Assembly: GCA_022844105.1 (NCBI GenBank)
Contig: JALHMJ010000005.1
Span: 121,851 to 185,850 of the forward strand
Reading direction: 5' to 3'
Source of the DNA: Hyphomicrobium sp.
GTDB lineage: Bacteria; Pseudomonadota; Alphaproteobacteria; Rhizobiales; Hyphomicrobiaceae
DNA length: 64,000 nt
Shown here: positions 1 through 64,000 of the stretch, in pieces
How the letters are laid out: every line of letters starts with the position of its first letter
Numbering within the stretch: the stretch's first letter is position 1
The notes under the pieces: model-generated
What the model was told of the DNA's origin: nothing
Database searches by the model: none
What the model saw: only the letters and a program-made list of their open reading frames with translations
Program-made: the position numbers and the translations under genes

Positions 1-383
1 GCGGCCTCTTCCAGACTGTGGCGGAATGCTGCCAGCGTCTCACCGGCGACCTGCTGGTTGAGTCGCGTCAGTTCGGCCGCTTCCACGCGCGCCTCGCGCT
101 GAGCGACGTCGACGACATCGCGGCAGACCGTCACGACCTCGTTGACATTGCGGCACGCCATCATCCTTCGCGTCGCCGCAATCTCCTGCTCGACGCAGCG
201 AACCATCAGATTGAGCCACGCTTGATTGATGCGAAACGCCTGATCAATGAGCCGTCCATTGATCTCGGTCATCATTGAGAAGACCGGCCTCTGCATGGCC
301 ATCCAAGATTCCAACGTCGCCTTGGCCCGCGCTTCGAGGGCTTGATAATCCATATCGGGCTGAGTCGACTTGTGTGTCTGCAT
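1..383 (-). CDS. phasin-like protein, C-terminus truncated by window edge
   Basis: Reverse-strand reading from ATG at 383: MQTHKSTQPDMDYQALEARAKATLESWMAMQRPVFSMMTEINGRLIDQAFRINQAWLNLMVRCVEQEIAATRRMM...; open to the window edge, so absent from the ORF track; amphipathic phasin-like composition. Confidence 0.55.
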   Translation of the reverse strand, partial: MQTHKSTQPDMDYQALEARAKATLESWMAMQRPVFSMMTEINGRLIDQAFRINQAWLNLMVRCVEQEIAATRRMMACRNVNEVVTVCRDVVDVAQREARVEAAELTRLNQQVAGETLAAFRHSLEEA

Positions 384-611
384 GGTCGTTCTCCCAGTGG
401 AAGGTGAGAAACGCGACGCGGCCTTCGGATTGGGTGCAAAGCACGCATTGAGACACGCGCGGCCTGCTGCTGAACTACGAAGTCATTATAGTCCTCCCCA
501 GACTATCCGACCCGTGGCGGTTCAAGTTATCCCGTGACAATTGCGTGATTGAACGCTGAATTTCATATATTCCGTCTTGCCAAGCTTTCGCCCGTTGCCA
601 GGAAAAAATCT

Positions 612-1214
612 TCAGACGACGGGATGACGTTGGCGAACGATCTCTCGCACGCGCTCCAGTGCGGCATGGTCATCGATGTCGATCAGCTCGGCATCGTCGC
701 GAACCAACACGGTCACAGCGTTGGATATCAGCGCCTTTCCGCCGCGTTCTCCCTCAAGCGCCGCAAGCTTTGCAAAGGCGTCGCGCGGCCACAGCACAGG
801 GTTGCGCTGGTTTCCCGCGCGATCGACGGCATGAACGATGCGGCGTCCGTCGTGCGCGGCAAACGCATCCACCACCTCAAACAAGGTGCGGGTCGTCACG
901 AGCGGCATGTCTCCTGGCAAGATGAGTGCGCCGTCGCGGTCAGCCGCTAGCTCCCGCACCCCCGCCGCGATGGAAAACCCCAGACCATCCTGATCTCCAG
1001 CGCACCTGACCACGCGCACCGCACTTGCACTTAGGACCTGAGCTATGGCCGCGTGATCGGGACCCGTCACGACGATCGTGTCGTCGAAAACGGCCGTGAT
1101 CGATGCCAATGTTCGCACGATCACGGCCTCGCCGCCGACGTCGGCAAGCAACTTGTTTTCCGTCCCAAAACGCCGCGACCGGCCTGCCGCAAGTACGATC
1201 GCCGTCAGCCGCAT
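612..1214 (-). CDS. MobA/MocA-like NTP transferase (nucleotidyltransferase) family protein
   Basis: MRLTAIVLAAGRSRRFGTENKLL... is the classic LAAGxSxRxG-x-NKLL nucleotidyltransferase signature; start chosen at ATG 1214, directly after the arsM stop. Confidence 0.85.
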   Translation of the reverse strand: MRLTAIVLAAGRSRRFGTENKLLADVGGEAVIVRTLASITAVFDDTIVVTGPDHAAIAQVLSASAVRVVRCAGDQDGLGFSIAAGVRELAADRDGALILPGDMPLVTTRTLFEVVDAFAAHDGRRIVHAVDRAGNQRNPVLWPRDAFAKLAALEGERGGKALISNAVTVLVRDDAELIDIDDHAALERVREIVRQRHPVV

Positions 1215-1215
1215 T

Positions 1216-2268
1216 TCAGCAGCAGGCCCCGCTGGTGCCTTTCGGATCGTCGGTTGCCGTGAAAGGTATCGACGTTCCGCAGCCGGGGAAAATCCCAAAG
1301 TGCGTGTCGAAATTGCCGACGAATGTGAAGTGCGGGGCAAAGCGCGTTTCAGCCAGCATCCGCCATGTGTTGCCGCACACGGGGAAGATGCGTCCCTTCA
1401 CGATGTGATGATGACCGTCGAGGATGAACACGTCGGGTTCGTCTTTTATCGTGCCCTTATAAATCACGGCTTGACCGTAATCCTCACAGGCCGGCTCAAG
1501 TCCATCGAGCTTGAACAGGCGGTAGGTGGCTGAGAAGAACTGCGCCGTGCCGAGTTTCTTGCGGATCGCGTCATTGTTCACAGCGACCGACCGGCTCGTG
1601 ACCAACCGCGGATCGTGAAATCCCGCGCGCTTGGCAAGCGACAGGAAATCGTTCCAATACAGCGCGCCGCCGAGGCACTCGCCGTAAATCTCTGGGTCTT
1701 TGACCAGATCGAAGCTCAATCGCCGATCCGCGTAGACATCCGAAAAGAACAATTCGCCGCCGGGCTTCAGCAAGTCGAAAGCGCCCTTGAGCACGGCCGG
1801 CTTGTCGATTGACAGATTGATCACGCAATTGGAAATGATAACATCGAATGAGCCCGGCTCAAGCCCGAGATCGCTGAGCCTCTCGATGTAACCTTGCAGG
1901 AAGCGTGTGTTTGGTTGCGCATATCCGAACTTCTGCGCGTGCCAATCCACGTGCGCCCGCGCCACGTCGAGTTGCTCTTCTGTCATGTCGACGCCGACGA
2001 CCTCGCCGGTCTCGCCAACAAGCTGCGCCAGCATGTAGGCATCCCGTCCCGATCCCGCTCCCAGATCGAGTATGCGCCGGCCCTTTAAATCGGACGGATG
2101 GACAAGTCCGCAGCCGTAGTATTTGGCCGCAACGTCCGGATGGACGTTCGCGGCAAGCGCCCTCAAATGCGCTGGCATCGCGTCCGCCGTGCAGCACGCC
2201 GACGTTTTCAAATCTTCGGATGATTTCAAAACCTTGCCGTAATAAAGTTTGACGCTGTCGTGATCCAT
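1216..2268 (-). CDS. arsM: arsenite S-adenosylmethionine methyltransferase (ArsM family)
   Basis: SAM motif RRILDLGAGSGRDAYMLAQLVG, Cys pair TSACC near N-terminus, C-terminal ...VCGNTWRMLAETRFAPHF...GTSGACC typical of ArsM. Confidence 0.85.
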   Translation of the reverse strand: MDHDSVKLYYGKVLKSSEDLKTSACCTADAMPAHLRALAANVHPDVAAKYYGCGLVHPSDLKGRRILDLGAGSGRDAYMLAQLVGETGEVVGVDMTEEQLDVARAHVDWHAQKFGYAQPNTRFLQGYIERLSDLGLEPGSFDVIISNCVINLSIDKPAVLKGAFDLLKPGGELFFSDVYADRRLSFDLVKDPEIYGECLGGALYWNDFLSLAKRAGFHDPRLVTSRSVAVNNDAIRKKLGTAQFFSATYRLFKLDGLEPACEDYGQAVIYKGTIKDEPDVFILDGHHHIVKGRIFPVCGNTWRMLAETRFAPHFTFVGNFDTHFGIFPGCGTSIPFTATDDPKGTSGACC

Positions 2269-2370
2269 TCTGTCCTCCGCGGTCGTCCCCTAGGGACGCT
2301 ACGATTACCACGATGATCCAGTTTCATCGCGGGTTGAAGCTCACGCAAGCCATTCCACGAAAGCGTCCGG

Positions 2371-2874
2371 CTATGACCACTGCCGGACCGGCAGCGCCCG
2401 CCATTCGGCCCACGGCATATCACGTCCCGGATATGCAACGGTAGCGAACGGCCAATCCTCAGCAAGCCACGAGCGAACGAGCCGCCCCAAGTCCGCATCG
2501 CGCGCCTCATCATCGGGCCCGCTGCGCGCCCAATAATAAACGGCGGCTTCGAAGCCGCGCCGATCGCTCGGAAAAATATAAACGCAGCCAAGGCAACGGC
2601 TCTCGTCAGCAGCCATCACCGTGTAGGCGAACGAGTGCCGGATCGTAAACTCGCGCTGGTGCCAAGCCAGATCGATCAGGTCCTCACCCTTCGTAAGCCC
2701 CGCAGGCCAGGAACTGTCGGGATCAAGCAATCCGCGCAGTCGCCGGGCACTCGCAATAACCGCTTCGAAGTCTTTTTCCAGGTCATCAATCGACAGCATT
2801 CTCAAATAATATCCCGGCCCATCGAGCCGCGGGGGAACAACAAAATCGGGGGATACGAGCATTCGTCCGTACAT
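2371..2874 (-). CDS. GNAT-like N-acetyltransferase / hypothetical protein
   Basis: 167-aa ORF with acetyltransferase-like segment (FAYTVMAADESRCLGCVYIFPSDRRGFEAAVYYWAR). Confidence 0.5.
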   Translation of the reverse strand: MYGRMLVSPDFVVPPRLDGPGYYLRMLSIDDLEKDFEAVIASARRLRGLLDPDSSWPAGLTKGEDLIDLAWHQREFTIRHSFAYTVMAADESRCLGCVYIFPSDRRGFEAAVYYWARSGPDDEARDADLGRLVRSWLAEDWPFATVAYPGRDMPWAEWRALPVRQWS

Positions 2875-2986
2875 GCGGATCTTTCAAGCGCAAGCCTAAC
2901 CAGCGCCAATCATCGCGCTGAGGTCGGGCGCCCGCAATGCGCCATCGGGCAGCGCCGCGCCCGCCTCACGCCGCGACGACCCCCGA

Positions 2987-3247
2987 TCACCCCTGCGCGG
3001 ACGCCTTCGCGATGATCTCGGAAATCTCGTCCAGCACCTGAAGCCGTTTCTTACGCTCGTTTTCCATCGTTTCGTCCGAAACCGGCTCAATGTTCGTCTC
3101 CATCCGGTGGATTTCGCGATTGAGTTCATGGTAGCGGTCGGCAAGCTTGGCAAAATGTGAATCTGATAATTTTAGCCCATGAATAATGGCCTTTGCGCCC
3201 GGAAACATTTCATCAAGTTCATTCGGCGTGTTGCGGTTGTCGAGCAT
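2987..3247 (-). CDS. DUF465 / YdcH-like small protein
   Basis: MLDNRNTPNELDEMFPGAKAIIHGLKLSDSHFAKLADRYHELNREIHRMETNIEPVSDETMENERKKRLQVLDEI; coiled-coil DUF465 pattern. Confidence 0.7.
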   Translation of the reverse strand: MLDNRNTPNELDEMFPGAKAIIHGLKLSDSHFAKLADRYHELNREIHRMETNIEPVSDETMENERKKRLQVLDEISEIIAKASAQG

Positions 3248-3275
3248 GTCGTCAGCCTTTCGGTAAGAGTTGGCA

Positions 3276-3548
3276 TTATTGGCAGGTCTGCTCCAGCCGC
3301 CAGCCGACAACGCGACAGCGTTCGCGTCCACGCTTATCGCCCGAACAGACCCGCTTCGGGTAGCGCTTATAAGAGCAGTAATAGTCGGGAAATAAGAACC
3401 CCTCGTAACCGCGCGCCGGGCCGCGCGTGTCATAGTTCTCCTGATAATAAGGCTTCACGTAGCGACGCTGCGCCTCGGCAGGAACCGAGGTGAACAGGCC
3501 AAACCCCGCAACGCCCGCCGCGAATACGAGTGCAATGCTGCGAGTCAT
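3276..3548 (-). CDS. small secreted basic/Tyr-rich protein
   Basis: Signal peptide MTRSIALVFAAGVAGFGLFTSVPAEA followed by QRRYVKPYYQENYD..., four Cys. Confidence 0.6.
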   Translation of the reverse strand: MTRSIALVFAAGVAGFGLFTSVPAEAQRRYVKPYYQENYDTRGPARGYEGFLFPDYYCSYKRYPKRVCSGDKRGRERCRVVGWRLEQTCQ

Positions 3549-3713
3549 CGCAACCTCCTGTTCTGCGGCCCCGATGGCGTACCCTTGCCACGGTCCCCAT
3601 CCGCTAGACTTGAGCTGCCTCAAGGACCGGATCAAAGATAACGCCGGTGCAGGCAGCTGGTTCGCGGGCCGTGATCGTGTATAGGGGCGCAAGACCCGTT
3701 TCTGGAGCCGCTC

Positions 3714-4244
3714 ATGATTGCGCGCATCGGCATTGTTACCGTCTCGGACCGCGCCAGCAAAGGCGAGTATGAGGATAAAGGCGGCCCCGCGATCCGCGAT
3801 GTGCTGGCCGAATTGCTCACCTCGCCGTGGGAGCCGGTCGCCCGCGTCATTCCCGACGACCTTGCCGGGATCGAAGCGACATTGCGCGATCTCGCCGACA
3901 CCGAAGGCTGTTGCCTGATCTTGACCACGGGCGGCACCGGTCCCGCCGTTCGCGACGTGACGCCCGAAGCAACGCAAGCCGTGTGTCAAAAAATGATGCC
4001 TGGTTTCGGCGAACTGATGCGGGCGGAAAGCCTAAAGCAGGTTCCAACGGCGATCCTCTCGCGCCAGACAGCCGGCATTCGCGGATCGAGCCTCATTGTC
4101 AATCTGCCTGGCAAACCGGCATCAATCCGGCTGTGCATGTTGGCAGTATTTCCCGCCATCCCCTACTGTATCGACCTCATCGGCGGCCCCCGACTTGAAA
4201 CCAACCCCGCCCTCAGCCGAGCCTTCCGCCCCGGCGGCGCATAA
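3714..4244 (+). CDS. mog: molybdopterin adenylyltransferase (MogA)
   Basis: MIARIGIVTVSDRASKGEYEDKGGPAI...LTTGGTGPAVRDVTPEAT...NLPGKPASI. Confidence 0.9.
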   Translation: MIARIGIVTVSDRASKGEYEDKGGPAIRDVLAELLTSPWEPVARVIPDDLAGIEATLRDLADTEGCCLILTTGGTGPAVRDVTPEATQAVCQKMMPGFGELMRAESLKQVPTAILSRQTAGIRGSSLIVNLPGKPASIRLCMLAVFPAIPYCIDLIGGPRLETNPALSRAFRPGGA

Positions 4245-4247
4245 CTT

Positions 4248-4285
4248 CGCTTCCGGCCGGCTGCACGATCGTGCAGTCGGAAGCG
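4248..4285. terminator. long palindrome between convergent mog and usg; probable bidirectional terminator
   Basis: CGCTTCCG-gccgg-CTGCACGATCGTGCAG-t-CGGAAGCG: perfect 16-bp core palindrome and 8-bp outer arms. Confidence 0.5.
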
Positions 4286-4297
4286 ACAAACAATACT

Positions 4298-4567
4298 TCA
4301 GTTTAACCGGAACTCGCCGTCGATGACCTTGAGTTCGGCCGGTCCAATCAACGCCTTGTGGCACACCGTGACGCGGAACAAGAGCCCATCGAGCTTCGCC
4401 TGCCAGAATATCAAAAAGCGGTTCAACTCAGGAAAGGCCGGCGCCTTATCGTACTCCTGCCAGACGTATTGCTGCAGGATCGCGGGATGGTCGGGAAGAC
4501 GATAGAGGATGTCGGCCGTCGTCAATCCGAGACCCTCGATTTGGCGCTGAAAGTCTGTTGTGATCAT
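4298..4567 (-). CDS. usg: Usg family protein
   Basis: MITTDFQRQIEGLGLTTADILYRLPDHPAILQQYVWQEYDKAPAFPELNRFL; characteristic Usg sequence. Confidence 0.85.
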   Translation of the reverse strand: MITTDFQRQIEGLGLTTADILYRLPDHPAILQQYVWQEYDKAPAFPELNRFLIFWQAKLDGLLFRVTVCHKALIGPAELKVIDGEFRLN

Positions 4568-4967
4568 GCGTGGCTGTTCCTTCGTGTGGGTTGCCGCCTG
4601 ATCTCAATTCTGTCGTCGACGAGCCGCTCCCGTAAAGTGACTTTTCCGCATAACGCTCGCAAAATCAGAAGCTTATCACTCACCGCAAATTAGTGCTGCC
4701 AGCCCACGCAAAGCCAGAGCCCGCCAACCAATGATGCGATGCAAGCCCGATCCCGAATGGGCGCGTGCGCCACTGTGCATTCAAACGCCAATACTCGCGC
4801 GACATGCGCACGGGCGCGGTGACGTCTTCACGGCAAGCTGCCGGTTGTGGCGCAGAGCGTGTCCACGCGTTGCAGCCAGTTGCCCGTCGTGAGCCGAACA
4901 GCCGTCCGCGACACCGCCCTACCCGATTAACCTTGTAATCAGCGCATCGCATGGCCAAATATGGTCG

Positions 4968-5216
4968 ATGGACATGTTCGATTATCAAGTCCCGGCTGAG
5001 ATTTATGCCAGCCGAGGTCGTGGGGCCACAAAGCGCCCCATGACATTCTACCGCTTCGACAATGCGGCCGAAGCCATCCGCTTCGTGATGGAGAAATTGC
5101 CGCCGGAGATGCTACTCGGCACCACGATGGAAATCGGCGAAGAGCGGTTCATCGGCAATGACATCAAGCGGTTGTATACGAGTGAGTGTTATCCTCTTGA
5201 TCGCGCCGTATCCTAG
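4968..5216 (+). CDS. conserved small hypothetical protein
   Basis: 82 aa; MTFYRFDNAAEAIRFVMEKLPPEMLLGTTMEIGEERFIGNDIKRLYTSECYPL. Confidence 0.55.
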   Translation: MDMFDYQVPAEIYASRGRGATKRPMTFYRFDNAAEAIRFVMEKLPPEMLLGTTMEIGEERFIGNDIKRLYTSECYPLDRAVS

Positions 5217-5385
5217 CCTCGCCTATGCACCTCAAACGCTCTTTTCCGTCGATACATGGACCTCCCGCATCGGCTACAATGTGCTGCGCACGATCATGAC
5301 TTGCACCATCGGCAGGGGTGGGTCAGACCTCTCGCACTTTGTTTACGCCGCAGCAGGCAGAACGCCTCCTGCATAGGAGAGCACG

Positions 5386-6411
5386 ATGCAGCACCCGGGT
5401 TTTTTTCATCGGGCCGGGCCGTTCACGCTCAAGGAAATTGCCGCCGCCTCGGGCTCCGTTTTGATTGGCGAAGACGCGCGCACCATCGATGATGTGCGCC
5501 CGCTGCACATGGCCTGCGAGCGCGATCTTACCTTCTTTGAAAACCGCAAATATGCAGCCCTTCTCGGCACCACCCGCGCCGGCGCATGCATCCTGTCCGC
5601 CCGCGACGCGTCCAAGGCACCCGGCGGAATTTCGATCCTGACCAGCGATGCGCCGTATCATTCCTTTGCGCGCGTTTTGACACTGTTTTACGCCGATGCC
5701 CTGCGCAGCAAGGCCGCGGCCACAGCCGCCGACAGCAACGGCGCGCTGGTCCACGCAAGTGCTGTAATTTCCGCCGGGGCCACCGTCGAACCCGGAGCCG
5801 TGATCGGCCGTGAAGCGCAGATCGGCGATGGCTCCATCGTCGCCGCCGGCGCCGTCGTAGGCTACCGCGTCGTCGTCGGCCGAAATTGTTACATCGGCCC
5901 CGGCGCCACCGTAACGCACGCGATCCTTGGCGACGGCGTCATCATTCACGCCGGGGTCCGCATCGGGCAGGACGGATTCGGCTTCGCCATGAGCGCCAAA
6001 GGCCACCTGAAGGTTCCCCAGATCGGCCGCGTGGTCATCGGCGATGACGTGGAAATCGGCGCCAATTCCACGATCGATCGCGGCTCGCTCGCCGACACCG
6101 TCATTGGCGAGGGCACAAAGATCGACAACCTCGTGCAGATTGCCCACAACGTCGTCATCGGCAAGCATTGCGTCATCGTTGCGCAAAGCGGTATCGCGGG
6201 ATCAGCCGAAATCGGCGACTTCGTGGTCATGGGCGCGCACTCTGGTGTCATCGGCCATGTAAAGGTCGGCTCGGGCGCCCAGATCGCCGGCAGCGCGCAT
6301 GTGAAGAACGACGTCGAACCCGGAGCGCGAATGGGCGGAACACCCGCCCGTCCATTCAAGGAATGGGCCCGCGAAATTGCCGCCATTCGCCAGCTTGCGA
6401 AGAAATCGTGA
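5386..6411 (+). CDS. lpxD: UDP-3-O-acylglucosamine N-acyltransferase
   Basis: Left-handed beta-helix hexapeptide repeats, DGFGF...[21 protein letters not shown]...[12 protein letters not shown]. Confidence 0.95.
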
Positions 6412-6651
6412 CCTGCCGGTTCCTGCCGCAAAAAACAAAATTGCAATTGGACTTGTAAAACGCGCAAACTACCGCTACATAGCCGTTATCGACTTTTGGC
6501 CGGACAACCAGGCCGCAGCTTCCCTCACGCCTAGGCGTTGCCGGAAGCGCGTTCAGACCCAACCAAATCATCGAAAATGAGAGCTAGTGGGTGCGTTCGC
6601 GTGCTTGCTAGCTCGTGAGATTCTTTTTGCCTGACTGAAAAAGGAAAGCCC

Positions 6652-6861
6652 ATGACCCCGGGTACTGTTAAGTTCTACAACTATCAAAAAGGCTTCGGCT
6701 TCATCACGCCGGATGCCGGTGGCAAGGACGTCTTCGTGCACGCGACCGCTCTCGAGCGCGCTGGCCTGCAGGGCCTCGCCGAAGGACAGAAGGTTCGCTT
6801 CGATACCGAAGAGGATCGTCGTTCGGGCAAGATCGCGGTCGGCCGGATTGAGGCTGCATAA
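6652..6861 (+). CDS. cold-shock domain protein (CspA family)
   Basis: [39 protein letters not shown]. Confidence 0.95.
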
Positions 6862-6891
6862 CAAGCCGCCTCTCCTGCGCACCGCAGTTGG

Positions 6892-6920
6892 AAAGCCGCT
6901 CCGCAAGGGGCGGCTTTTTC
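6892..6920 (+). terminator. rho-independent terminator of csp gene
   Basis: AAAGCCGC-tccgcaagg-GGCGGCTTTTT. Confidence 0.8.
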
Positions 6921-7039
6921 TTGTGGCGAAGCCTGTGCTTGACAATCGTGCCTCGCGAACGCGCCAAGAAACCGCCATCTCATCGCCACGACTCTTGGGC
7001 TCGGCTCTGTTAGACGTCTTCGACTTGGGGCGGCGGAGA

Positions 7040-9310
7040 ATGGGCGGCATGCGGGCGCAGGCACTGGCGAGTTTCGTTGCGATGGTGTTGGCAGCCAGCG
7101 CTTCGATGATCAGCGGCAGCGCGAAGGCCGCGGCTATCGAAGCCGCCGAAGCAGCCACGAAGCCGCCGCTCAATGTCTCGATTTTCGTCTCCACGCGCAA
7201 CGACGTTTGCTACGACCGTGGTGACGTCGCCGCCATCCGGCATTTCGCGCAAGTCGAGGCCGATCGCATCAATGCCCAGGGCGGCATTGCCGGCCACAAG
7301 CTGAACGTGCGCATCCTCGACGACAATCGCGATCCCAAAAAGTCGATTGTGAACGTCCGCGACGCGCTGACCGATCCCGACACCATCGGCATGATCGGCT
7401 TGTCAAGCTCGGACCGTTCCAAAGCGGTGTTCGACGCCGTGGGCAAGGAGATCAAGCAGAAGAATATTCCGTTCCTTTCTGCGATGTCCGTCAACAGCAT
7501 CTTCGCCGACTATCCCAACGTCTTTTCAATGCGCGCCTCGCAAGACAACGAGCGGCTGCCGGTGTTGGCGCAGTTCGTCCGCCGTACGGGGTTTCAGCGC
7601 CCGGCCTTCATCGGCTTGCGCGATACGCTCTTTTCGACCACTCTTGCCGACGGGCTGAACCGCATTATGAGCGCCTATCTCGTCGCCGATCATCGTCTCG
7701 CCTCGAAAGATGAAAAAGCCGATCCGGCCGATTTTCCCGCCGTCATCGAAGATCTAAAAATCAAGAATCCCGACCTCGTGTTCCTCGCCATCGGCAATGA
7801 TCGCAACGGCGAGTTCATCGCTCAATTGAAGGCAGCCGGCCTGTCGCCTGCCATCCTTCTGACAGGCCGCATTAATTCCGTCTCGACGGACATTTCACGC
7901 GATTATACAGGCACACTTTATGAATTGGTCTGGGACCGGCTGCCCGGCCTCTACAACGCCCGTCTGATGCGCCGCATGGCTGGACAGCCGCCGGAAGATT
8001 GGGTCTTTCTCGGCGGCAAAATCGGCATCGCGCCAGGCTGGGCCAACGGCGAGTGCAAGGAACGCGCGGCGAGCCTTGCCAGCGATCCGCTGTCCGACGA
8101 AAACCTCCGTGCCATCGGCATCGGCACGCAGTACGCCGATATGCTGGGTCTTATCGCCGCCGCGGCCCGCACGGCCCCACGCGAAATCGAGGTCAAGGAC
8201 CTGCGCTCGCATATTCTCGAACAGTTGACGAAAACCTACGCCGCAGGCCGCAATGTGTATCAGGGTCAGTTCGAGAATTGGTCCTTTGACCCCCGTGCGC
8301 GCACCGCCACTCGTACCCCGTTCCTCGTCCAGCTAGCGCCCGGCATGGGACGCACGCAATTGGCACCGCTGCAGTTTGCACGCCTCAAGAACGAGAATTT
8401 GCGCTCGATTGGCACGCAATATATGGATATCGACCTGATCCGCGTTTTCTCCGTCGACGACAACGCCAAGACCTTCCAGGCCGAGTTCTACGTCTCCATG
8501 CGCGACGACGGGCAGGAGAACTCCATCGATCTGATCGAATTCGCCAACGCCGCCATCAACCCGCAGACCAACGATCGGCAAATAACCGTCCGCACGCTGG
8601 CCACGGGCGAAAAGAGCGACGCCTATCCCGATGGCATGAAGATTTATTACGTGTCGGGAAGGTTTCTGTTCCAGCCACAACTTTCGACGTATCCGTTCGA
8701 TACGCAGCGCTTCGCCATTAATATCCGGCCCAAGCGCGGCGACAAACCTTTCATCGTGCAACCTCCCCCGATGGACCTTCGCGATACAGCTGTCGATGCC
8801 GACGGATGGGAGCCGCAGAGCCAATACGTTGGCTACGACGAGGACTTCGTCACGACGATCGATGCCAAAACCCACCAGTCAAGTATCGTGCCTTTTTACA
8901 AGGGCGCCTTTGTGTGGGTCATGTCGCGCGAGACCAACGACTATTTCCTGCGCGTGGTCGTGCCGCTGCTCTTCATCATGGCGGTCGCCTACGTTTCGAT
9001 CTTCATTCCGCTCTCGCACTTCGAAGCGATCGTGACGATTCAGGTGACCGCGTTGCTCTCTGCTGTCGCGCTCTATCTATCGCTGCCCGCCATCGACAGC
9101 GATGCAACGACACTGTCGGACCGAATTTTCCTGTTCGCCTACCTGTCGGTAACGGTGATGATCGCGATCTCTGTGTTGCGTATTAACCCGCTATTTGAGG
9201 CGCGACCAAAGGCGCTCATGGCGTTGACAGCAACGCACGTGGTGTTGATCCCGCTCCTCGCACTTGCAATGGCAGTCTTCGTCCAGCGCGCAAGCTTGGG
9301 GCTGGGATAA
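7040..9310 (+). CDS. fusion protein: N-terminal type-1 periplasmic-binding (LivK-like) domain + C-terminal pentameric ligand-gated ion channel (Cys-loop/pro-loop family)
   Basis: Signal peptide, then VEADRINAQGGIAGHKLNVRILDDNRDPKKS... (Peripla_BP_6-like); then pLGIC features: LSTYPFDTQRFAI pro-loop, NDYFLRVVVPLLFIMAVAYVSIF (M1), SHFEAIVTIQVTALLSAVALYLSLP (M2), TLSDRIFLFAYLSVTVMIAISVL (M3), ALMALTATHVVLIPLLALAMAVFV (M4). Start at 7040 or 7049; the ORF-track start at 6713 overlaps csp. Confidence 0.85.
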   Translation: MGGMRAQALASFVAMVLAASASMISGSAKAAAIEAAEAATKPPLNVSIFVSTRNDVCYDRGDVAAIRHFAQVEADRINAQGGIAGHKLNVRILDDNRDPKKSIVNVRDALTDPDTIGMIGLSSSDRSKAVFDAVGKEIKQKNIPFLSAMSVNSIFADYPNVFSMRASQDNERLPVLAQFVRRTGFQRPAFIGLRDTLFSTTLADGLNRIMSAYLVADHRLASKDEKADPADFPAVIEDLKIKNPDLVFLAIGNDRNGEFIAQLKAAGLSPAILLTGRINSVSTDISRDYTGTLYELVWDRLPGLYNARLMRRMAGQPPEDWVFLGGKIGIAPGWANGECKERAASLASDPLSDENLRAIGIGTQYADMLGLIAAAARTAPREIEVKDLRSHILEQLTKTYAAGRNVYQGQFENWSFDPRARTATRTPFLVQLAPGMGRTQLAPLQFARLKNENLRSIGTQYMDIDLIRVFSVDDNAKTFQAEFYVSMRDDGQENSIDLIEFANAAINPQTNDRQITVRTLATGEKSDAYPDGMKIYYVSGRFLFQPQLSTYPFDTQRFAINIRPKRGDKPFIVQPPPMDLRDTAVDADGWEPQSQYVGYDEDFVTTIDAKTHQSSIVPFYKGAFVWVMSRETNDYFLRVVVPLLFIMAVAYVSIFIPLSHFEAIVTIQVTALLSAVALYLSLPAIDSDATTLSDRIFLFAYLSVTVMIAISVLRINPLFEARPKALMALTATHVVLIPLLALAMAVFVQRASLGLG

Positions 9311-9318
9311 TCCTGCCC

Positions 9319-11121
9319 CTAGTTCTCATCCATCTTGAGCGCGGCAATGAAGGCTTCCTGCGGGATTTCGACTTTGCCGAATTCGCGCATCTTCTTCTTG
9401 CCGGCCTTCTGTTTGTCGAGCAGCTTGCGCTTGCGTGAGATATCGCCGCCGTAACATTTGGCGAGCACGTCCTTGCGCAGCGCCTTGATCGTCTCGCGCG
9501 CAATCACCTTGGCTCCAATCGCCGCCTGGAGCGGAATTTGGAACAGGTGAGGCGGGATCAATTCCTTGAGCTTCTCGCACATGGATCGCCCGCGGCTTTC
9601 CGCCCGCGCCCGGTGCACCACGATCGACAGGGCATCCACCGGCTCGCTATTGACGAGGATCGAAAGCTTGACGAGATCGCCTTCTTCGTAGCCCTGGATA
9701 TGGTAGTCGAAGGATGCGTAGCCGCGCGAAACGCTCTTCAGCCGGTCATAGAAATCGAACACCACTTCGTTCAGCGGCAATTCGTAAACGAGCATGGCGC
9801 GCGCGCCGACGTAGGTTAGCGTCTTCTGTCGCCCGCGCCGGTCCTGGCAGAGTTTCAGAACGGCGCCGAGATAGTCGTCGGGCACGAGGATCGTTGCCTC
9901 GATCCACGGCTCTTCGATGTGGTCGATTTTGACAACGTCCGGCATGTCGGCCGGATTGTGCATTTCGACGACGCTGCCACCCTTCATGTGCAAGTGGTAG
10001 ATGACCGACGGCGCCGTGGTGATGAGTTCAAGGTTGAACTCGCGCACGAGGCGCTCGGTGATGATTTCCAAGTGCAGAAGGCCAAGAAACCCGCAACGGA
10101 ATCCGAATCCGAGCGCGGCGGAGCTTTCCGTCTCAAACGAGAAGCTCGCATCGTTGAGACGCAGCCGCGACATGGCCTCGCGCAGATCTTCAAAGTCGGC
10201 GGCGTCGACCGGGAAAAGTCCGCAGAACACCACAGGTTGCGCGGGCTTGAAGCCCGGCAGCGCCTCGGCCGTCGGATGCTTCTCGTCGGTGATGGTGTCG
10301 CCGACCCGCGTATCGGCAACTTCCTTGATTGCGCCGGTGAAAAATCCGATCTCGCCTGGGCCGAGTTCGCCGAGCATCTCCTGCTTTGGCCGGAAGATGC
10401 CGACGCGCTCGACGGGATACGCCCCGTCCGTCGACATCATCTTGACCCGCTGGCCCTTCTTCAGCGTGCCTTCGATCACCCGCACCAGAACCACCACGCC
10501 GAGGTAGGCGTCATACCAGCTGTCGATCAGCATGGCTTTTAGAGGTTTGTTGCGGTCACCCTTTGGTGGCGGCAGCCGTTCGACAATCGCCTCGAGCACG
10601 GCAGCGACATTGAGACCCGTCTTTGCCGAAACACCAATGGCATCCGAAGCATCAATGCCGATGACATCCTCGATCTGCTGCCTGACCCGGTCGGCATCGG
10701 CCGAAGGCAGGTCGATCTTGTTCAGGACCGGTAGGATTTCGAGGTTGTTGTCGAGCGCCTGATAGACGTTGGCAAGCGTCTGGGCTTCAACGCCCTGACT
10801 TGCGTCAACGACGAGAACCGCGCCTTCGCACGCCGCCAGAGAACGCGAAACTTCGTAGGCGAAGTCGACGTGGCCGGGCGTGTCCATCAGATTGAGCTGG
10901 TAGGTCTTGCCGTCCTTGTGCTTGTAATCGAGGCGAACCGTCTGCGCCTTGATCGTAATGCCGCGCTCCCGCTCGATGTCCATGCTGTCGAGGATTTGCG
11001 CCTTCATCTCGCGATCTGAGACGTTGCCGCACAGCTGGATCAGCCGGTCGGACAGCGTCGACTTACCGTGGTCGATATGGGCGATGATCGAAAAGTTGCG
11101 GATCAGGGAAGTATCTGTCAT
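9319..11121 (-). CDS. lepA: elongation factor 4 (LepA)
   Basis: [32 protein letters not shown]...DTPGHVDF...; full-length LepA. Confidence 0.97.
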
Positions 11122-11287
11122 GGGCGGCTGATAGCACTTGGGTTTCTCCGGCAAAAGGGCCTTGTCCGGTCACCGTCGAACCGTCGCACGTCGCGGCTGG
11201 CAGACGTCGGAGTACTGGCAAAGCTGGCAACGTGCGACGGCGTGTGCAACAATGCTGGAAACCAATAGATTAACTGGAGGAAATGAC

Positions 11288-11878
11288 ATGGCAGGGATGG
11301 CGAATTCGCGCGGCAAAGGGTTCAAGGACGCGTTGAGCGCGACCGGTGTCAACGAGGAAGTGCAGTCAGCGCTCACGTCGGCCTTCGAGTCGATGTGTGA
11401 CTGGCGCCAGGAGGCTGCCAATCAGGCCGAGCGGCACGGCAACAAGGTGTTCGACAAAATGAGCACCGCCGCCAAGGCGATGGGATGGCCCCCCGAACTG
11501 GTCGACATGACCCGCCAGCAGATGCAGCAGGCGTCCCGGATGCAGATCCAGGTTCTTGATCAAGTGATGGATTCCTGGGAAGGCCAAGTCAAAAATCCAG
11601 GCACGGGAATTCAGATGCCCGGCGTCGCCGGTTCGCCGTTCCAGTTTCCAAACTTCGGCGGTATGCCCGGAATGAGCGGCATGCCAGGAATGCCTGGGAT
11701 GCCAGGAATGCCAGGAATGCCCGACTTCAGCACCCTGCCCACGGCACCACTGCAATTCTGGATGCAGGCTGCTGAGATGTGGCAGAAGAATTGGCAGCAG
11801 GCGATGTCGCAGTGGATGGAAGCGCAGTCGAACATGATGAGTGGCGGGTCCGACAAAGGCCGCCCAGGTAAGCGCTGA
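11288..11878 (+). CDS. phasin-like/PHA-associated hypothetical protein with (GMP)n triplet repeat
   Basis: RBS ggagg upstream of ATG 11288; helical N- and C-terminal parts around GGMPGMSGMPGMPGMPGMPGMPD; Trp/Gln-rich C-terminus. Confidence 0.5.
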   Translation: MAGMANSRGKGFKDALSATGVNEEVQSALTSAFESMCDWRQEAANQAERHGNKVFDKMSTAAKAMGWPPELVDMTRQQMQQASRMQIQVLDQVMDSWEGQVKNPGTGIQMPGVAGSPFQFPNFGGMPGMSGMPGMPGMPGMPGMPDFSTLPTAPLQFWMQAAEMWQKNWQQAMSQWMEAQSNMMSGGSDKGRPGKR

Positions 11879-11925
11879 GAGTACGTATCCAACGCGCAGA
11901 TTTAGGCGCGCGCACGGGATTGAAC

Positions 11926-11953
11926 AAACCGGCCGCACCCGCGGCCGGTTTTC
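11926..11953 (+). terminator. rho-independent terminator
   Basis: ACCGGCCGC-accc-GCGGCCGGTTTTC. Confidence 0.75.
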
Positions 11954-12033
11954 TAGTATCGCCGAGTACAGCGCACAGGATTTCCGCCACGTGTTGCGCA
12001 TTGCTGCGAAAGGTCAACCCAACTAACGTCTCG

Positions 12034-12600
12034 ATCAAGCCCGGCGGCCGGCTCCCCGCCAGGGGAGTCGCCATCCGGCCGGCTCCGCGTAGGTGGCGTC
12101 GGATGGCGCCACAAAAGCTCGCCGGGTCGCACGCACTAATCAAGCCCGGCGGCCGGCTCCCCGCCAGGGGAGTCGCCATCCGGCCGGCTCCGCTTAGGCG
12201 GAGTCGGATGGCGCCACAAAAACTCGCCGGGCGCACGCACTAATCAGGCCCGGCGGCCGGCTCCCCGTCAGGGGAGTCGCCATCCGGCCGGCTCCGCGTG
12301 GGCGGAGTCGGATGGCGCCACAAAAACTCGCCGGGCGCACGCACTAATCAGGCCCGGCGGCCGGCTCCCCGTCAGGGGAGTCGCCATCCGGCCGGCTCCG
12401 CGTAGGCGGAGTCGGATGGCGCCACAAAAACTCGCCGGGCGCACGCACTAATCAGGCCCGGCGGCCGGCTCCCCGTCAGGGGAGTCGCCATCCGGCCGGC
12501 TCCGCGTAGGCGGAGTCGGATGGCGCCACAAAAACTCGCCGGGCCCACGTATTAAGCCCGGCGGCCGGCTCCCCGCCAGGGGAGTCGCCGGGCCCACTAA
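12034..12600. repeat. tandem direct repeat, 104/105-bp unit, five near-complete copies plus one partial
   Basis: Unit starts at 12034, 12139, 12243, 12347, 12451 and partial from 12551; each unit atcagg/aagcccggcggccggctccccgYcaggggagtcgccatccggccggctccgcgtaggcggagtcggatggcgccacaaaaactcgccgggcgcacgcacta. Confidence 0.97.
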
Positions 12601-12614
12601 TAAAGAGGAACGAC

Positions 12615-14186
12615 ATGACGAGCATGGAATCGAGCGGTACGCCGGCGTCAGCCACACCGGCGTCGTCCACGGTCGGCGCGGACGTCCTCGCCTCTGTTGT
12701 CGTTTTCCTCGTCGCGCTGCCTCTGTGCATGGGCATTTCACTCGCCTCAGGTCTGCCGCCGACGGCCGGCATCGTGACCGGCATCATCGGTGGCATCATC
12801 GTCGGCGCGATTGCCGGTTCACCGCTGCAGATCAGCGGCCCAGCCGCAGGCCTGGCTGTTCTCGTTTATGAGCTCGTTCAGGCGCACGGCGTGGAGATGC
12901 TGGGCACCATCGTGCTTTTCGCTGGTCTCCTGCAATTTGCCGCCGGCTCGTTCAAACTGGGGCAGTGGTTTCGCGCCGTCTCCCCCGCCGTCATCCACGG
13001 CATGTTGGCTGGAATTGGCATCCTGATCTTTGCCGCTCAGTTCCACGTGATGCTTGACGGCAAACCAGTCGGTAACGGCATTCAAAATTTGCTGGCGATC
13101 CCAGGCGCGATCGTGACTGCGGTCCAGGCTGGCGATAGCCGCATGACCGCCGGCGAAGTCGGTGCCCTCACGATTGCCGCGATTTTTGCCTGGGCCTCGC
13201 TAGCGCCCAAGCGACTGCGTGTCATACCCGCCCCGCTCGTGGGCGTCGTCGTCGGCATGATGGCCGCAGCGATTTTCCAGATCGATTCGATCAAGTTCGT
13301 CAGCGTCCCGGAAAACTTCTGGTCGACGCTCATCTTCCCGACGCCGGAGCGGATCGGCACGTTTTTCACCAATCCCCATCTGCTGATTGGTGCCGTGGCC
13401 ATTGCATTTATCGCTTCCGCCGAAACGCTGCTTTGCGCTACCGCTGTCGATCAGATGCATTCCGGTCCGCGAACGAAATATGATCGCGAACTCACCGCGC
13501 AAGGCATCGGCAACACACTCTGCGGCGCCCTGGGTGCGCTACCGATGACCGGCGTCATCGTCCGCTCGGGTGCCAATGTGGAAGCAGGCGCCAAGACGCG
13601 GCTGTCTGCGATATTGCACGGCGTCTGGCTTCTGCTCTTTGCCAGCCTCCTTCCTTGGACGCTGACCTACATCCCGCTGTCTTCGCTGGCCGCGGTTCTG
13701 GTTTATACCGGCTACAAGCTCGCCTACCCCAAGATCGTGCCAACGCTGCTGCAGTACGGCACGACGAAAGTCTTTATTTACGTCGCAACCATCGTGATGA
13801 TCGTCTCCACGGACCTTCTCAAGGGCGTGCTGACCGGTGTCGTGCTCTCACTCGCTCGCATTCTCTATGCGCTGTCCCGTCTTGAAATACGCACCGAAGC
13901 GGCCCCCTCTTCAAAACGTATTGACATGCACCTGTCAGGCACCGCGACGGTGATCGGCTTGCCTAAGCTTGCCCAGGCGCTGGAAGCACTGCCGCCAGGA
14001 TCGGAGGTCGTCATCCACATCAACGACCTCGACTACATCGACCATTCGTGTCTCGACCTGCTCGCCAACTGGGAAAAGCAGCACAAAACAACCGGCGGCA
14101 CGTTGACCATCGAGTGGCACCAGTTGGCCCAAAAATACCATCGCCGCCATGGAACATCGGCCGCGGAACCCGCTGTGATGCCCTGA
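12615..14186 (+). CDS. SulP family inorganic anion transporter with C-terminal STAS domain
   Basis: FLVALPLCMGISLASGLPPTAGIVTGIIGGIIVGAIAGSPLQISGPAAGL...; STAS segment VVIHINDLDYIDHSCLDLL. Confidence 0.92.
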   Translation: MTSMESSGTPASATPASSTVGADVLASVVVFLVALPLCMGISLASGLPPTAGIVTGIIGGIIVGAIAGSPLQISGPAAGLAVLVYELVQAHGVEMLGTIVLFAGLLQFAAGSFKLGQWFRAVSPAVIHGMLAGIGILIFAAQFHVMLDGKPVGNGIQNLLAIPGAIVTAVQAGDSRMTAGEVGALTIAAIFAWASLAPKRLRVIPAPLVGVVVGMMAAAIFQIDSIKFVSVPENFWSTLIFPTPERIGTFFTNPHLLIGAVAIAFIASAETLLCATAVDQMHSGPRTKYDRELTAQGIGNTLCGALGALPMTGVIVRSGANVEAGAKTRLSAILHGVWLLLFASLLPWTLTYIPLSSLAAVLVYTGYKLAYPKIVPTLLQYGTTKVFIYVATIVMIVSTDLLKGVLTGVVLSLARILYALSRLEIRTEAAPSSKRIDMHLSGTATVIGLPKLAQALEALPPGSEVVIHINDLDYIDHSCLDLLANWEKQHKTTGGTLTIEWHQLAQKYHRRHGTSAAEPAVMP

Positions 14187-14283
14187 CGCGGCCGACGCTG
14201 CACTTTGGCCTACTCTCGTCTTGACGCCGCCATAACACTCGGCATGAGTGACCCAGCCCAATAACTAAAGGAAACGGCCGGGG

Positions 14284-15705
14284 ATGTTCCGCTACCGCTT
14301 TTGTGTCGCCGTGCTGACGGCATTGACCACGACCACCCTGATGGCGGCCGCCGCCGCTAAGGCCCAGGGGATCGAATTCGGCCCGCCTCAAACGAAGCCC
14401 ACCAAAGCGCCGTCTGTCCAGCAGCTGGAGCCCGGCGCCGCGTCAGCAGCAACTGCTCCCGTGCCGGCAGCCGGCGCCGCCAAGCGGCAGGTTCCAGGTC
14501 CCGGAACGCCCAACCCTTTGGCCGAGAAATACTCGACCTCCGGCCTGCCGCCAAAACCCAATCCGGCCAACTGCAAAAACGCTGAAAGTTTCGATGTCTG
14601 GCTCGCCGGCTTCCGCAAGGAAGCCGCGGCCAACGGCGTATCGGCACGCACCATTTCCCGCGCCCTCGATGGCCGCACGCTAGAAACCGGCGTCATCGCG
14701 CGGGATCGCAAACAAGGTTTCTTTGCGCAAAGCTACACGGACTTTGCCGCCAAGCTCGCCACCAATAACCGCGTCCAGAATGGCCGCGCGCAAATCAAGA
14801 AGAACGCCGACGCGTTCGCTCGCGTCACCCGCCAATACGGCGTCCCCGCCTCGGTGATCACCGGCTTCTGGGCGCTCGAAAGCGATTTCGGCGCCGGCAT
14901 GGGCAAGCTGCCGATCATGAATTCTCTGACCACGCTTGCCTATGACTGCCGACGCGGCGCCATGTTCCGCAAGGAGCTGATGGCGGCACTCGACATTATC
15001 GATCGAGGAGATATGTCGCCCGACACAATGATCGGTTCCTGGGCCGGTGAAATCGGCCAGACTCAGTTCCTGCCGACACGGTATCTCGCGCATGCCATCG
15101 ACTACGACGGCGACGGCGACATCAACCTGTTCGCCAACCCGACCGACATCATCGGCTCGACGGCGAACTACATGACCCATCTCGGTTGGCGGCGCGATGA
15201 ACCCTGGCTCGAAGAAGTCATTGTGACGAAGGATCTAGCCTGGGATAAAGCCGATCTGTCCATCAAGCTTCCGCGTTCGCAGTGGTCCGGCTGGGGTGTT
15301 GTGAACGTGGACGGCTCGCCGCTGTCGAGCGACGCACTGCCGGCCTCGCTCATACTTCCCATGGGCCGCTTCGGCCCGGCCTTTCTCGCCTACGAGAACT
15401 TCAATGTTTACCTGCAGTGGAATCAATCGCTGAACTACGCGATCACCGCGGCTTGGCTCTCGACGCGCATCGACGGCGCTCCGCCGATGCAGAAGCCGAA
15501 GCGCGCGATCGCGGTTCTAGCGCCCGATGAGGCCAAGGAACTGCAACGGCAACTAAAGCGGCGCGGCTTCGACGTCGGCGAAATCGACGGCAAAATTGGC
15601 GCCTCGACGCGCGCGGCCGTGAAGGCCATGCAAGTGAAACTCGGGTTTCCGGCCGACAGCTATCCGACGCCGGAACTGCTTGCGGCATTGCGTGGCGAAA
15701 GCTGA
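14284..15705 (+). CDS. lytic murein transglycosylase (MltB family) with C-terminal peptidoglycan-binding domain
   Basis: GVPASVITGFWALESDFGAGMGKLPIMNSLTTLAYDCRR...GEIGQTQFLPTRYL; C-terminal LKRRGFDVGEIDGKIGASTRAAVKAMQ. Confidence 0.93.
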   Translation: MFRYRFCVAVLTALTTTTLMAAAAAKAQGIEFGPPQTKPTKAPSVQQLEPGAASAATAPVPAAGAAKRQVPGPGTPNPLAEKYSTSGLPPKPNPANCKNAESFDVWLAGFRKEAAANGVSARTISRALDGRTLETGVIARDRKQGFFAQSYTDFAAKLATNNRVQNGRAQIKKNADAFARVTRQYGVPASVITGFWALESDFGAGMGKLPIMNSLTTLAYDCRRGAMFRKELMAALDIIDRGDMSPDTMIGSWAGEIGQTQFLPTRYLAHAIDYDGDGDINLFANPTDIIGSTANYMTHLGWRRDEPWLEEVIVTKDLAWDKADLSIKLPRSQWSGWGVVNVDGSPLSSDALPASLILPMGRFGPAFLAYENFNVYLQWNQSLNYAITAAWLSTRIDGAPPMQKPKRAIAVLAPDEAKELQRQLKRRGFDVGEIDGKIGASTRAAVKAMQVKLGFPADSYPTPELLAALRGES

Positions 15706-15729
15706 CTGCATGCAGTTTACAAACGAATT

Positions 15730-15765
15730 GGCTGCCGTCCCGTTGAGACGACAGCCAAATTTTTT
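15730..15765. terminator. terminator between convergent genes
   Basis: GGCTGCCGTC...GACGACAGCC followed by AAATTTTTT. Confidence 0.65.
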
Positions 15766-15783
15766 GCAAATCGTGACGGCTAC

Positions 15784-16092
15784 TCAGAGCTTGCAGATCG
15801 TCGCCGAGCCGCGGCACGTCCAACCAAACGATCCGCCCGGCGAACAGCTGTACTTGCGCGGCCCAAACGAGTAGCCGGGCGTCGAACCGTTGGCCATCCA
15901 TGACGCCCAAGCACCCCAGTCGACCGCCTGCAACAGCGCTTCATCAACTTGGAATTTTGCGTCCTTTTCCGATCCGGCCGACCCGACGGCACCCTTGCGG
16001 ACGCACTCCTTGGCTTCGGCGGACACGGCTGCGCCCAACATTAAAGCCGCGGCGGCAAGAGCGCCCGCCATGCACTTCAGTGATTTCATCAT
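15784..16092 (-). CDS. small secreted Cys-containing hypothetical protein
   Basis: Signal peptide MKSLKCMAGALAAAALMLGAAVSAEA; 102 aa. Confidence 0.6.
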   Translation of the reverse strand: MMKSLKCMAGALAAAALMLGAAVSAEAKECVRKGAVGSAGSEKDAKFQVDEALLQAVDWGAWASWMANGSTPGYSFGPRKYSCSPGGSFGWTCRGSATICKL

Positions 16093-16257
16093 TGTCTGTC
16101 TCCACCCGTTGTTCGAGGAATCAACGCACACAATCCTGGTCCTAGAAATTGCCAATGCCTATTGGCTGCATTCGTAAAACGTGGGGATCGCCGTCAGGTC
16201 TTGGTGCATAAATGCGGTCAGACCGAACCAACAAGCGGATAAGCGACACTCGAAGGG

Positions 16258-17040
16258 ATGACATCGGTGCCCCTTAGACTGGCACGACTTAGGGCGGCCG
16301 CGGCCTTCGGACTATTGATCGCTTGGGTGCCGGCGTCGCCGGCCGGCAGCGTTCAACCGGGAATTATCGGCGAAGACGACCGTCAACTCATTGATTCCGT
16401 TAGCTCACCCTGGACTGCGATCGGGCAGGTGAACATCGGCGGCTATCGCGCCATCGGCCAGTGCACGGGCACGCTCGTGCGCCCCGATCTCGTCATTACC
16501 GCCGCCCATTGCGTGATGGACAACGCCAAATCGCAGCCCTTTCCGCTGCGCAACATTCATTTCCTCGCCGGTGTGCGGGGTGGCGAACGCCGGGGCAACG
16601 CCGATGCGAAATGCCTGCGCTTTTTGCCCGGTTACGCCTATGTCGCGCAGCGCACCGCCAGTGGGGTTCCACTCAGCGCGATGTTCAAGGACGTCGTCGC
16701 CATCGTGCTCGACCGACAAATTGACGTTCCACCCGCCCGCATGGCCAATCCGCGCTCATGGGCAACAGGACAGGCGCTCCTGCATGCGGCCTATCCAGCC
16801 GATCAGCGCTTCCGCCTGTCCGCCCATGTCGGCTGTCGATTGCTGCGCCCGAGCCGGCCGGTGCCTGTTTGGCTGACCGACTGCGACACCCACCCGGCAA
16901 GTTCCGGCGGCCCGGTTTTTGTCGACGAAGACGGCGAACTGCGCCTCGCCGCCGTCATGGTCGGCGCCGGCGCCCGCAACAGCACAGCGGTCCCTCTCGC
17001 CCAATGGCAAGACCTGCTCGATGGTCACGGATGCGAGTGA
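16258..17040 (+). CDS. secreted trypsin-like serine protease (S1 family)
   Basis: Catalytic motifs TAAHC, FKDVVAIVLD, and THPASSGGPVF. Confidence 0.85.
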   Translation: MTSVPLRLARLRAAAAFGLLIAWVPASPAGSVQPGIIGEDDRQLIDSVSSPWTAIGQVNIGGYRAIGQCTGTLVRPDLVITAAHCVMDNAKSQPFPLRNIHFLAGVRGGERRGNADAKCLRFLPGYAYVAQRTASGVPLSAMFKDVVAIVLDRQIDVPPARMANPRSWATGQALLHAAYPADQRFRLSAHVGCRLLRPSRPVPVWLTDCDTHPASSGGPVFVDEDGELRLAAVMVGAGARNSTAVPLAQWQDLLDGHGCE

Positions 17041-17054
17041 GCGTATCGGCGCTG

Positions 17055-17714
17055 TCAGGCCTTCTCGTCGCCAGCCAGAACCTTGCCCATCCAGTCGTCG
17101 ATCGTGATTTGGCCGATTTTTTCGACGACCGCCGTCTCATGTGGACGCAGAACATCCTGCACGCCGTCGATGCGTTTCCACTCGCAAAATGGTGTCTCAG
17201 CACTTTCCAGCGGCGCATAGCGAGAGGCCTGCACCTTCTGATAGCGGTGCACATAGCGCGGGCAGTTCATGAACACTTCGCTGACCGTCACGATCACGGC
17301 CAATTCGGCTTCCTTGAAATTCGCCAGAACCTGCGGATCACGCGACAGTCGCGCCCGGCCCTGCAAACGCAACCGGAACGGCTTTTCAAAATCGATGAAC
17401 AGCAGCCCCACGTCTGGATTGCCGGCGATGTTGCCCATTGAAAGGTACATGCCGTTGCCGTCGTAGCTTGGAAAAGCGATCGTCTGCGCATCCAGAACAC
17501 GCACGAAGCCGGGTGTTCCGCCTTTATAGGAAACCGTCGGCCGGCCGCGATCGTCGACGGATGAGAGAAAGCACATGTCGCGTGCTTCGATGAATGCCTT
17601 CTCAAGGTCGCCGACTTCGGTCTTGACGGCGATCACTTCGATACGGTCGGCCATCGGCCGCGACTGGAACTCGTCCTGCAGGGCGCGGTGCTCGGGTCCA
17701 TAAAGACGGCTCAT
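17055..17714 (-). CDS. pyridoxamine 5'-phosphate oxidase family protein
   Basis: CFLSSVDDRGRPTVSYKGGTPGFVRVLDAQTIAFPSYDGNGMYLSMGNIAGNPDVGLLFIDFE. Confidence 0.8.
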   Translation of the reverse strand: MSRLYGPEHRALQDEFQSRPMADRIEVIAVKTEVGDLEKAFIEARDMCFLSSVDDRGRPTVSYKGGTPGFVRVLDAQTIAFPSYDGNGMYLSMGNIAGNPDVGLLFIDFEKPFRLRLQGRARLSRDPQVLANFKEAELAVIVTVSEVFMNCPRYVHRYQKVQASRYAPLESAETPFCEWKRIDGVQDVLRPHETAVVEKIGQITIDDWMGKVLAGDEKA

Positions 17715-17835
17715 GACGTTTGCTCTCCCGTCGTTTTGGTGTTGTGGTTGGCCGCCGCTTATAGCATTTCGGATGGCCGCCGCCGCCGTAAGGCCCCGAG
17801 CTTTCTTGGCCTGACTTCACATTTCGAGGCCCCTG

Positions 17836-18465
17836 TTGCGCCGCGACCCGAGATCATTCGGAGCTATTACCGTCCCGACGCCGCCTTCGCCGCGCGGACG
17901 CCGGATCGGCATTATGGGAGGCTCGTTCAACCCCCCGCATGCCGGTCACTTTTTGGCGGCGGCGGAGGCGATGAAGCGTCTCCGCCTCGATGAAGTGTGG
18001 TGGATCGTGACGCCCGGTAATCCGCTCAAATCAAATGGAGCGTTGCAGCCCCTTTCCAAACGCATGGCCGCCGTTCGCGCTCTGGCCGCCCACCCGCGCA
18101 TGCGGGTGACGGCGTTCGAAGCAGCGCTCGGTTCGCCCTTTACGGCCGTCACCCTCCAGTTCCTCGTCCGGCGCTTTCCCAGTGTCGCGTTTGTCTGGGT
18201 GATGGGAGCCGACAACCTCGCCACTTTCGATCGCTGGCAAAATTGGCGCGGTATCGCCGCAACAATGCCGATCGCAGTGGTCGACCGCCCGGGCTACCGC
18301 CTGAAGGCGCTGGCATCTCCGGCCGCCAAAGCGCTGGCGGACAGCCGCCAGCCCGAATCCTCAGCGGCCGGTTTGGCCGGCCAGTCGCCGCCGTCGTGGG
18401 TTTTTCTGACCAATCGCTTGCTTCCGCAGTCTTCAACGCAAATTCGCCAAGCGCTTGAAGATTAA
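17836..18465 (+). CDS. nadD: nicotinate-nucleotide adenylyltransferase
   Basis: IGIMGGSFNPPHAGHFLAAAEAMKRL...WVMGADNLATFDRWQNW; exact start uncertain. Confidence 0.93.
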   Translation: MRRDPRSFGAITVPTPPSPRGRRIGIMGGSFNPPHAGHFLAAAEAMKRLRLDEVWWIVTPGNPLKSNGALQPLSKRMAAVRALAAHPRMRVTAFEAALGSPFTAVTLQFLVRRFPSVAFVWVMGADNLATFDRWQNWRGIAATMPIAVVDRPGYRLKALASPAAKALADSRQPESSAAGLAGQSPPSWVFLTNRLLPQSSTQIRQALED

Positions 18466-18631
18466 CGTTTAAATGACGTCACGCGGTGGCATTTGTCGTT
18501 GCGCGGACGCGGCGCCGGTTGCCGAGAAGGCTGCGCGGCCCTATCTTTCGTTGCGTTGGTGTTGGGCCAACCCGAAACTGGCATCGCGCCGGTCCTTCGC
18601 GACGGCAACCGAAAGGACAAAAGACCCACAC

Positions 18632-19048
18632 ATGCCAACCTCCACCGGAGCCGCCCCGAAGGGCGCTTCTATCGCCGCCAAGCCGCTCGAAGGCCAGGCC
18701 GCGACCGCAACGGCTGAACTGCTCAAGGACGTCGTCGAGTGGCTCGACGAAGCCAAAGCCGAAGAGATCGTAACGGTCAATCTCGCTGGCAAATCTTCCA
18801 TCGGCGATTACATGGTCATCGCCTCGGGACGCTCGGACCGCCATGTTGGCGCGATTGCCGAACAATTGCGCAAAAAATTAAAGGATGCTGGATACCCGAC
18901 GGTGCGCGTCGAAGGCCAGCCAACCTGCGATTGGGTGCTGATCGATAGCGGCGACATCATCGTCCATGTCTTCCGGCCCGAAGTTCGCGAATTCTACAAT
19001 CTCGAAAAAATGTGGTCACTCGACCGTCCGGCCGACGCGGCGCACTGA
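18632..19048 (+). CDS. rsfS: ribosomal silencing factor RsfS
   Basis: VNLAGKSSIGDYMVIASGRSDRHVGAIAEQL...GDIIVHVFRPEVREFYNLEKMW. Confidence 0.94.
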   Translation: MPTSTGAAPKGASIAAKPLEGQAATATAELLKDVVEWLDEAKAEEIVTVNLAGKSSIGDYMVIASGRSDRHVGAIAEQLRKKLKDAGYPTVRVEGQPTCDWVLIDSGDIIVHVFRPEVREFYNLEKMWSLDRPADAAH

Positions 19049-19090
19049 TCGGGTCATCGAGGCGGCGCGAGCCACCGTGCGAAGGGCGGC

Positions 19091-19570
19091 ATGCGCATCG
19101 AAATACTGGCCGTCGGCCGTCTCAAGGACGAAGCCGAATCGTCCATTGTCGCGCGCTATCAGAAGCGCTTCGGCCAAACCGGCCGCGCCTGCGGTCTGGG
19201 TCCCCTACTTATCACCGAATTCGCTGAAAGCCGTGCCGCCTCGGCGGCCGAGCGCAAGTCCGATGAATCGGCTCGCCTTTTGAAGGCAGCGGGCTCGGCG
19301 GCGCTTGTTGTATTGGACGTGGCGGGTCGCTCCCTGACGAGCGAAGACTTCGCCACACATCTGCGAACTTTGACCGAAGGCGGCACCAAATCATGTGCCT
19401 TTCTGATTGGCGGACCTGATGGGCATGACCCCGCGGTACGGGCCACCCAATCGCTCCCGCTGTCGCTTGGAGTCCTCACACTTCCCCATGGGCTGGCCCG
19501 CGTGATCCTGGCCGAGCAGCTTTACCGTGCCGCTACAATTCTGACCGGGCACCCATATCACCGCGCCTAG
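19091..19570 (+). CDS. rlmH: 23S rRNA (pseudouridine(1915)-N(3))-methyltransferase
   Basis: FLIGGPDGHDPAVRATQSLPLSLGVLTLPHGLARVILAEQLYRAATILTGHPYHRA. Confidence 0.95.
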   Translation: MRIEILAVGRLKDEAESSIVARYQKRFGQTGRACGLGPLLITEFAESRAASAAERKSDESARLLKAAGSAALVVLDVAGRSLTSEDFATHLRTLTEGGTKSCAFLIGGPDGHDPAVRATQSLPLSLGVLTLPHGLARVILAEQLYRAATILTGHPYHRA

Positions 19571-19750
19571 AAGCTGTTTGTGGCTTGGCGACGATGCGCC
19601 ATCCGGCTATTGGCTGTCACAGACGGGCGCAAAGCCCGCACAGCACGGCCTGACGATGATACGGGAAAGCCGGGGGGTTCCGACGGCCCGAACGTCGGTG
19701 GGGAACAAGCGCTTAAACTGCGTCAGTTGCGTCAGTCGAGGAGAACGTCC

Positions 19751-21019
19751 ATGTCGACCAGTGTCATCGAGATCCTGAAAGGTCTTGTCACGCCCAGCCT
19801 GCTCAACTCCGTAGGCCCGGCAATCGGATTGTCGGGCGATATCGCAGGCCGCGGCCTCAACGACATGATCGGTCAATACCTCGGAGCGCTCGTCCATCAG
19901 ACCGGTGATCGCGATGCGATGTCGAACATCGCCGACATGGCCAATTCTGTCGCGCGCGACAGCTCGGGCCTCAACGATCTCAAGGGTCTGCTCGCCGGCG
20001 GCATTCCAAGCACGATGGCCGTCCTCGCTGGCAACCGCTTGATGGGTTCGCTATTCGGCGTGTGGCAAGCGTCAGTCGTCCACAAGGTTGCCGCTGCCGC
20101 TGGCATGAAGCCGGAAGCTTCCTCCTCGCTCTTCAATCTTGCCGCTCCGCTGGTCCTGTCCGCCATTGCCAAGCGTCTCGGCGGCGGTGCCCTCACCGGT
20201 GCGGCGCTGGCGGCCCTCCTCGGCCAGGAGAAGGGCGCGCTTTTGGGTGGTTTGGGGTCTGCAGCCGCTGCTGTCATGTCGCCGGTCAAAGCGGCAGCAA
20301 CCGCCGCAGCCGCACCAGCCGCCCGCGCAGCGGCCCCCGTAGTGGCTGCAGCCGCCGCTGCTCCCGTTGCCACTGCTTATGCCGGCCGCGACAATGGATT
20401 GTTCACGTCGTTCCTTTGGCTTCTGGTGCCGCTCGCGTTCATCGGCTGGCTAGCATGGCAGAAACTCCATGAACCGCCCGCTGAGCCACCTGCACCTGCG
20501 GCAGCGGCACAACCCGCACCGGCTGCCACCGCAGCTCCGCAAGCCGCGGCCGCCCCGGCTCCCACTTTGGCGCGCATTGCCCTCGCCGGTGGCCCTCAGA
20601 TCGAGGCCGCCTCCGATGGCGTCGAGACCAAGATCGTCAACTTCATCAACGACGCCAACGCGGCGATCGATAAACAAACGTGGTTCAATTTCGATCGGCT
20701 GACCTTCGAAACCGGCGCAACGAGCCTCACGTCAGAATCGAAGGCTCAAATCGACAACATGGTGGCGATCCTCAATGCCTATCCGGCCGTGAAGATCAAG
20801 ATTGGCGGCTACACCGACAATACCGGTGATGCGCAGGCCAACTTGGAATTGTCCGGCAAACGCGCGGTCAAGGTCATGGAAGCCATCGTCGCTGCCGGAA
20901 TTGCAGCCGATCGTGTCGAGGCCGAAGGCTACGGCGATCAGTTTCAGATCGCCGACAATACGACAGAGGAAGGCCGCGCCAAAAATCGCCGCACGGCCGT
21001 CAGCGTGCGCGCGAAATAG
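19751..21019 (+). CDS. DUF937-like / OmpA-domain fusion protein
   Basis: N-terminal SLLNSVGPAIGLSGDIAGRGLNDMIGQYLGAL..., Ala/Pro-rich linker with TM GLFTSFLWLLVPLAFIGWLAW, C-terminal OmpA domain FETGATSLTSESKAQIDNMVAILNAYPAVKIKIGGYTDNTG...AKNRRTAVSV. Confidence 0.85.
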   Translation: MSTSVIEILKGLVTPSLLNSVGPAIGLSGDIAGRGLNDMIGQYLGALVHQTGDRDAMSNIADMANSVARDSSGLNDLKGLLAGGIPSTMAVLAGNRLMGSLFGVWQASVVHKVAAAAGMKPEASSSLFNLAAPLVLSAIAKRLGGGALTGAALAALLGQEKGALLGGLGSAAAAVMSPVKAAATAAAAPAARAAAPVVAAAAAAPVATAYAGRDNGLFTSFLWLLVPLAFIGWLAWQKLHEPPAEPPAPAAAAQPAPAATAAPQAAAAPAPTLARIALAGGPQIEAASDGVETKIVNFINDANAAIDKQTWFNFDRLTFETGATSLTSESKAQIDNMVAILNAYPAVKIKIGGYTDNTGDAQANLELSGKRAVKVMEAIVAAGIAADRVEAEGYGDQFQIADNTTEEGRAKNRRTAVSVRAK

Positions 21020-21070
21020 TCGACGGCATTGCACTGGACTGCAACGAGCGGGACGCAAGTTCCGCTCTTT

Positions 21071-21898
21071 TCACATCTTCTGCACGAACCAGTCGACGGT
21101 TCTTTGCGGCGCCACGCGCTTCAGTATCGCGGTGATGTACGTCGGCGTGGTGACGTAATAGCGCATCTTGGGCCGCTGGCTCTCGACAGCGTGCACGAGC
21201 TTTTCCGCGACGGCTTCCGGCTCTAGCTTGAACGTATCGTTTCCACCCTGTTTCATGCGTTCCAGCCGGGCTTCGTACACAACCCGATGCGGTGAATTCG
21301 GGATGTCGACGGTATGGAGAAAATTCTCCAGTGCGTGCTCCACAAATCGCGTGCGGATCGGTCCCGGCTCGATGAGCGAAACGTGCACACCGCTGCCTGC
21401 CAGTTCCATGCGCATACTGTCGCTCAGAGCTTCCATGGCAAATTTGGTCGCGCAGTAGGCTCCCCGGAAGGGCGCGGCCACAAGACCCAGAACCGACGAA
21501 CATTGGACAATTCGCCCGTGCCCCTGCTCACGCATGACCGGGAGAACGCGCCGGGTCAGATCGTGCTGCGCAAAAAGATTGACCTCGAACTGCCGCCGCA
21601 GAACGTCGACGGTCAGGTCCTCGATCGCGCCGACTTGCCCATAAGCCGCGTTGTTGAAGAGCGCGTCGATGCGTCCACCCGACAGAGACATGGCGCGATC
21701 AAAGCAGGTTGCAATGGAGGCCGGATTTGCCAAATCAAGCTGCACCGCGTCGACGCCGATGTCCGCGCGCAGCGTCGCCAGATCCGCATCCTTGCGCGCC
21801 GTCGCGATCACCGACCAGCCACGCGCTTTCATCATGCGCGCCGAGGCGAGCCCGATGCCCGACGAGCAACCGGTGATCAAGATGGTGCGCGCGCTCAT
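21071..21898 (-). CDS. SDR family oxidoreductase
   Basis: TILITGCSSGIGLASA...NNAAYG...SSVLGLVAAPFRGAYCATKFAMEAL (TGxxxGxG, YxxxK). Confidence 0.9.
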   Translation of the reverse strand: MSARTILITGCSSGIGLASARMMKARGWSVIATARKDADLATLRADIGVDAVQLDLANPASIATCFDRAMSLSGGRIDALFNNAAYGQVGAIEDLTVDVLRRQFEVNLFAQHDLTRRVLPVMREQGHGRIVQCSSVLGLVAAPFRGAYCATKFAMEALSDSMRMELAGSGVHVSLIEPGPIRTRFVEHALENFLHTVDIPNSPHRVVYEARLERMKQGGNDTFKLEPEAVAEKLVHAVESQRPKMRYYVTTPTYITAILKRVAPQRTVDWFVQKM

Positions 21899-21927
21899 GC
21901 AGGTCTCCAGGATGAAATAGCAGAAGA

Positions 21928-22872
21928 TCAGGTCGGCCAGACCACATAGGCCTCGCCGAGATGGCCGTAGGTGCGCACGTCGGGGTGCAAAATCTCGGCA
22001 AGAATTTCGGCGCTCTCGACAAGGCGCGGCCCCGGCCGGTTGAAAAACGCATTGCCGTCGGCAACGCACACGCGGCCCTCCCGCACGGCCCGAAGCGACA
22101 TGAACAGCGGATTGTTACGCAAGGCCTCCATCTCCGGCAGCGACGTTGCAATGTCGTATCCGCACGGGGCAACCAGAAGGATGTCGGGATCGGCCGTCGC
22201 CATCTCGTCCCAAGTGATCCAGGGCGAATTGTGGCCAGATACGCCAAACGGACTGATGCCACCCGCGATCGTGATGAGTTCGGGCATCCAGTGTCCACCC
22301 GACATCGGCGGCTCGATCCATTCGACAAAGCCAAGTTTCGGTCGCTCGCGGCCTTCGACGTCTCGGGCGATATCCGCGATGCGGCTCTGCATCGTGGCAA
22401 CAAGGTCCTTGCCCGTATCCGGCCGGCCGATGGCAGCAGCGACGGCCTCAATGTCGGTGTAGACATCATCCATCGTATGCGGACGCAGCGAAACAATTCG
22501 CGCCCGGCTATCGGTCCAGTTGCACAACGCCTGCTCGACGTCGGCCAAGGAAACCGCGCAGACCTCGCATTGGTCCTGAGTGAGAATGATATCGGGTCTA
22601 AGGTCGCGCATCCGGTCGGCATCGACTTCATAGACGGCAAGGCCCTGTTCCAGCAGACCCTTCACCGACCGGTCGATCTCTGCGCTTGTTGCGCCGTGCA
22701 CCTTGAATTTAGCGCGCGTCAGCTGCGGCAATTCATGAACGGAGGCGGGATAATCACATTCGTGCGAACGGGCGACCTGCAGCGACCCGGCTCCTAGGCC
22801 GTGCAGAATTTCCGTTGCGCTAGCGATCAGCGAGATGACACGCGGCTGGGCGTCGGGATGTTGCTTGCTCAT
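21928..22872 (-). CDS. cobalamin-binding (BtuF-like) protein lacking obvious signal peptide
   Basis: RVISLIASATEILHGLGAGSLQVARSHECDYPASVHELPQLTRAKF...PDIILTQDQCEVCAVS. Confidence 0.82.
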   Translation of the reverse strand: MSKQHPDAQPRVISLIASATEILHGLGAGSLQVARSHECDYPASVHELPQLTRAKFKVHGATSAEIDRSVKGLLEQGLAVYEVDADRMRDLRPDIILTQDQCEVCAVSLADVEQALCNWTDSRARIVSLRPHTMDDVYTDIEAVAAAIGRPDTGKDLVATMQSRIADIARDVEGRERPKLGFVEWIEPPMSGGHWMPELITIAGGISPFGVSGHNSPWITWDEMATADPDILLVAPCGYDIATSLPEMEALRNNPLFMSLRAVREGRVCVADGNAFFNRPGPRLVESAEILAEILHPDVRTYGHLGEAYVVWPT

Positions 22873-22930
22873 GCCCGCGTCATGGCATCAGCCGACGTGA
22901 TTCACAAGGCCCGTGCCCCAGAACGGGGGG

Positions 22931-23737
22931 TTACTGCAGCTTGTCTGCCATGACTGCGATCGTCCGCGCATAAACGTCGGCCTTGTTCCAATCTTTGATG
23001 ACGCCGTAGTTCGCCGATCCGGGCTCCCACGAGCCGCCGGGCTGCCAGCCGTGACCCTTCATGAAACTGGCGGTTGACGCGAGGATGTCGGGCACGGAAT
23101 GAACCAGATCGCGCCGGCCGTCACCGTCGAAATCGACCGCATATTTGTCGTAGGAGCCAGGCAAGAACTGAACCTGCCCGATTTCTCCAGCCCACCCGCC
23201 GCGCATCTCGGCCGGGGTCATGTCACCTTTCTGCACGATGCGCAGCGCCGCCATCAGGTGGCCGGTGAAAAACTCGGAACGGCGGCAATCATAGGCCAGC
23301 GTCGCGATCGATTGGATGATCGAATACTTGCCGGCTCCGTCGCGGCCGAAATTGGTCTCAAGGCCCCAGATCGAGACCAGGATCTCCTTCGGGACACCAT
23401 AGCGCTTTTCGATCCGCGCCAGCACACCTGCGTGGGTTTTCATTTTTGAGCGCGCACTGGCAACAAGCCCCCCACCCACGCGCCGCGCGTAGAAGTCTTC
23501 GAAGCTGAGTTTGAATGATTTCTGTGAGCGATCGCGACGAATGACATTGCGATCATACGTGACGCCGGACAGCGCGCGATTGAGGGTCGCCTGTGAAATT
23601 CCCGCTGATTGGGCCTGCCCTTCAAAACTCGAAAGCCAGGCGGAAAAGCCGCTGCCGTCGTTGCCGCATGATTTGGCCCATGCCGGGGCGGCGCAGGTGA
23701 CTGCCAGTAGTGCGGCGATAGATGCGGCGGCGCGCAT
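22931..23737 (-). CDS. lytic murein transglycosylase (MltB family), no PG-binding domain
   Basis: GVPKEILVSIWGLETNFGRDGAGKYSIIQSIATLAYDCRRSEFF...GEIGQVQFLPGSYDKYAVDFDGDG; paralogous to 14284-15705. Confidence 0.92.
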   Translation of the reverse strand: MRAAASIAALLAVTCAAPAWAKSCGNDGSGFSAWLSSFEGQAQSAGISQATLNRALSGVTYDRNVIRRDRSQKSFKLSFEDFYARRVGGGLVASARSKMKTHAGVLARIEKRYGVPKEILVSIWGLETNFGRDGAGKYSIIQSIATLAYDCRRSEFFTGHLMAALRIVQKGDMTPAEMRGGWAGEIGQVQFLPGSYDKYAVDFDGDGRRDLVHSVPDILASTASFMKGHGWQPGGSWEPGSANYGVIKDWNKADVYARTIAVMADKLQ

Positions 23738-23823
23738 GAGATACTCCCGAAATTGAGCCTCGAGCGTCTTGCGACCAGACTGTGGCAATATATCGGGACC
23801 AGCGCGATGCGTCGCAGTTACGA

Positions 23824-23852
23824 AAAGGCGGCAGTCTTTCGACTACCGCCTT
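23824..23852 (-). terminator. terminator of the following minus-strand gene
   Basis: AAGGCGGtAGTC-gaaa-GACTgCCGCCTTTT on minus strand. Confidence 0.65.
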
Positions 23853-23875
23853 CATAAATCACGGAACGACCCGTG

Positions 23876-24196
23876 TTAACGGCACAACCAGATTCCACCA
23901 AGGGAGACGCATCCACGCGAACGATAATTATAAGGCCGCGAGTTGTAGCGATTCCACGAACGATAGCGGTAATAGCGCCGATCCCGGCGCCAGTCATTGC
24001 GACGCAATTCGCGGCGATCGTTGACGCCGTCGCGGTCACGATCGCGATATTGCACGTCGACGACCTGATTAACCGGCTGTGTCGCAGCGGCTGCACCCGA
24101 GAGCGGAGCGGCTGATGCCTGCGTGCTCATGATGCTCGCGAAGGCCAGAACGGCCATCGTCAATACGGTCTTTCTCACGAAAATCTCCTTGCTCAT
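23876..24196 (-). CDS. small secreted Arg/Tyr-rich protein
   Basis: Signal peptide then VDVQYRDRDRDGVNDRRELRRNDWRRDRRYYRYRSWNRYNSRPYNYRSRGCVSLGGIWLCR. Confidence 0.6.
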   Translation of the reverse strand: MSKEIFVRKTVLTMAVLAFASIMSTQASAAPLSGAAAATQPVNQVVDVQYRDRDRDGVNDRRELRRNDWRRDRRYYRYRSWNRYNSRPYNYRSRGCVSLGGIWLCR

Positions 24197-24375
24197 GTTC
24201 TCGTTGCTCTCGAAAGCTTTTCCCCGGCGTGACCCTGGGCGTGCGGCTCTCGTTTGAACCAGACACATGAAAAACAACGATCGGAAGTCCAAGTTCCGTC
24301 GCCCAAATCGCAATAAAAATTTGATTGTGCAGGAACTTTCAGCCCCGAGCCGTTCAGCAGGCGTCACATCAGGGT

Positions 24376-24780
24376 TCAGTGAGAAATAAGCTTGAGTTCA
24401 ATGAAGACATCGCCATCGGGCATCTTCATTTTCAGCACGTCGCTCTCGCGCGTGTAGCTCTCGACGGTTTCAAGCGATGCCAAGTAAGCGCGCTCGATAC
24501 TCATCGCACCGAGGCAGTAAAGTCGTTTGCTCTGCGGTGCGCCAATATCGATCGCCACTGCGTCGCGATACTCAACTGGCGCCCAGAACTGATTGCAGCC
24601 CGTGCTGCCAACGACGCGATCGGCAGCGAATGTCAATGTCAGCCCCGGCGGAACATCGACGCCTTGCACCTTTACGACCGTCCAGCTTGTGCCTGCGAGC
24701 GACGACTGTGCGCAAGCGGCGTCATGGAAAAACAACGGCGCCGCAGCTGCACAGATCAAGACACCCAGCCGCACGCGCAC
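24376..24780 (-). CDS. META domain-containing secreted protein
   Basis: SSLAGTSWTVVKVQGVDVPPGLTLTFAADRVVGSTGCNQFWAPVE. Confidence 0.75.
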   Translation of the reverse strand: MRVRLGVLICAAAAPLFFHDAACAQSSLAGTSWTVVKVQGVDVPPGLTLTFAADRVVGSTGCNQFWAPVEYRDAVAIDIGAPQSKRLYCLGAMSIERAYLASLETVESYTRESDVLKMKMPDGDVFIELKLISH

Positions 24781-24782
24781 TC

Positions 24783-26462
24783 TTAGTTTGCGCCTTCAAG
24801 GAGCCGGCGGGCAATAACTTGCGCCTGGATCTCCGCGGCGCCCTCAAAGATGTTGAGAATGCGCGCATCGCACAAGACCCGCGACACCGGATATTCGAGT
24901 GCGAAGCCGTTCCCGCCGTGAATCTGCAAAGCATTGTCTGCGTTCGCCCAGGCAACACGTGCGCCGAGCAGTTTGGCCATCCCGGCTTCGAGGTCGCAGC
25001 GGCGGCCTTGATCCTTCTCCCGCGCAGCGAAGTACGTCAGCTGGCGCGCGACCATGGTCTCGACCGCCATCATCACGACCTTGTTGGCAACGCGCGGAAA
25101 TTTGTAGATCGGGCTGCCGAATTGCACACGATCGAGCGCATACTTCAGCGCCAGGTCCATCGCGCACTGTGCCACGCCGACGGCGCGTGCCGCGGTCTGG
25201 ATACGCGCGCCCTCGAACGTTGCCATCAGCTGCTTGAAGCCCTGACCTTCGACCCCGCCAAGAAGGCTTTCCGCCGGCACTTCGAACGCGTCGAAGGAAA
25301 TGTCGTATTCTTTCATGCCGCGATAGCCGAGCACTTCGATCTCGCCACCCGACATACCCTTTGCCGGGAACGGGATCTCATCCGAGCCACGCGGCTTCTC
25401 GGCAAGGAACATCGACAGACCCTTGTAGCCCTTCTCGTTCGGATTGGTGCGCGCCAGCACGGTCATGACATCGGCGCGGACAGGGTGCGTGATCCAGGTC
25501 TTCTGGCCGGTTATCTTCCAGACTTCGCCTTCTTTCACAGCGCGCGTCTTAAGCGAAGCGAGATCCGAGCCGGTGTTGGGTTCGGTGAAGACCGCCGTCG
25601 GCAGCACGTCACCGGCAGCAATGGCCGGCAGGTACTTTTGTTTCTGTTCCGGCGTTCCGTTGTGCAGGATGAGTTCACCAGCGATTTCTGCGCGCGTCCC
25701 AAGCGAACCGACGCCGATATAGCCGCGCGACAGTTCTTCCGAGACGACGCACATCGCCAGCTTGCCAAGGCCCATGCCGCCGTATTCTTCCGGCAGCGAG
25801 ATCGCAAACACACCGAGTTCTGCCAAACTGCGGTAGGTTTCGAGCGGAATGTATTCGTTTTTCAAATGCCACTCGTGCGCATAGGGCACGACTTCCGCAT
25901 CTGAGAATGTCTTCATCTGCTCGGCAATTTCGGCGTGCGTTTCATCGAGACCGCTCGCACCATAGGTCGTTGCGCCCTGCATGGCTTCGATCAATTCGGC
26001 AAGGCGATGCTTGACCGGCTCCGAGCCGCCTTCGGCGATGAGATCGGCGACCGCATCTTCAAACTTGCGGACATCGGCGCGTAGGATACCCAGAGCATCC
26101 GGTCGAATGATTTCGACCTGGCTCATCGGGATGCCGCCGGCAATTTGAGCGCAATATTCGGCGAACGATGCAGCCAGAAGAAGCTGTTCGAATTCACCGA
26201 ATTTTGCCTCGGTCTGCAGGTTCGCCGCCCAGACGTTCATCTGCCGGAGCGCTTCGACCGTGGTGGCGAGCCAGGCGAGACCATGCGCGGCGTGCTGCGC
26301 GGCATCGATACCACCTGCGTCCTGGATGCGTTGCCGCACACCAGTCTTGGCAAGAGCCAGCATCCGATCAGCTGCGCCCACTGCCTCGGCCGTCCGCTCG
26401 ATAAGATTCTGGGGATCAGATGCGACTCCGCCGGACTTGGGCTTCAACTGAGCGATGGTCAT
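24783..26462 (-). CDS. mcd: (2S)-methylsuccinyl-CoA dehydrogenase (acyl-CoA dehydrogenase with long N-terminal extension)
   Basis: 559 aa, ACAD core (TAVFTEPNTGSDLASLKTRAV...IHGGNGFALEYPVSRVLCDARILNIFEGAAEIQ), ~160-aa N-terminal extension and neighbourhood of ccr/ecm. Confidence 0.87.
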   Translation of the reverse strand: MTIAQLKPKSGGVASDPQNLIERTAEAVGAADRMLALAKTGVRQRIQDAGGIDAAQHAAHGLAWLATTVEALRQMNVWAANLQTEAKFGEFEQLLLAASFAEYCAQIAGGIPMSQVEIIRPDALGILRADVRKFEDAVADLIAEGGSEPVKHRLAELIEAMQGATTYGASGLDETHAEIAEQMKTFSDAEVVPYAHEWHLKNEYIPLETYRSLAELGVFAISLPEEYGGMGLGKLAMCVVSEELSRGYIGVGSLGTRAEIAGELILHNGTPEQKQKYLPAIAAGDVLPTAVFTEPNTGSDLASLKTRAVKEGEVWKITGQKTWITHPVRADVMTVLARTNPNEKGYKGLSMFLAEKPRGSDEIPFPAKGMSGGEIEVLGYRGMKEYDISFDAFEVPAESLLGGVEGQGFKQLMATFEGARIQTAARAVGVAQCAMDLALKYALDRVQFGSPIYKFPRVANKVVMMAVETMVARQLTYFAAREKDQGRRCDLEAGMAKLLGARVAWANADNALQIHGGNGFALEYPVSRVLCDARILNIFEGAAEIQAQVIARRLLEGAN

Positions 26463-26643
26463 GGGTCGTTGTCCTCCAAAATGTCGTTCAGGTTAAAGCC
26501 CGGTCGAAAGGCTACCCGGGTTAACCACCGGCGTGGTCGCCCTGGATGGTCACAATTAGCCGTCCTGTGGGGGCTGGCAATCGCAACCTTGCGCGACACG
26601 CGAGCGCGGCCATGTGATGCGTCTCACAAGCGAGGAGTGAAAC

Positions 26644-26663
26644 AACTTCAACTGCTTGAAGTT
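26644..26663. promoter_or_regulatory. 20-bp perfect palindrome upstream of mcd, candidate operator
   Basis: AACTTCAA-ctgc-TTGAAGTT. Confidence 0.35.
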
Positions 26664-26948
26664 TCATCGGCTCCCAGGACCAACCCCCGTAACGCAATAA
26701 GCCGCTAACGCTTTCCCTCCGCATAACGGGACGATTACGGTTCGAAATCGCCTCCGGATCGTTGCTGCCAGTGGTTCCCTACAGGTTCTTGCCGCGTCAC
26801 CACGCCGGCGGGCGGTTCGACGCATCCGCACGGGGCTACTTCCATGCAACATGCCGCGCATTAAGGATAGCCGAAGGCTTGGAGATCTCGACCTCCCTCG
26901 TTGGGGGGGCTAGTTTTCTGTGTCCGGCTTAAATAGATCGTCCGCAGC

Positions 26949-27821
26949 ATGAACCGTTATCGCACCTTCCTCGGCGCCCTATACAGGCTTTACGAGCATT
27001 CCGGCTTCTCCCTTGCGGGAGCTGTGGCCTTTTCGTTTGTGGTGTCGCTTTTCCCATTCTGCATCTTTGTCGGCGCCCTGTCGGGCATCTTCGGCGGACG
27101 TGAATTGGCCGTGCGCGCCGTGGCCCAGTTGTTCGACATCTTGCCCGAGGCCGTCGCATCGGCTCTGGCTCCGCAGGTGGAATCGATCATGGGTTCGAGC
27201 CGCATCGATTTGTTGACGGTGTCGGGATTTCTCGCCCTGTTCTTTGCCACCAGTGCCATCGAGACCATGCGGGCCGCCCTTAACGGCGCCTACCGAGTGC
27301 GCGAAACCCGTCCCTACCCGCTCTGCCTGGCCATCAGCATGTGCTTCGTGTTCGTCAGCGCCGTGTCGATGCTCGTGCTGACCTGGGCCGTGGTTTTTGG
27401 ACCCGCAATTGCCGCCAAGCTGGCCGAATTCGAGCCGGCCTGGGCCAAGAAAATCCTGGAATCGAATTGGGTCGACACGTTCCAGCGCTATGCCCTTGCC
27501 ATCGCCGTGATCACCTCTCTGCTGCTCGCCTTCCATCTTTGGCTGGCCGCAGGCCGGCGCCGCCTCACTGATGTCTTGCCGGGCGTCCTGGTGTCCGTGT
27601 CTCTGTGGATCGTCGTCGCAGCGCTTTACTCCTACTACCTCGATCTCAGCGACTACACGCGCTTTTATGCCGGCCTCTCTCAGCTCATGATTGCGCTTAT
27701 TTTCTTTCAGTTCACGGCGATGATCATCATCCTCGGCGCCGAGATTAATCGCGGCATCATGGAACTGAAGAAGCTCGGCAACGGCGTGCATCTGGATGAA
27801 GGCGAACCGGAAGGCGCGTGA
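26949..27821 (+). CDS. YihY/BrkB family inner-membrane protein
   Basis: FSLAGAVAFSFVVSLFPFCIFVGALSG...YSYYLDLSDYTRFYAGLSQLMIALIFFQFTAMIIILGAEINR. Confidence 0.9.
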   Translation: MNRYRTFLGALYRLYEHSGFSLAGAVAFSFVVSLFPFCIFVGALSGIFGGRELAVRAVAQLFDILPEAVASALAPQVESIMGSSRIDLLTVSGFLALFFATSAIETMRAALNGAYRVRETRPYPLCLAISMCFVFVSAVSMLVLTWAVVFGPAIAAKLAEFEPAWAKKILESNWVDTFQRYALAIAVITSLLLAFHLWLAAGRRRLTDVLPGVLVSVSLWIVVAALYSYYLDLSDYTRFYAGLSQLMIALIFFQFTAMIIILGAEINRGIMELKKLGNGVHLDEGEPEGA

Positions 27822-27854
27822 GGCGATCGGATTTCCACAATGCCGGCATAAAAA

Positions 27855-27882
27855 AAGGAGCGGTCAATTCACCGCTCCTTTC
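27855..27882. terminator. bidirectional terminator between convergent brkB-like gene and ccr
   Basis: AAAGGAGCGGT-caattc-ACCGCTCCTTT. Confidence 0.85.
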
Positions 27883-27911
27883 CACGTCTCAAGGCTTCGT
27901 CTGGTCGCTCA

Positions 27912-29240
27912 TTAAACGAGCCGTTGCTGGCTGGCTTCAATGGTGTCTTCCAGCGTTTTCAAACCTGTTGTCGGCGCCGACACGAGAACGGCCATGTTGC
28001 CCGGCTTATGTTCGTTGCGCATCATGACCATGTGCGCCTTCGGGATGTGCTCCCACGAAAAGACCTCCGACATGCACGGGTCGATGCGTCGTTCGACAAC
28101 GAGTTTGTTGGCCTGCGAAGCCTGTTGGAGGTTGGCGAAGTGCGAGCCCTGCACGCGCTTCTGGTGCATCCAGAGATAGCGCGCATCCATCGTCAGATTG
28201 TAGCCCGTCGTGCCGGCACAGATAACGACCATGCCGCCGCGCTTGACGATCTGCACCGAGACCGGGATTGTCGTTTCGCCGGGATGCTCGAACACGCAGT
28301 CGACGTTGACGCCCTTGCCGGTAATGTCCCAGATCGCCTTACCGAATCCACGCATTTCCTTCAGCCAGGTGTTGTATTCCGGTGAGCCGACCTTCGGCAG
28401 TTGCCCCCAGCACTTGAAGTTTTTGCGGTTGATGACGCCCTTGGCGCCGAGCTGCATGACAAAGTCGCGCTTGTCGTCGTCGGAGATGACGCCAATGGCG
28501 TTGGCGCCTGACGTGGCGCATAGCTGCACCGCAAATGCGCCCAGACCGCCAGCCGCTCCCCAAACCAGCACGTTATGACCCGGCCGAAGCACATGCGGAC
28601 GGTGGCCGAACAACATGCGATAGGCGGTGGCGAGGGTGAGCGTGTAGCAGGCGCTCTCTTCCCAGGAGAGATGTTTTGGCCGCTCCAGCAATTGGCGATC
28701 CTGCACGCGACAGAACTGCGCGAACGACCCGTCCGGCGTCTCATAACCCCAGATGCGCTGCGACGGAGAGAACATCGGGTCGCCGCCGTTGCACTCCTCG
28801 TCGTCGCCGTCATCCTGATTGCAGTGGACGACGACTTCATCTCCGACCTTCCAACGTTTCACCTTGGACCCGACGGCCCAAACGATGCCCGAGGCGTCCG
28901 ATCCGCAAATGTGGTAGGGAAATTTGTGCACGTCGTTAATCGGCGAGATCGGCACGCCCAGCGAAGCCCACACGCCGTTGTAATTGACGCCGGCCGCCAT
29001 CACGAGAACGAGTACGTCGTGGCTGTCGAGTTCCCAGGTCGGCAAGACCTCCACCTGCATGGCCTTGTCCGGTTCGCCATGCCGGTCGGCGCGAATTGCC
29101 CAAGCGTACATGTTTTTCGGCACATGGCCGAGCGGCGGGATCTCGCCAATTTCATAAAGATCCTTTTTGACCGCCACGTCGGCCGGCGCGCCAACCGCTG
29201 CACCTGCTTGATTATCTTTGGCGGTTTTCTGGCTCGACAT
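27912..29240 (-). CDS. ccr: crotonyl-CoA carboxylase/reductase
   Basis: 442 aa; KDLYEIGEIPPLGHVPKNMYAWAIRADRHGEP...FPYHICGSDASGIVWAVGSKVKRWKVGDEVVVHCNQDDGDDEECNGGDPMFSPSQRIWGYETPDGSFAQF. Confidence 0.95.
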   Translation of the reverse strand: MSSQKTAKDNQAGAAVGAPADVAVKKDLYEIGEIPPLGHVPKNMYAWAIRADRHGEPDKAMQVEVLPTWELDSHDVLVLVMAAGVNYNGVWASLGVPISPINDVHKFPYHICGSDASGIVWAVGSKVKRWKVGDEVVVHCNQDDGDDEECNGGDPMFSPSQRIWGYETPDGSFAQFCRVQDRQLLERPKHLSWEESACYTLTLATAYRMLFGHRPHVLRPGHNVLVWGAAGGLGAFAVQLCATSGANAIGVISDDDKRDFVMQLGAKGVINRKNFKCWGQLPKVGSPEYNTWLKEMRGFGKAIWDITGKGVNVDCVFEHPGETTIPVSVQIVKRGGMVVICAGTTGYNLTMDARYLWMHQKRVQGSHFANLQQASQANKLVVERRIDPCMSEVFSWEHIPKAHMVMMRNEHKPGNMAVLVSAPTTGLKTLEDTIEASQQRLV

Positions 29241-29494
29241 GTTGTCGTCTCTCCTTAACCGACGTCGGATCCCCTAAGACCGGGCGCCCCACGCAAACGG
29301 CCCTGCCTCTTTTTGTGACGGCTGTGTTTCAAGCACTTTTTCGCGCCGCAATAAAGGGCTTGTTTCGCGGCTTCGGCCGCCTGTCAACGCGACGTTAACG
29401 GCATGGTGGTACCCTGACCCGACGTACTGACCCAGACACCTGCGACGACTTATCCGGTGCGGTGGGAGGATCGGGTCGAATTAAGGCCAGAGCC

Positions 29495-29842
29495 ATGCCT
29501 GAAATGATCACGGCCTTTCTCCGGGACTTTGCCCAGATCGATAGCCAGTCGATGACCATTCTGTTGGTCATGGTCGGCTGGTCGGCGCTGGTCATTCATC
29601 TCGCGGTCGATAGCAAAACCTTCACCGCTGTGTTCATCCCCGGCATGCTGCTTGGCGGCATGACCACGTTCTATCTGGCGCGCATAGTCCCGTTTTTCAT
29701 TGTCAGCGCCAAAGACATCAATGCGATTATTCTGAGCGTCCTTGGCATCGTTGTCGGGTTTCTGGCGACCGTTCTCCTCATTAGCCTTCTCCACTGGATC
29801 AGAGAACTCCGCCGGCCCTTGACGGTCGATAGCCGCGGCTGA
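29495..29842 (+). CDS. hypothetical three-TM membrane protein
   Basis: MPEMITAFLRDFAQIDSQSMTILLVMVGWSALVIHLAV...; 115 aa. Confidence 0.6.
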   Translation: MPEMITAFLRDFAQIDSQSMTILLVMVGWSALVIHLAVDSKTFTAVFIPGMLLGGMTTFYLARIVPFFIVSAKDINAIILSVLGIVVGFLATVLLISLLHWIRELRRPLTVDSRG

Positions 29843-29977
29843 TCCCCGCCACCGCTCGCCCAATCCTCCTCGCTTTACGGGTGCCTTGCGACAGCAGGGT
29901 GCTTTGCGTTGCCAAGGCGTGCGGATAGTTTAAACAACGGCGCACTGGCGAAAGCTTGAACCATCGTGGGATCGACC

Positions 29978-31978
29978 ATGGCTGAGAAGGACAAGACGGC
30001 GGCGGCAGTGGCGGGTGGGCGCGATAAGCCCTGGCTCTTCCGCACCTATGCCGGTCATTCGACGGCAGCCAAATCCAATGAGCTTTATAAGAAGAATCTG
30101 TCCAAGGGACAGACCGGCCTGTCGATCGCCTTCGACCTGCCGACCCAGACCGGCTACGACAGCGATCATGAACTGGCCCGCGGCGAAGTCGGCAAGGTCG
30201 GCGTTCCGGTCTCACACCTGGGCGATATGCGCACGCTCTTCGGCGGTATCCCGCTCGACCAGATGAACACGTCGATGACGATCAACGCCACCGCCGCGTG
30301 GCTGCTGTCACTCTATGTGGCCGTCGCCGATGAAACCGGTGCTTCCCGCCAGCAGCTCACCGGCACGATCCAGAACGACATCATCAAGGAATACCTGTCG
30401 CGCGGAACGTATGTATTCCCGCCGGAGCCGTCGCTGCGGCTCATCAAGGACACCATCGTCTTTTCCACGAAGGAAGTTCCCAAGTGGAATCCGACCAACG
30501 TGTGTTCCTACCACTTGCAGGAAGCCGGCGCGACGCCGGTTCAGGAGCTTGCCTTCGCACTCGCCACCGCGCTCGCCGTACTCGACACGGTGAAGGCGTC
30601 AGGCGAGGTGCCGGCTGCGGAATTCGGCAACGTGGTCGGGCGCGTCTCCTTCTTCGTCAACGCCGGCATGCGCTTCATCACAGAGCTGTGCAAGATGCGC
30701 GCGTTCACCGAGCTTTGGGACGAAATCACGCGCGAACGCTATGGCGTAACGGACGCCAAGAACCGCTACTTCCGCTACGGCGTGCAGGTCAACTCGCTCG
30801 GCCTCACCGAGCCGCAGCCTGAAAACAACGTTTACCGAATCCTTCTCGAAATGCTGGCGGTCACGCTGTCCAAGAATGCCCGTGCCCGCGCCGTGCAGTT
30901 GCCGGCTTGGAATGAAGCTTTAGGCCTGCCGCGCCCGTGGGACCAGCAGTGGTCGCTGCGCATGCAGCAGATCCTGGCCTATGAAACCGACCTTCTCGAA
31001 TACGGCGACATCTTCGACGGTTCGACCGAGATCAAGCGCAAGGTCGACGAATTGAAGGAACAGGCCAAGTCCGAACTGAAGACGATCGAGGCCATGGGCG
31101 GCGCGGTCTCGGCCATCGACTATATGAAGCGCCGTCTCGTCGAAAGCGGTACCAACCGCTTCTCTGGCATTGAGAGCGGCCAACAAATTGTCGTCGGCGT
31201 CAACAAGTGGCTCGAGACCGAACCGTCGCCGCTCACCACGGGCGAAGGCTCGATCATGGTCGTGGATCCCGCGGTCGAAGCCCAGCAGATTGAGAAGCTG
31301 CAGGCCTGGAAGGCCGAGCGCGACAACAAGGCAGCAGCCGCCGCACTCGCCGAAGTGGAACGCGCGGCCAAGGAAGGTCGTAACATCATGGAATCGTCCA
31401 TCGCCGCCGCGAAAGCCGGCGTGACGACGGGCGAGTGGGGCACCGCGCTGCGCAAAATCTTCGGCGAATACCGTGCCCCGACCGGCGTCGCCCAGGCCGC
31501 CGCTCAGCGCGATGGCGCGGGCCTCGATGTGGTCCGTGCCTCCGTTGAAGCGGTGTCGGCAAAGCTGGGCCGCCGCATCAAGTTCCTGGTCGGCAAGCCG
31601 GGCCTCGACGGACATTCGAACGGGGCCGAACAGATTGCCGTTCGCGCCCGCGATGTCGGCATGGAAGTGGTGTATGAAGGCATCCGCCTGACGCCCGCCC
31701 AGATTGTGCGCGCCGCCGGAGACGAGGCCGTTCACGTCGTCGGCCTGTCTATTTTGTCGGGTAGTCACGTTCCGCTCGTAAAGGAAGTCATGGAGCGTAT
31801 GCGCAAGGACGGCTTGCACGACATTCCCCTCATCGTCGGCGGTATCATTCCGCCGGAAGACGCCAAGACCTTGAAAGCCTTCGGCGTCGCCGCCGTCTAT
31901 ACTCCCAAGGACTTCCAGCTGAACGACATCATGGCCGATATCGTCCGCCTCGTGGATACCAACGCCAAGGCGGCGTGA
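29978..31978 (+). CDS. ecm: ethylmalonyl-CoA mutase (adenosylcobalamin-dependent, MeaA-like)
   Basis: DKPWLFRTYAGHSTAAKSNELYKKNLSKGQTGLSIAFDLPTQTGYDSDHELARGEVGKVGVPVSHLGDMRTLF; C-terminal B12-binding GKPGLDGHSNGAEQIAVRARDVGMEVVYEGI. Confidence 0.95.
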   Translation: MAEKDKTAAAVAGGRDKPWLFRTYAGHSTAAKSNELYKKNLSKGQTGLSIAFDLPTQTGYDSDHELARGEVGKVGVPVSHLGDMRTLFGGIPLDQMNTSMTINATAAWLLSLYVAVADETGASRQQLTGTIQNDIIKEYLSRGTYVFPPEPSLRLIKDTIVFSTKEVPKWNPTNVCSYHLQEAGATPVQELAFALATALAVLDTVKASGEVPAAEFGNVVGRVSFFVNAGMRFITELCKMRAFTELWDEITRERYGVTDAKNRYFRYGVQVNSLGLTEPQPENNVYRILLEMLAVTLSKNARARAVQLPAWNEALGLPRPWDQQWSLRMQQILAYETDLLEYGDIFDGSTEIKRKVDELKEQAKSELKTIEAMGGAVSAIDYMKRRLVESGTNRFSGIESGQQIVVGVNKWLETEPSPLTTGEGSIMVVDPAVEAQQIEKLQAWKAERDNKAAAAALAEVERAAKEGRNIMESSIAAAKAGVTTGEWGTALRKIFGEYRAPTGVAQAAAQRDGAGLDVVRASVEAVSAKLGRRIKFLVGKPGLDGHSNGAEQIAVRARDVGMEVVYEGIRLTPAQIVRAAGDEAVHVVGLSILSGSHVPLVKEVMERMRKDGLHDIPLIVGGIIPPEDAKTLKAFGVAAVYTPKDFQLNDIMADIVRLVDTNAKAA

Positions 31979-31990
31979 TCATCTCAGAAA

Positions 31991-32350
31991 GTGCTTCGAA
32001 TGCGCGAAGAAGTCCGTCTCAAATTTGAGCGCGAAGTCCGCAAGCAGTGGATCGCGCGCGGTGCCTACGCCGCCGCCGCGCTGGTCGTTGTGGCGGCGCT
32101 GGCCTGGTTCACCGACCTTGATGCCCATGTCGAGAAGCGCGAGGTCGCCGGCGTTGTCGAGAAGGTTTTGCCCATCCAAGGCGGCTCGACACAGGCGATC
32201 CAGAACGGCCTCAACGTCGACGTCAAACTCGATGACGGGCGCCATGCCCGCGTCCTGGTGCTGAAGGCTACCCACCCCGAAGTCGGGTCGCATGTGGCCA
32301 TTTTCGAACACGTTCACTGGTCCGGCCGCACCACGTTCAGCTGGAAATAA
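31991..32350 (+). CDS. single-TM hypothetical protein
   Basis: GAYAAAALVVVAALAWFTDLDAHVEKREVAGVVEKVLPIQGGSTQAIQNGLNVDVKLDDG; directly downstream of ecm. Confidence 0.6.
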   Translation: MLRMREEVRLKFEREVRKQWIARGAYAAAALVVVAALAWFTDLDAHVEKREVAGVVEKVLPIQGGSTQAIQNGLNVDVKLDDGRHARVLVLKATHPEVGSHVAIFEHVHWSGRTTFSWK

Positions 32351-32443
32351 TCCAACAGCCGTCGTTGACGCTGTGGACGCTGTGCGGTTAAGTGCGCCGC
32401 TCGCAAGCCTGCATCGGGCCTTGCGATATAGACTGAACGTTAT

Positions 32444-32528
32444 GCGGGTGTGGTGGAATTGGTAGACGCGCCGGACTCAAAATCCGGTTCCGAGAGGAGT
32501 GTCGGTTCAACTCCGACCACCCGCACCA
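32444..32528 (+). tRNA. tRNA-Leu (anticodon CAA)
   Basis: GCGGGTG acceptor pairing CACCCGC, D-arm GGTGGAATTGGTAGACGC, anticodon stem CCGGA-ctCAAaa-TCCGG, long variable arm, GGTTCAACTCC T-loop, encoded CCA. Confidence 0.97.
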
Positions 32529-32743
32529 TGTTTAATTGCGCGATGCCGCCCGCCAACCCATCGCGCGGGTTTCGGTTCGAGGAATGTTCTCGAACCCGCA
32601 CCACCTTCTCCTCTTTTGTCCCAGAACAGCCGCGAGCCGAGCGATCCGGCCGTGTCCCGCGCGATGAGATCCCACCCGGACTTCCCCTCACGTTGCGGTG
32701 CTTTCCAGGAATGTGGTACCGGAAGGGGCCGCGGAGGGTCCTG

Positions 32744-33880
32744 ATGCGCTCAATGCCCGTTATGGTCGTTGCCTTGTTTGCCATCGTCGTCGCCGTGCGG
32801 CCCGCCGCCGCCGGCCCCGCGCTGCTGTTTGACGCCTCCGACGGCAAGGTCCTTTACGCTGAGGAGATGGACGACCAGTGGCACCCCGCGTCTCTGACCA
32901 AGATCATGACCGCCTACATGGCCTTCAAGGCCATAAAGGCTGGCAAACTTCATCTCGATGACAAGGTCATTTGCTCCGATCTCGCCAATAAACAGCCACC
33001 GTCAAAAATCGGATTGCCCGTCGGCGGCGAGATGACCGTAGAACTCGCCCTTCAGGCACTTATCATCAAGTCCGCCAACGACGTCGCCGTCATGCTGGCC
33101 GAAAAAATTTCCGGCAACGAGCCCCAGTTCGTGGCCGACATGAACGCCACCGCGCGCGATCTGGGCATGACGCGCACGACGTTCGCCAATCCGAATGGCT
33201 TGCCAGCATTCAATCAGGTGACGACTGCTCGCGATCTGGCCAAGCTCGCCCGCGCCGTTTCGGCTGAATTTCCCCAATACGCGCCCTATTGGGCCATGAC
33301 CCAGATGCGCATCGGCAAGATTAGGCTCGCCTCGCACAATGGCTTGCTGAAAACATTCGAAGGCGCCGACGGGCTCAAGACCGGCTTCATCTGCGACAGC
33401 GGTTTCAACGTCGTGGCAAGTGCCACGCGTGACGGTCGACGCCTGATGGCGGTTGTCTTGGGCGAACCTTCCGGCGGCGATCGCAACATTCGGGCCGCAA
33501 GCCTGCTTGAACATGGCTTCCAGCAGCTGGGATGGAAGCAGCTCTTCAACATGACGACAATCGACAACCAGCCGATCGCTCCCGACGCCCGCGGCCCGAT
33601 CAGTGTTCGCTCGACGATCCAATCCTGGGACTGTGGCAATGGCCGCCGCAACCCCGCCGTCGAGGCCCGCCGTGAGCGCATCAAGGCGGCCAAGGCGAAG
33701 CGTGAAAAGGCCAAGCAGGCCGCCGTCAACCAAAAGGCCGAAACGGGCACTGGCGAAAAACCACCTGCAACTGGGACACCGGCGAAGAAAAAGCCGTCCG
33801 CCGCTGGCACACCGGAAGCGTCCGTGTCCACCAAACCGCCATCGGCGCCCCCCGCGACTGCCCCGGCCGTTCAAAATTAA
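32744..33880 (+). CDS. D-alanyl-D-alanine carboxypeptidase (PBP5/6-like, S11)
   Basis: ASLTKIMTAYMAF (SxxK), SANDVAVMLAE (SxN), DGLKTGF (KTG); low-complexity Lys/Ala/Pro C-tail. Confidence 0.92.
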   Translation: MRSMPVMVVALFAIVVAVRPAAAGPALLFDASDGKVLYAEEMDDQWHPASLTKIMTAYMAFKAIKAGKLHLDDKVICSDLANKQPPSKIGLPVGGEMTVELALQALIIKSANDVAVMLAEKISGNEPQFVADMNATARDLGMTRTTFANPNGLPAFNQVTTARDLAKLARAVSAEFPQYAPYWAMTQMRIGKIRLASHNGLLKTFEGADGLKTGFICDSGFNVVASATRDGRRLMAVVLGEPSGGDRNIRAASLLEHGFQQLGWKQLFNMTTIDNQPIAPDARGPISVRSTIQSWDCGNGRRNPAVEARRERIKAAKAKREKAKQAAVNQKAETGTGEKPPATGTPAKKKPSAAGTPEASVSTKPPSAPPATAPAVQN

Positions 33881-34003
33881 ATCTCTGAAATTAATACCGT
33901 TTTTCGTTCAGTCGGCCGCCTGATCCTGGCGAGAGGCGGACTGGCGTCGTTTTTGCTGATCCCCGGCAACACGAGGCAGAACTGACCGAGAAAGAGCCGA
34001 CGC

Positions 34004-34237
34004 ATGCCGACCGCATGGCATCCCGATGAGGATCCAACCCCCGCACCCCGCGATGTGGAATTCATGGCCGCCGTCCTGGAAGGCCGGCACGGCTGGCTGG
34101 CCGCCGACGTGGCCGAATTCTTCTCCACCTATCACAGCCAGCATGGCGACACCGGGCGATCCTGGGCCTGGGCAGGCGTCGCCGAAGTCGTCCGCCAACG
34201 CGCCGTCGAGCGCATTGAGCGGGCCGAGGCGTTTTAA
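34004..34237 (+). CDS. small conserved hypothetical protein
   Basis: 77-aa ORF MPTAWHPDEDPTPAPRDVEFMAAVLEGRHGWLAADVAEFFSTYHSQHGD. Confidence 0.55.
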   Translation: MPTAWHPDEDPTPAPRDVEFMAAVLEGRHGWLAADVAEFFSTYHSQHGDTGRSWAWAGVAEVVRQRAVERIERAEAF

Positions 34238-34264
34238 TCAGTTTCCGCTATCTCAAACGGCCTC

Positions 34265-35650
34265 TTGCCACGGATCGACGCTGTGCTCGCACAAGCCCGC
34301 CAACTTATGATCGATGTCACGCAGCCGCGGGACGACCGCGCGCGCGCGCAGCATGATGCGGTTGTCGCCTTTGGCCTGCGCGTTGCGAGCGCGGCGTTGC
34401 TCTATTTCACCCAGGTCGTCATGGCCCGCTGGATTGGCAGCCACGATTACGGGATCTACGTCTTTGTCTGGACTTGGGTGCTGGTGCTCGGCGGAATTAC
34501 GCACCTGGGCTTGAACGCGGCCATGATGCGCCTGTTGCCCGAGTATAAGGAACATGGGCAACTTGACCGCTTTCGCGCGCTTGTTCGCGGCGGGCGAATT
34601 TTTGCACTGTCGGCTGGCACGCTGCTCGCCGGCTTGGGCATGGCCGGCCTTTACCTGTTTGGCGACCATCTCACCGCGACGTACGTTTTGCCGGCGTATC
34701 TTGCGCTCATCTGCGTGCCGCTCTTTGCGCTGACCGAAGTGCAGGATGGCATTGGCCGCGGACAGGCCTGGATCTGGATTGGTCTCCTGCCGCCCTATGT
34801 CTTGCGCCCGGCCCTTGTTCTTGTCGCGATGACGGCCGCCTGGGCCGCCGAATTGCCGATGAACGCCACCACCGCGGCGGGTGCGGCCATCGTCGCGACT
34901 TGGGGTGCGGCCCTGGCGCAAACACTCATGCTCAATCGCAAACTGAAGCACGAAGTTGCAACGGGCGGGCGCGACTATGACTTCAGGGGCTGGTTGGCAG
35001 TATCAGTCCCCCTCGTCGTTGTCGCCGCCGCCGAACTGATGCTTCAAAACACCGATATCCTCGTGGTGTCGAGCTTCATGACACCGACGGATGTCGCGAT
35101 CTACTTCGCCTCCGCCAAGACCATGAGCCTCATCATGTTCGTGCACTACGCGGTCGGCAGCGCGGTCGCCAATCGCTTCGCATCGCTCAACGCCCGCGGC
35201 GACAAGGAACAATTGCGCGCTTTCGTTCGCGACGCCGTGAACTGGACGTTTTGGCCGTCACTGGCAAGCGCTCTAGTCATTCTAGCGCTAGGCAAACCGC
35301 TACTCTGGCTGTTTGGGCCACAGTTCGAAGCCGGCTATCCGGTCATGTTCATTTTGGTCGTCGGCTTTCTTTTCCGGTCCTCCTTCGGCCCGGCGGAAGT
35401 TCTATTGTCGATGCTTGGCGAACATCAGGTCTGCGCCGCGGTCCTCATCGTCTCAGCACTGTTGAACGTCGCACTGAACTTTGCGCTCGTCCCGCCGTTC
35501 GGCCTCCTCGGCGCGGCGACAGCCACGTCGATCTCGCTCGCAACGGCCGCGCTGATGAACTATGTCGCCGCGCGCCGCCGGCTGGACATCGAGATCGCGA
35601 TATGGCGCAATTTCCCGGACGGCGTGCTCACGCCGAAGCCGCTGGCCTGA
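34265..35650 (+). CDS. lipopolysaccharide/oligosaccharide flippase (Wzx/MVF-like)
   Basis: Multi-TM; YFTQVVMARWIGSHDYGIYVFVWTWVLVL...; start uncertain (TTG 34265 or ATG 34307). Confidence 0.85.
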   Translation: MPRIDAVLAQARQLMIDVTQPRDDRARAQHDAVVAFGLRVASAALLYFTQVVMARWIGSHDYGIYVFVWTWVLVLGGITHLGLNAAMMRLLPEYKEHGQLDRFRALVRGGRIFALSAGTLLAGLGMAGLYLFGDHLTATYVLPAYLALICVPLFALTEVQDGIGRGQAWIWIGLLPPYVLRPALVLVAMTAAWAAELPMNATTAAGAAIVATWGAALAQTLMLNRKLKHEVATGGRDYDFRGWLAVSVPLVVVAAAELMLQNTDILVVSSFMTPTDVAIYFASAKTMSLIMFVHYAVGSAVANRFASLNARGDKEQLRAFVRDAVNWTFWPSLASALVILALGKPLLWLFGPQFEAGYPVMFILVVGFLFRSSFGPAEVLLSMLGEHQVCAAVLIVSALLNVALNFALVPPFGLLGAATATSISLATAALMNYVAARRRLDIEIAIWRNFPDGVLTPKPLA

Positions 35651-35659
35651 TGCCTCAGC

Positions 35660-36310
35660 TCACATCGGTGAGGCGAGTACCAGTGTCCAGAATGATTTGA
35701 ATTCCGTTTTAGGATCCTGGATCAGCGCCAAGCCCATTTCGGACGCATCCGCCAGCAACAGGTTCTTGTTGTGCCCCGGACTTGCCTTCCAGCCGCGCAT
35801 GACTTCCTGGAAATCAATCTGGCCGGTACCGACGTTTTCGGCAGCAAGCCGCGCTTTATATCCGGTGCGCTTAACCCGGTCCCACGGATTGGAGCCGTCC
35901 GACCCATAGTGCGAGATGCGGTCCCACTTCGAAAGGTCGCGTGAATGGCCTTTGGCGGCTTCCGCCAGCTCGGCGTTGAGCTTCACCGGCTTCAATTTGT
36001 GATCGCGACGATACTGATTGATGATGTCGCGCGCCTTCTCCGGGTCAAGCGCGGTCGAGGAGTAATCGCGATCGGCCAGCATCCCCTTGGTGGCATTTTC
36101 ATAGCTGCCTTTGGGGGCCTGATCGTTCAAGCGGGCGAGCTGCACCGGCCGATTGACGGACGGTTCGCCTCCCAGACCGACGCTCGGAGTCGGCCGCTTG
36201 GAAACGGCGGACGTCTGATCCTCGGCAAATCCGGACGAGATCGATCCGCTATTGAGACTGCAGGCGGTCAGGCCAATGGCGGCACAAACCGCAACGGCAA
36301 CGCGATACAT
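35660..36310 (-). CDS. CAP (SCP/PR1) domain lipoprotein
   Basis: Lipobox GLTAC; ARDIINQYRRDHKLKPVKLNAELAEAAKGHSRDLSKWDRISHYGSDGSNPWDRVKRTGYKARLAAENVGTG...WKASPGHNKNLL. Confidence 0.87.
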   Translation of the reverse strand: MYRVAVAVCAAIGLTACSLNSGSISSGFAEDQTSAVSKRPTPSVGLGGEPSVNRPVQLARLNDQAPKGSYENATKGMLADRDYSSTALDPEKARDIINQYRRDHKLKPVKLNAELAEAAKGHSRDLSKWDRISHYGSDGSNPWDRVKRTGYKARLAAENVGTGQIDFQEVMRGWKASPGHNKNLLLADASEMGLALIQDPKTEFKSFWTLVLASPM

Positions 36311-36726
36311 GATGCTTACTCCCGCCAGATGACGCGCGGTATTCCTTTCGACCATCGCAGAGACCCGTTAACTGCCCGTTAATGGTAAATCGGTTGCAAA
36401 CGCCAATCGCGGCACGACCGCACTTGGGCTTTGCTCCTGTCCACACGCTCCGGCGCGACTTATCCCTCGACACCTCAAGGATATTTACGCCTGCGATGGT
36501 GTCGTGATTTGGGCGCGGTGGCGGCAAACTCCGGACAAGCGCTACTTCCCTGTGGTGAGATTCATCAGCAACTCGTTTGCCTGACCGTGGCCGGACGGAC
36601 TCAGGCCATACAGTTGCCGCGCGCAATTGGCTGCGACCCCTTTCAACTGTTTCATTTCTCTCGCAGTCTCGACTGTCAAAGTGCCGGTGATTCGCGCATC
36701 CGGACTGCATGAGGGAGGCCCAACCC

Positions 36727-37863
36727 ATGCCCGCACGTGCCGGCGAGGCGGTCATCGAAACCGCCCGCGACGCCGTTGTCGGACCCGTCGAGACTTTGCT
36801 GCTCGCGCGCATTGCGTGCGAAGGCGGAGCCACGCGCAGTGATCTGGTGCGCGATGCGGGCGTGTTGCTACAGCACAAAATGGCGCCCGCGCAGGTGCGC
36901 ACGACAATTGATAACGCAGTTGCAGCACTCCTTGCAGCCGGACTTGCAGGCGAAACGCGCGGCCGCTTTGCGGCAACGCCGTTGGGCACGCAAGCTGCCG
37001 GCCGGTTCTTGCAAACCACAGTTTGCCCTGCCAATTGGGATCAGGTCCGCGACATCGCTTTGGTGGCCAAAGCGCTGGGCCTCGGCGCCGAGCCCCACTC
37101 CCGTAAGACAGCGCTCGCCAGACCGGAGGGACTGCGCACCGCCATTCTGCAACGGACCTATGGGCTGAAGGGCAAGAAGAACATTCCCGATGCGAAACTG
37201 CGCGCGCAGTTGGCGCTTGTGGCGTTGGAGCGAGCCTTCGGCAACAAGATCAAGGCCGGGTTCTCCAAGGGGTCGGGTCTGCCGTCGAAGGCTGCCCGGA
37301 CCCTGGCCGGTCAGCTCGCCGCATCGCCGCGTGATTTTCCAACCGACGCCAAGCTGATCGCGCAATTGGCAGCCGATGCTGTCGGCGCCGCGCAGGTCGA
37401 TTGCGACGTCGTCCGTCTGGCCATTTTGCGCCGGATGATCACGCAGTTTCTCGATGTAAGCTCACCCGTTCGCCAAGCGCCGGCGGCCAGAAGCCCCAAA
37501 TCCGACGCGCCGGCAGATCTCATCAATTCGGCCGCCAATGACACAAAGCCGGAAAAAGGCCCGCCGCCGCGCCCTGGTCTGGAGCAGTTCTCGTCCGCCG
37601 TTCGGCACGCGGCACAAAAAAGTGCTCAAGGGTGGCCGGCGAAAGCGTTTATCTCTCACGTCTGGGAAACGATTCGCATCGAGAATGAGATCTGGGCGCT
37701 GTCCGAGATCGAGTTCAAGTCGATGCTTGTCGAAGCCAACCGTCGCGGCGCCGTAAGCCTGGTGACCGCCGACTTGAAGAACCGAGATCTCCGCCAGGAC
37801 ATTGAACGGTCGGCAACGCCCGACCGCAACACCGTCTGGCATTACGTCCGCATTGAAGATTGA
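36727..37863 (+). CDS. uncharacterised protein with N- and C-terminal winged-helix-like segments
   Basis: RBS gggagg before ATG 36727; ETLLLARIACEGGATRSDLVRDAG...AALLAAGLAGETRGRFAATPLGTQAAGRFLQ; C-terminal LSEIEFKSMLVEANRRGAVSLVTADLKNRDLRQDIERSATPDRNTVWHYVRIED. Confidence 0.6.
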   Translation: MPARAGEAVIETARDAVVGPVETLLLARIACEGGATRSDLVRDAGVLLQHKMAPAQVRTTIDNAVAALLAAGLAGETRGRFAATPLGTQAAGRFLQTTVCPANWDQVRDIALVAKALGLGAEPHSRKTALARPEGLRTAILQRTYGLKGKKNIPDAKLRAQLALVALERAFGNKIKAGFSKGSGLPSKAARTLAGQLAASPRDFPTDAKLIAQLAADAVGAAQVDCDVVRLAILRRMITQFLDVSSPVRQAPAARSPKSDAPADLINSAANDTKPEKGPPPRPGLEQFSSAVRHAAQKSAQGWPAKAFISHVWETIRIENEIWALSEIEFKSMLVEANRRGAVSLVTADLKNRDLRQDIERSATPDRNTVWHYVRIED

Positions 37864-37894
37864 AGTGCTGCCTTTCTGATTGGCGCATCGAGGC

Positions 37895-40800
37895 ATGGGT
37901 CGCATGGGTTTGATTGCAAAGAGCACGTCGAACGAAGACGCAAAGGATTGGGCAGCCGATGAGCTGGCCCATGCCTTTGAGCATTCGATCACGTGGGAAG
38001 ATGACATCTGGCGTGCCGACCCTGTCGATGTCGGTGAGGTCCATTCCAAGGCCCGGCTGAAGTTTGCCACAACACTACGCTCCGTTACGGCAGGCAAGGG
38101 TGCCGCCAATCAGGCCCGCATTCTGCTGTTCCACGGCCAGTCCGGCGCCGGCAAGACGCATCTTCTGCGCGCTTTGCGCACGTCCTCTCACCGCACCGGC
38201 GAGGCCTATTTCGGCTACGCCCAGATGACGCCCGACATCGCCAGCTATGCCGACTATTTTCTTCGCCGCCTCGTCCATTCATTGGAGAAATCCTATGACC
38301 CCGACACGCCGGGCATCAGCGGACTGACACGGCTCACGACCAAGCTGGTCTCGGATAGCGCGGTCCTGCCGGCAAAAGATCTCGAACATCTGCGCGACGC
38401 GGCACTCGATGAGGACGAACTCGCCCGCCTTGTTCTGCGTCTTGCCGATGACATCGTCGCCGCGCCGAAACTTGCCAACGAAGACCTCGACATCAATATC
38501 GTGCGCGCGCTGCTCTACATGGAGCGTCGCGATCCGCGCATCGACCAGCGCATCCGCCAGTATCTCAATGGCCGCCAACTCACCTCGCTGGCGCATCAAG
38601 CCGTTGCCGCCCTCGATCCTAACACCGGCGAAGACCGCGCCTTCGAGATTATCACCTCGCTCGGCAAGCTGATCTGGACCGTTGAAAAAGCCTCGCTCGT
38701 CTTTGCCATCGACCAAGTCGAGGATTTGCGGTTCTTCGACGACGCTGAAGAACGCTTCCAAAAAGCCGTGCGCGATCTCATCCAAATTGCCAATCGGCTC
38801 AGCAACGCCATCGTCATCATCTCCTGCCTCGACGATTTCTACGGTCAGGTGCGCGGCGCGCTGCCCCAGTCCTATCTCGACCGCATCGAGAAATCGGGTC
38901 CGGTTGCTCTGCTCGAAAGCCGCACGCCGGAAGAAGCGCGCCTCATCATTGCACGGCGCCTGCAGCATGAAGCCGAAGCCAAGGCTGATGGTCTGGCCTA
39001 CCCCGATCCCACCCAATTTTTCGGGCCGCAGTTCTTTGAGGAATTCGGCGGTCTGTCGACACGGCGGCTTCTCGAACATGCGCAGTCGCGTCTTCGCGAA
39101 CAAGTCAACGGCGAACCCGAAGAGCGTGAACAACAATCCGGCGGCTGGGCCTCCACGCTCGCCTCTGTTCTTGGCGGCATTTTCAGTGATGGCGACAACA
39201 CCGGCCAGCGCACCTCGTCGGCGGCGATGGACTATCGCGAGATGTGGGAGCGTTTCCAATCGGCGTCGGAAGCCGAGATCCCATCCGATGACCGTGAATT
39301 GCTGGAGATACTGACCGCGGGCCTGACGCTCGCTAAGGACGAATGGGCCGGTGACGTCGTGCTCGCCACCAACCGCCTTGATCTGGCCGACGATCTGCCC
39401 GCGTTCGATGTCGTCATCCGGCACAAGAAGACGGGACACGCCGCTGAGGCCAGAGTGTTCTTGTGTAATCGCAAGACCCAGGGTGGCGGCCTGAAGCGCC
39501 AGATGGATAAGGTGCTGTCGGCGATGGCCGGCAAAGCCTGTTTCATGCTCCGCGCGTCTGACTTCCCGCCCAACGGCAAGAATCAAACCGCGCAGGCCAT
39601 GCGCAAGTTTCGCGAAAGCGGCGGCCGCCAGATCATCGTGCCAATCCCTGAGTGGGAGCGCATCATGACGGTGCGCGAGTTCCACGCCCATTATCGCCAG
39701 GACCCTGGCTTCACGGCCTGGTTCGAGGACGCGCGCCTTCTGTCGAACATCATGGTCGTAATCCAGTTGCTGCGCCTCGACCTCCTCGGTCGCGGCTTGC
39801 CGCGCACGGCCAAGCCCGATGACACGAAAGCCGTTGCTGCACCCGCACCGGCTGCTGAAACCCCAGGTGAGGCCGCCGCGCTCACGCCCGGCGGATGGAC
39901 GACGTCGTGGACCGACAGTGACAACGAACAGCTGCCGGCCAACGACGACGAACTTCCGCTCTCTGTCATCCTCGATGAAAACGGCAGCACCGGCTCGATC
40001 CTCGCGGGCCGGGAAAGTGGCGCACGCTCAAAGCCCATCACGCTCAACAAAGACGTGCTGAAGCGTCATGCCGCCGTTCTGGGCGGTTCCGGTTCCGGCA
40101 AAACGACGCTCGCACTCTGCCTCATCGAGCAATTACTGCTGCAAGGCATTCCGGCCGTGCTGCTCGACCGCAAAGGCGACCTGTGCTCCTACGCCAACCC
40201 GGATGTCTGGCGCGCCAACGACCATGAATTTACCGACCGTCGTGGCGACCGCGAGAAGCTTGCCGACGCCATCGACGTTGCGGTCTATACGCCCGGCCGC
40301 GCCTCCGGCCGTCCGATCTCGATCACGCTGCTGCCCAACGGCATCAACGAACTGCCCGAACACGAACAGCAATTGCTGGCCAATCTTTCGTCGGCCGCGC
40401 TGGGCGAAATGTTGCATTTGAAAAATTCTGCGACGCATCAAAAGCAGTCGGGCACGCTGTCGGTCGCCCTGCGCATTCTCGGATCGCGCTACAGCCGCGA
40501 AGTCACGCTGGCCGATCTCATCGCGCTGCTCGAAGACGAAGACCCCGAACTGACCGATCTGACGCAGCGCATGGACCCGTCGGGCAAGATTCGCCGCGAT
40601 CTCGTGGCCCAGCTCGACAGCTTGCGCCACCGCAACTCCGCCCTTTTCGAAGGCGGCGGCGAGAGCCTGCGCATGGAAAGCCTGCTCGGTATCGGCCCGT
40701 TCGCGCGCGAAGGCCGCACGCGGTTGTCGATCATCTACACGGGCTTCCTCGGCGACAATGAAAACATTCTGTTCTGGGTTGCGCAGTTTCTGTCAGAGGC

Positions 40801-41281
40801 CCTACGCTTCTGCCAGCGCAATCCGAACGATGAATTGCAGGCCGTCGTCATGTTCGACGAGGCCGACCTCTATATTCCGGCCAACGCCAAGCCCGCGACC
40901 GCCGAACCGTTGCAGAGCCTTTTGAAACGCGCCCGCTCGGCCGGTCTCGGCCTGATGCTCGCCACGCAATCGCCGGGCGATCTCGACTATAAGAGCCGCG
41001 ACCAGATCACGAGCTGGTTCATCGGGCGTGTGCGCGAGGATACCGCGCTGCGCAAGCTGAAGGCCGCCTTCCAAAGCGAAAGCGGTCTCGACCCTGCAGC
41101 CGTTCTGCCGCATCAGACCGTCGGTGAATTCCACCTCGTGCAGGAAGGTCATGTGCGCTCGATGAAGGCGCAGCGGTCACTGATCGAAGCCGAACAGGTG
41201 CCCTTCGATCGGATCGAGCAACTGGCCCACGAGACCAAAGGACAGGACGAAAAGCAGCTGAAGCTTTTTGACGTGCGGTGA
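37895..41281 (+). CDS. dual P-loop ATPase: N-terminal AAA/STAND-like NTPase + C-terminal HerA/DUF87-like ATPase
   Basis: Walker A #1 FHGQSGAGKTHLLRAL (38129-38161), Walker B-like LVFAIDQVEDL; Walker A #2 LGGSGSGKTTLAL (40081-40108), Walker B VVMFDEADLYIP, sensor LMLATQSPGDLD, arginine-finger-like WFIGRVRE. Confidence 0.85.
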   Translation: MGRMGLIAKSTSNEDAKDWAADELAHAFEHSITWEDDIWRADPVDVGEVHSKARLKFATTLRSVTAGKGAANQARILLFHGQSGAGKTHLLRALRTSSHRTGEAYFGYAQMTPDIASYADYFLRRLVHSLEKSYDPDTPGISGLTRLTTKLVSDSAVLPAKDLEHLRDAALDEDELARLVLRLADDIVAAPKLANEDLDINIVRALLYMERRDPRIDQRIRQYLNGRQLTSLAHQAVAALDPNTGEDRAFEIITSLGKLIWTVEKASLVFAIDQVEDLRFFDDAEERFQKAVRDLIQIANRLSNAIVIISCLDDFYGQVRGALPQSYLDRIEKSGPVALLESRTPEEARLIIARRLQHEAEAKADGLAYPDPTQFFGPQFFEEFGGLSTRRLLEHAQSRLREQVNGEPEEREQQSGGWASTLASVLGGIFSDGDNTGQRTSSAAMDYREMWERFQSASEAEIPSDDRELLEILTAGLTLAKDEWAGDVVLATNRLDLADDLPAFDVVIRHKKTGHAAEARVFLCNRKTQGGGLKRQMDKVLSAMAGKACFMLRASDFPPNGKNQTAQAMRKFRESGGRQIIVPIPEWERIMTVREFHAHYRQDPGFTAWFEDARLLSNIMVVIQLLRLDLLGRGLPRTAKPDDTKAVAAPAPAAETPGEAAALTPGGWTTSWTDSDNEQLPANDDELPLSVILDENGSTGSILAGRESGARSKPITLNKDVLKRHAAVLGGSGSGKTTLALCLIEQLLLQGIPAVLLDRKGDLCSYANPDVWRANDHEFTDRRGDREKLADAIDVAVYTPGRASGRPISITLLPNGINELPEHEQQLLANLSSAALGEMLHLKNSATHQKQSGTLSVALRILGSRYSREVTLADLIALLEDEDPELTDLTQRMDPSGKIRRDLVAQLDSLRHRNSALFEGGGESLRMESLLGIGPFAREGRTRLSIIYTGFLGDNENILFWVAQFLSEALRFCQRNPNDELQAVVMFDEADLYIPANAKPATAEPLQSLLKRARSAGLGLMLATQSPGDLDYKSRDQITSWFIGRVREDTALRKLKAAFQSESGLDPAAVLPHQTVGEFHLVQEGHVRSMKAQRSLIEAEQVPFDRIEQLAHETKGQDEKQLKLFDVR

Positions 41282-41577
41282 TTTCAGCCGCTTTGACACC
41301 TAATTGAGCGACGTTTTCTGTAGGGATTTCAAAAGGTTTGAGCTTAAACAGCTATATTTTGTGCAATGCGGCATCACGTTCGCCATTGCGAGATCACATT
41401 GTGACGGAAATCCAATAGCCTCATGCACGGGACATTTTCCCGTGTAAAGATTTCGTGATCTGCAGTGTGACAGGGCGTGGGCACAACGCAGATAGATGTC
41501 CCGAGGCGCTGAGGGGAATAGCGTCGAAGGACACGTATCCGGCCGAGGACCGGAATTAGTGTGCGGGGTTGTGTGTA

Positions 41578-41670
41578 ATGGCAGGTAAATCGTTTTTGAT
41601 GTTGGTGCTGGCGTCGATGCTCGGCCCGGCTGTCGGCGTTGGTCTCTTCGTTCTTCTGAACGCTTTTTAA
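41578..41670 (+). CDS. possible 30-aa single-TM small protein
   Basis: ATG...TAA: MAGKSFLMLVLASMLGPAVGVGLFVLLNAF; below the ORF-track size cut-off. Confidence 0.35.
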   Translation: MAGKSFLMLVLASMLGPAVGVGLFVLLNAF

Positions 41671-41772
41671 GACCGCCGATAATGGTTGTGGAGCGCGCTC
41701 GAGGCGCTGCGCGAAATACTTCGCGTAAATTCATGTCTTACGGCAATCGTTGGCGCGCGCGCAAAACGAATT

Positions 41773-42018
41773 GAGGCCCGCCCGCAATCCGGCCGGCAGC
41801 GGGGGCTTCCGGTTCAGCGCAGGCGGGCCTCGCATCGGGGAGCGGCCAGGAGGGCGGTTAGGCCAACCCCCATCCAGGTGTCACCCCAGCCAGAGCCCGT
41901 GCGGGAAAGCCCTGGCTGGAATGAGCACCAAGTCTCCTGTTCAACAGTCCGACGGTTTTGATCCTTTCGGGGCGGTCCGGATGTTTTACCGGCGGTCTGT
42001 CTCAGGGAGCAGTGAACT
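41773..42018 (-). ncRNA. candidate structured transcript downstream of ECF-type promoter
   Basis: No convincing ORF; hairpins with perfect arms CCAGCCAG/CTGGCTGG (41886-41919) and GAGGCCCGCC/GGCGGGCCTC (41773-41831); promoter immediately upstream on the minus strand. Confidence 0.4.
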
Positions 42019-42019
42019 G

Positions 42020-42051
42020 AATAAGAACGGTGTGATGCGCAGGATATTCCA
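42020..42051 (-). promoter_or_regulatory. ECF-type promoter, copy 2
   Basis: Minus strand TGGAATATCC-N12-CGTTCTTATT, same architecture as 43414-43445. Confidence 0.65.
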
Positions 42052-42060
42052 GCGCGTTCA

Positions 42061-42861
42061 TCAATTTCCTGCGCCGCCTTCAACTGCAGGCGCAGCGGCC
42101 CAACCCTTCTCAATCAGGAACTCTTCTTCCACCGGCGTCAGTTCGCTCCGTCCGGGAAGCGCCTTCACGACGCTCCCGACCACGCCATCGAGCGCATCGC
42201 TTTCGCCTTGGCTGGCATTGCGCGTCGTGGCGCTCTGGTCGGCGCCCCCCGTCAACACGCGGATCCTCCAATCACCGTCGTTCTCGCGGCACGCAAGTCC
42301 CTGCGGACCCTTATTTCGGCCGACAATTTCGTACTGCCGGCAAATGCGGCCGTCACTATCGCGCACCGACAGGAGCGGACGGATATCGCCCTCCTTGTCG
42401 AGCTCCCTGGTATTTGAGGGAATGGTGTCGAGCGCAACCTGCAGCCGGCCGGCGGCGACAAACCCGTCGCGATCGGCGCGCACGAGCGTGTCATCTGCAG
42501 GGGGTGTTGCGAGCAGTGATGCTCCAACGCCCACGCCGATCAGCAATGTGGCCGCATAGCCAGCGGCCGGCAGGAGACTAAAACCTCCCGGAAAAAACCG
42601 GTCCATCAATCCCTGACGCGCGACGGGCTTTTTTACATTCGACGTCGTGCCACGAATGGTGTCGAGCAGCCGGTCGGGGATGGGCGCCGCAAGCACCGCA
42701 TCGAATGCGGTCAGCTGGCCCGGCGCCGTCGCAAGAAACGGCTGTAACCGGTCCCGTAACGCCGGATCGACGGCGAGAAGGCTCTCCAGCCAGGCCTTTT
42801 CCTCGGCCGAAACCCGGCCGTCGGCGTAGCCCATAATGATTTCGTCAGGAACGTGTACCAA
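42061..42861 (-). CDS. anti-sigma factor (transmembrane)
   Basis: LVHVPDEIIMGYADGRVSAEEKAWLESLLAVDPALRDRL... then TM LLPAAGYAATLLIGVGVGASLLA; overlaps the sigma-factor 3' end; TTG start at 42861 with RBS AGGAG inferred. Confidence 0.75.
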   Translation of the reverse strand: MVHVPDEIIMGYADGRVSAEEKAWLESLLAVDPALRDRLQPFLATAPGQLTAFDAVLAAPIPDRLLDTIRGTTSNVKKPVARQGLMDRFFPGGFSLLPAAGYAATLLIGVGVGASLLATPPADDTLVRADRDGFVAAGRLQVALDTIPSNTRELDKEGDIRPLLSVRDSDGRICRQYEIVGRNKGPQGLACRENDGDWRIRVLTGGADQSATTRNASQGESDALDGVVGSVVKALPGRSELTPVEEEFLIEKGWAAAPAVEGGAGN

Positions 42862-43387
42862 GGAGGCGCTCCTGTTGCTGAGGATTGGCGATGCCGGCAT
42901 CGGCAGAGATATGCTGGAAAAGGGCCTGACGGGCCCGTGACAGGCGGCTCATGACGGTCCCGATCGGCACGTTCAGGATTGATGCGGCGTCTTTGTAGGA
43001 AAGTCCGTCGACGCAGACCATGGTGACGAGCACCTGTTGCTCCGGCGGCAGTTTATCCATGCCTTCGCTGACGGCGGCCAGCGTGAGCCTGGTTTCGGTT
43101 ACGGTTCGACCGTCTTCGCCAGCAAGACCCACCGCCTCGTCAATGTCGAGCACGGGACCGCGGACCTTTTCGGACCGCTTGCGATCAAGCCAGAGATTTT
43201 GCGCGATCCGGTACATCCAACTCTCGAGCTTCGTTCCAGGCTCCCACTGATCCAGACGCGAGAGCGCACGCTCGCACGTGTCCTGGACGAGATCGTCGGC
43301 CTGATCCATGTTTCTCGTGAGCGCGAATGCGAACCTGCGCAAACGCGGCAGGAACTCGATCATTCGGGCCCTTACATCTTCCGTCAC
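42845..43387 (-). CDS. ECF RNA polymerase sigma factor
   Basis: FLPRLRRFAFALTRNMDQADDLVQDTCERAL...WMYRIAQNLWLDRKR...MDKLPPEQQVLVTMVCVDGLSYKDAASILNVPIGTVMSRLSRARQAL; GTG start 43387. Confidence 0.93.
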   Translation of the reverse strand: MTEDVRARMIEFLPRLRRFAFALTRNMDQADDLVQDTCERALSRLDQWEPGTKLESWMYRIAQNLWLDRKRSEKVRGPVLDIDEAVGLAGEDGRTVTETRLTLAAVSEGMDKLPPEQQVLVTMVCVDGLSYKDAASILNVPIGTVMSRLSRARQALFQHISADAGIANPQQQERLLGTRS

Positions 43388-43413
43388 GGACTGCCCTCTC
43401 CGCGGCGCTTCGC

Positions 43414-43445
43414 AATAAGAACGAGGTGGTTGCCCGGATATTCCA
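43414..43445 (-). promoter_or_regulatory. ECF-type autoregulatory promoter, copy 1
   Basis: Minus strand TGGAATATCC-N12-CGTTCTTATT (GGAAT-N16-CGTT), 26-58 nt upstream of the sigma GTG. Confidence 0.65.
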
Positions 43446-43597
43446 TGCCTTTCCCAGCTGTGGGAAGGCGCCATTCGGGCGCGATGCCGACACGGCCGAG
43501 CCGCAAACGGGCCGAGGCGGTGCCACAAACCACGTCTAGGTTCGCCTGAGGCCAAGCCCCGGGCCGCGGGCAGTGCGGGCCGCATTCGGCTAGGTGT

Positions 43598-46078
43598 ATG
43601 GGAAGTATCATCAAATTCCTTACGGCACTTGTCGAGACGGCGTCTCGCGTGCCGGTTCTGGTGTTGCGATTTTTGACCGAGTGGGTGGTCTTCAACCCGC
43701 GACTCGGCCCTTTGCGGCACGTGTTCACCGCCGCCATAGCCTATGTCGTCTTCGCATTGTGTCTCGTGTATGTCGTCGCGCCCATTCGTGCGGTCACCGG
43801 CGCCTACACAACCGCCGACAAGCTGAAATACGACGCCGAGCGCTGGATCGCGACCGCCATCTACGACCGTCGCGGCAGCTTTGTTGGCACATTCGATCCC
43901 CGCCTGGATAGCGTCCGGGACGTGAACTACACCGACCGATCCATCGAGATGGGCGATTACACCGCAAACCCGGATCACAAGTCGATCCCCGTGCGCGAAG
44001 TGCCGGATTTTTATTGGAAGTGTCTCGTCTACCACGAGGACCGCTACCTTGGCACGTGGCTCAATCCGTTCGGCATCGATCTGCTGGGCGTCCTGAAAAT
44101 CCCTCTTTCGTCCGTCCAGCGCACGATCGCCGCCCGCCGCCCGTCGATCGGGGTCGGCGGCTCGACCTTGCCGATGCAGTTTGTCCGCGTCATCTACAAG
44201 ACGCCGCCCGATGTCAGCGAAGGCGGCCTGACAAAGCTTAAGCGCAAATTCGGTGAGTGGTGGCTGGCTCCGGTCGTCTACCGTGTCTTGACCCGCGACG
44301 GCGATACCGCTCTCAGACAGTGGGCGGCCAACCACATCTGGCTGGCACAACGCACAGGCGGTGCGCCGCTGCACGGCGTCGAGGTCACGAGTCGCATCGT
44401 ATTCGGCAAAGAGGCGAGCCAGCTCAGCATCGCCGAGCAGATGGTGCTGGCCTCCGCCGTCAATAAGCCGATCATCCTGATGACCGGCAGCGACAAGCTC
44501 AATGAGGTTCGCCTCGACCGCTGGCGCTACATCACCGAGGTTCGCGCCCGCACCTGCGCCGAAAAGCTGCTGACAGATGAAAAAGAAAAGGCCGCGGTGG
44601 TGTTCGAGCTGATCGGCCTTGCCGGCGGTCCGCCCGATCCCAAGGTCCGGCCGCGTCTGCAGGAAGCGCTAGATAAGTTCGCCCCCACGCTTGCCGCGCG
44701 TGCCCAGGCCAATCCCGTCATTCGCGCCAATGCATTGCTGCCCTCGGCCCGCTTCGGGGTCCGCGAGGAAATGAAACAAACCTATGGCTTTTCCTGGCGC
44801 ACCTACGTCCGCGGCGTGACCACCACACTCGATACGGTCGAGAACTTGGAATACGGCGCGAAAATCACGGCCGCGCTTGCCCGCATTGACCAGAACGAGC
44901 GCGCCCGGATCTCATCCGGCTACGCCCTCGATCCGGCCCGTGCTGACGCCGAAACGAAGGTGCCCAACGTTGTTGTCGTCGCCGCCGACCACAAAGGCGA
45001 GATCGTTCGCTATTACGAGACTGGCGAAACGGCCGCCTACTTCGGCGCTCCCGTCGCCCGCAGCCCGCGTACCGGTCGCTATCAGGCCGAACATGATCCG
45101 CGCATGATCGCATCGACCGGCAAGATCATTGCGGCCATCGCCATTGCCAATACCATGCGCGATACCATCGAAAGCCCCTATCTCGACACGCAAGCCCCGG
45201 AAGTCGGATTGGATACGTGCGCCCGAGGCGGCAGCGCACGCCACGCCCGTCGTGCCATCGTCGCCTTCGCCTGCTCGCTCAATAATCCGCTTATGAACCG
45301 GACAGCGCTCGTGGGGCAGCCGCGCATACAGAAACTTATCGACCGGCTGGGCTTCACGATGCCGCCCGCCGACGCGTTTGGTTCCGGTGTTCCGCCATCG
45401 ACCGCAGTCGTAATGGGCCAGATATCTGGTAGTCCCCGCCGCGTTCACATGATGTCGTCCGTGGTGTTGTCGTCGCTCCTGCGGCGCGGTTCCGTGCCGG
45501 TCAAGTTGCCGACGCTGGTGAGATCCTACGACTACACAAGCACAGCTGCCGCCACGGCCGCTGCCGGTCCCGTCGCCAACGGCGTTATTCCCTCCGACGT
45601 CATCAAGCCAGACGCCGTCCCGCTCGTCCGTGCTTTGCTTCAATCACCTCTGTGCTACGCCACCGGCAAGAAGCCGGCCGGCACGCTGCGCTCGCTGTCG
45701 CACTGGTGCGCCGCGCGCCGCAACGATCTGCGCTTTCACTTTGCCAAGACCGGCACCCAGGTGACCGAAGACCCCAACGCAACCGTCGATGTCTGGACGA
45801 CGGGTGGCCTCCAATTCACCAATGGTGCGGCCTACAGTTACGTCGTGCTCGTTGGCACGGGGTCGGTCCGCGAACCTTGGGCGACGGCACTGCACGCGTC
45901 GCAGATCGCAGCGCCGCTGCTTGAAGTGCTCCTCGAAGACTTGAAATCATTAAGCCGCAACAACCCGCAACCCGGGCTCCTGCCGGCCCCTCCCGCCGCT
46001 GTGCCCTTCGCAGCCTTGCCCGCCGCCCCCCGGCGCAGCGCCGCCGACGAAATCTTGCGCAATCTTGCCCGGCCCTGA
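43598..46078 (+). CDS. divergent bifunctional class A penicillin-binding protein
   Basis: GT51-like motifs YHEDRYLGTWLNPFGID, GGSTLPMQFVR, KRKFGEWWLA; transpeptidase motifs STGK, SLN, KTGT. Confidence 0.8.
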   Translation: MGSIIKFLTALVETASRVPVLVLRFLTEWVVFNPRLGPLRHVFTAAIAYVVFALCLVYVVAPIRAVTGAYTTADKLKYDAERWIATAIYDRRGSFVGTFDPRLDSVRDVNYTDRSIEMGDYTANPDHKSIPVREVPDFYWKCLVYHEDRYLGTWLNPFGIDLLGVLKIPLSSVQRTIAARRPSIGVGGSTLPMQFVRVIYKTPPDVSEGGLTKLKRKFGEWWLAPVVYRVLTRDGDTALRQWAANHIWLAQRTGGAPLHGVEVTSRIVFGKEASQLSIAEQMVLASAVNKPIILMTGSDKLNEVRLDRWRYITEVRARTCAEKLLTDEKEKAAVVFELIGLAGGPPDPKVRPRLQEALDKFAPTLAARAQANPVIRANALLPSARFGVREEMKQTYGFSWRTYVRGVTTTLDTVENLEYGAKITAALARIDQNERARISSGYALDPARADAETKVPNVVVVAADHKGEIVRYYETGETAAYFGAPVARSPRTGRYQAEHDPRMIASTGKIIAAIAIANTMRDTIESPYLDTQAPEVGLDTCARGGSARHARRAIVAFACSLNNPLMNRTALVGQPRIQKLIDRLGFTMPPADAFGSGVPPSTAVVMGQISGSPRRVHMMSSVVLSSLLRRGSVPVKLPTLVRSYDYTSTAAATAAAGPVANGVIPSDVIKPDAVPLVRALLQSPLCYATGKKPAGTLRSLSHWCAARRNDLRFHFAKTGTQVTEDPNATVDVWTTGGLQFTNGAAYSYVVLVGTGSVREPWATALHASQIAAPLLEVLLEDLKSLSRNNPQPGLLPAPPAAVPFAALPAAPRRSAADEILRNLARP

Positions 46079-46191
46079 TGGCGAGCAGCGCCGAGCCTGC
46101 GGCCAACGTCCACCCCTCCACGCGCTTGCGTCGTACAGACTTTTCGCGCATGCAAAGCCCGATTTGAGCAACGCGGGAGGCACGGAGAGCC

Positions 46192-47037
46192 ATGAAGCTG
46201 GTGCGGTTCGGGAACAGCGGCGCAGAACGGCCTGGGCTCGTCGATGGCAGCGGGCAGATCCGCGATCTGACCGGCCACGTTGCCGACATTGGCGGCGCCA
46301 CGCTTGGCAAGGATACGCTTGACCGCCTCCGCGCCCTGGATCCGTCAAGCCTGCCGCTGGCACCCGCCGGCGTGCGCCTTGGCGCGCCCGTCGCCCGCCC
46401 GTGGAGCTTTATCGCCGTCGGACTCAACTATGCCGACCACGCTCGCGAAACCGGTCAGGATATTCCGTCCGAACCCATCCTCTTCAACAAGCTCGGCAAC
46501 TCCATCTGCGGCCCCAACGACGACGTGATCTACCCCAAGAACGCCGATCGCATGGATTGGGAACTGGAGTTCGCTTTCGTCATCGGCAAGCGCGCCCGCT
46601 ACGTTGAAGAAAAAGATGCGCTGGATTTCGTCGCCGGCTACGCCATCTGCAACGACGTTTCCGAACGACGCTTTCAGATGAAGCGCAATGGCCAGTGGAT
46701 GAAGGGCAAGTGCGCCGAGACGTTCGGTCCACTCGGTCCTTGGTTGGTCACGGCGGACGAAATCGATCCGTCCAACCTCGACATGGAATTGAAGATCAAC
46801 GGCGAGACGCGCCAGAAGGGCTCGACTTCGACGATGATCTTTTCCGTTCCCTACCTCGTCGCCTACATCACGCAGTTCTGCGTCCTTGAGCCCGGCGATG
46901 TCGTCACGACCGGGACGCCGCCCGGCGTGGGCTCAGGCATGAAGCCGCCGCAATACTTGAAGGCCGGCGACGTGATGGAGTTGACGATCGAAGGCCTCGG
47001 CACGCAGCGTCAGACGGTCATACCTTTTTCCAGCTGA
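46192..47037 (+). CDS. fumarylacetoacetate hydrolase family protein
   Basis: PWSFIAVGLNYADHARETGQDIPSEPILFNKLGNSICGPND...TGTPPGVGSGMKPPQYLKAGD. Confidence 0.93.
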   Translation: MKLVRFGNSGAERPGLVDGSGQIRDLTGHVADIGGATLGKDTLDRLRALDPSSLPLAPAGVRLGAPVARPWSFIAVGLNYADHARETGQDIPSEPILFNKLGNSICGPNDDVIYPKNADRMDWELEFAFVIGKRARYVEEKDALDFVAGYAICNDVSERRFQMKRNGQWMKGKCAETFGPLGPWLVTADEIDPSNLDMELKINGETRQKGSTSTMIFSVPYLVAYITQFCVLEPGDVVTTGTPPGVGSGMKPPQYLKAGDVMELTIEGLGTQRQTVIPFSS

Positions 47038-47050
47038 CGTCCCCGCCCGC

Positions 47051-48271
47051 TCACGACGCGATCCGAAGGCCGCTGAGCCGTTGCGCGATGGTCCGGAAGG
47101 TCGCCGATAGTTCGGTACCGTTCGCTGCATCGAAGAAGTGCTTCGGTGACGACGCGCAGTGCTGAAGGATCGGCAGGACTTCCGCGGGAACCTGAAACCC
47201 GACGGTATAGATCGTCACGCCGGCCGCCTTCATGTTGGTGCACAGCAAGCGCGCCTGAGCTTCGGCATTCCCGTTGCCGCTTTCATAGTAGGAATTGAAC
47301 ATTCCGTCGGTCATGAGAATGGCGACCTTCTGGTACTCTTCGTCGTCATACGCAACCGGGGTGCTATCTGCCGGCCAAAGCGTGGACCAGTTGGGGGACA
47401 GCAAATACCACGCCCAGGCCGTACCGAGATGTCCAGCCGTATTGCCGCTCGCTCTCAGTCCATTGATGTGCGCGAGAATATCATCCCGAACATTCGTGAG
47501 CGGCAGCACCGAACTTGCCGGGCAGCTCGCGGAACGCATGTTGAACGTGCCAGTGGTCGGATCGGCATCGGTGAAGGCCGCCGTTCCGGAACGGTCCGTA
47601 AGGCATGTCGAATTTGCGCCCGCATAGGCGCGGCCGCGGCGATCAAATCGGTTGCCGATACGCGTCGCATAGCTTCCAGCATTCACGGAAGTCGCAAACG
47701 GGGCGATGGCGATCTTGTGATCGCTTCCGTTCGCGTTCGCGTCCAAGAGGATGTCGACCAGGTCACTCGACGCTGACTTGAGATCGGCGATTTTGCTACC
47801 AAGCATCGACCCGCTGACATCAAGCATCATCGAAAGTTCGACATTGCGCACGTCGTAAATGGCTTGCGACTGTGTGCTGATCGGGATCGTATCCTGGCCG
47901 ATGATTCCTGCCAGCGTTGAATCGATGCTGAGATTGGCCGTCAGCGTCACGCCGTGATTGATGCGATCGATGGTCGCCGAGATGTTTCGTTCGCGCAGTG
48001 GAAGCCCGTCGAAATTGGCATCGAAGTATTGGTTGGCGAGCGCTACCAGGTCTGCGTCGCCGGTGTTTTCAAGACGCAAGCTCTTAGCAGCAGCCAGGGC
48101 GGCCGCATCCAGCGCTCCGCCTGCGTCGATGGAAACGCGCGTTCCCCGCGCCATGTCCACCGACACGCCAACGGTAATGACGATGAAAAGCAGCATCATG
48201 CCGAAGAGCGGGGCAATTGACCCGCGTTCGGCGGTGGCAAATGCCTGCAAAAAACGCGAACGGGGGATCAC
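47051..48271 (-). CDS. TadE/G-like N-terminus + von Willebrand factor A domain protein
   Basis: GTG 48271 with AGGGAG RBS; AERGSIAPLFGMMLLFIVITVGVSVDMARGTRVSID...LSMMLDVSGSMLGSKIADLK. Confidence 0.82.
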   Translation of the reverse strand: MIPRSRFLQAFATAERGSIAPLFGMMLLFIVITVGVSVDMARGTRVSIDAGGALDAAALAAAKSLRLENTGDADLVALANQYFDANFDGLPLRERNISATIDRINHGVTLTANLSIDSTLAGIIGQDTIPISTQSQAIYDVRNVELSMMLDVSGSMLGSKIADLKSASSDLVDILLDANANGSDHKIAIAPFATSVNAGSYATRIGNRFDRRGRAYAGANSTCLTDRSGTAAFTDADPTTGTFNMRSASCPASSVLPLTNVRDDILAHINGLRASGNTAGHLGTAWAWYLLSPNWSTLWPADSTPVAYDDEEYQKVAILMTDGMFNSYYESGNGNAEAQARLLCTNMKAAGVTIYTVGFQVPAEVLPILQHCASSPKHFFDAANGTELSATFRTIAQRLSGLRIAS

Positions 48272-48486
48272 GGCTTTTCTCCCTGAAACTGAATAAGCGG
48301 TCGTAATGCTCACTAAGCAATTGCGTCGCAAATTTTAAAGGAGTTTTAGCATCAGGACGTATGCTGAAATTAAACTGCAATGAATAGGGAGTAAACGAGC
48401 GTCCGATTAGCCAACGAATTGATGTCAAAGCCGCGCGGCGGTCCCGAATTGACACGCGCGGCAGTGCGCTTCGATTGGCGGCGATC

Positions 48487-49722
48487 TCAAGAAGAGATGC
48501 GAAGCCCGTTCAGGCGATTGGCGATGGTCTTGAAGGTCTCGCGCAATTCGCCGCCGTCGGTCGCATTGAAGAAGTGCTTGGGCGACGTGGCGCAGTACTT
48601 CAATGTCGGAACCACATCGGCAGGAACCTGAAATCCGATGGTGTAGATGGAAATACCTTTGGCCTTCATGCTGTCACATAAGCTGCGAGCCTGAGCGACC
48701 GCGTCTCCATTGTCGGATTCGTAGTAGGAATTGAACATTCCGTCGGTCATCAGAATGGCGACCTTCTGGACGCCCTTGTCGTCGTAGTCGGATGGCTCGC
48801 TGTCACTGGGCAAAACGTCATTCCATTCCGGCGAAAGCATATACCAGGCCCACGCGATGCCGAGATGGCCGGCCGTCATGCCGCTCGCCTGCATGGCGTC
48901 GATGGCGGCCTTGATGACATCGACATTCTTGGTCAGCGGGAGCACAGCCTGCGACGGGCAGAACGACGCCTTCTGTCCGAGCGGGTAAGCGCCGCCGGAC
49001 GCGTCCGTAAAGGCCATCGAGCCCGAGCGCTCGGTTACGCAAGTCGTGTTGGGGAAAGTGTTGGGTTTCTTCTTGCCCTTTGGCGGCAGTGGCTCAACCG
49101 TCACCAGGTCAACGAGCGCTCCCGCATTCACCGCAGTCGAGAACGGCGATACGGAAATGCGATTGCCGGAGTTCTCTGCATCGGCAGGGAGCAGAATATC
49201 GACCAGATCTTTTGCCGCCGTCTTCAGATCGGCGAGTTTTGTCCCGCCCATCGATCCGCTCACGTCGAGCATCATCGACACTTCGACGTCCTTGACATCG
49301 AATACGGCCGTCGACGTGACGCGAACTTCCAAGTAATCCTTACCCATCACGGCCGAGACCGTGGTCGGCACCCTCAGATCCGCGACGATTTTGACGCTAT
49401 TGATCGTGCGATCGACGACCACCGAGAAATTCTCGAGCGATGCATCATTGGCCAGATTGGGGAAATTCAATTCCCAATACTGCTGAATGAGCAGTTTCAG
49501 CTCAGCATCTGTAGGATTGGTGAGACGAAGGCTCTTCGCCGCCGCAAGCGCTGCTGCATCCAGCGCATTGCTGGCGAAAGTCGAGATCCGGCTGCCGCGC
49601 GCGCCATCGATGCTAATGCCCATCAGAAAAATCATGACAAGCAGGGCCAAGCCAAACAATGGCGCTACCGCGCCCCGCTCCGATGTGCGGAATTCTTTAC
49701 CGAATTGGCGATTAATCGACAT
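48487..49722 (-). CDS. TadE/G-like N-terminus + von Willebrand factor A domain protein (paralogue)
   Basis: MSINRQFGKEFRTSERGAVAPLFGLALLVMIFLMGISIDGARGSR...VSMMLDVSGSMGGTKLADLK. Confidence 0.82.
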   Translation of the reverse strand: MSINRQFGKEFRTSERGAVAPLFGLALLVMIFLMGISIDGARGSRISTFASNALDAAALAAAKSLRLTNPTDAELKLLIQQYWELNFPNLANDASLENFSVVVDRTINSVKIVADLRVPTTVSAVMGKDYLEVRVTSTAVFDVKDVEVSMMLDVSGSMGGTKLADLKTAAKDLVDILLPADAENSGNRISVSPFSTAVNAGALVDLVTVEPLPPKGKKKPNTFPNTTCVTERSGSMAFTDASGGAYPLGQKASFCPSQAVLPLTKNVDVIKAAIDAMQASGMTAGHLGIAWAWYMLSPEWNDVLPSDSEPSDYDDKGVQKVAILMTDGMFNSYYESDNGDAVAQARSLCDSMKAKGISIYTIGFQVPADVVPTLKYCATSPKHFFNATDGGELRETFKTIANRLNGLRISS

Positions 49723-49962
49723 GTTGTTTATCACCGCAAGAGACTGCACAGATTTACTATTGCGCGGGTAAACAGATTGCTGCGTTAAGAGCCTAATTCG
49801 GTTGGATTGGTACGTGTCAAAATTTCCCGGTTGTTTTTTCCTGAACCGGACTGTCAAAAATGACGTGTCCGTCGCAAGAAAATCGTAACCATTGTCTTTC
49901 GGAAAATCCAAAGACCCCGCGCGGAGCGCAGGGCCTTGCAGGTTCACTAGGGTCGTGTCCGA

Positions 49963-52900
49963 CTAATTCGGACGGCGGCGATCCATGTCAGGCCTGTAAT
50001 CACCAGGCGTCGCTCCTTCGGCGAAATCTTCGATGAGAACGGCGACCTTTTGCCAGTCCGCGCTGTCGTTGCGGCCGATCTTGCTCAACGCCGCCTCATG
50101 CAACTTGAGCCGCTGCAGGAGTTGACGCTCTTTCATTTCCAGCTGGCCCTCCCCGTCGGCGGCCTCCAGGCTCTCGATCAGCCTGAACAGGATTTCCTGA
50201 TAGCGTCCGCCCTGTAAAAGCAACAGAGCCGGCAGAATGCTCTGCAGTTCGGCCAAGACATTGTCGATGGCATCCCTGGAGAATTCCTCGTGGCGCAATG
50301 CGTCGGCGGCGCGTTCGATCTCCTCGCTGAATTCCTGCAGGTCGGTGTCGATGTGGACGCCGACGGAGCGCTGCTGCTGGCACAGCCGGCGCAGTTGCTC
50401 GCCCAGTATGTTGGCTTGTGGCAGTGCACCACTGAGCACGAGATCGCGATAAGCCGACGGTGCAAGGCCCATCGCCATCATGAGGCGCTGTCGAATGGCC
50501 GTCTGTTCCACGTCACCGCGGCCGGCCGGCTGTGCCCCTTGTGAGAGACGGCCACCCTCGGCGGGTCGATGTTCGAGTGCCGGCCTCTCGCCGATCAGTG
50601 ATCCGCCGAAAACAGACATGTCGGGGTGCTGCCCATTGTCGAGACGGTACGCGCTCGAAGTAAACAGGGCCCGCGCCCGCAGGCGCGCCAGCGTCTGGTA
50701 CAGATCGCGATGGATGAAATAGTGCGTGCCCGCTTCGTCCGCGCGCTGCACGCGCTGGTGGACCGCGCCCGCATTGAGGACTTGCCGGACGACACGCTTG
50801 TCGGCGTCGATCTCGATATCCCCGAGCTTCATCTCGGCCATGAATCCGTGCTTCTCGGTAATCGGATGCATGTAGGAGAGGACCGTATCAATATTGCGCG
50901 CGACGTCCGGGAGCAGCGCTACCGATACGGTCTTCTCCATCTCCGCGATGGTCGCGTGCTGGGTATTGGCCTGAAACGCTTTCTTCGAAACGTTTGACAA
51001 GAACTCGAATAATTCCGCCCGAACCAGATAGCGATCATGCGTCGGGTCGTATTCCACGGCATGAATCGTGGCGCCGGCGTTAAGAACGCCGATGACGCGT
51101 TCCGCGCTCTGCGGATCCAGCCGATCCGGGCGGACTTCGGCCATGAACCCCCGATCGTTGGTGATCGGCCGCATGGATTGCAAAGTCACGCGCGCTGTTT
51201 CGAACGTGTCGGGCAGCAGGGCGTTCTCGATAATGCCTTCGAGCTGTTCCGCCGTGCGTGCCTTCGACGTCGGCACGTCCGACAGCGGCGAACGCACCGC
51301 GTTGGCGCCGAACAGTCCGGACATGAAGATCAAACCGTCGATGGCGATTGCAATGGCGAGCGCCAGGTAGGCCAGTCGATTGCCGTCCTGAAACGCGTTG
51401 ATCGATACGACGAAATTGTGCGCTTTGTCATCGCGGTTCAGTTCGATGAAGTTGATCTTGGTGCGTAGCGCATCAGTATCGTGCGACGGCAGACCACTGT
51501 CGGCGAGGCAACGTCGCGAAAAGCCCAGCAGTTCATCCGTTGATTTGTTGGCGTTGAGCTTTTCTCCACCGATGCAGCTGGCCGCGAAAATCTGGGCACC
51601 GGCATCCAGCGTAAAAAGCAGAGCCGCTGCTTCCTGGGCACGTTTGGGCTCGCAATCGATGCCGGCCACGCGATCCTTGGTCGATGGCGTCGAGGTCATC
51701 GCATTGAGAAGCTGCGTGCATTGTTCATGCACGGCCTTGAGCCCTTCTCCGCTCGGCTTCTGCCGGAACGCCGCACGCGCCGCCTCAAACTCCGGCAAAA
51801 CTCGCCCCGGATCGACCTTCGGCGACGCAAGTGCTGATTGCTCAGGCTGCGAGGCCGCAGCGATCCGCTGTTGTGCGGTGTCGGCTTCACCTTTCAGCTT
51901 GGCGAGGCCACCGTCGATGCCGGCCAGTTCCCGCTTGATGGCATCGATCCGCCCGCTTGTTTCATCGACACGCTTCTGCGCGTCCTTCACACGCTGTTCG
52001 CCGATTTTGTAATAGTCCTGCAGCTTGGCGAGTTCGGCAGTCCGCTCGCGATAAATCTGGCCGCGGCCGATCTTCAACGTGCCTTCGACACCCTTTTCCT
52101 CAGCCATGGCCTCGACGCGCTTGGCGTCGACTTCCTTGGCCCGCGCATCGAGTTCACTCTTCTTTGTCTGCAAGTCCGCGACGAGCGCCGGACGGTCGGC
52201 TTCAAGCCGAGATACTTCTTCCGTCAGCGCGATCTTCTTTGTGGCGAGGCCGGACTGGCTGCCTTCCGCCGTTGCGATGCGCTCCTGCTGTTCGGCAATT
52301 CCGCGCCGACGTTCTTCTATCTGCTCGACATAATAGGCTTCGATCAGCTTTTCCGCACCGCGTGAGGCGGTCGCGAGCTTGTCGAGTTCTGCATCATACG
52401 CGCGCCAGCCGCCCGACTTGAACAGTCCATCGGCCGCCTCGATGCGGCGCGTTTCAATGGTCTGGCCAATGTCGGCGACAATCCCGCCAACCTGGTTTTG
52501 TGCGCGTAGCTCCGCAGCGCGCACCCGTTCGCCTTGTGGAAAGATGGCGTTGAAGCGGCTGTCGAACGAGAAAAAGACAGACGAGGCCATGCAGGCGAGA
52601 AACATGACCCACAACATCGCGTTCTTGGTGATGACACGCGACGTTTGCAGATAGGGGCGCACCACGTCACTGGCGGAATAGAGCGCCACCAGCCCCGCAA
52701 TAAGCAGGCCCACGACCACGATCAGGACGCTGTCGCTCATCTCCAGTGGTGCGGCGCTGTTTGCTTCTCCACCAAATCCGCCGAGGACCGTGCGCACGAA
52801 AAGAAACGCAAGCAACAGAAAGAGAAAGAGGCCAAGGAGCCCGCCGGCAACCGTCTGCAATGAGCGGGACAGCCCTCCGGATTGGACGGCCGCCCTTTGG

Positions 52901-53283
52901 CTCATCCCCGTGGCAAAGCTTTCGCCGATCAGCCAGGCAATGATCAGCATGATCCCTTGAATGCCGAACGTCACCATGAACGACAGAACGGGTTCGTTGG
53001 TGAAATTCCTCATCCCGTCCCAGGTCGTCCAGCCGGATGCGAGGGACAGGACCAGACCAGTGGTGCCGAGCAGGGCCAGCCGCCAGTTGGTGAAGAACAC
53101 GTCTTCGACCGCTTTCCACAAGCGCGGCAAGATCCGGTACAGCCCCGACAGAATGAGGAGCAGGGCGACGCCCAGAAAAATCTTGCCCGCCAGCGACTGG
53201 AGGACTGCTGGATCCTGCAGTGCCGACAAATCAGGCCACGTCGCTCCAGCGGCCGGCGGTGTGATCGAAACGTCTGCGGCCAT
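49963..53283 (-). CDS. large multi-TM/coiled-coil membrane protein with duplicated C-terminal domain, unknown function
   Basis: MAADVSITPP...; several TM helices, long coiled coil (TEEVSRLEADRPALVADLQTKKSELDARAKEVDAKRVEAM), two related ~90-aa blocks. Confidence 0.75.
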   Translation of the reverse strand: MAADVSITPPAAGATWPDLSALQDPAVLQSLAGKIFLGVALLLILSGLYRILPRLWKAVEDVFFTNWRLALLGTTGLVLSLASGWTTWDGMRNFTNEPVLSFMVTFGIQGIMLIIAWLIGESFATGMSQRAAVQSGGLSRSLQTVAGGLLGLFLFLLLAFLFVRTVLGGFGGEANSAAPLEMSDSVLIVVVGLLIAGLVALYSASDVVRPYLQTSRVITKNAMLWVMFLACMASSVFFSFDSRFNAIFPQGERVRAAELRAQNQVGGIVADIGQTIETRRIEAADGLFKSGGWRAYDAELDKLATASRGAEKLIEAYYVEQIEERRRGIAEQQERIATAEGSQSGLATKKIALTEEVSRLEADRPALVADLQTKKSELDARAKEVDAKRVEAMAEEKGVEGTLKIGRGQIYRERTAELAKLQDYYKIGEQRVKDAQKRVDETSGRIDAIKRELAGIDGGLAKLKGEADTAQQRIAAASQPEQSALASPKVDPGRVLPEFEAARAAFRQKPSGEGLKAVHEQCTQLLNAMTSTPSTKDRVAGIDCEPKRAQEAAALLFTLDAGAQIFAASCIGGEKLNANKSTDELLGFSRRCLADSGLPSHDTDALRTKINFIELNRDDKAHNFVVSINAFQDGNRLAYLALAIAIAIDGLIFMSGLFGANAVRSPLSDVPTSKARTAEQLEGIIENALLPDTFETARVTLQSMRPITNDRGFMAEVRPDRLDPQSAERVIGVLNAGATIHAVEYDPTHDRYLVRAELFEFLSNVSKKAFQANTQHATIAEMEKTVSVALLPDVARNIDTVLSYMHPITEKHGFMAEMKLGDIEIDADKRVVRQVLNAGAVHQRVQRADEAGTHYFIHRDLYQTLARLRARALFTSSAYRLDNGQHPDMSVFGGSLIGERPALEHRPAEGGRLSQGAQPAGRGDVEQTAIRQRLMMAMGLAPSAYRDLVLSGALPQANILGEQLRRLCQQQRSVGVHIDTDLQEFSEEIERAADALRHEEFSRDAIDNVLAELQSILPALLLLQGGRYQEILFRLIESLEAADGEGQLEMKERQLLQRLKLHEAALSKIGRNDSADWQKVAVLIEDFAEGATPGDYRPDMDRRRPN

Positions 53284-53520
53284 GTCCGTCAAACCCCTGC
53301 TGTACGACTTGGCACCGCCAGCCAAGCTCGGCCGTTGCGACCCCCCAACGCGATACAGTAAACGGGGTTGCGCCTGCGATCCGTCGCGCGCGTCGCCAGT
53401 TCAAGGTCGTACGGCGTCCAAATTGCGGCACGCGAATGCAATTGCGAATTAAAGTTTATTCACAGCGGTCGAAAGCGCTCAGCGGGGCCGCCGTTGGCTA
53501 TGGCAAACCTTCGCGCAATC

Positions 53521-53533
53521 GTTATATTATAAC
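53521..53533. promoter_or_regulatory. putative Zur operator
   Basis: Perfect palindrome GTTATA-T-TATAAC 57 bp upstream of the zur-like ATG. Confidence 0.7.
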
Positions 53534-53589
53534 GCTTGCAGCAGTGGCCCGCCGCCATGGAAGGGGCCGGTCGGGAGCAGGGCAGTCCC

Positions 53590-54141
53590 ATGAGCGATAC
53601 GCAAGTTCCCCCCAACGCGGCTCCCGTCAAGGCGGAGGCTAAGGCAGATCCTCGTTCGCCATTCCCAAATCCCAACCAGCAGACAGCAAAAAAGCTGGCT
53701 CAGACGGTCGAGCGGGCCACGCAGGTGTTTGCGGACCGTGGACTGCGGTTTACCAAGCTTCGCCAGCAGGTCTTTGCCGAAATTGCCGCCACGCATGCCT
53801 CGATCGGCGCTTACGAAATCCTCGCGCGCCTCGGTGAGAAGGGCACGCGGGTTGCCCCGATTTCCATCTACCGCGCCATCGATGCCCTTCTGGACGCCGG
53901 CGTCATCCATCGCCTTGAGAGCAAAAACGCATTTTTTGCGTGCCGCCGCACCGATCACACGGTCAAGGGCAAACGGCCGATCTTCTTGTCCTGCGAAAAG
54001 TGCGGTGCCGTCGGCGAAGTTGACGGTCAGCACATCTTCGACCTCATTGGAGAAGCCGCAAAGGGTGCCAAGTTCAACCCTCGCGTCAAGTTCGTCGAAG
54101 TTTCGGGCTTCTGCCCGCGCTGTGCCACCGGCGAAACCTGA
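53590..54141 (+). CDS. zur: Fur-family zinc uptake regulator Zur
   Basis: FTKLRQQVFAEIAATHASIGAYEILARLGEKGTRVAPISIYRAIDALLDAGVIHRLESKNAFFAC...LSCEKCGAVGEVDG; CxxC and CPRC. Confidence 0.85.
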   Translation: MSDTQVPPNAAPVKAEAKADPRSPFPNPNQQTAKKLAQTVERATQVFADRGLRFTKLRQQVFAEIAATHASIGAYEILARLGEKGTRVAPISIYRAIDALLDAGVIHRLESKNAFFACRRTDHTVKGKRPIFLSCEKCGAVGEVDGQHIFDLIGEAAKGAKFNPRVKFVEVSGFCPRCATGET

Positions 54142-54200
54142 GCCGACCGATTTGATGACAGTTTCCACCAGCCGGCCTTTTGGTCCGAAGGAGAAAAATC

Positions 54201-55124
54201 ATGATCGGCGCTGAAGCGACCGGCGCCGAAGCTGAGGCCTCGGTCGCAAAACCCGGCGAACTTTCGCCCCACCAGCATCATGGGCACGATCACAGCACGT
54301 GCGGCGGCTGCGGTCACGACCACACCACCGCTAAGGCCATCGACACCTCCGCTCTGGTCAGCGCCCGCGGCATGTCTTTGCAGCGCGGCGCCCGCCTCGT
54401 CCTCGACCAAGTGGATGTCGACATTCACCCCCGCGAGATCGTCACCCTGATCGGTCCGAACGGGTCCGGCAAGACCAGCCTCGTGCGGGCGTTGCTTGGC
54501 CTAGAAGAACTCTCCAGCGGACAGATAAGCCGCGTCGAAGGGCTCAAGGTCGGCTACGTCCCGCAGCGGTTCGATATCGACCGCGCGTTGCCAATGACGG
54601 TCGGCCGCTTTTTGTCGCTCGGCCGCCGGACGTCACGCGAAGACGTGCGCTTGATTTTGTCGGAGGTCGGTGCCGAACGCTGCATCGACCAGCAGCTGAG
54701 CGAATTATCGGGTGGAGAACTGCAGCGCGTACTTCTCGCCCGGGCGCTGGCTGCCAATCCCGATCTCCTGGTGCTGGATGAACCGGTCCGCGGCGTCGAT
54801 TACACAGGCGAGGCCGATCTCTATGCGCTCATCGGCCGATTGCGCGATGAGCGCGGTATGGGTGTGCTTCTGGTTTCCCACGATCTTCACGTCGTCATGG
54901 CGCAGGCCGACCGTGTTCTTTGTCTCAATCGGCACATCTGCTGCTCCGGCGTTCCCGAAACGGTGGCGCAGCATCCCGAATACATGCGCCTGTTTGGCCC
55001 CGAGACCGCGCGGGCATTCGGCGTTTATCGCCACCATCACGATCACGCCCACGGTCTCGACGGCCGCGAACTGCCGTCCGCCGCTGGCGAAAAATCCGCC
55101 CAGACGTCTGGGGAGACGCCGTGA
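54201..55124 (+). CDS. znuC: zinc ABC transporter ATP-binding protein ZnuC
   Basis: GPNGSGKTSLVRALLGL, LSGGELQRVLLARAL; His-rich N- and C-terminal segments. Confidence 0.88.
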   Translation: MIGAEATGAEAEASVAKPGELSPHQHHGHDHSTCGGCGHDHTTAKAIDTSALVSARGMSLQRGARLVLDQVDVDIHPREIVTLIGPNGSGKTSLVRALLGLEELSSGQISRVEGLKVGYVPQRFDIDRALPMTVGRFLSLGRRTSREDVRLILSEVGAERCIDQQLSELSGGELQRVLLARALAANPDLLVLDEPVRGVDYTGEADLYALIGRLRDERGMGVLLVSHDLHVVMAQADRVLCLNRHICCSGVPETVAQHPEYMRLFGPETARAFGVYRHHHDHAHGLDGRELPSAAGEKSAQTSGETP

Positions 55125-55909
55125 TCGAGCCCTTTCTGTTGCGGGCGCTAGCCGCAGGGATCGGTCTGGCGATCATTGCCGCCCCCTTGGGCGCCGTCCT
55201 GGTCTGGAACCGGATGGCCTATTTCGGCGAGACGGTCGCGCAGGCCAGCCTCGTCGGTGTGGCGCTCGGACTTCTACTCAACATCGACGTGACCGTGAGC
55301 GTGATCGTCACGACACTGGCCGTCGCAGCCCTCCTGATTGTGCTCGGTCGCCAGAAGCTCATCCCTCTTGATGCAATCCTGGGCCTCACGCACCACGGCA
55401 CATTGGCGCTCGGCGTCATCGCAACAACGCTGTTGGCCGGCCCCTCCGTCGATCTCATGGGCTACCTGTTCGGGGATGTTTTTGCCGTCACCGGCGCCGA
55501 TCTTTGGCTGATTTATGGTGGCGGTGCTGTTGTCTTGGCGGTCATGGCCTATCTCTGGCAGCAGTTGCTGCGCGTGGCGGTACATGAAGAATTGGCGTCT
55601 GCTGAAGGGGTGTCTTCCCGCTGGGTCCGGGCAGCGTTCATCATCGTGCTGGCGCTGACCATTGCAATAGCGATCAAGATTGTCGGCGTGCTGCTCGCCA
55701 TTGCTTTTCTGATTGTCCCCATCGTCGCGGCGCGGCCGTTCGCGACCACGCCCGAAGGCCTCGTCGTCATCGCGGCGGCTGTCGGTGCGGCCAGTGTCGC
55801 GCTTGGCTTGACGTTGTCCGCGAACGCCGATGCCCCAGGCGGCCCCTCGATCGTCTTGTGCATGGCGCTGATTGCCGGTGCGTCCCTGTTCGTGTCCGCC
55901 CGCCGCTAA
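55121..55909 (+). CDS. znuB: zinc ABC transporter permease ZnuB
   Basis: GTG start overlapping the znuC stop; MIEPFLLRALAAGIGLAIIAAPLGAVLVWNRMAYFGETVAQASLVGVALG. Confidence 0.88.
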   Translation: MIEPFLLRALAAGIGLAIIAAPLGAVLVWNRMAYFGETVAQASLVGVALGLLLNIDVTVSVIVTTLAVAALLIVLGRQKLIPLDAILGLTHHGTLALGVIATTLLAGPSVDLMGYLFGDVFAVTGADLWLIYGGGAVVLAVMAYLWQQLLRVAVHEELASAEGVSSRWVRAAFIIVLALTIAIAIKIVGVLLAIAFLIVPIVAARPFATTPEGLVVIAAAVGAASVALGLTLSANADAPGGPSIVLCMALIAGASLFVSARR

Positions 55910-56002
55910 CGCCACGCGTCGACGCGACCCAACGATCTGGCGGTCGGCCCGCCTATGGGCTAGGTAAGAACGTATGCCGCAACCGGACCGCGAGATCGCA
56001 CC

Positions 56003-57292
56003 ATGAGTTCCGTAGTCAATCCGACCCTTGCGCCGCGCCGCCCATCGGTCGCTGTATCGGTTGGCGGCGTCATCGTGGGCGGCGGTGCGCCCATCGTTGT
56101 CCAGTCGATGACCAACACCGACACGGCCGACATCAAGGGGACCATCGATCAGGTCGCAGCCCTCGCTCGCGCCGGTTCGGAAATTGTCCGCATCACGGTC
56201 GACCGCGACGAGGCCGCCAAAGCCGTCCCGCATATCCGGGATGGGCTCCTGAAACGTGGCGTCACGGTCCCTTTGGTTGGCGACTTCCACTACATCGGTC
56301 ACAAGCTGCTGGCCGAAAACCCGGCCTGTGCCGAAGCCCTCGACAAGTACCGCATCAATCCCGGCAACGTCGGCTTCAAGGACAAGCGCGACCGCCAGTT
56401 CTCTTCCATTGTTGAAATGGCGATCCGCTACGGCAAGCCGGTTCGCATCGGCGTCAACTGGGGTTCGCTCGACCAGGAGCTCCTCACGCACCTGATGGAC
56501 GAAAACGCCGTCGCACCGCAACCCAAGGACGCTCGCGAAGTGATGCGCGAGGCGATGGTGCAGTCGGGCCTGCTGTCCGCCGCCCGCGCCGAAGAACTTG
56601 GGCTTGGCGCCGACAAGATCATCATCTCGGCGAAGGTGTCCGCCGTGCAGGACCTCATTGCCTGCTACGCCATATTGGCCAGCCGCTGCAATTATGCTCT
56701 CCACCTCGGACTGACCGAGGCGGGCATGGGATCGAAGGGAATCGTCGCGTCGTCCGCGGCGATGGGCATCCTGCTGCAGAAGGGCATCGGCGACACGATC
56801 CGCTTCTCGCTGACCCCCGAACCCGGCGGCGACCGGACACTGGAAGTCCGCGCCGCGCAGGAATTGCTGCAGACGATGGGGTTCCGTGCCTTCGTGCCCG
56901 TCGTCGCCGCCTGTCCCGGCTGCGGTCGCACGACGTCAACGACATTCCAGGAACTCGCGCGCGACGTGCAGGATATGATCCGCGATCGGATGCCGGTCTG
57001 GAAAACACGCTACCCCGGCGTTGAAAATCTCAACCTTGCCGTCATGGGCTGCATCGTCAACGGTCCCGGTGAATCCAAGCACGCCGATATCGGGATCTCG
57101 CTGCCCGGAACCGGGGAAGCCCCCGCCGCGCCGATCTTTGTCGACGGTGAAAAGTTCACGACACTGCGCGGCCCCCTCATCTCTGAAGAGTTTAAGGTTC
57201 TGGTCGAGGAATACATCGAGAACCGCTACGCCCACGGCGCGCCCAAAGGCCAGCGCCTGACCGCCAAGGCCAAACCCGAAGCAGTGGGTTGA
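56003..57292 (+). CDS. ispG: 4-hydroxy-3-methylbut-2-en-1-yl diphosphate synthase
   Basis: [40 protein letters not shown]...[17 protein letters not shown]...[21 protein letters not shown]. Confidence 0.96.
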
Positions 57293-57319
57293 TCCGGCGA
57301 CCGGCCTCATAAAACAAAA

Positions 57320-57348
57320 GGCCGGACCTCTGGGCAGAGGGTCCGGCC
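57320..57348 (+). terminator. terminator of ispG
   Basis: GGCCGGACCTCT-gggc-AGAGGGTCCGGCC, weak T run. Confidence 0.6.
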
Positions 57349-57356
57349 CCGTTTGA

Positions 57357-57462
57357 CCGCCTCGAGGGGAGGAGGCGGAGTGGCCGTCTCGCTCGGGTAA
57401 CGGGAATGAACAATCCCCGCGGGAGAGAGAGGCGAGACGGCAGTTTCGACTGGGCAGTCGAA
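57357..57462. ncRNA. hairpin-rich intergenic segment, candidate small RNA or 3'UTR structure (strand unresolved)
   Basis: Three consecutive perfect-arm hairpins: CCGCCTC/GAGGCGG, CCGTCTCGC/GCGAGACGG, TTCGACT/AGTCGAA. Confidence 0.35.
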
Positions 57463-57485
57463 GTTCAATTAGTGTTTGGTCAAAC

Positions 57486-57857
57486 TCAGCACGCTTCTGC
57501 AAACGGCAGCTCAGGTTCGTCGGCACGCTCGCCGGCAAGCGGCGCTACCACCGGGAACGCGATGATGTTCGTGTGCTCGGAAACGTCGATACCGGCGCGG
57601 CGTTGACGGAACCAGCGCAGTGACGTGTTCGTCATCACCGCTTCTTCCTTCACGGGCTGAATCAGGAGACCGTCGTCGGTCTCGAGATACCGCCCGAGCC
57701 AGGCTTCGAGAGTGTCTTCGCTTTCGTCCGAGCGCACGTACCACGTGTTCTCCAATGGGCGCGCCCAGCTTGAGCCAAGGCTCATGATGGCGTGGGCGAC
57801 GACATGCTTGGAGACGTGAGGCTTGGCGAGATCGTAGGAGATGAGGTAGGTGCGCAT
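57486..57857 (-). CDS. Cas2/VapD-fold (SinR-like) small protein, no CRISPR context
   Basis: MRTYLISYDLAKPHVSKHVVAHAIMSLGSSWARPLENTWYVRSDESEDTLEAWLGRYLETDDGLLIQPVKEEAVM resembles the SinR/Cas2-like pattern YLISYDLxKP...W.R.L.STW.V.S......L...ID.DD.LLI. Confidence 0.55.
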   Translation of the reverse strand: MRTYLISYDLAKPHVSKHVVAHAIMSLGSSWARPLENTWYVRSDESEDTLEAWLGRYLETDDGLLIQPVKEEAVMTNTSLRWFRQRRAGIDVSEHTNIIAFPVVAPLAGERADEPELPFAEAC

Positions 57858-58063
57858 CGGGGGGAGCTCCTTGGGCTGGAGGAGAGTTCGAGATCTATTG
57901 TACGAGGTACGCCGGGGGGACTCTATGGCCGTGAACATAGGAAGAACATGGCGTGAGTCGCGGGCTCCGTCCAGGCAAAGTTCTGATTTTGTTCTTCTCA
58001 GCCGCGGCGAAATAAATATTTAAATTAAATCAAGGCGTTACACAGTTGTATGGTGTGCTTGTA

Positions 58064-58387
58064 TCAACCAAACAGGTTCAGCTGGTCCGGGCTGCGTGTC
58101 TTCAGCGGCAATCGCCTGTGACGGCTCGCATCCACATGTCCGACGAGCTGTGGATAGCGTGTGGAGAACTCGGCGAGCGCGATCTCTCTCGCACGCGGAA
58201 AGCGCGTGCCTTCCCAGATTTCATAGATGCGGCGTGGATCGCATCGATAGCGTTCGAGAAGATCTTTGCGCCGCACACGCAACCAGCGTGCGATCCAAAT
58301 ATCGATGGCATCTTTCTCGGTCAGCGCGCGCGCCGTGTTGAATGCGGGCGGTGCAACTTCCGGACGATGTGAAAACGGCAACGGCAT
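58064..58387 (-). CDS. hypothetical protein with possible helix-turn-helix
   Basis: 107 aa: [61 protein letters not shown]...DQLNLFG. Confidence 0.5.
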
Positions 58388-58489
58388 CGGGAACTCGGAC
58401 GAACGCTTGACGAAACGACCACAGACGCGATTGATCGCGCTGAACTCCAGCAATCTTATGACCGCGGCGGTGCGGCGAGCGAGAAAAAA

Positions 58490-59218
58490 GTGATTCTCTT
58501 TCCGGCCATCGACCTCAAGGACGGCCAATGCGTCCGACTGAAGCTCGGCGAGATGAGCCAGGCCACGGTTTTCAATGATGATCCGGCCGCGCAGGCTGCC
58601 GCATTCGAGGCTCAGGGCTTCACCTATTTGCACGTCGTCGACCTGAATGGCGCCTTCGCTGGCATGCCCGTCAATGGCGCAGCGGTCGACGCAATCCTCA
58701 AGCGCGTTCGGATGCCGGTTCAACTCGGCGGCGGCATCCGCGATCTTGCAACCATCGAGAATTGGCTCGCCAAAGGGATAAGCCGCGTGATCTTGGGCAC
58801 GGTCGCGGTCCGCGATCCGGCGCTCGTCAAAGAGGCGTGTCGAATGTTTCCCGGCCGCGTCGCTGTCGGGATCGACGCCAAAGGCGGCAAGGTTGCCGTC
58901 GAAGGTTGGGCTGAAACGTCGCAATTGTCCGCCATCGATCTCGCGCGCCGCTTCGAAGACGCAGGCGTCGCCGCCATCATCTATACCGACATCGAGCGCG
59001 ACGGCGTGCTCAAGGGGCTCAATCTGCCGGCCACGGTTGAACTTGCCCGCGCCACGTCAATTCCGGTGATCGCGTCCGGCGGTCTGGCCTCCATCGACGA
59101 CGTGAAGGCACTGCTGACACCTGAGTATCGCTTGCTCGAAGGCGCGATTACCGGCCGCGCCCTCTACGACGGCCGTATCGACCCGAAAGAAGCTCTCGCC
59201 CTGCTCGCGGCAGCCTAG
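58490..59218 (+). CDS. hisA: phosphoribosylformimino-5-aminoimidazole carboxamide ribotide isomerase
   Basis: [32 protein letters not shown]...[17 protein letters not shown]-type pattern...[14 protein letters not shown]. Confidence 0.95.
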
Positions 59219-59228
59219 CCCAGTTGCA

Positions 59229-59498
59229 TTACGTCCGATCCGGATCGGATTTGCTGAGTTCCGGCGGCGGATCGCTTTTGCCGCCGCGCCACCAGGTTTT
59301 GAAATTCTGCCGCCACAGCCGGACGCGCGGAATGTCGTACGACAATACCACCAGTCCGAGCGGCACCATCCAGAATCCCAACACTGGAAGAAACCCCAGC
59401 AGCCCGAATAGAATAAGGAGCACGCCGATACCAATCCGCGCCGGTGCCCGATCGGGCAGATCGTATCTCCAATTACCGATGCGGATGGTGCGGGCCAC
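59229..59498 (-). CDS. small conserved membrane protein
   Basis: ARIGIGVLLILFGLLGFLPVLGFWMVPLGLVVLSYDIPRVRLWRQNFKTWWRG. Confidence 0.65.
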   Translation of the reverse strand: MARTIRIGNWRYDLPDRAPARIGIGVLLILFGLLGFLPVLGFWMVPLGLVVLSYDIPRVRLWRQNFKTWWRGGKSDPPPELSKSDPDRT

Positions 59499-59528
59499 GA
59501 CGACATCCCTTTTGCATGACCGCGAAGC

Positions 59529-60305
59529 TTAAATTCGCCAGCCGCTATGGATGGCGGCGACGCCGCCGGTCAGATTACGATAGCTGACATTACTGAAGCC
59601 CGCTGCCCGGATCATGGCCGCAAACGTCTCTTGCTTGGGAAACTTGCGGATCGACTCCACGAGATACTGGTAGGGTTGCGCATCGCCCGCCGCCAGCCGC
59701 CCCAGTCGCGGGATCACCTCGAACGAGTGGAAATCGTAGATCCGGTCGAGGATCGGCACCTGCACGTCCGAAAATTCGAGACACAGGAAATGACCGCCTG
59801 TCTTCAGGACGCGGCGAGCTTCCGATAGCGCCTTGTCGATGTGCGTCACGTTCCGGATGCCGAACGAAATCGTGTAGGCATCAAAGCTCTTATCCGGGAA
59901 CGGAAGCTCTTCCGCGTTGCCTTCGACCAGTGTGATGCGGTCTGCGAGCCCGGCATCGGTCACCCGCCGCCGGCCGACCTCCAGCATCTCCGGGCTGATG
60001 TCGCAGATCACAGCTGAGGTATTCGGCCCCGCTGCCGCAAGGCAGCGCATGGCAATGTCGCCCGTCCCGCCCGCGACATCCAGGAGCCGGAATGCGGCGT
60101 CGGCCCGCGGCGGATTGAGCGCGGCGACAAAATCCGATTTCCACAGCCGGTGAAGTCCGCCGGACATGAGGTCGTTCATCAGATCGTAGCGCTCGGCAAC
60201 CTTGGAAAACACGTCGTTGACAAGGCTCTGACGCTCGTCTTCGGTGACGGTTCTAAAACCAAAAGATGTATTGGGGTTCGCCGCTGTTGGTTCGGGTGTG
60301 CTCAT
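59529..60305 (-). CDS. ubiE: demethylmenaquinone/2-methoxy-6-polyprenyl-1,4-benzoquinol methyltransferase
   Basis: [32 protein letters not shown]...[13 protein letters not shown]...[14 protein letters not shown]. Confidence 0.95.
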
Positions 60306-60354
60306 GACGGCAATCATATCGTCTGAGGTCACGCCCCGCTATGGGGCAATTGCA

Positions 60355-61350
60355 TCAGGTCTGCAGCAGGGGATGTGGTGTGCCGTTCTCCAGATAATCC
60401 GCCACCGCCTTAGCCAGCACCGGCGCCAGCAAAAATCCGTGCCGGTAGGCACCATTCACCATAATGCTGGCGCCGCCGTCGATGACGCGCGCACGCGGGA
60501 CGTTATCGGCAAACGCCGGCCGCACGCCGGCGCTCATTTCGAGCACCTCGGCCTCACCGAATGCGGGATGCACGGTGTAGGCCGCCCCCAGCAGTTCGAG
60601 CGCGGACCGCACCGACACGGAACCCGCGTCCTCGCTTTCGATCATCGTCGCGCCGACGAGATACCGGTTCTCGCCCCACGGCACGATGTACAGCGGGTGC
60701 CGCGGATGCATGAGTCGCACTGGACGTTTCAAGTTGATATCCGCCGTGCGCAGCAGGAGACGCTCGCCGCGCACGCCGCGTAAATCCGCAAGCAGGTGCC
60801 GCGCGCCAAGTCCGCGGCAATCGACGATGAGCCGTTCCCGGTCGCTTTCCTCCAACGCGCGACCGAAATGCAGATCAACGCCCGCCTCGCCGCAGGCCCG
60901 CAACAGGAATGCGAGTGCTGCAGGTGTGGCGACATGCGCTTCATCGGGAAAAAACAGGGCCGTCGTGAACCGGTCGGCCAGATCAGGCTCGAGCGCGGCA
61001 AGTGCCGCGCGGTCGAGCGTTCGATGCTGTGTCGTCATCTTGGCGAAGCGCACCAGATCCGGCTGGTCGCGTGACGTCGCGACGACGAGACTGCCGTTGT
61101 CGATCGTCTCGGGATAAATCGCTCGCCACAGGACCAATCCATCGGCGCCAAGGTCTCGCACAACATTGGGCGCCGATTCCGCTTCGGCCCACGGCGCCAG
61201 CATCGCCCCAGCATGGCGGCTCGCCGAATGACTGAGCGGCTCGACATGCCAGTCAACGAGCATGACCGGAAATCCGCGGTGGGCAAGTGTCAATGCCTGC
61301 CACAGTCCGATGACCCCGGCGCCGGCGACGGTGATGCGTTGACGCGACAT
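60355..61350 (-). CDS. glycine oxidase-like FAD-dependent oxidoreductase (ThiO family)
   Basis: RITVAGAGVIGLWQALTLAHRGFPVMLVD; DAO family ...VNGAYRHGFLLAPVLAKAVADYL. Confidence 0.82.
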   Translation of the reverse strand: MSRQRITVAGAGVIGLWQALTLAHRGFPVMLVDWHVEPLSHSASRHAGAMLAPWAEAESAPNVVRDLGADGLVLWRAIYPETIDNGSLVVATSRDQPDLVRFAKMTTQHRTLDRAALAALEPDLADRFTTALFFPDEAHVATPAALAFLLRACGEAGVDLHFGRALEESDRERLIVDCRGLGARHLLADLRGVRGERLLLRTADINLKRPVRLMHPRHPLYIVPWGENRYLVGATMIESEDAGSVSVRSALELLGAAYTVHPAFGEAEVLEMSAGVRPAFADNVPRARVIDGGASIMVNGAYRHGFLLAPVLAKAVADYLENGTPHPLLQT

Positions 61351-61353
61351 GTT

Positions 61354-63150
61354 TCAGTCTCCGAGTGCCGCGCCTTCGCGACGCGGATCGCTGCCGCCCT
61401 CGATGATCCCATCGCGCCGGGTCAGGATGTTGAGGCCTGAATTCATGAGATCGACGTTGAGGCTTTGCCCATAGGATTTGAGCCGCAGCCCCAACAGGAT
61501 CGATTGCCAGTCGCTCTCTAGGTCAGCATCGGCTCCCATGCTGCCGAAGTTCGTGAGCGCCGCGGCCTGATAGGCATCGAGCTTCCAGTCCATAAGGCCA
61601 ATCAGTGCTTTGGTCACGAACATGATGATGCGCCCGCCGCCCGGCGAACCGGCGACGGCGAAGACGCGACCCTTGTCGTCGAACACGATCGTCGGCGCCA
61701 TGGTGCTGCGCGGCCGCTTGCCGGCCTCAACGCGATTGGCAATAGGCCGCCCATCCTTGTCGGCGGGAACGAATGAAAAATCCGTCAGCTCGTTGTTGAG
61801 CAGAAATCCGGCAGCCATGATACCTGAACCAAATACGCCTTCGATCGTCGTGGTCATGGCAACGGCGTTGCCGTCCGCATCAATCACTGAGATATGGCTC
61901 GTCCCCGTCGTCTCCAGCGTGGCATCGACGCCATGGGTCCGCTGTGCAAGTCCCGGCGGCAATCCAGGCTCCGGCGCTGTCATGGCCTTGTTCGGATCGA
62001 TGAGTTTGCGGCGGTCATCCAGATATGCGGGATCGATCAGCCCGGACGGGATCGGCACGAATGCGGGATCGGCCAAATAGCGACCGCGGTCGGCATAGGC
62101 TAGTTTTTCGGCTTCCAGAATGAGATGCACGCCCTCAGGCGGCAATCGGCCGTCGGTGACGCGGCCAAGATCAAAGGGCGCCAGGAGGCCCAGGATCTGC
62201 GCGATGGCAATTCCGCCCGATGACGGCGGCCCCATGCTGCAGACTTTGTACGCGCGATAGGTGATACAAACCGGATCGCGCGTTTCGATTTTGTAGCCGG
62301 CAAGGTCGCCCGCCGAAAGATCACCTGGCACGTTGGGGGCCTTGGCAACCGCCGCCACGATGGCATCGGCGACCGGTCCCGAATAAAACCCATCCGGCCC
62401 TTTGTCCGCGATCATCTGCAGCGTCGCGGCGTACTCCGCGTTGCGGATCACCGATCCGGCGGCGCGAGGTGATCCGGTCTCGTCGAAATAATAGCACTTC
62501 GCGGTCGCATCGAATGCTCCCGCGCCGGTGATTTGAAGCAGAAGATGCAATCGGGGGGTGACGGTAAAGCCGTCCCGTGCCAGCTGGATCGCTGGCTGAA
62601 AAAGCTGCGGCCACGGGAGTTTGCCATGTGCCTCGTGCGCAGCCTTCAAGAGCCGCACCAATCCTGGCGTGCCGATGCTCAGTCCAGAATGAACTGCGCG
62701 CTCAAACGGCATCGGAGTGCCGTTGGACAAAAATCTGTCCGGCTTGGCAGCCGCCGGCGCGGTCTCGCGGCCGTCGTAGGCGATGAGGCGACTATGTGCG
62801 TTGTTCCAATGGAGCAGAAACGCGCCGCCGCCCAGGCCGGATGACTGCGGCTCCACAAGCCCCAGAACCAATTGCGCGGCGATCGCCGCATCGACCGCCG
62901 ATCCGCCCGCGCGCAGCATCGCTTGCCCAGCTTCCGAGGCAACCCTGCTCGATGTTGCGATCATGAATTTTTGGCTGCGGACAAGCGCGCCTTCGACCCG
63001 CGTCGTGGTGGCTTCGGGTTCGACAAGTTGGCGTTGCGCCAGACTGGCGTGCGGCGCCAGGACGGTCGCCAATAATAGCGATGCCGAAAACAGTACGGCG
63101 ATCGAGCGACTATGGCGTGTCGGGCATGGCAGGCTTGGATGCGGGCTCAT
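61354..63150 (-). CDS. ggt: gamma-glutamyltransferase, secreted
   Basis: ATSSRVASEAGQAMLRAGGSAVDAAIAAQLVLGLVEPQSSGLGGGAFLL...TGTSHISVIDADGNAVAMTTTIEGVFGSGIM; start set at ATG 63150 (signal peptide follows). Confidence 0.93.
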   Translation of the reverse strand: MSPHPSLPCPTRHSRSIAVLFSASLLLATVLAPHASLAQRQLVEPEATTTRVEGALVRSQKFMIATSSRVASEAGQAMLRAGGSAVDAAIAAQLVLGLVEPQSSGLGGGAFLLHWNNAHSRLIAYDGRETAPAAAKPDRFLSNGTPMPFERAVHSGLSIGTPGLVRLLKAAHEAHGKLPWPQLFQPAIQLARDGFTVTPRLHLLLQITGAGAFDATAKCYYFDETGSPRAAGSVIRNAEYAATLQMIADKGPDGFYSGPVADAIVAAVAKAPNVPGDLSAGDLAGYKIETRDPVCITYRAYKVCSMGPPSSGGIAIAQILGLLAPFDLGRVTDGRLPPEGVHLILEAEKLAYADRGRYLADPAFVPIPSGLIDPAYLDDRRKLIDPNKAMTAPEPGLPPGLAQRTHGVDATLETTGTSHISVIDADGNAVAMTTTIEGVFGSGIMAAGFLLNNELTDFSFVPADKDGRPIANRVEAGKRPRSTMAPTIVFDDKGRVFAVAGSPGGGRIIMFVTKALIGLMDWKLDAYQAAALTNFGSMGADADLESDWQSILLGLRLKSYGQSLNVDLMNSGLNILTRRDGIIEGGSDPRREGAALGD

Positions 63151-63212
63151 GCCCAATTGGTTGCCCCGAAAGACGCCGCAGCGCAACTTTTCTGGGAAAT
63201 GCACAGCCCGCG

Positions 63213-63244
63213 AAAAAAAGGCAGGCGCCGCGTGGACGCCTGCC
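63213..63244 (-). terminator. rho-independent terminator of the C2-like gene
   Basis: Minus strand GGCAGGCG-tccacgcgg-CGCCTGCC followed by TTTTTTTCG. Confidence 0.8.
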
Positions 63245-63269
63245 CTGTCAATTCGAATGTACCGCCGTG

Positions 63270-63767
63270 TTACTTCTTCACCGTCACGATGAAAGTCACT
63301 TCGGCGTCTTTCTTTTCCTTGCCGGCGCGGACGATCTTGGCGCCGCACTTGTACGACGACGAGAAACCTTCGATCTTGCATGTCTTGGTGTTGACCGTGA
63401 AGTCGATGTCGCGCTTGTTGTCGACGCGATTGATATCGATCGGGTCGTCGACGCTGACGTCCTTGTCGAACACGGAGAGGTTCACCTTGACGACGCCGGC
63501 TTTGACTTTCTTCGACAGTACCCAGTTAGGAGTAATCGACGTTTCCTGCTTGACCGTCGGGGATGCGACCGACTCACCACCGATGGTGGCCTTGGCGTAA
63601 AAATCGCCTTTCGAGAATGCGTCGGCCTGATCGAGCGCGCGTAGGCGCGTGATCTTGATGATCACTTCAGGATCCTTGGCCGCTGCTGTCGTGGTCGTCG
63701 TGGCAAGGGCAAATGTGGAAAGCGGCAGCGCAGCGAGCGCACAAGCAAGGGCGCGGAACTTGGACAT
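63270..63767 (-). CDS. secreted protein with possible C2-like domain
   Basis: Signal peptide MSKFRALACALAALPLSTFALA; VIIKITRLRALDQADAFSKGDFYAKATIGGESVASPTVKQETSITPNWVLSKKVKAGVVKVNLSVFDKDVSVDDPIDIN resembles C2. Confidence 0.55.
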   Translation of the reverse strand: MSKFRALACALAALPLSTFALATTTTTAAAKDPEVIIKITRLRALDQADAFSKGDFYAKATIGGESVASPTVKQETSITPNWVLSKKVKAGVVKVNLSVFDKDVSVDDPIDINRVDNKRDIDFTVNTKTCKIEGFSSSYKCGAKIVRAGKEKKDAEVTFIVTVKK

Positions 63768-64000
63768 GGACAATCTCCAAACAACTTATGGGACACGCGA
63801 GATCACACCGCATAAGGACGCCGCCCGGAGGGAAAGCGCAGCCTGAAGTGTCGATCGTGGCGGGACGCTAGCAGGAACATGTGGGACTGTGATCGGACGA
63901 CACCCGTTCCTCCTGCGATCCTCCGCCGGGCGTTGCGCTTAGGTGACAGGGCGTCTTAGCCAAAATGGCAAAACTCCTAGTCTTATCAGTGAAAGTCACG

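Follow-up and report, generated by a model that had tools for sequence, protein, structure and literature searches.

Bacterial pentameric ligand-gated ion channels (pLGICs) serve as structural models for nerve receptors, and the locus studied here raises the question of whether a single gene joins such a channel to a periplasmic binding protein (PBP) and, if so, how the two halves would work together. The window, that is, the whole 64,000-nucleotide stretch of Hyphomicrobium sp. DNA that was analysed, contains a stop-free frame on the forward strand at 7040-9310, whose translation gives 756 amino acids. The first-pass annotation had read this frame as a signal peptide followed by a LivK-like domain, an extracellular domain (ECD) with a Pro-loop and four transmembrane helices. 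All motifs that it quoted were present in the translation, and Pfam, profile comparisons and AlphaFold models together supported this order from the LivK-like domain onwards (Table 1).

The frame is mechanically open upstream to 6713. A longer protein starting at 6713 was rejected, as the extension overlaps the cold-shock gene at 6653-6862. Because the ATG at 7049 (residue 4) is the start common to five Hyphomicrobium orthologues in an alignment, it is probably the real start and the precursor would contain 753 amino acids, with 7040 as an alternative start for a 756-residue product. Residue numbers given below count from the translation beginning at 7040. Downstream lies a convergent gene on the reverse strand (9319-11154), named lepA from its sequence. 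No gene in the same direction lies close to the fusion ORF, which appears to be monocistronic. Inspection by eye showed a GC-rich hairpin with T residues after it at approximately 6890-6920, absent from the list of the automated scan; it may mark the end of the cold-shock gene transcript. A scan for consensus promoters returned none. Elsewhere in the window, direct repeats with a spacing of 104 nt and copies up to 98% alike were observed at 12021-12644, just upstream of a SulP-like gene.

Table 1. Coordinates (window positions) of the fusion gene and of the parts of its predicted product.
Feature	Position	Strand	Basis
PBP-pLGIC fusion CDS, 753 aa	7049..9310	+	Translation; ATG shared by five aligned orthologues
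Predicted Sec signal peptide, likely cleavage after A-K-A (residue 30)	7049..7129	+	By eye
Type-1 periplasmic-binding (LivK/ANF-like) domain, residues 44-420	7169..8299	+	Peripla_BP_6, Foldseek, conservation
pLGIC extracellular (ligand-binding) beta-sandwich, residues 440-630	8357..8929	+	AlphaFold secondary structure; Foldseek to GLIC
Pro-loop tip Y551-P-F-D554	8690..8701	+	No variation at Pro, Phe or Asp among 22 sequences
Pre-M1 Arg630	8927..8929	+	Invariant; expected Pro-loop Asp partner
M1 helix	8933..9004	+	AlphaFold
M2 pore helix, invariant QVTALL; E662 (9023-9025) at -2'	9011..9091	+	AlphaFold, family alignment
M3 helix	9113..9184	+	AlphaFold
M4 helix	9206..9301	+	AlphaFold

An assembly join, a frameshift or a pseudogene could also place two such halves side by side, and the first two had been singled out from the start as threats to the fusion. 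In other genomes, both halves shared one frame in more than 35 sequences. The dN/dS values between congeners were 0.03-0.17 across all modules (PBP, 0.10-0.17; linker and ECD, 0.03-0.06; transmembrane domain, 0.07-0.09), and purifying selection acted most strongly on the ECD (0.03-0.04 in comparisons with the window protein). AlphaFold, run on residues 44-756 with a 22-sequence alignment, returned one confident chain with a mean pLDDT of 84.8 and a pTM of 0.78. The one copy that would fit an artefact was L007 (6576-8743 on contig 139 of G005, a MAG), where the fusion falls into two frames that part between PBP and ECD, by a sequencing error or as a broken copy. The artefact explanation is refuted by the family-wide conservation of the fusion, and we give it next to no weight.

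Each of the six genus genomes examined contained the fusion, as did 21 of 36 genomes of the family and 3 of 24 others of the order; in an order-wide sample, 20 of 397 genomes had a match at E<1e-100. The named relatives were Hyphomicrobium MAGs with approximately 80% identity. Two diverged copies of the fusion were observed in some relatives (L155 and L083 in G024; contig 36 in G020). A class-wide search with the full-length profile was uninformative because stand-alone PBPs are abundant and few candidates were scored per genome, and it was rerun with the channel half. The channel-half profile detected no clade member in the class-wide sample outside the genome of the window itself, and a plasmid collection gave no match. 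In the samples searched, the window clade was thus found only in the order to which the window genome belongs. No conserved neighbour or partner gene was detected at the homologous loci examined outside Hyphomicrobium, and the neighbourhood shared within the genus consisted of the convergent lepA and other local synteny only. This is what a one-gene receptor would be expected to give.

Pfam recognized Peripla_BP_6 at residues 70-274 of the window protein (1.6e-21, above the cut-off) and, weakly, ANF_receptor (3.5e-6), whereas the channel models that had been expected to match the second half stayed below significance. The assignment of this half to the pLGICs therefore rests on profile and fold. 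In a single-sequence search, residues 464-744 matched GLIC (E 1.3e-4), and the channel-half profile compared with the PDB matched entries that we take to be DeCLIC (1.8e-7), as well as GLIC (2e-6) and nAChR alpha-7 (3.3e-5). Only PBP-type proteins appeared among the Foldseek matches listed for the whole chain, so the channel half was modelled separately by AlphaFold (pLDDT 84.4). Its best Foldseek match in the PDB was GLIC at 7e-17 (probability 1.0, TM approximately 0.65), and the best 50 matches listed were GLIC structures or a GLIC chimera. Residues ~440-755, for which the first-pass annotation had allowed that no pLGIC structure might match, thus resemble GLIC in fold and GLIC and DeCLIC in profile.

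In detail, this half is homologous to pLGICs of known structure and consists of a beta-sandwich ECD followed by four transmembrane helices. At its tip, the beta6-beta7 loop carries the [F/Y]PxD motif of Pro-loop receptors (YPFD), and Arg630 precedes M1, the position of the Arg that partners the Pro-loop Asp (PMC4795631). As had been described, the Cys pair is missing; no Cys residues flanking the Pro-loop were conserved in the family alignment, which sets the protein apart from animal-type Cys-loop receptors. The numbering of M2 against GLIC also proved correct, with E662 at -2', Thr at 2' and 6' and Leu at 9'. Position -2' was Glu in 35 of the 37 distinct family sequences (Asp in one and Asn in one), and 0' was small or hydrophobic, with no Arg or Lys. 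The pore helix carries, at the level of sequence hallmarks, the cation-type signature claimed for it, and it was the most conserved stretch of the protein. Cation selectivity, as read from these few M2 residues, is the best reading of the pore.

The N-terminal half showed both the Peripla_BP_6 match and the fold of a type-1 periplasmic binding protein. The best Foldseek matches of the whole model were LivK/LivJ-type folds (4e-18), behind which came amide-, urea- and aromatic-acid-binding relatives and mGluR/T1R domains. Polar positions conserved in the family include Ser124, Arg126, Ser150, Glu171, Arg308, Arg357 and Asp367. Cys57 occurred in 20 of 22 family members and Cys339 in 18 of 22, and the two could form a disulfide. 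The PBP half was the least conserved part of the fusion protein, so that it may bind varying ligands or serve a structural role.

An amino-acid-type ligand had been proposed for this domain. LivK and LivJ of E. coli MG1655 were used as references, and the amino-acid contacts in LivJ/LivK are Ser79, Thr102, Tyr202 and Glu226; the alignment is remote (<20% identity), so the mapping of positions is uncertain. The position of Ser79 corresponded to Ser124, and 19 of the 22 family sequences had Ser there. The position of Thr102 was occupied by Val151 (Val or Leu in the family), that of Tyr202 by a mostly Gly column (Gly, His or Asn), and that of Glu226 by the invariant Gly276, the next residue being Arg in 15 of 22. 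Only one of the four recognition positions, Ser79, was therefore kept in this remote alignment, and the proposed type of ligand was not supported. A PBP that binds a standard amino acid, which would make the protein an amino-acid-gated channel, seems improbable to us. The retained Ser and the nearest solved relatives by sequence and fold, which are of the LivK/LivJ type and several of which contain bound amino acids, speak for it, but the equivalents of Thr102, Tyr202 and Glu226 are lost in the remote alignment, and relatives with the same fold also take amides, urea and aromatic acids. The pocket could well belong to a functional binding protein, though not evidently one of the amino-acid type, and the ligand is probably something other than a zwitterionic amino acid held as in LivJ/LivK. 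Of the overall interpretation offered at first, a PBP fused to a genuine pLGIC with a cation-type M2 stands, whereas the amino-acid ligand lacks support.

Taken together, the gene product is read as a self-contained subunit of an inner-membrane ligand-gated ion channel with predicted clamshell-to-pore gating, to which we assign a probability of roughly 0.72. The best reading is a cation-selective channel that a periplasmic ligand gates or modulates. The subunits would assemble into a homopentamer carrying five PBP domains in the periplasm, and a small solute would close the PBP clamshell. The movement would then pass, in an order that we assume, by way of the ECD and the contact between Pro-loop and pre-M1 to M2, which would open or close a cation-conducting pore marked by Glu at -2', Thr at 2' and 6' and Leu at 9'. 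The physiological output might concern membrane potential, ion homeostasis or chemotaxis. We infer this relay from clamshell closure via the ECD to a cation pore from the anatomy of the protein.

The PBP half might instead be a modulator that tunes kinetics, the opening itself being triggered, as in GLIC or DeCLIC, by protons, ions or a ligand of the ECD. In favour of this, the channel half is closest in fold to GLIC and better conserved than the PBP, and the beta-rich N-terminal domains NTD1 and NTD2 of DeCLIC influence gating kinetics (PMC9897478). This role is conceivable but rather unlikely in our judgement, as the PBP half was found in every family member checked and the conserved polar residues Ser124, Arg126, Ser150, Glu171 and Arg357 look selected. 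Gating by the clamshell remains the preferred reading.

The PBP sensor was also found with other pores. A second PBP-pLGIC lineage (L060-L062, also L153 and L154) occurred in the same order, with L060-L062 in two other families of it. L060-L062 contained a full Peripla_BP_6 (down to 3e-49), a weak Neur_chan_memb match and an M2 reading PPRLSGGILVLVTVSLL, which is anion-channel-like; the best matches of their transmembrane profile were the GABA-A and glycine receptors. SRFTVGVTTLL-type M2 sequences were detected in similar fusions elsewhere in the phylum. With the window clade and the lineages resembling L060-L062, both cation- and anion-type pores, as judged by sequence, are found with PBP sensors.

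A phylum-wide search with the channel profile of L060-L062 also returned proteins of 820-1190 amino acids that matched in the extracellular half only. Among 32 such proteins examined, Peripla_BP_6 was present in 30 and MS_channel_2nd in 16. These 16 MscS chimeras (L125-L131, L134-L137, L139-L142 and L152) came from Pseudomonadota, alphaproteobacteria included. The members scanned individually showed Peripla_BP_6, a middle domain and the MscS beta-domain in this order, followed in L130 and L139 by a C-terminal cNMP-binding domain. The middle domain was matched by an ECD-only HMM, with values of 2e-19 to 4e-34, but not by the transmembrane HMM. In profile-profile comparison, the middle domain matched L060-L062 with 99.9% probability (2.9e-31) and the window clade with 97.4% (1.3e-11). 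The middle domain searched alone as a profile against solved structures gave no match. From the profile-profile comparison and the ECD-only HMM, it looks like a pLGIC-type ECD. Its Pro-loop region reads PFGSH, PYGSH or AYGT, compared with PFDxQ, and thus lacks the Asp that would be expected to pair with the pre-M1 Arg.

The occurrence of the PBP and ECD pair on an anion-type pLGIC and on MscS pores suggests a portable sensor. We lean towards the view that a PBP and Pro-loop ligand-binding domain form a periplasmic cassette driving cation- and anion-type pLGIC pores and MscS pores, two of the latter with a cytoplasmic cyclic-nucleotide-binding domain, and that the chimeras would represent a class of ligand-gated channel not described before. 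No papers on PBP-ECD-MscS chimeras were found in the literature searched, which was not exhaustive. The PBP might also concentrate a ligand, or pass it to an orthosteric site in the ECD, without signalling by its own closure, a role in sensing or concentrating ligands having been put forward for PBP-I fusions by Tasneem et al. (2004; PMC549065). We consider such a hand-over doubtful; the presence of the pair on two unrelated pore types is compatible with either mechanism. Under the preferred clamshell reading, the window clade offers a receptor, conserved and encoded by one gene, whose clamshell-based ligand sensing would be separable from pore gating. The MscS chimeras, which lie outside the window and look newer than the PBP-pLGIC fusion, would provide a way to ask how one sensor drives two unrelated pores.

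In a tree of the channel half, the window clade was monophyletic (100/100) with a long stem and stood apart from the stand-alone channels and the other PBP-fused lineages sampled; several of its deeper joins unite long branches and should not be relied upon. The window genome contains a second, stand-alone pLGIC of approximately 371 amino acids (L002, contig 10, ~11.1-12.2 kb), the nearest relatives of which are other stand-alone channels of the order.

PBP fusions, for which the first-pass annotation tentatively pointed to surveys, are indeed on record: ART-LGICs with a fused PBP-I were described for Bradyrhizobium japonicum and Magnetospirillum magnetotacticum by Tasneem et al. (2004; PMC549065). 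Jaiteh et al. (2016) left domain architectures out of consideration and remarked that the evidence for such associations is at the genome level only (PMC4795631), and no experimentally characterised PBP-fused pLGIC turned up in the literature searched. Given the precedent of 2004 (PMC549065), the window protein represents a new and clearly delimited clade with a previously reported architecture. It shares with the ART-LGICs of Tasneem et al. the order of signal peptide, PBP-I, pLGIC ligand-binding domain and four transmembrane helices, and the occurrence in alphaproteobacteria; the two were compared by description only, and the window clade is set apart from the lineages sampled in the tree. 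GLIC, the proton-gated channel of Gloeobacter, resembles the window protein in the fold of the channel half and the M2 Glu at -2', but has no N-terminal sensor domain and is only ~18-20% identical. DeCLIC, the best sequence-profile match in the PDB, is likewise a bacterial pLGIC with a periplasmic N-terminal domain and was in 2022 the sole pLGIC with an extra N-terminal domain of known structure, but its added domains are NTD1 and NTD2, with no PBP (PMC9897478). LivK and LivJ belong to the same fold and Peripla_BP_6 family as the N-terminal domain, but are free, soluble partners of ABC transporters, and their recognition residues are mostly lost in the window protein. The NMDA/AMPA and metabotropic glutamate receptors have transmembrane parts unrelated to those of the window protein, which is no member of these families, but they are alike in concept, with a PBP-type clamshell placed upstream of a membrane signalling unit.
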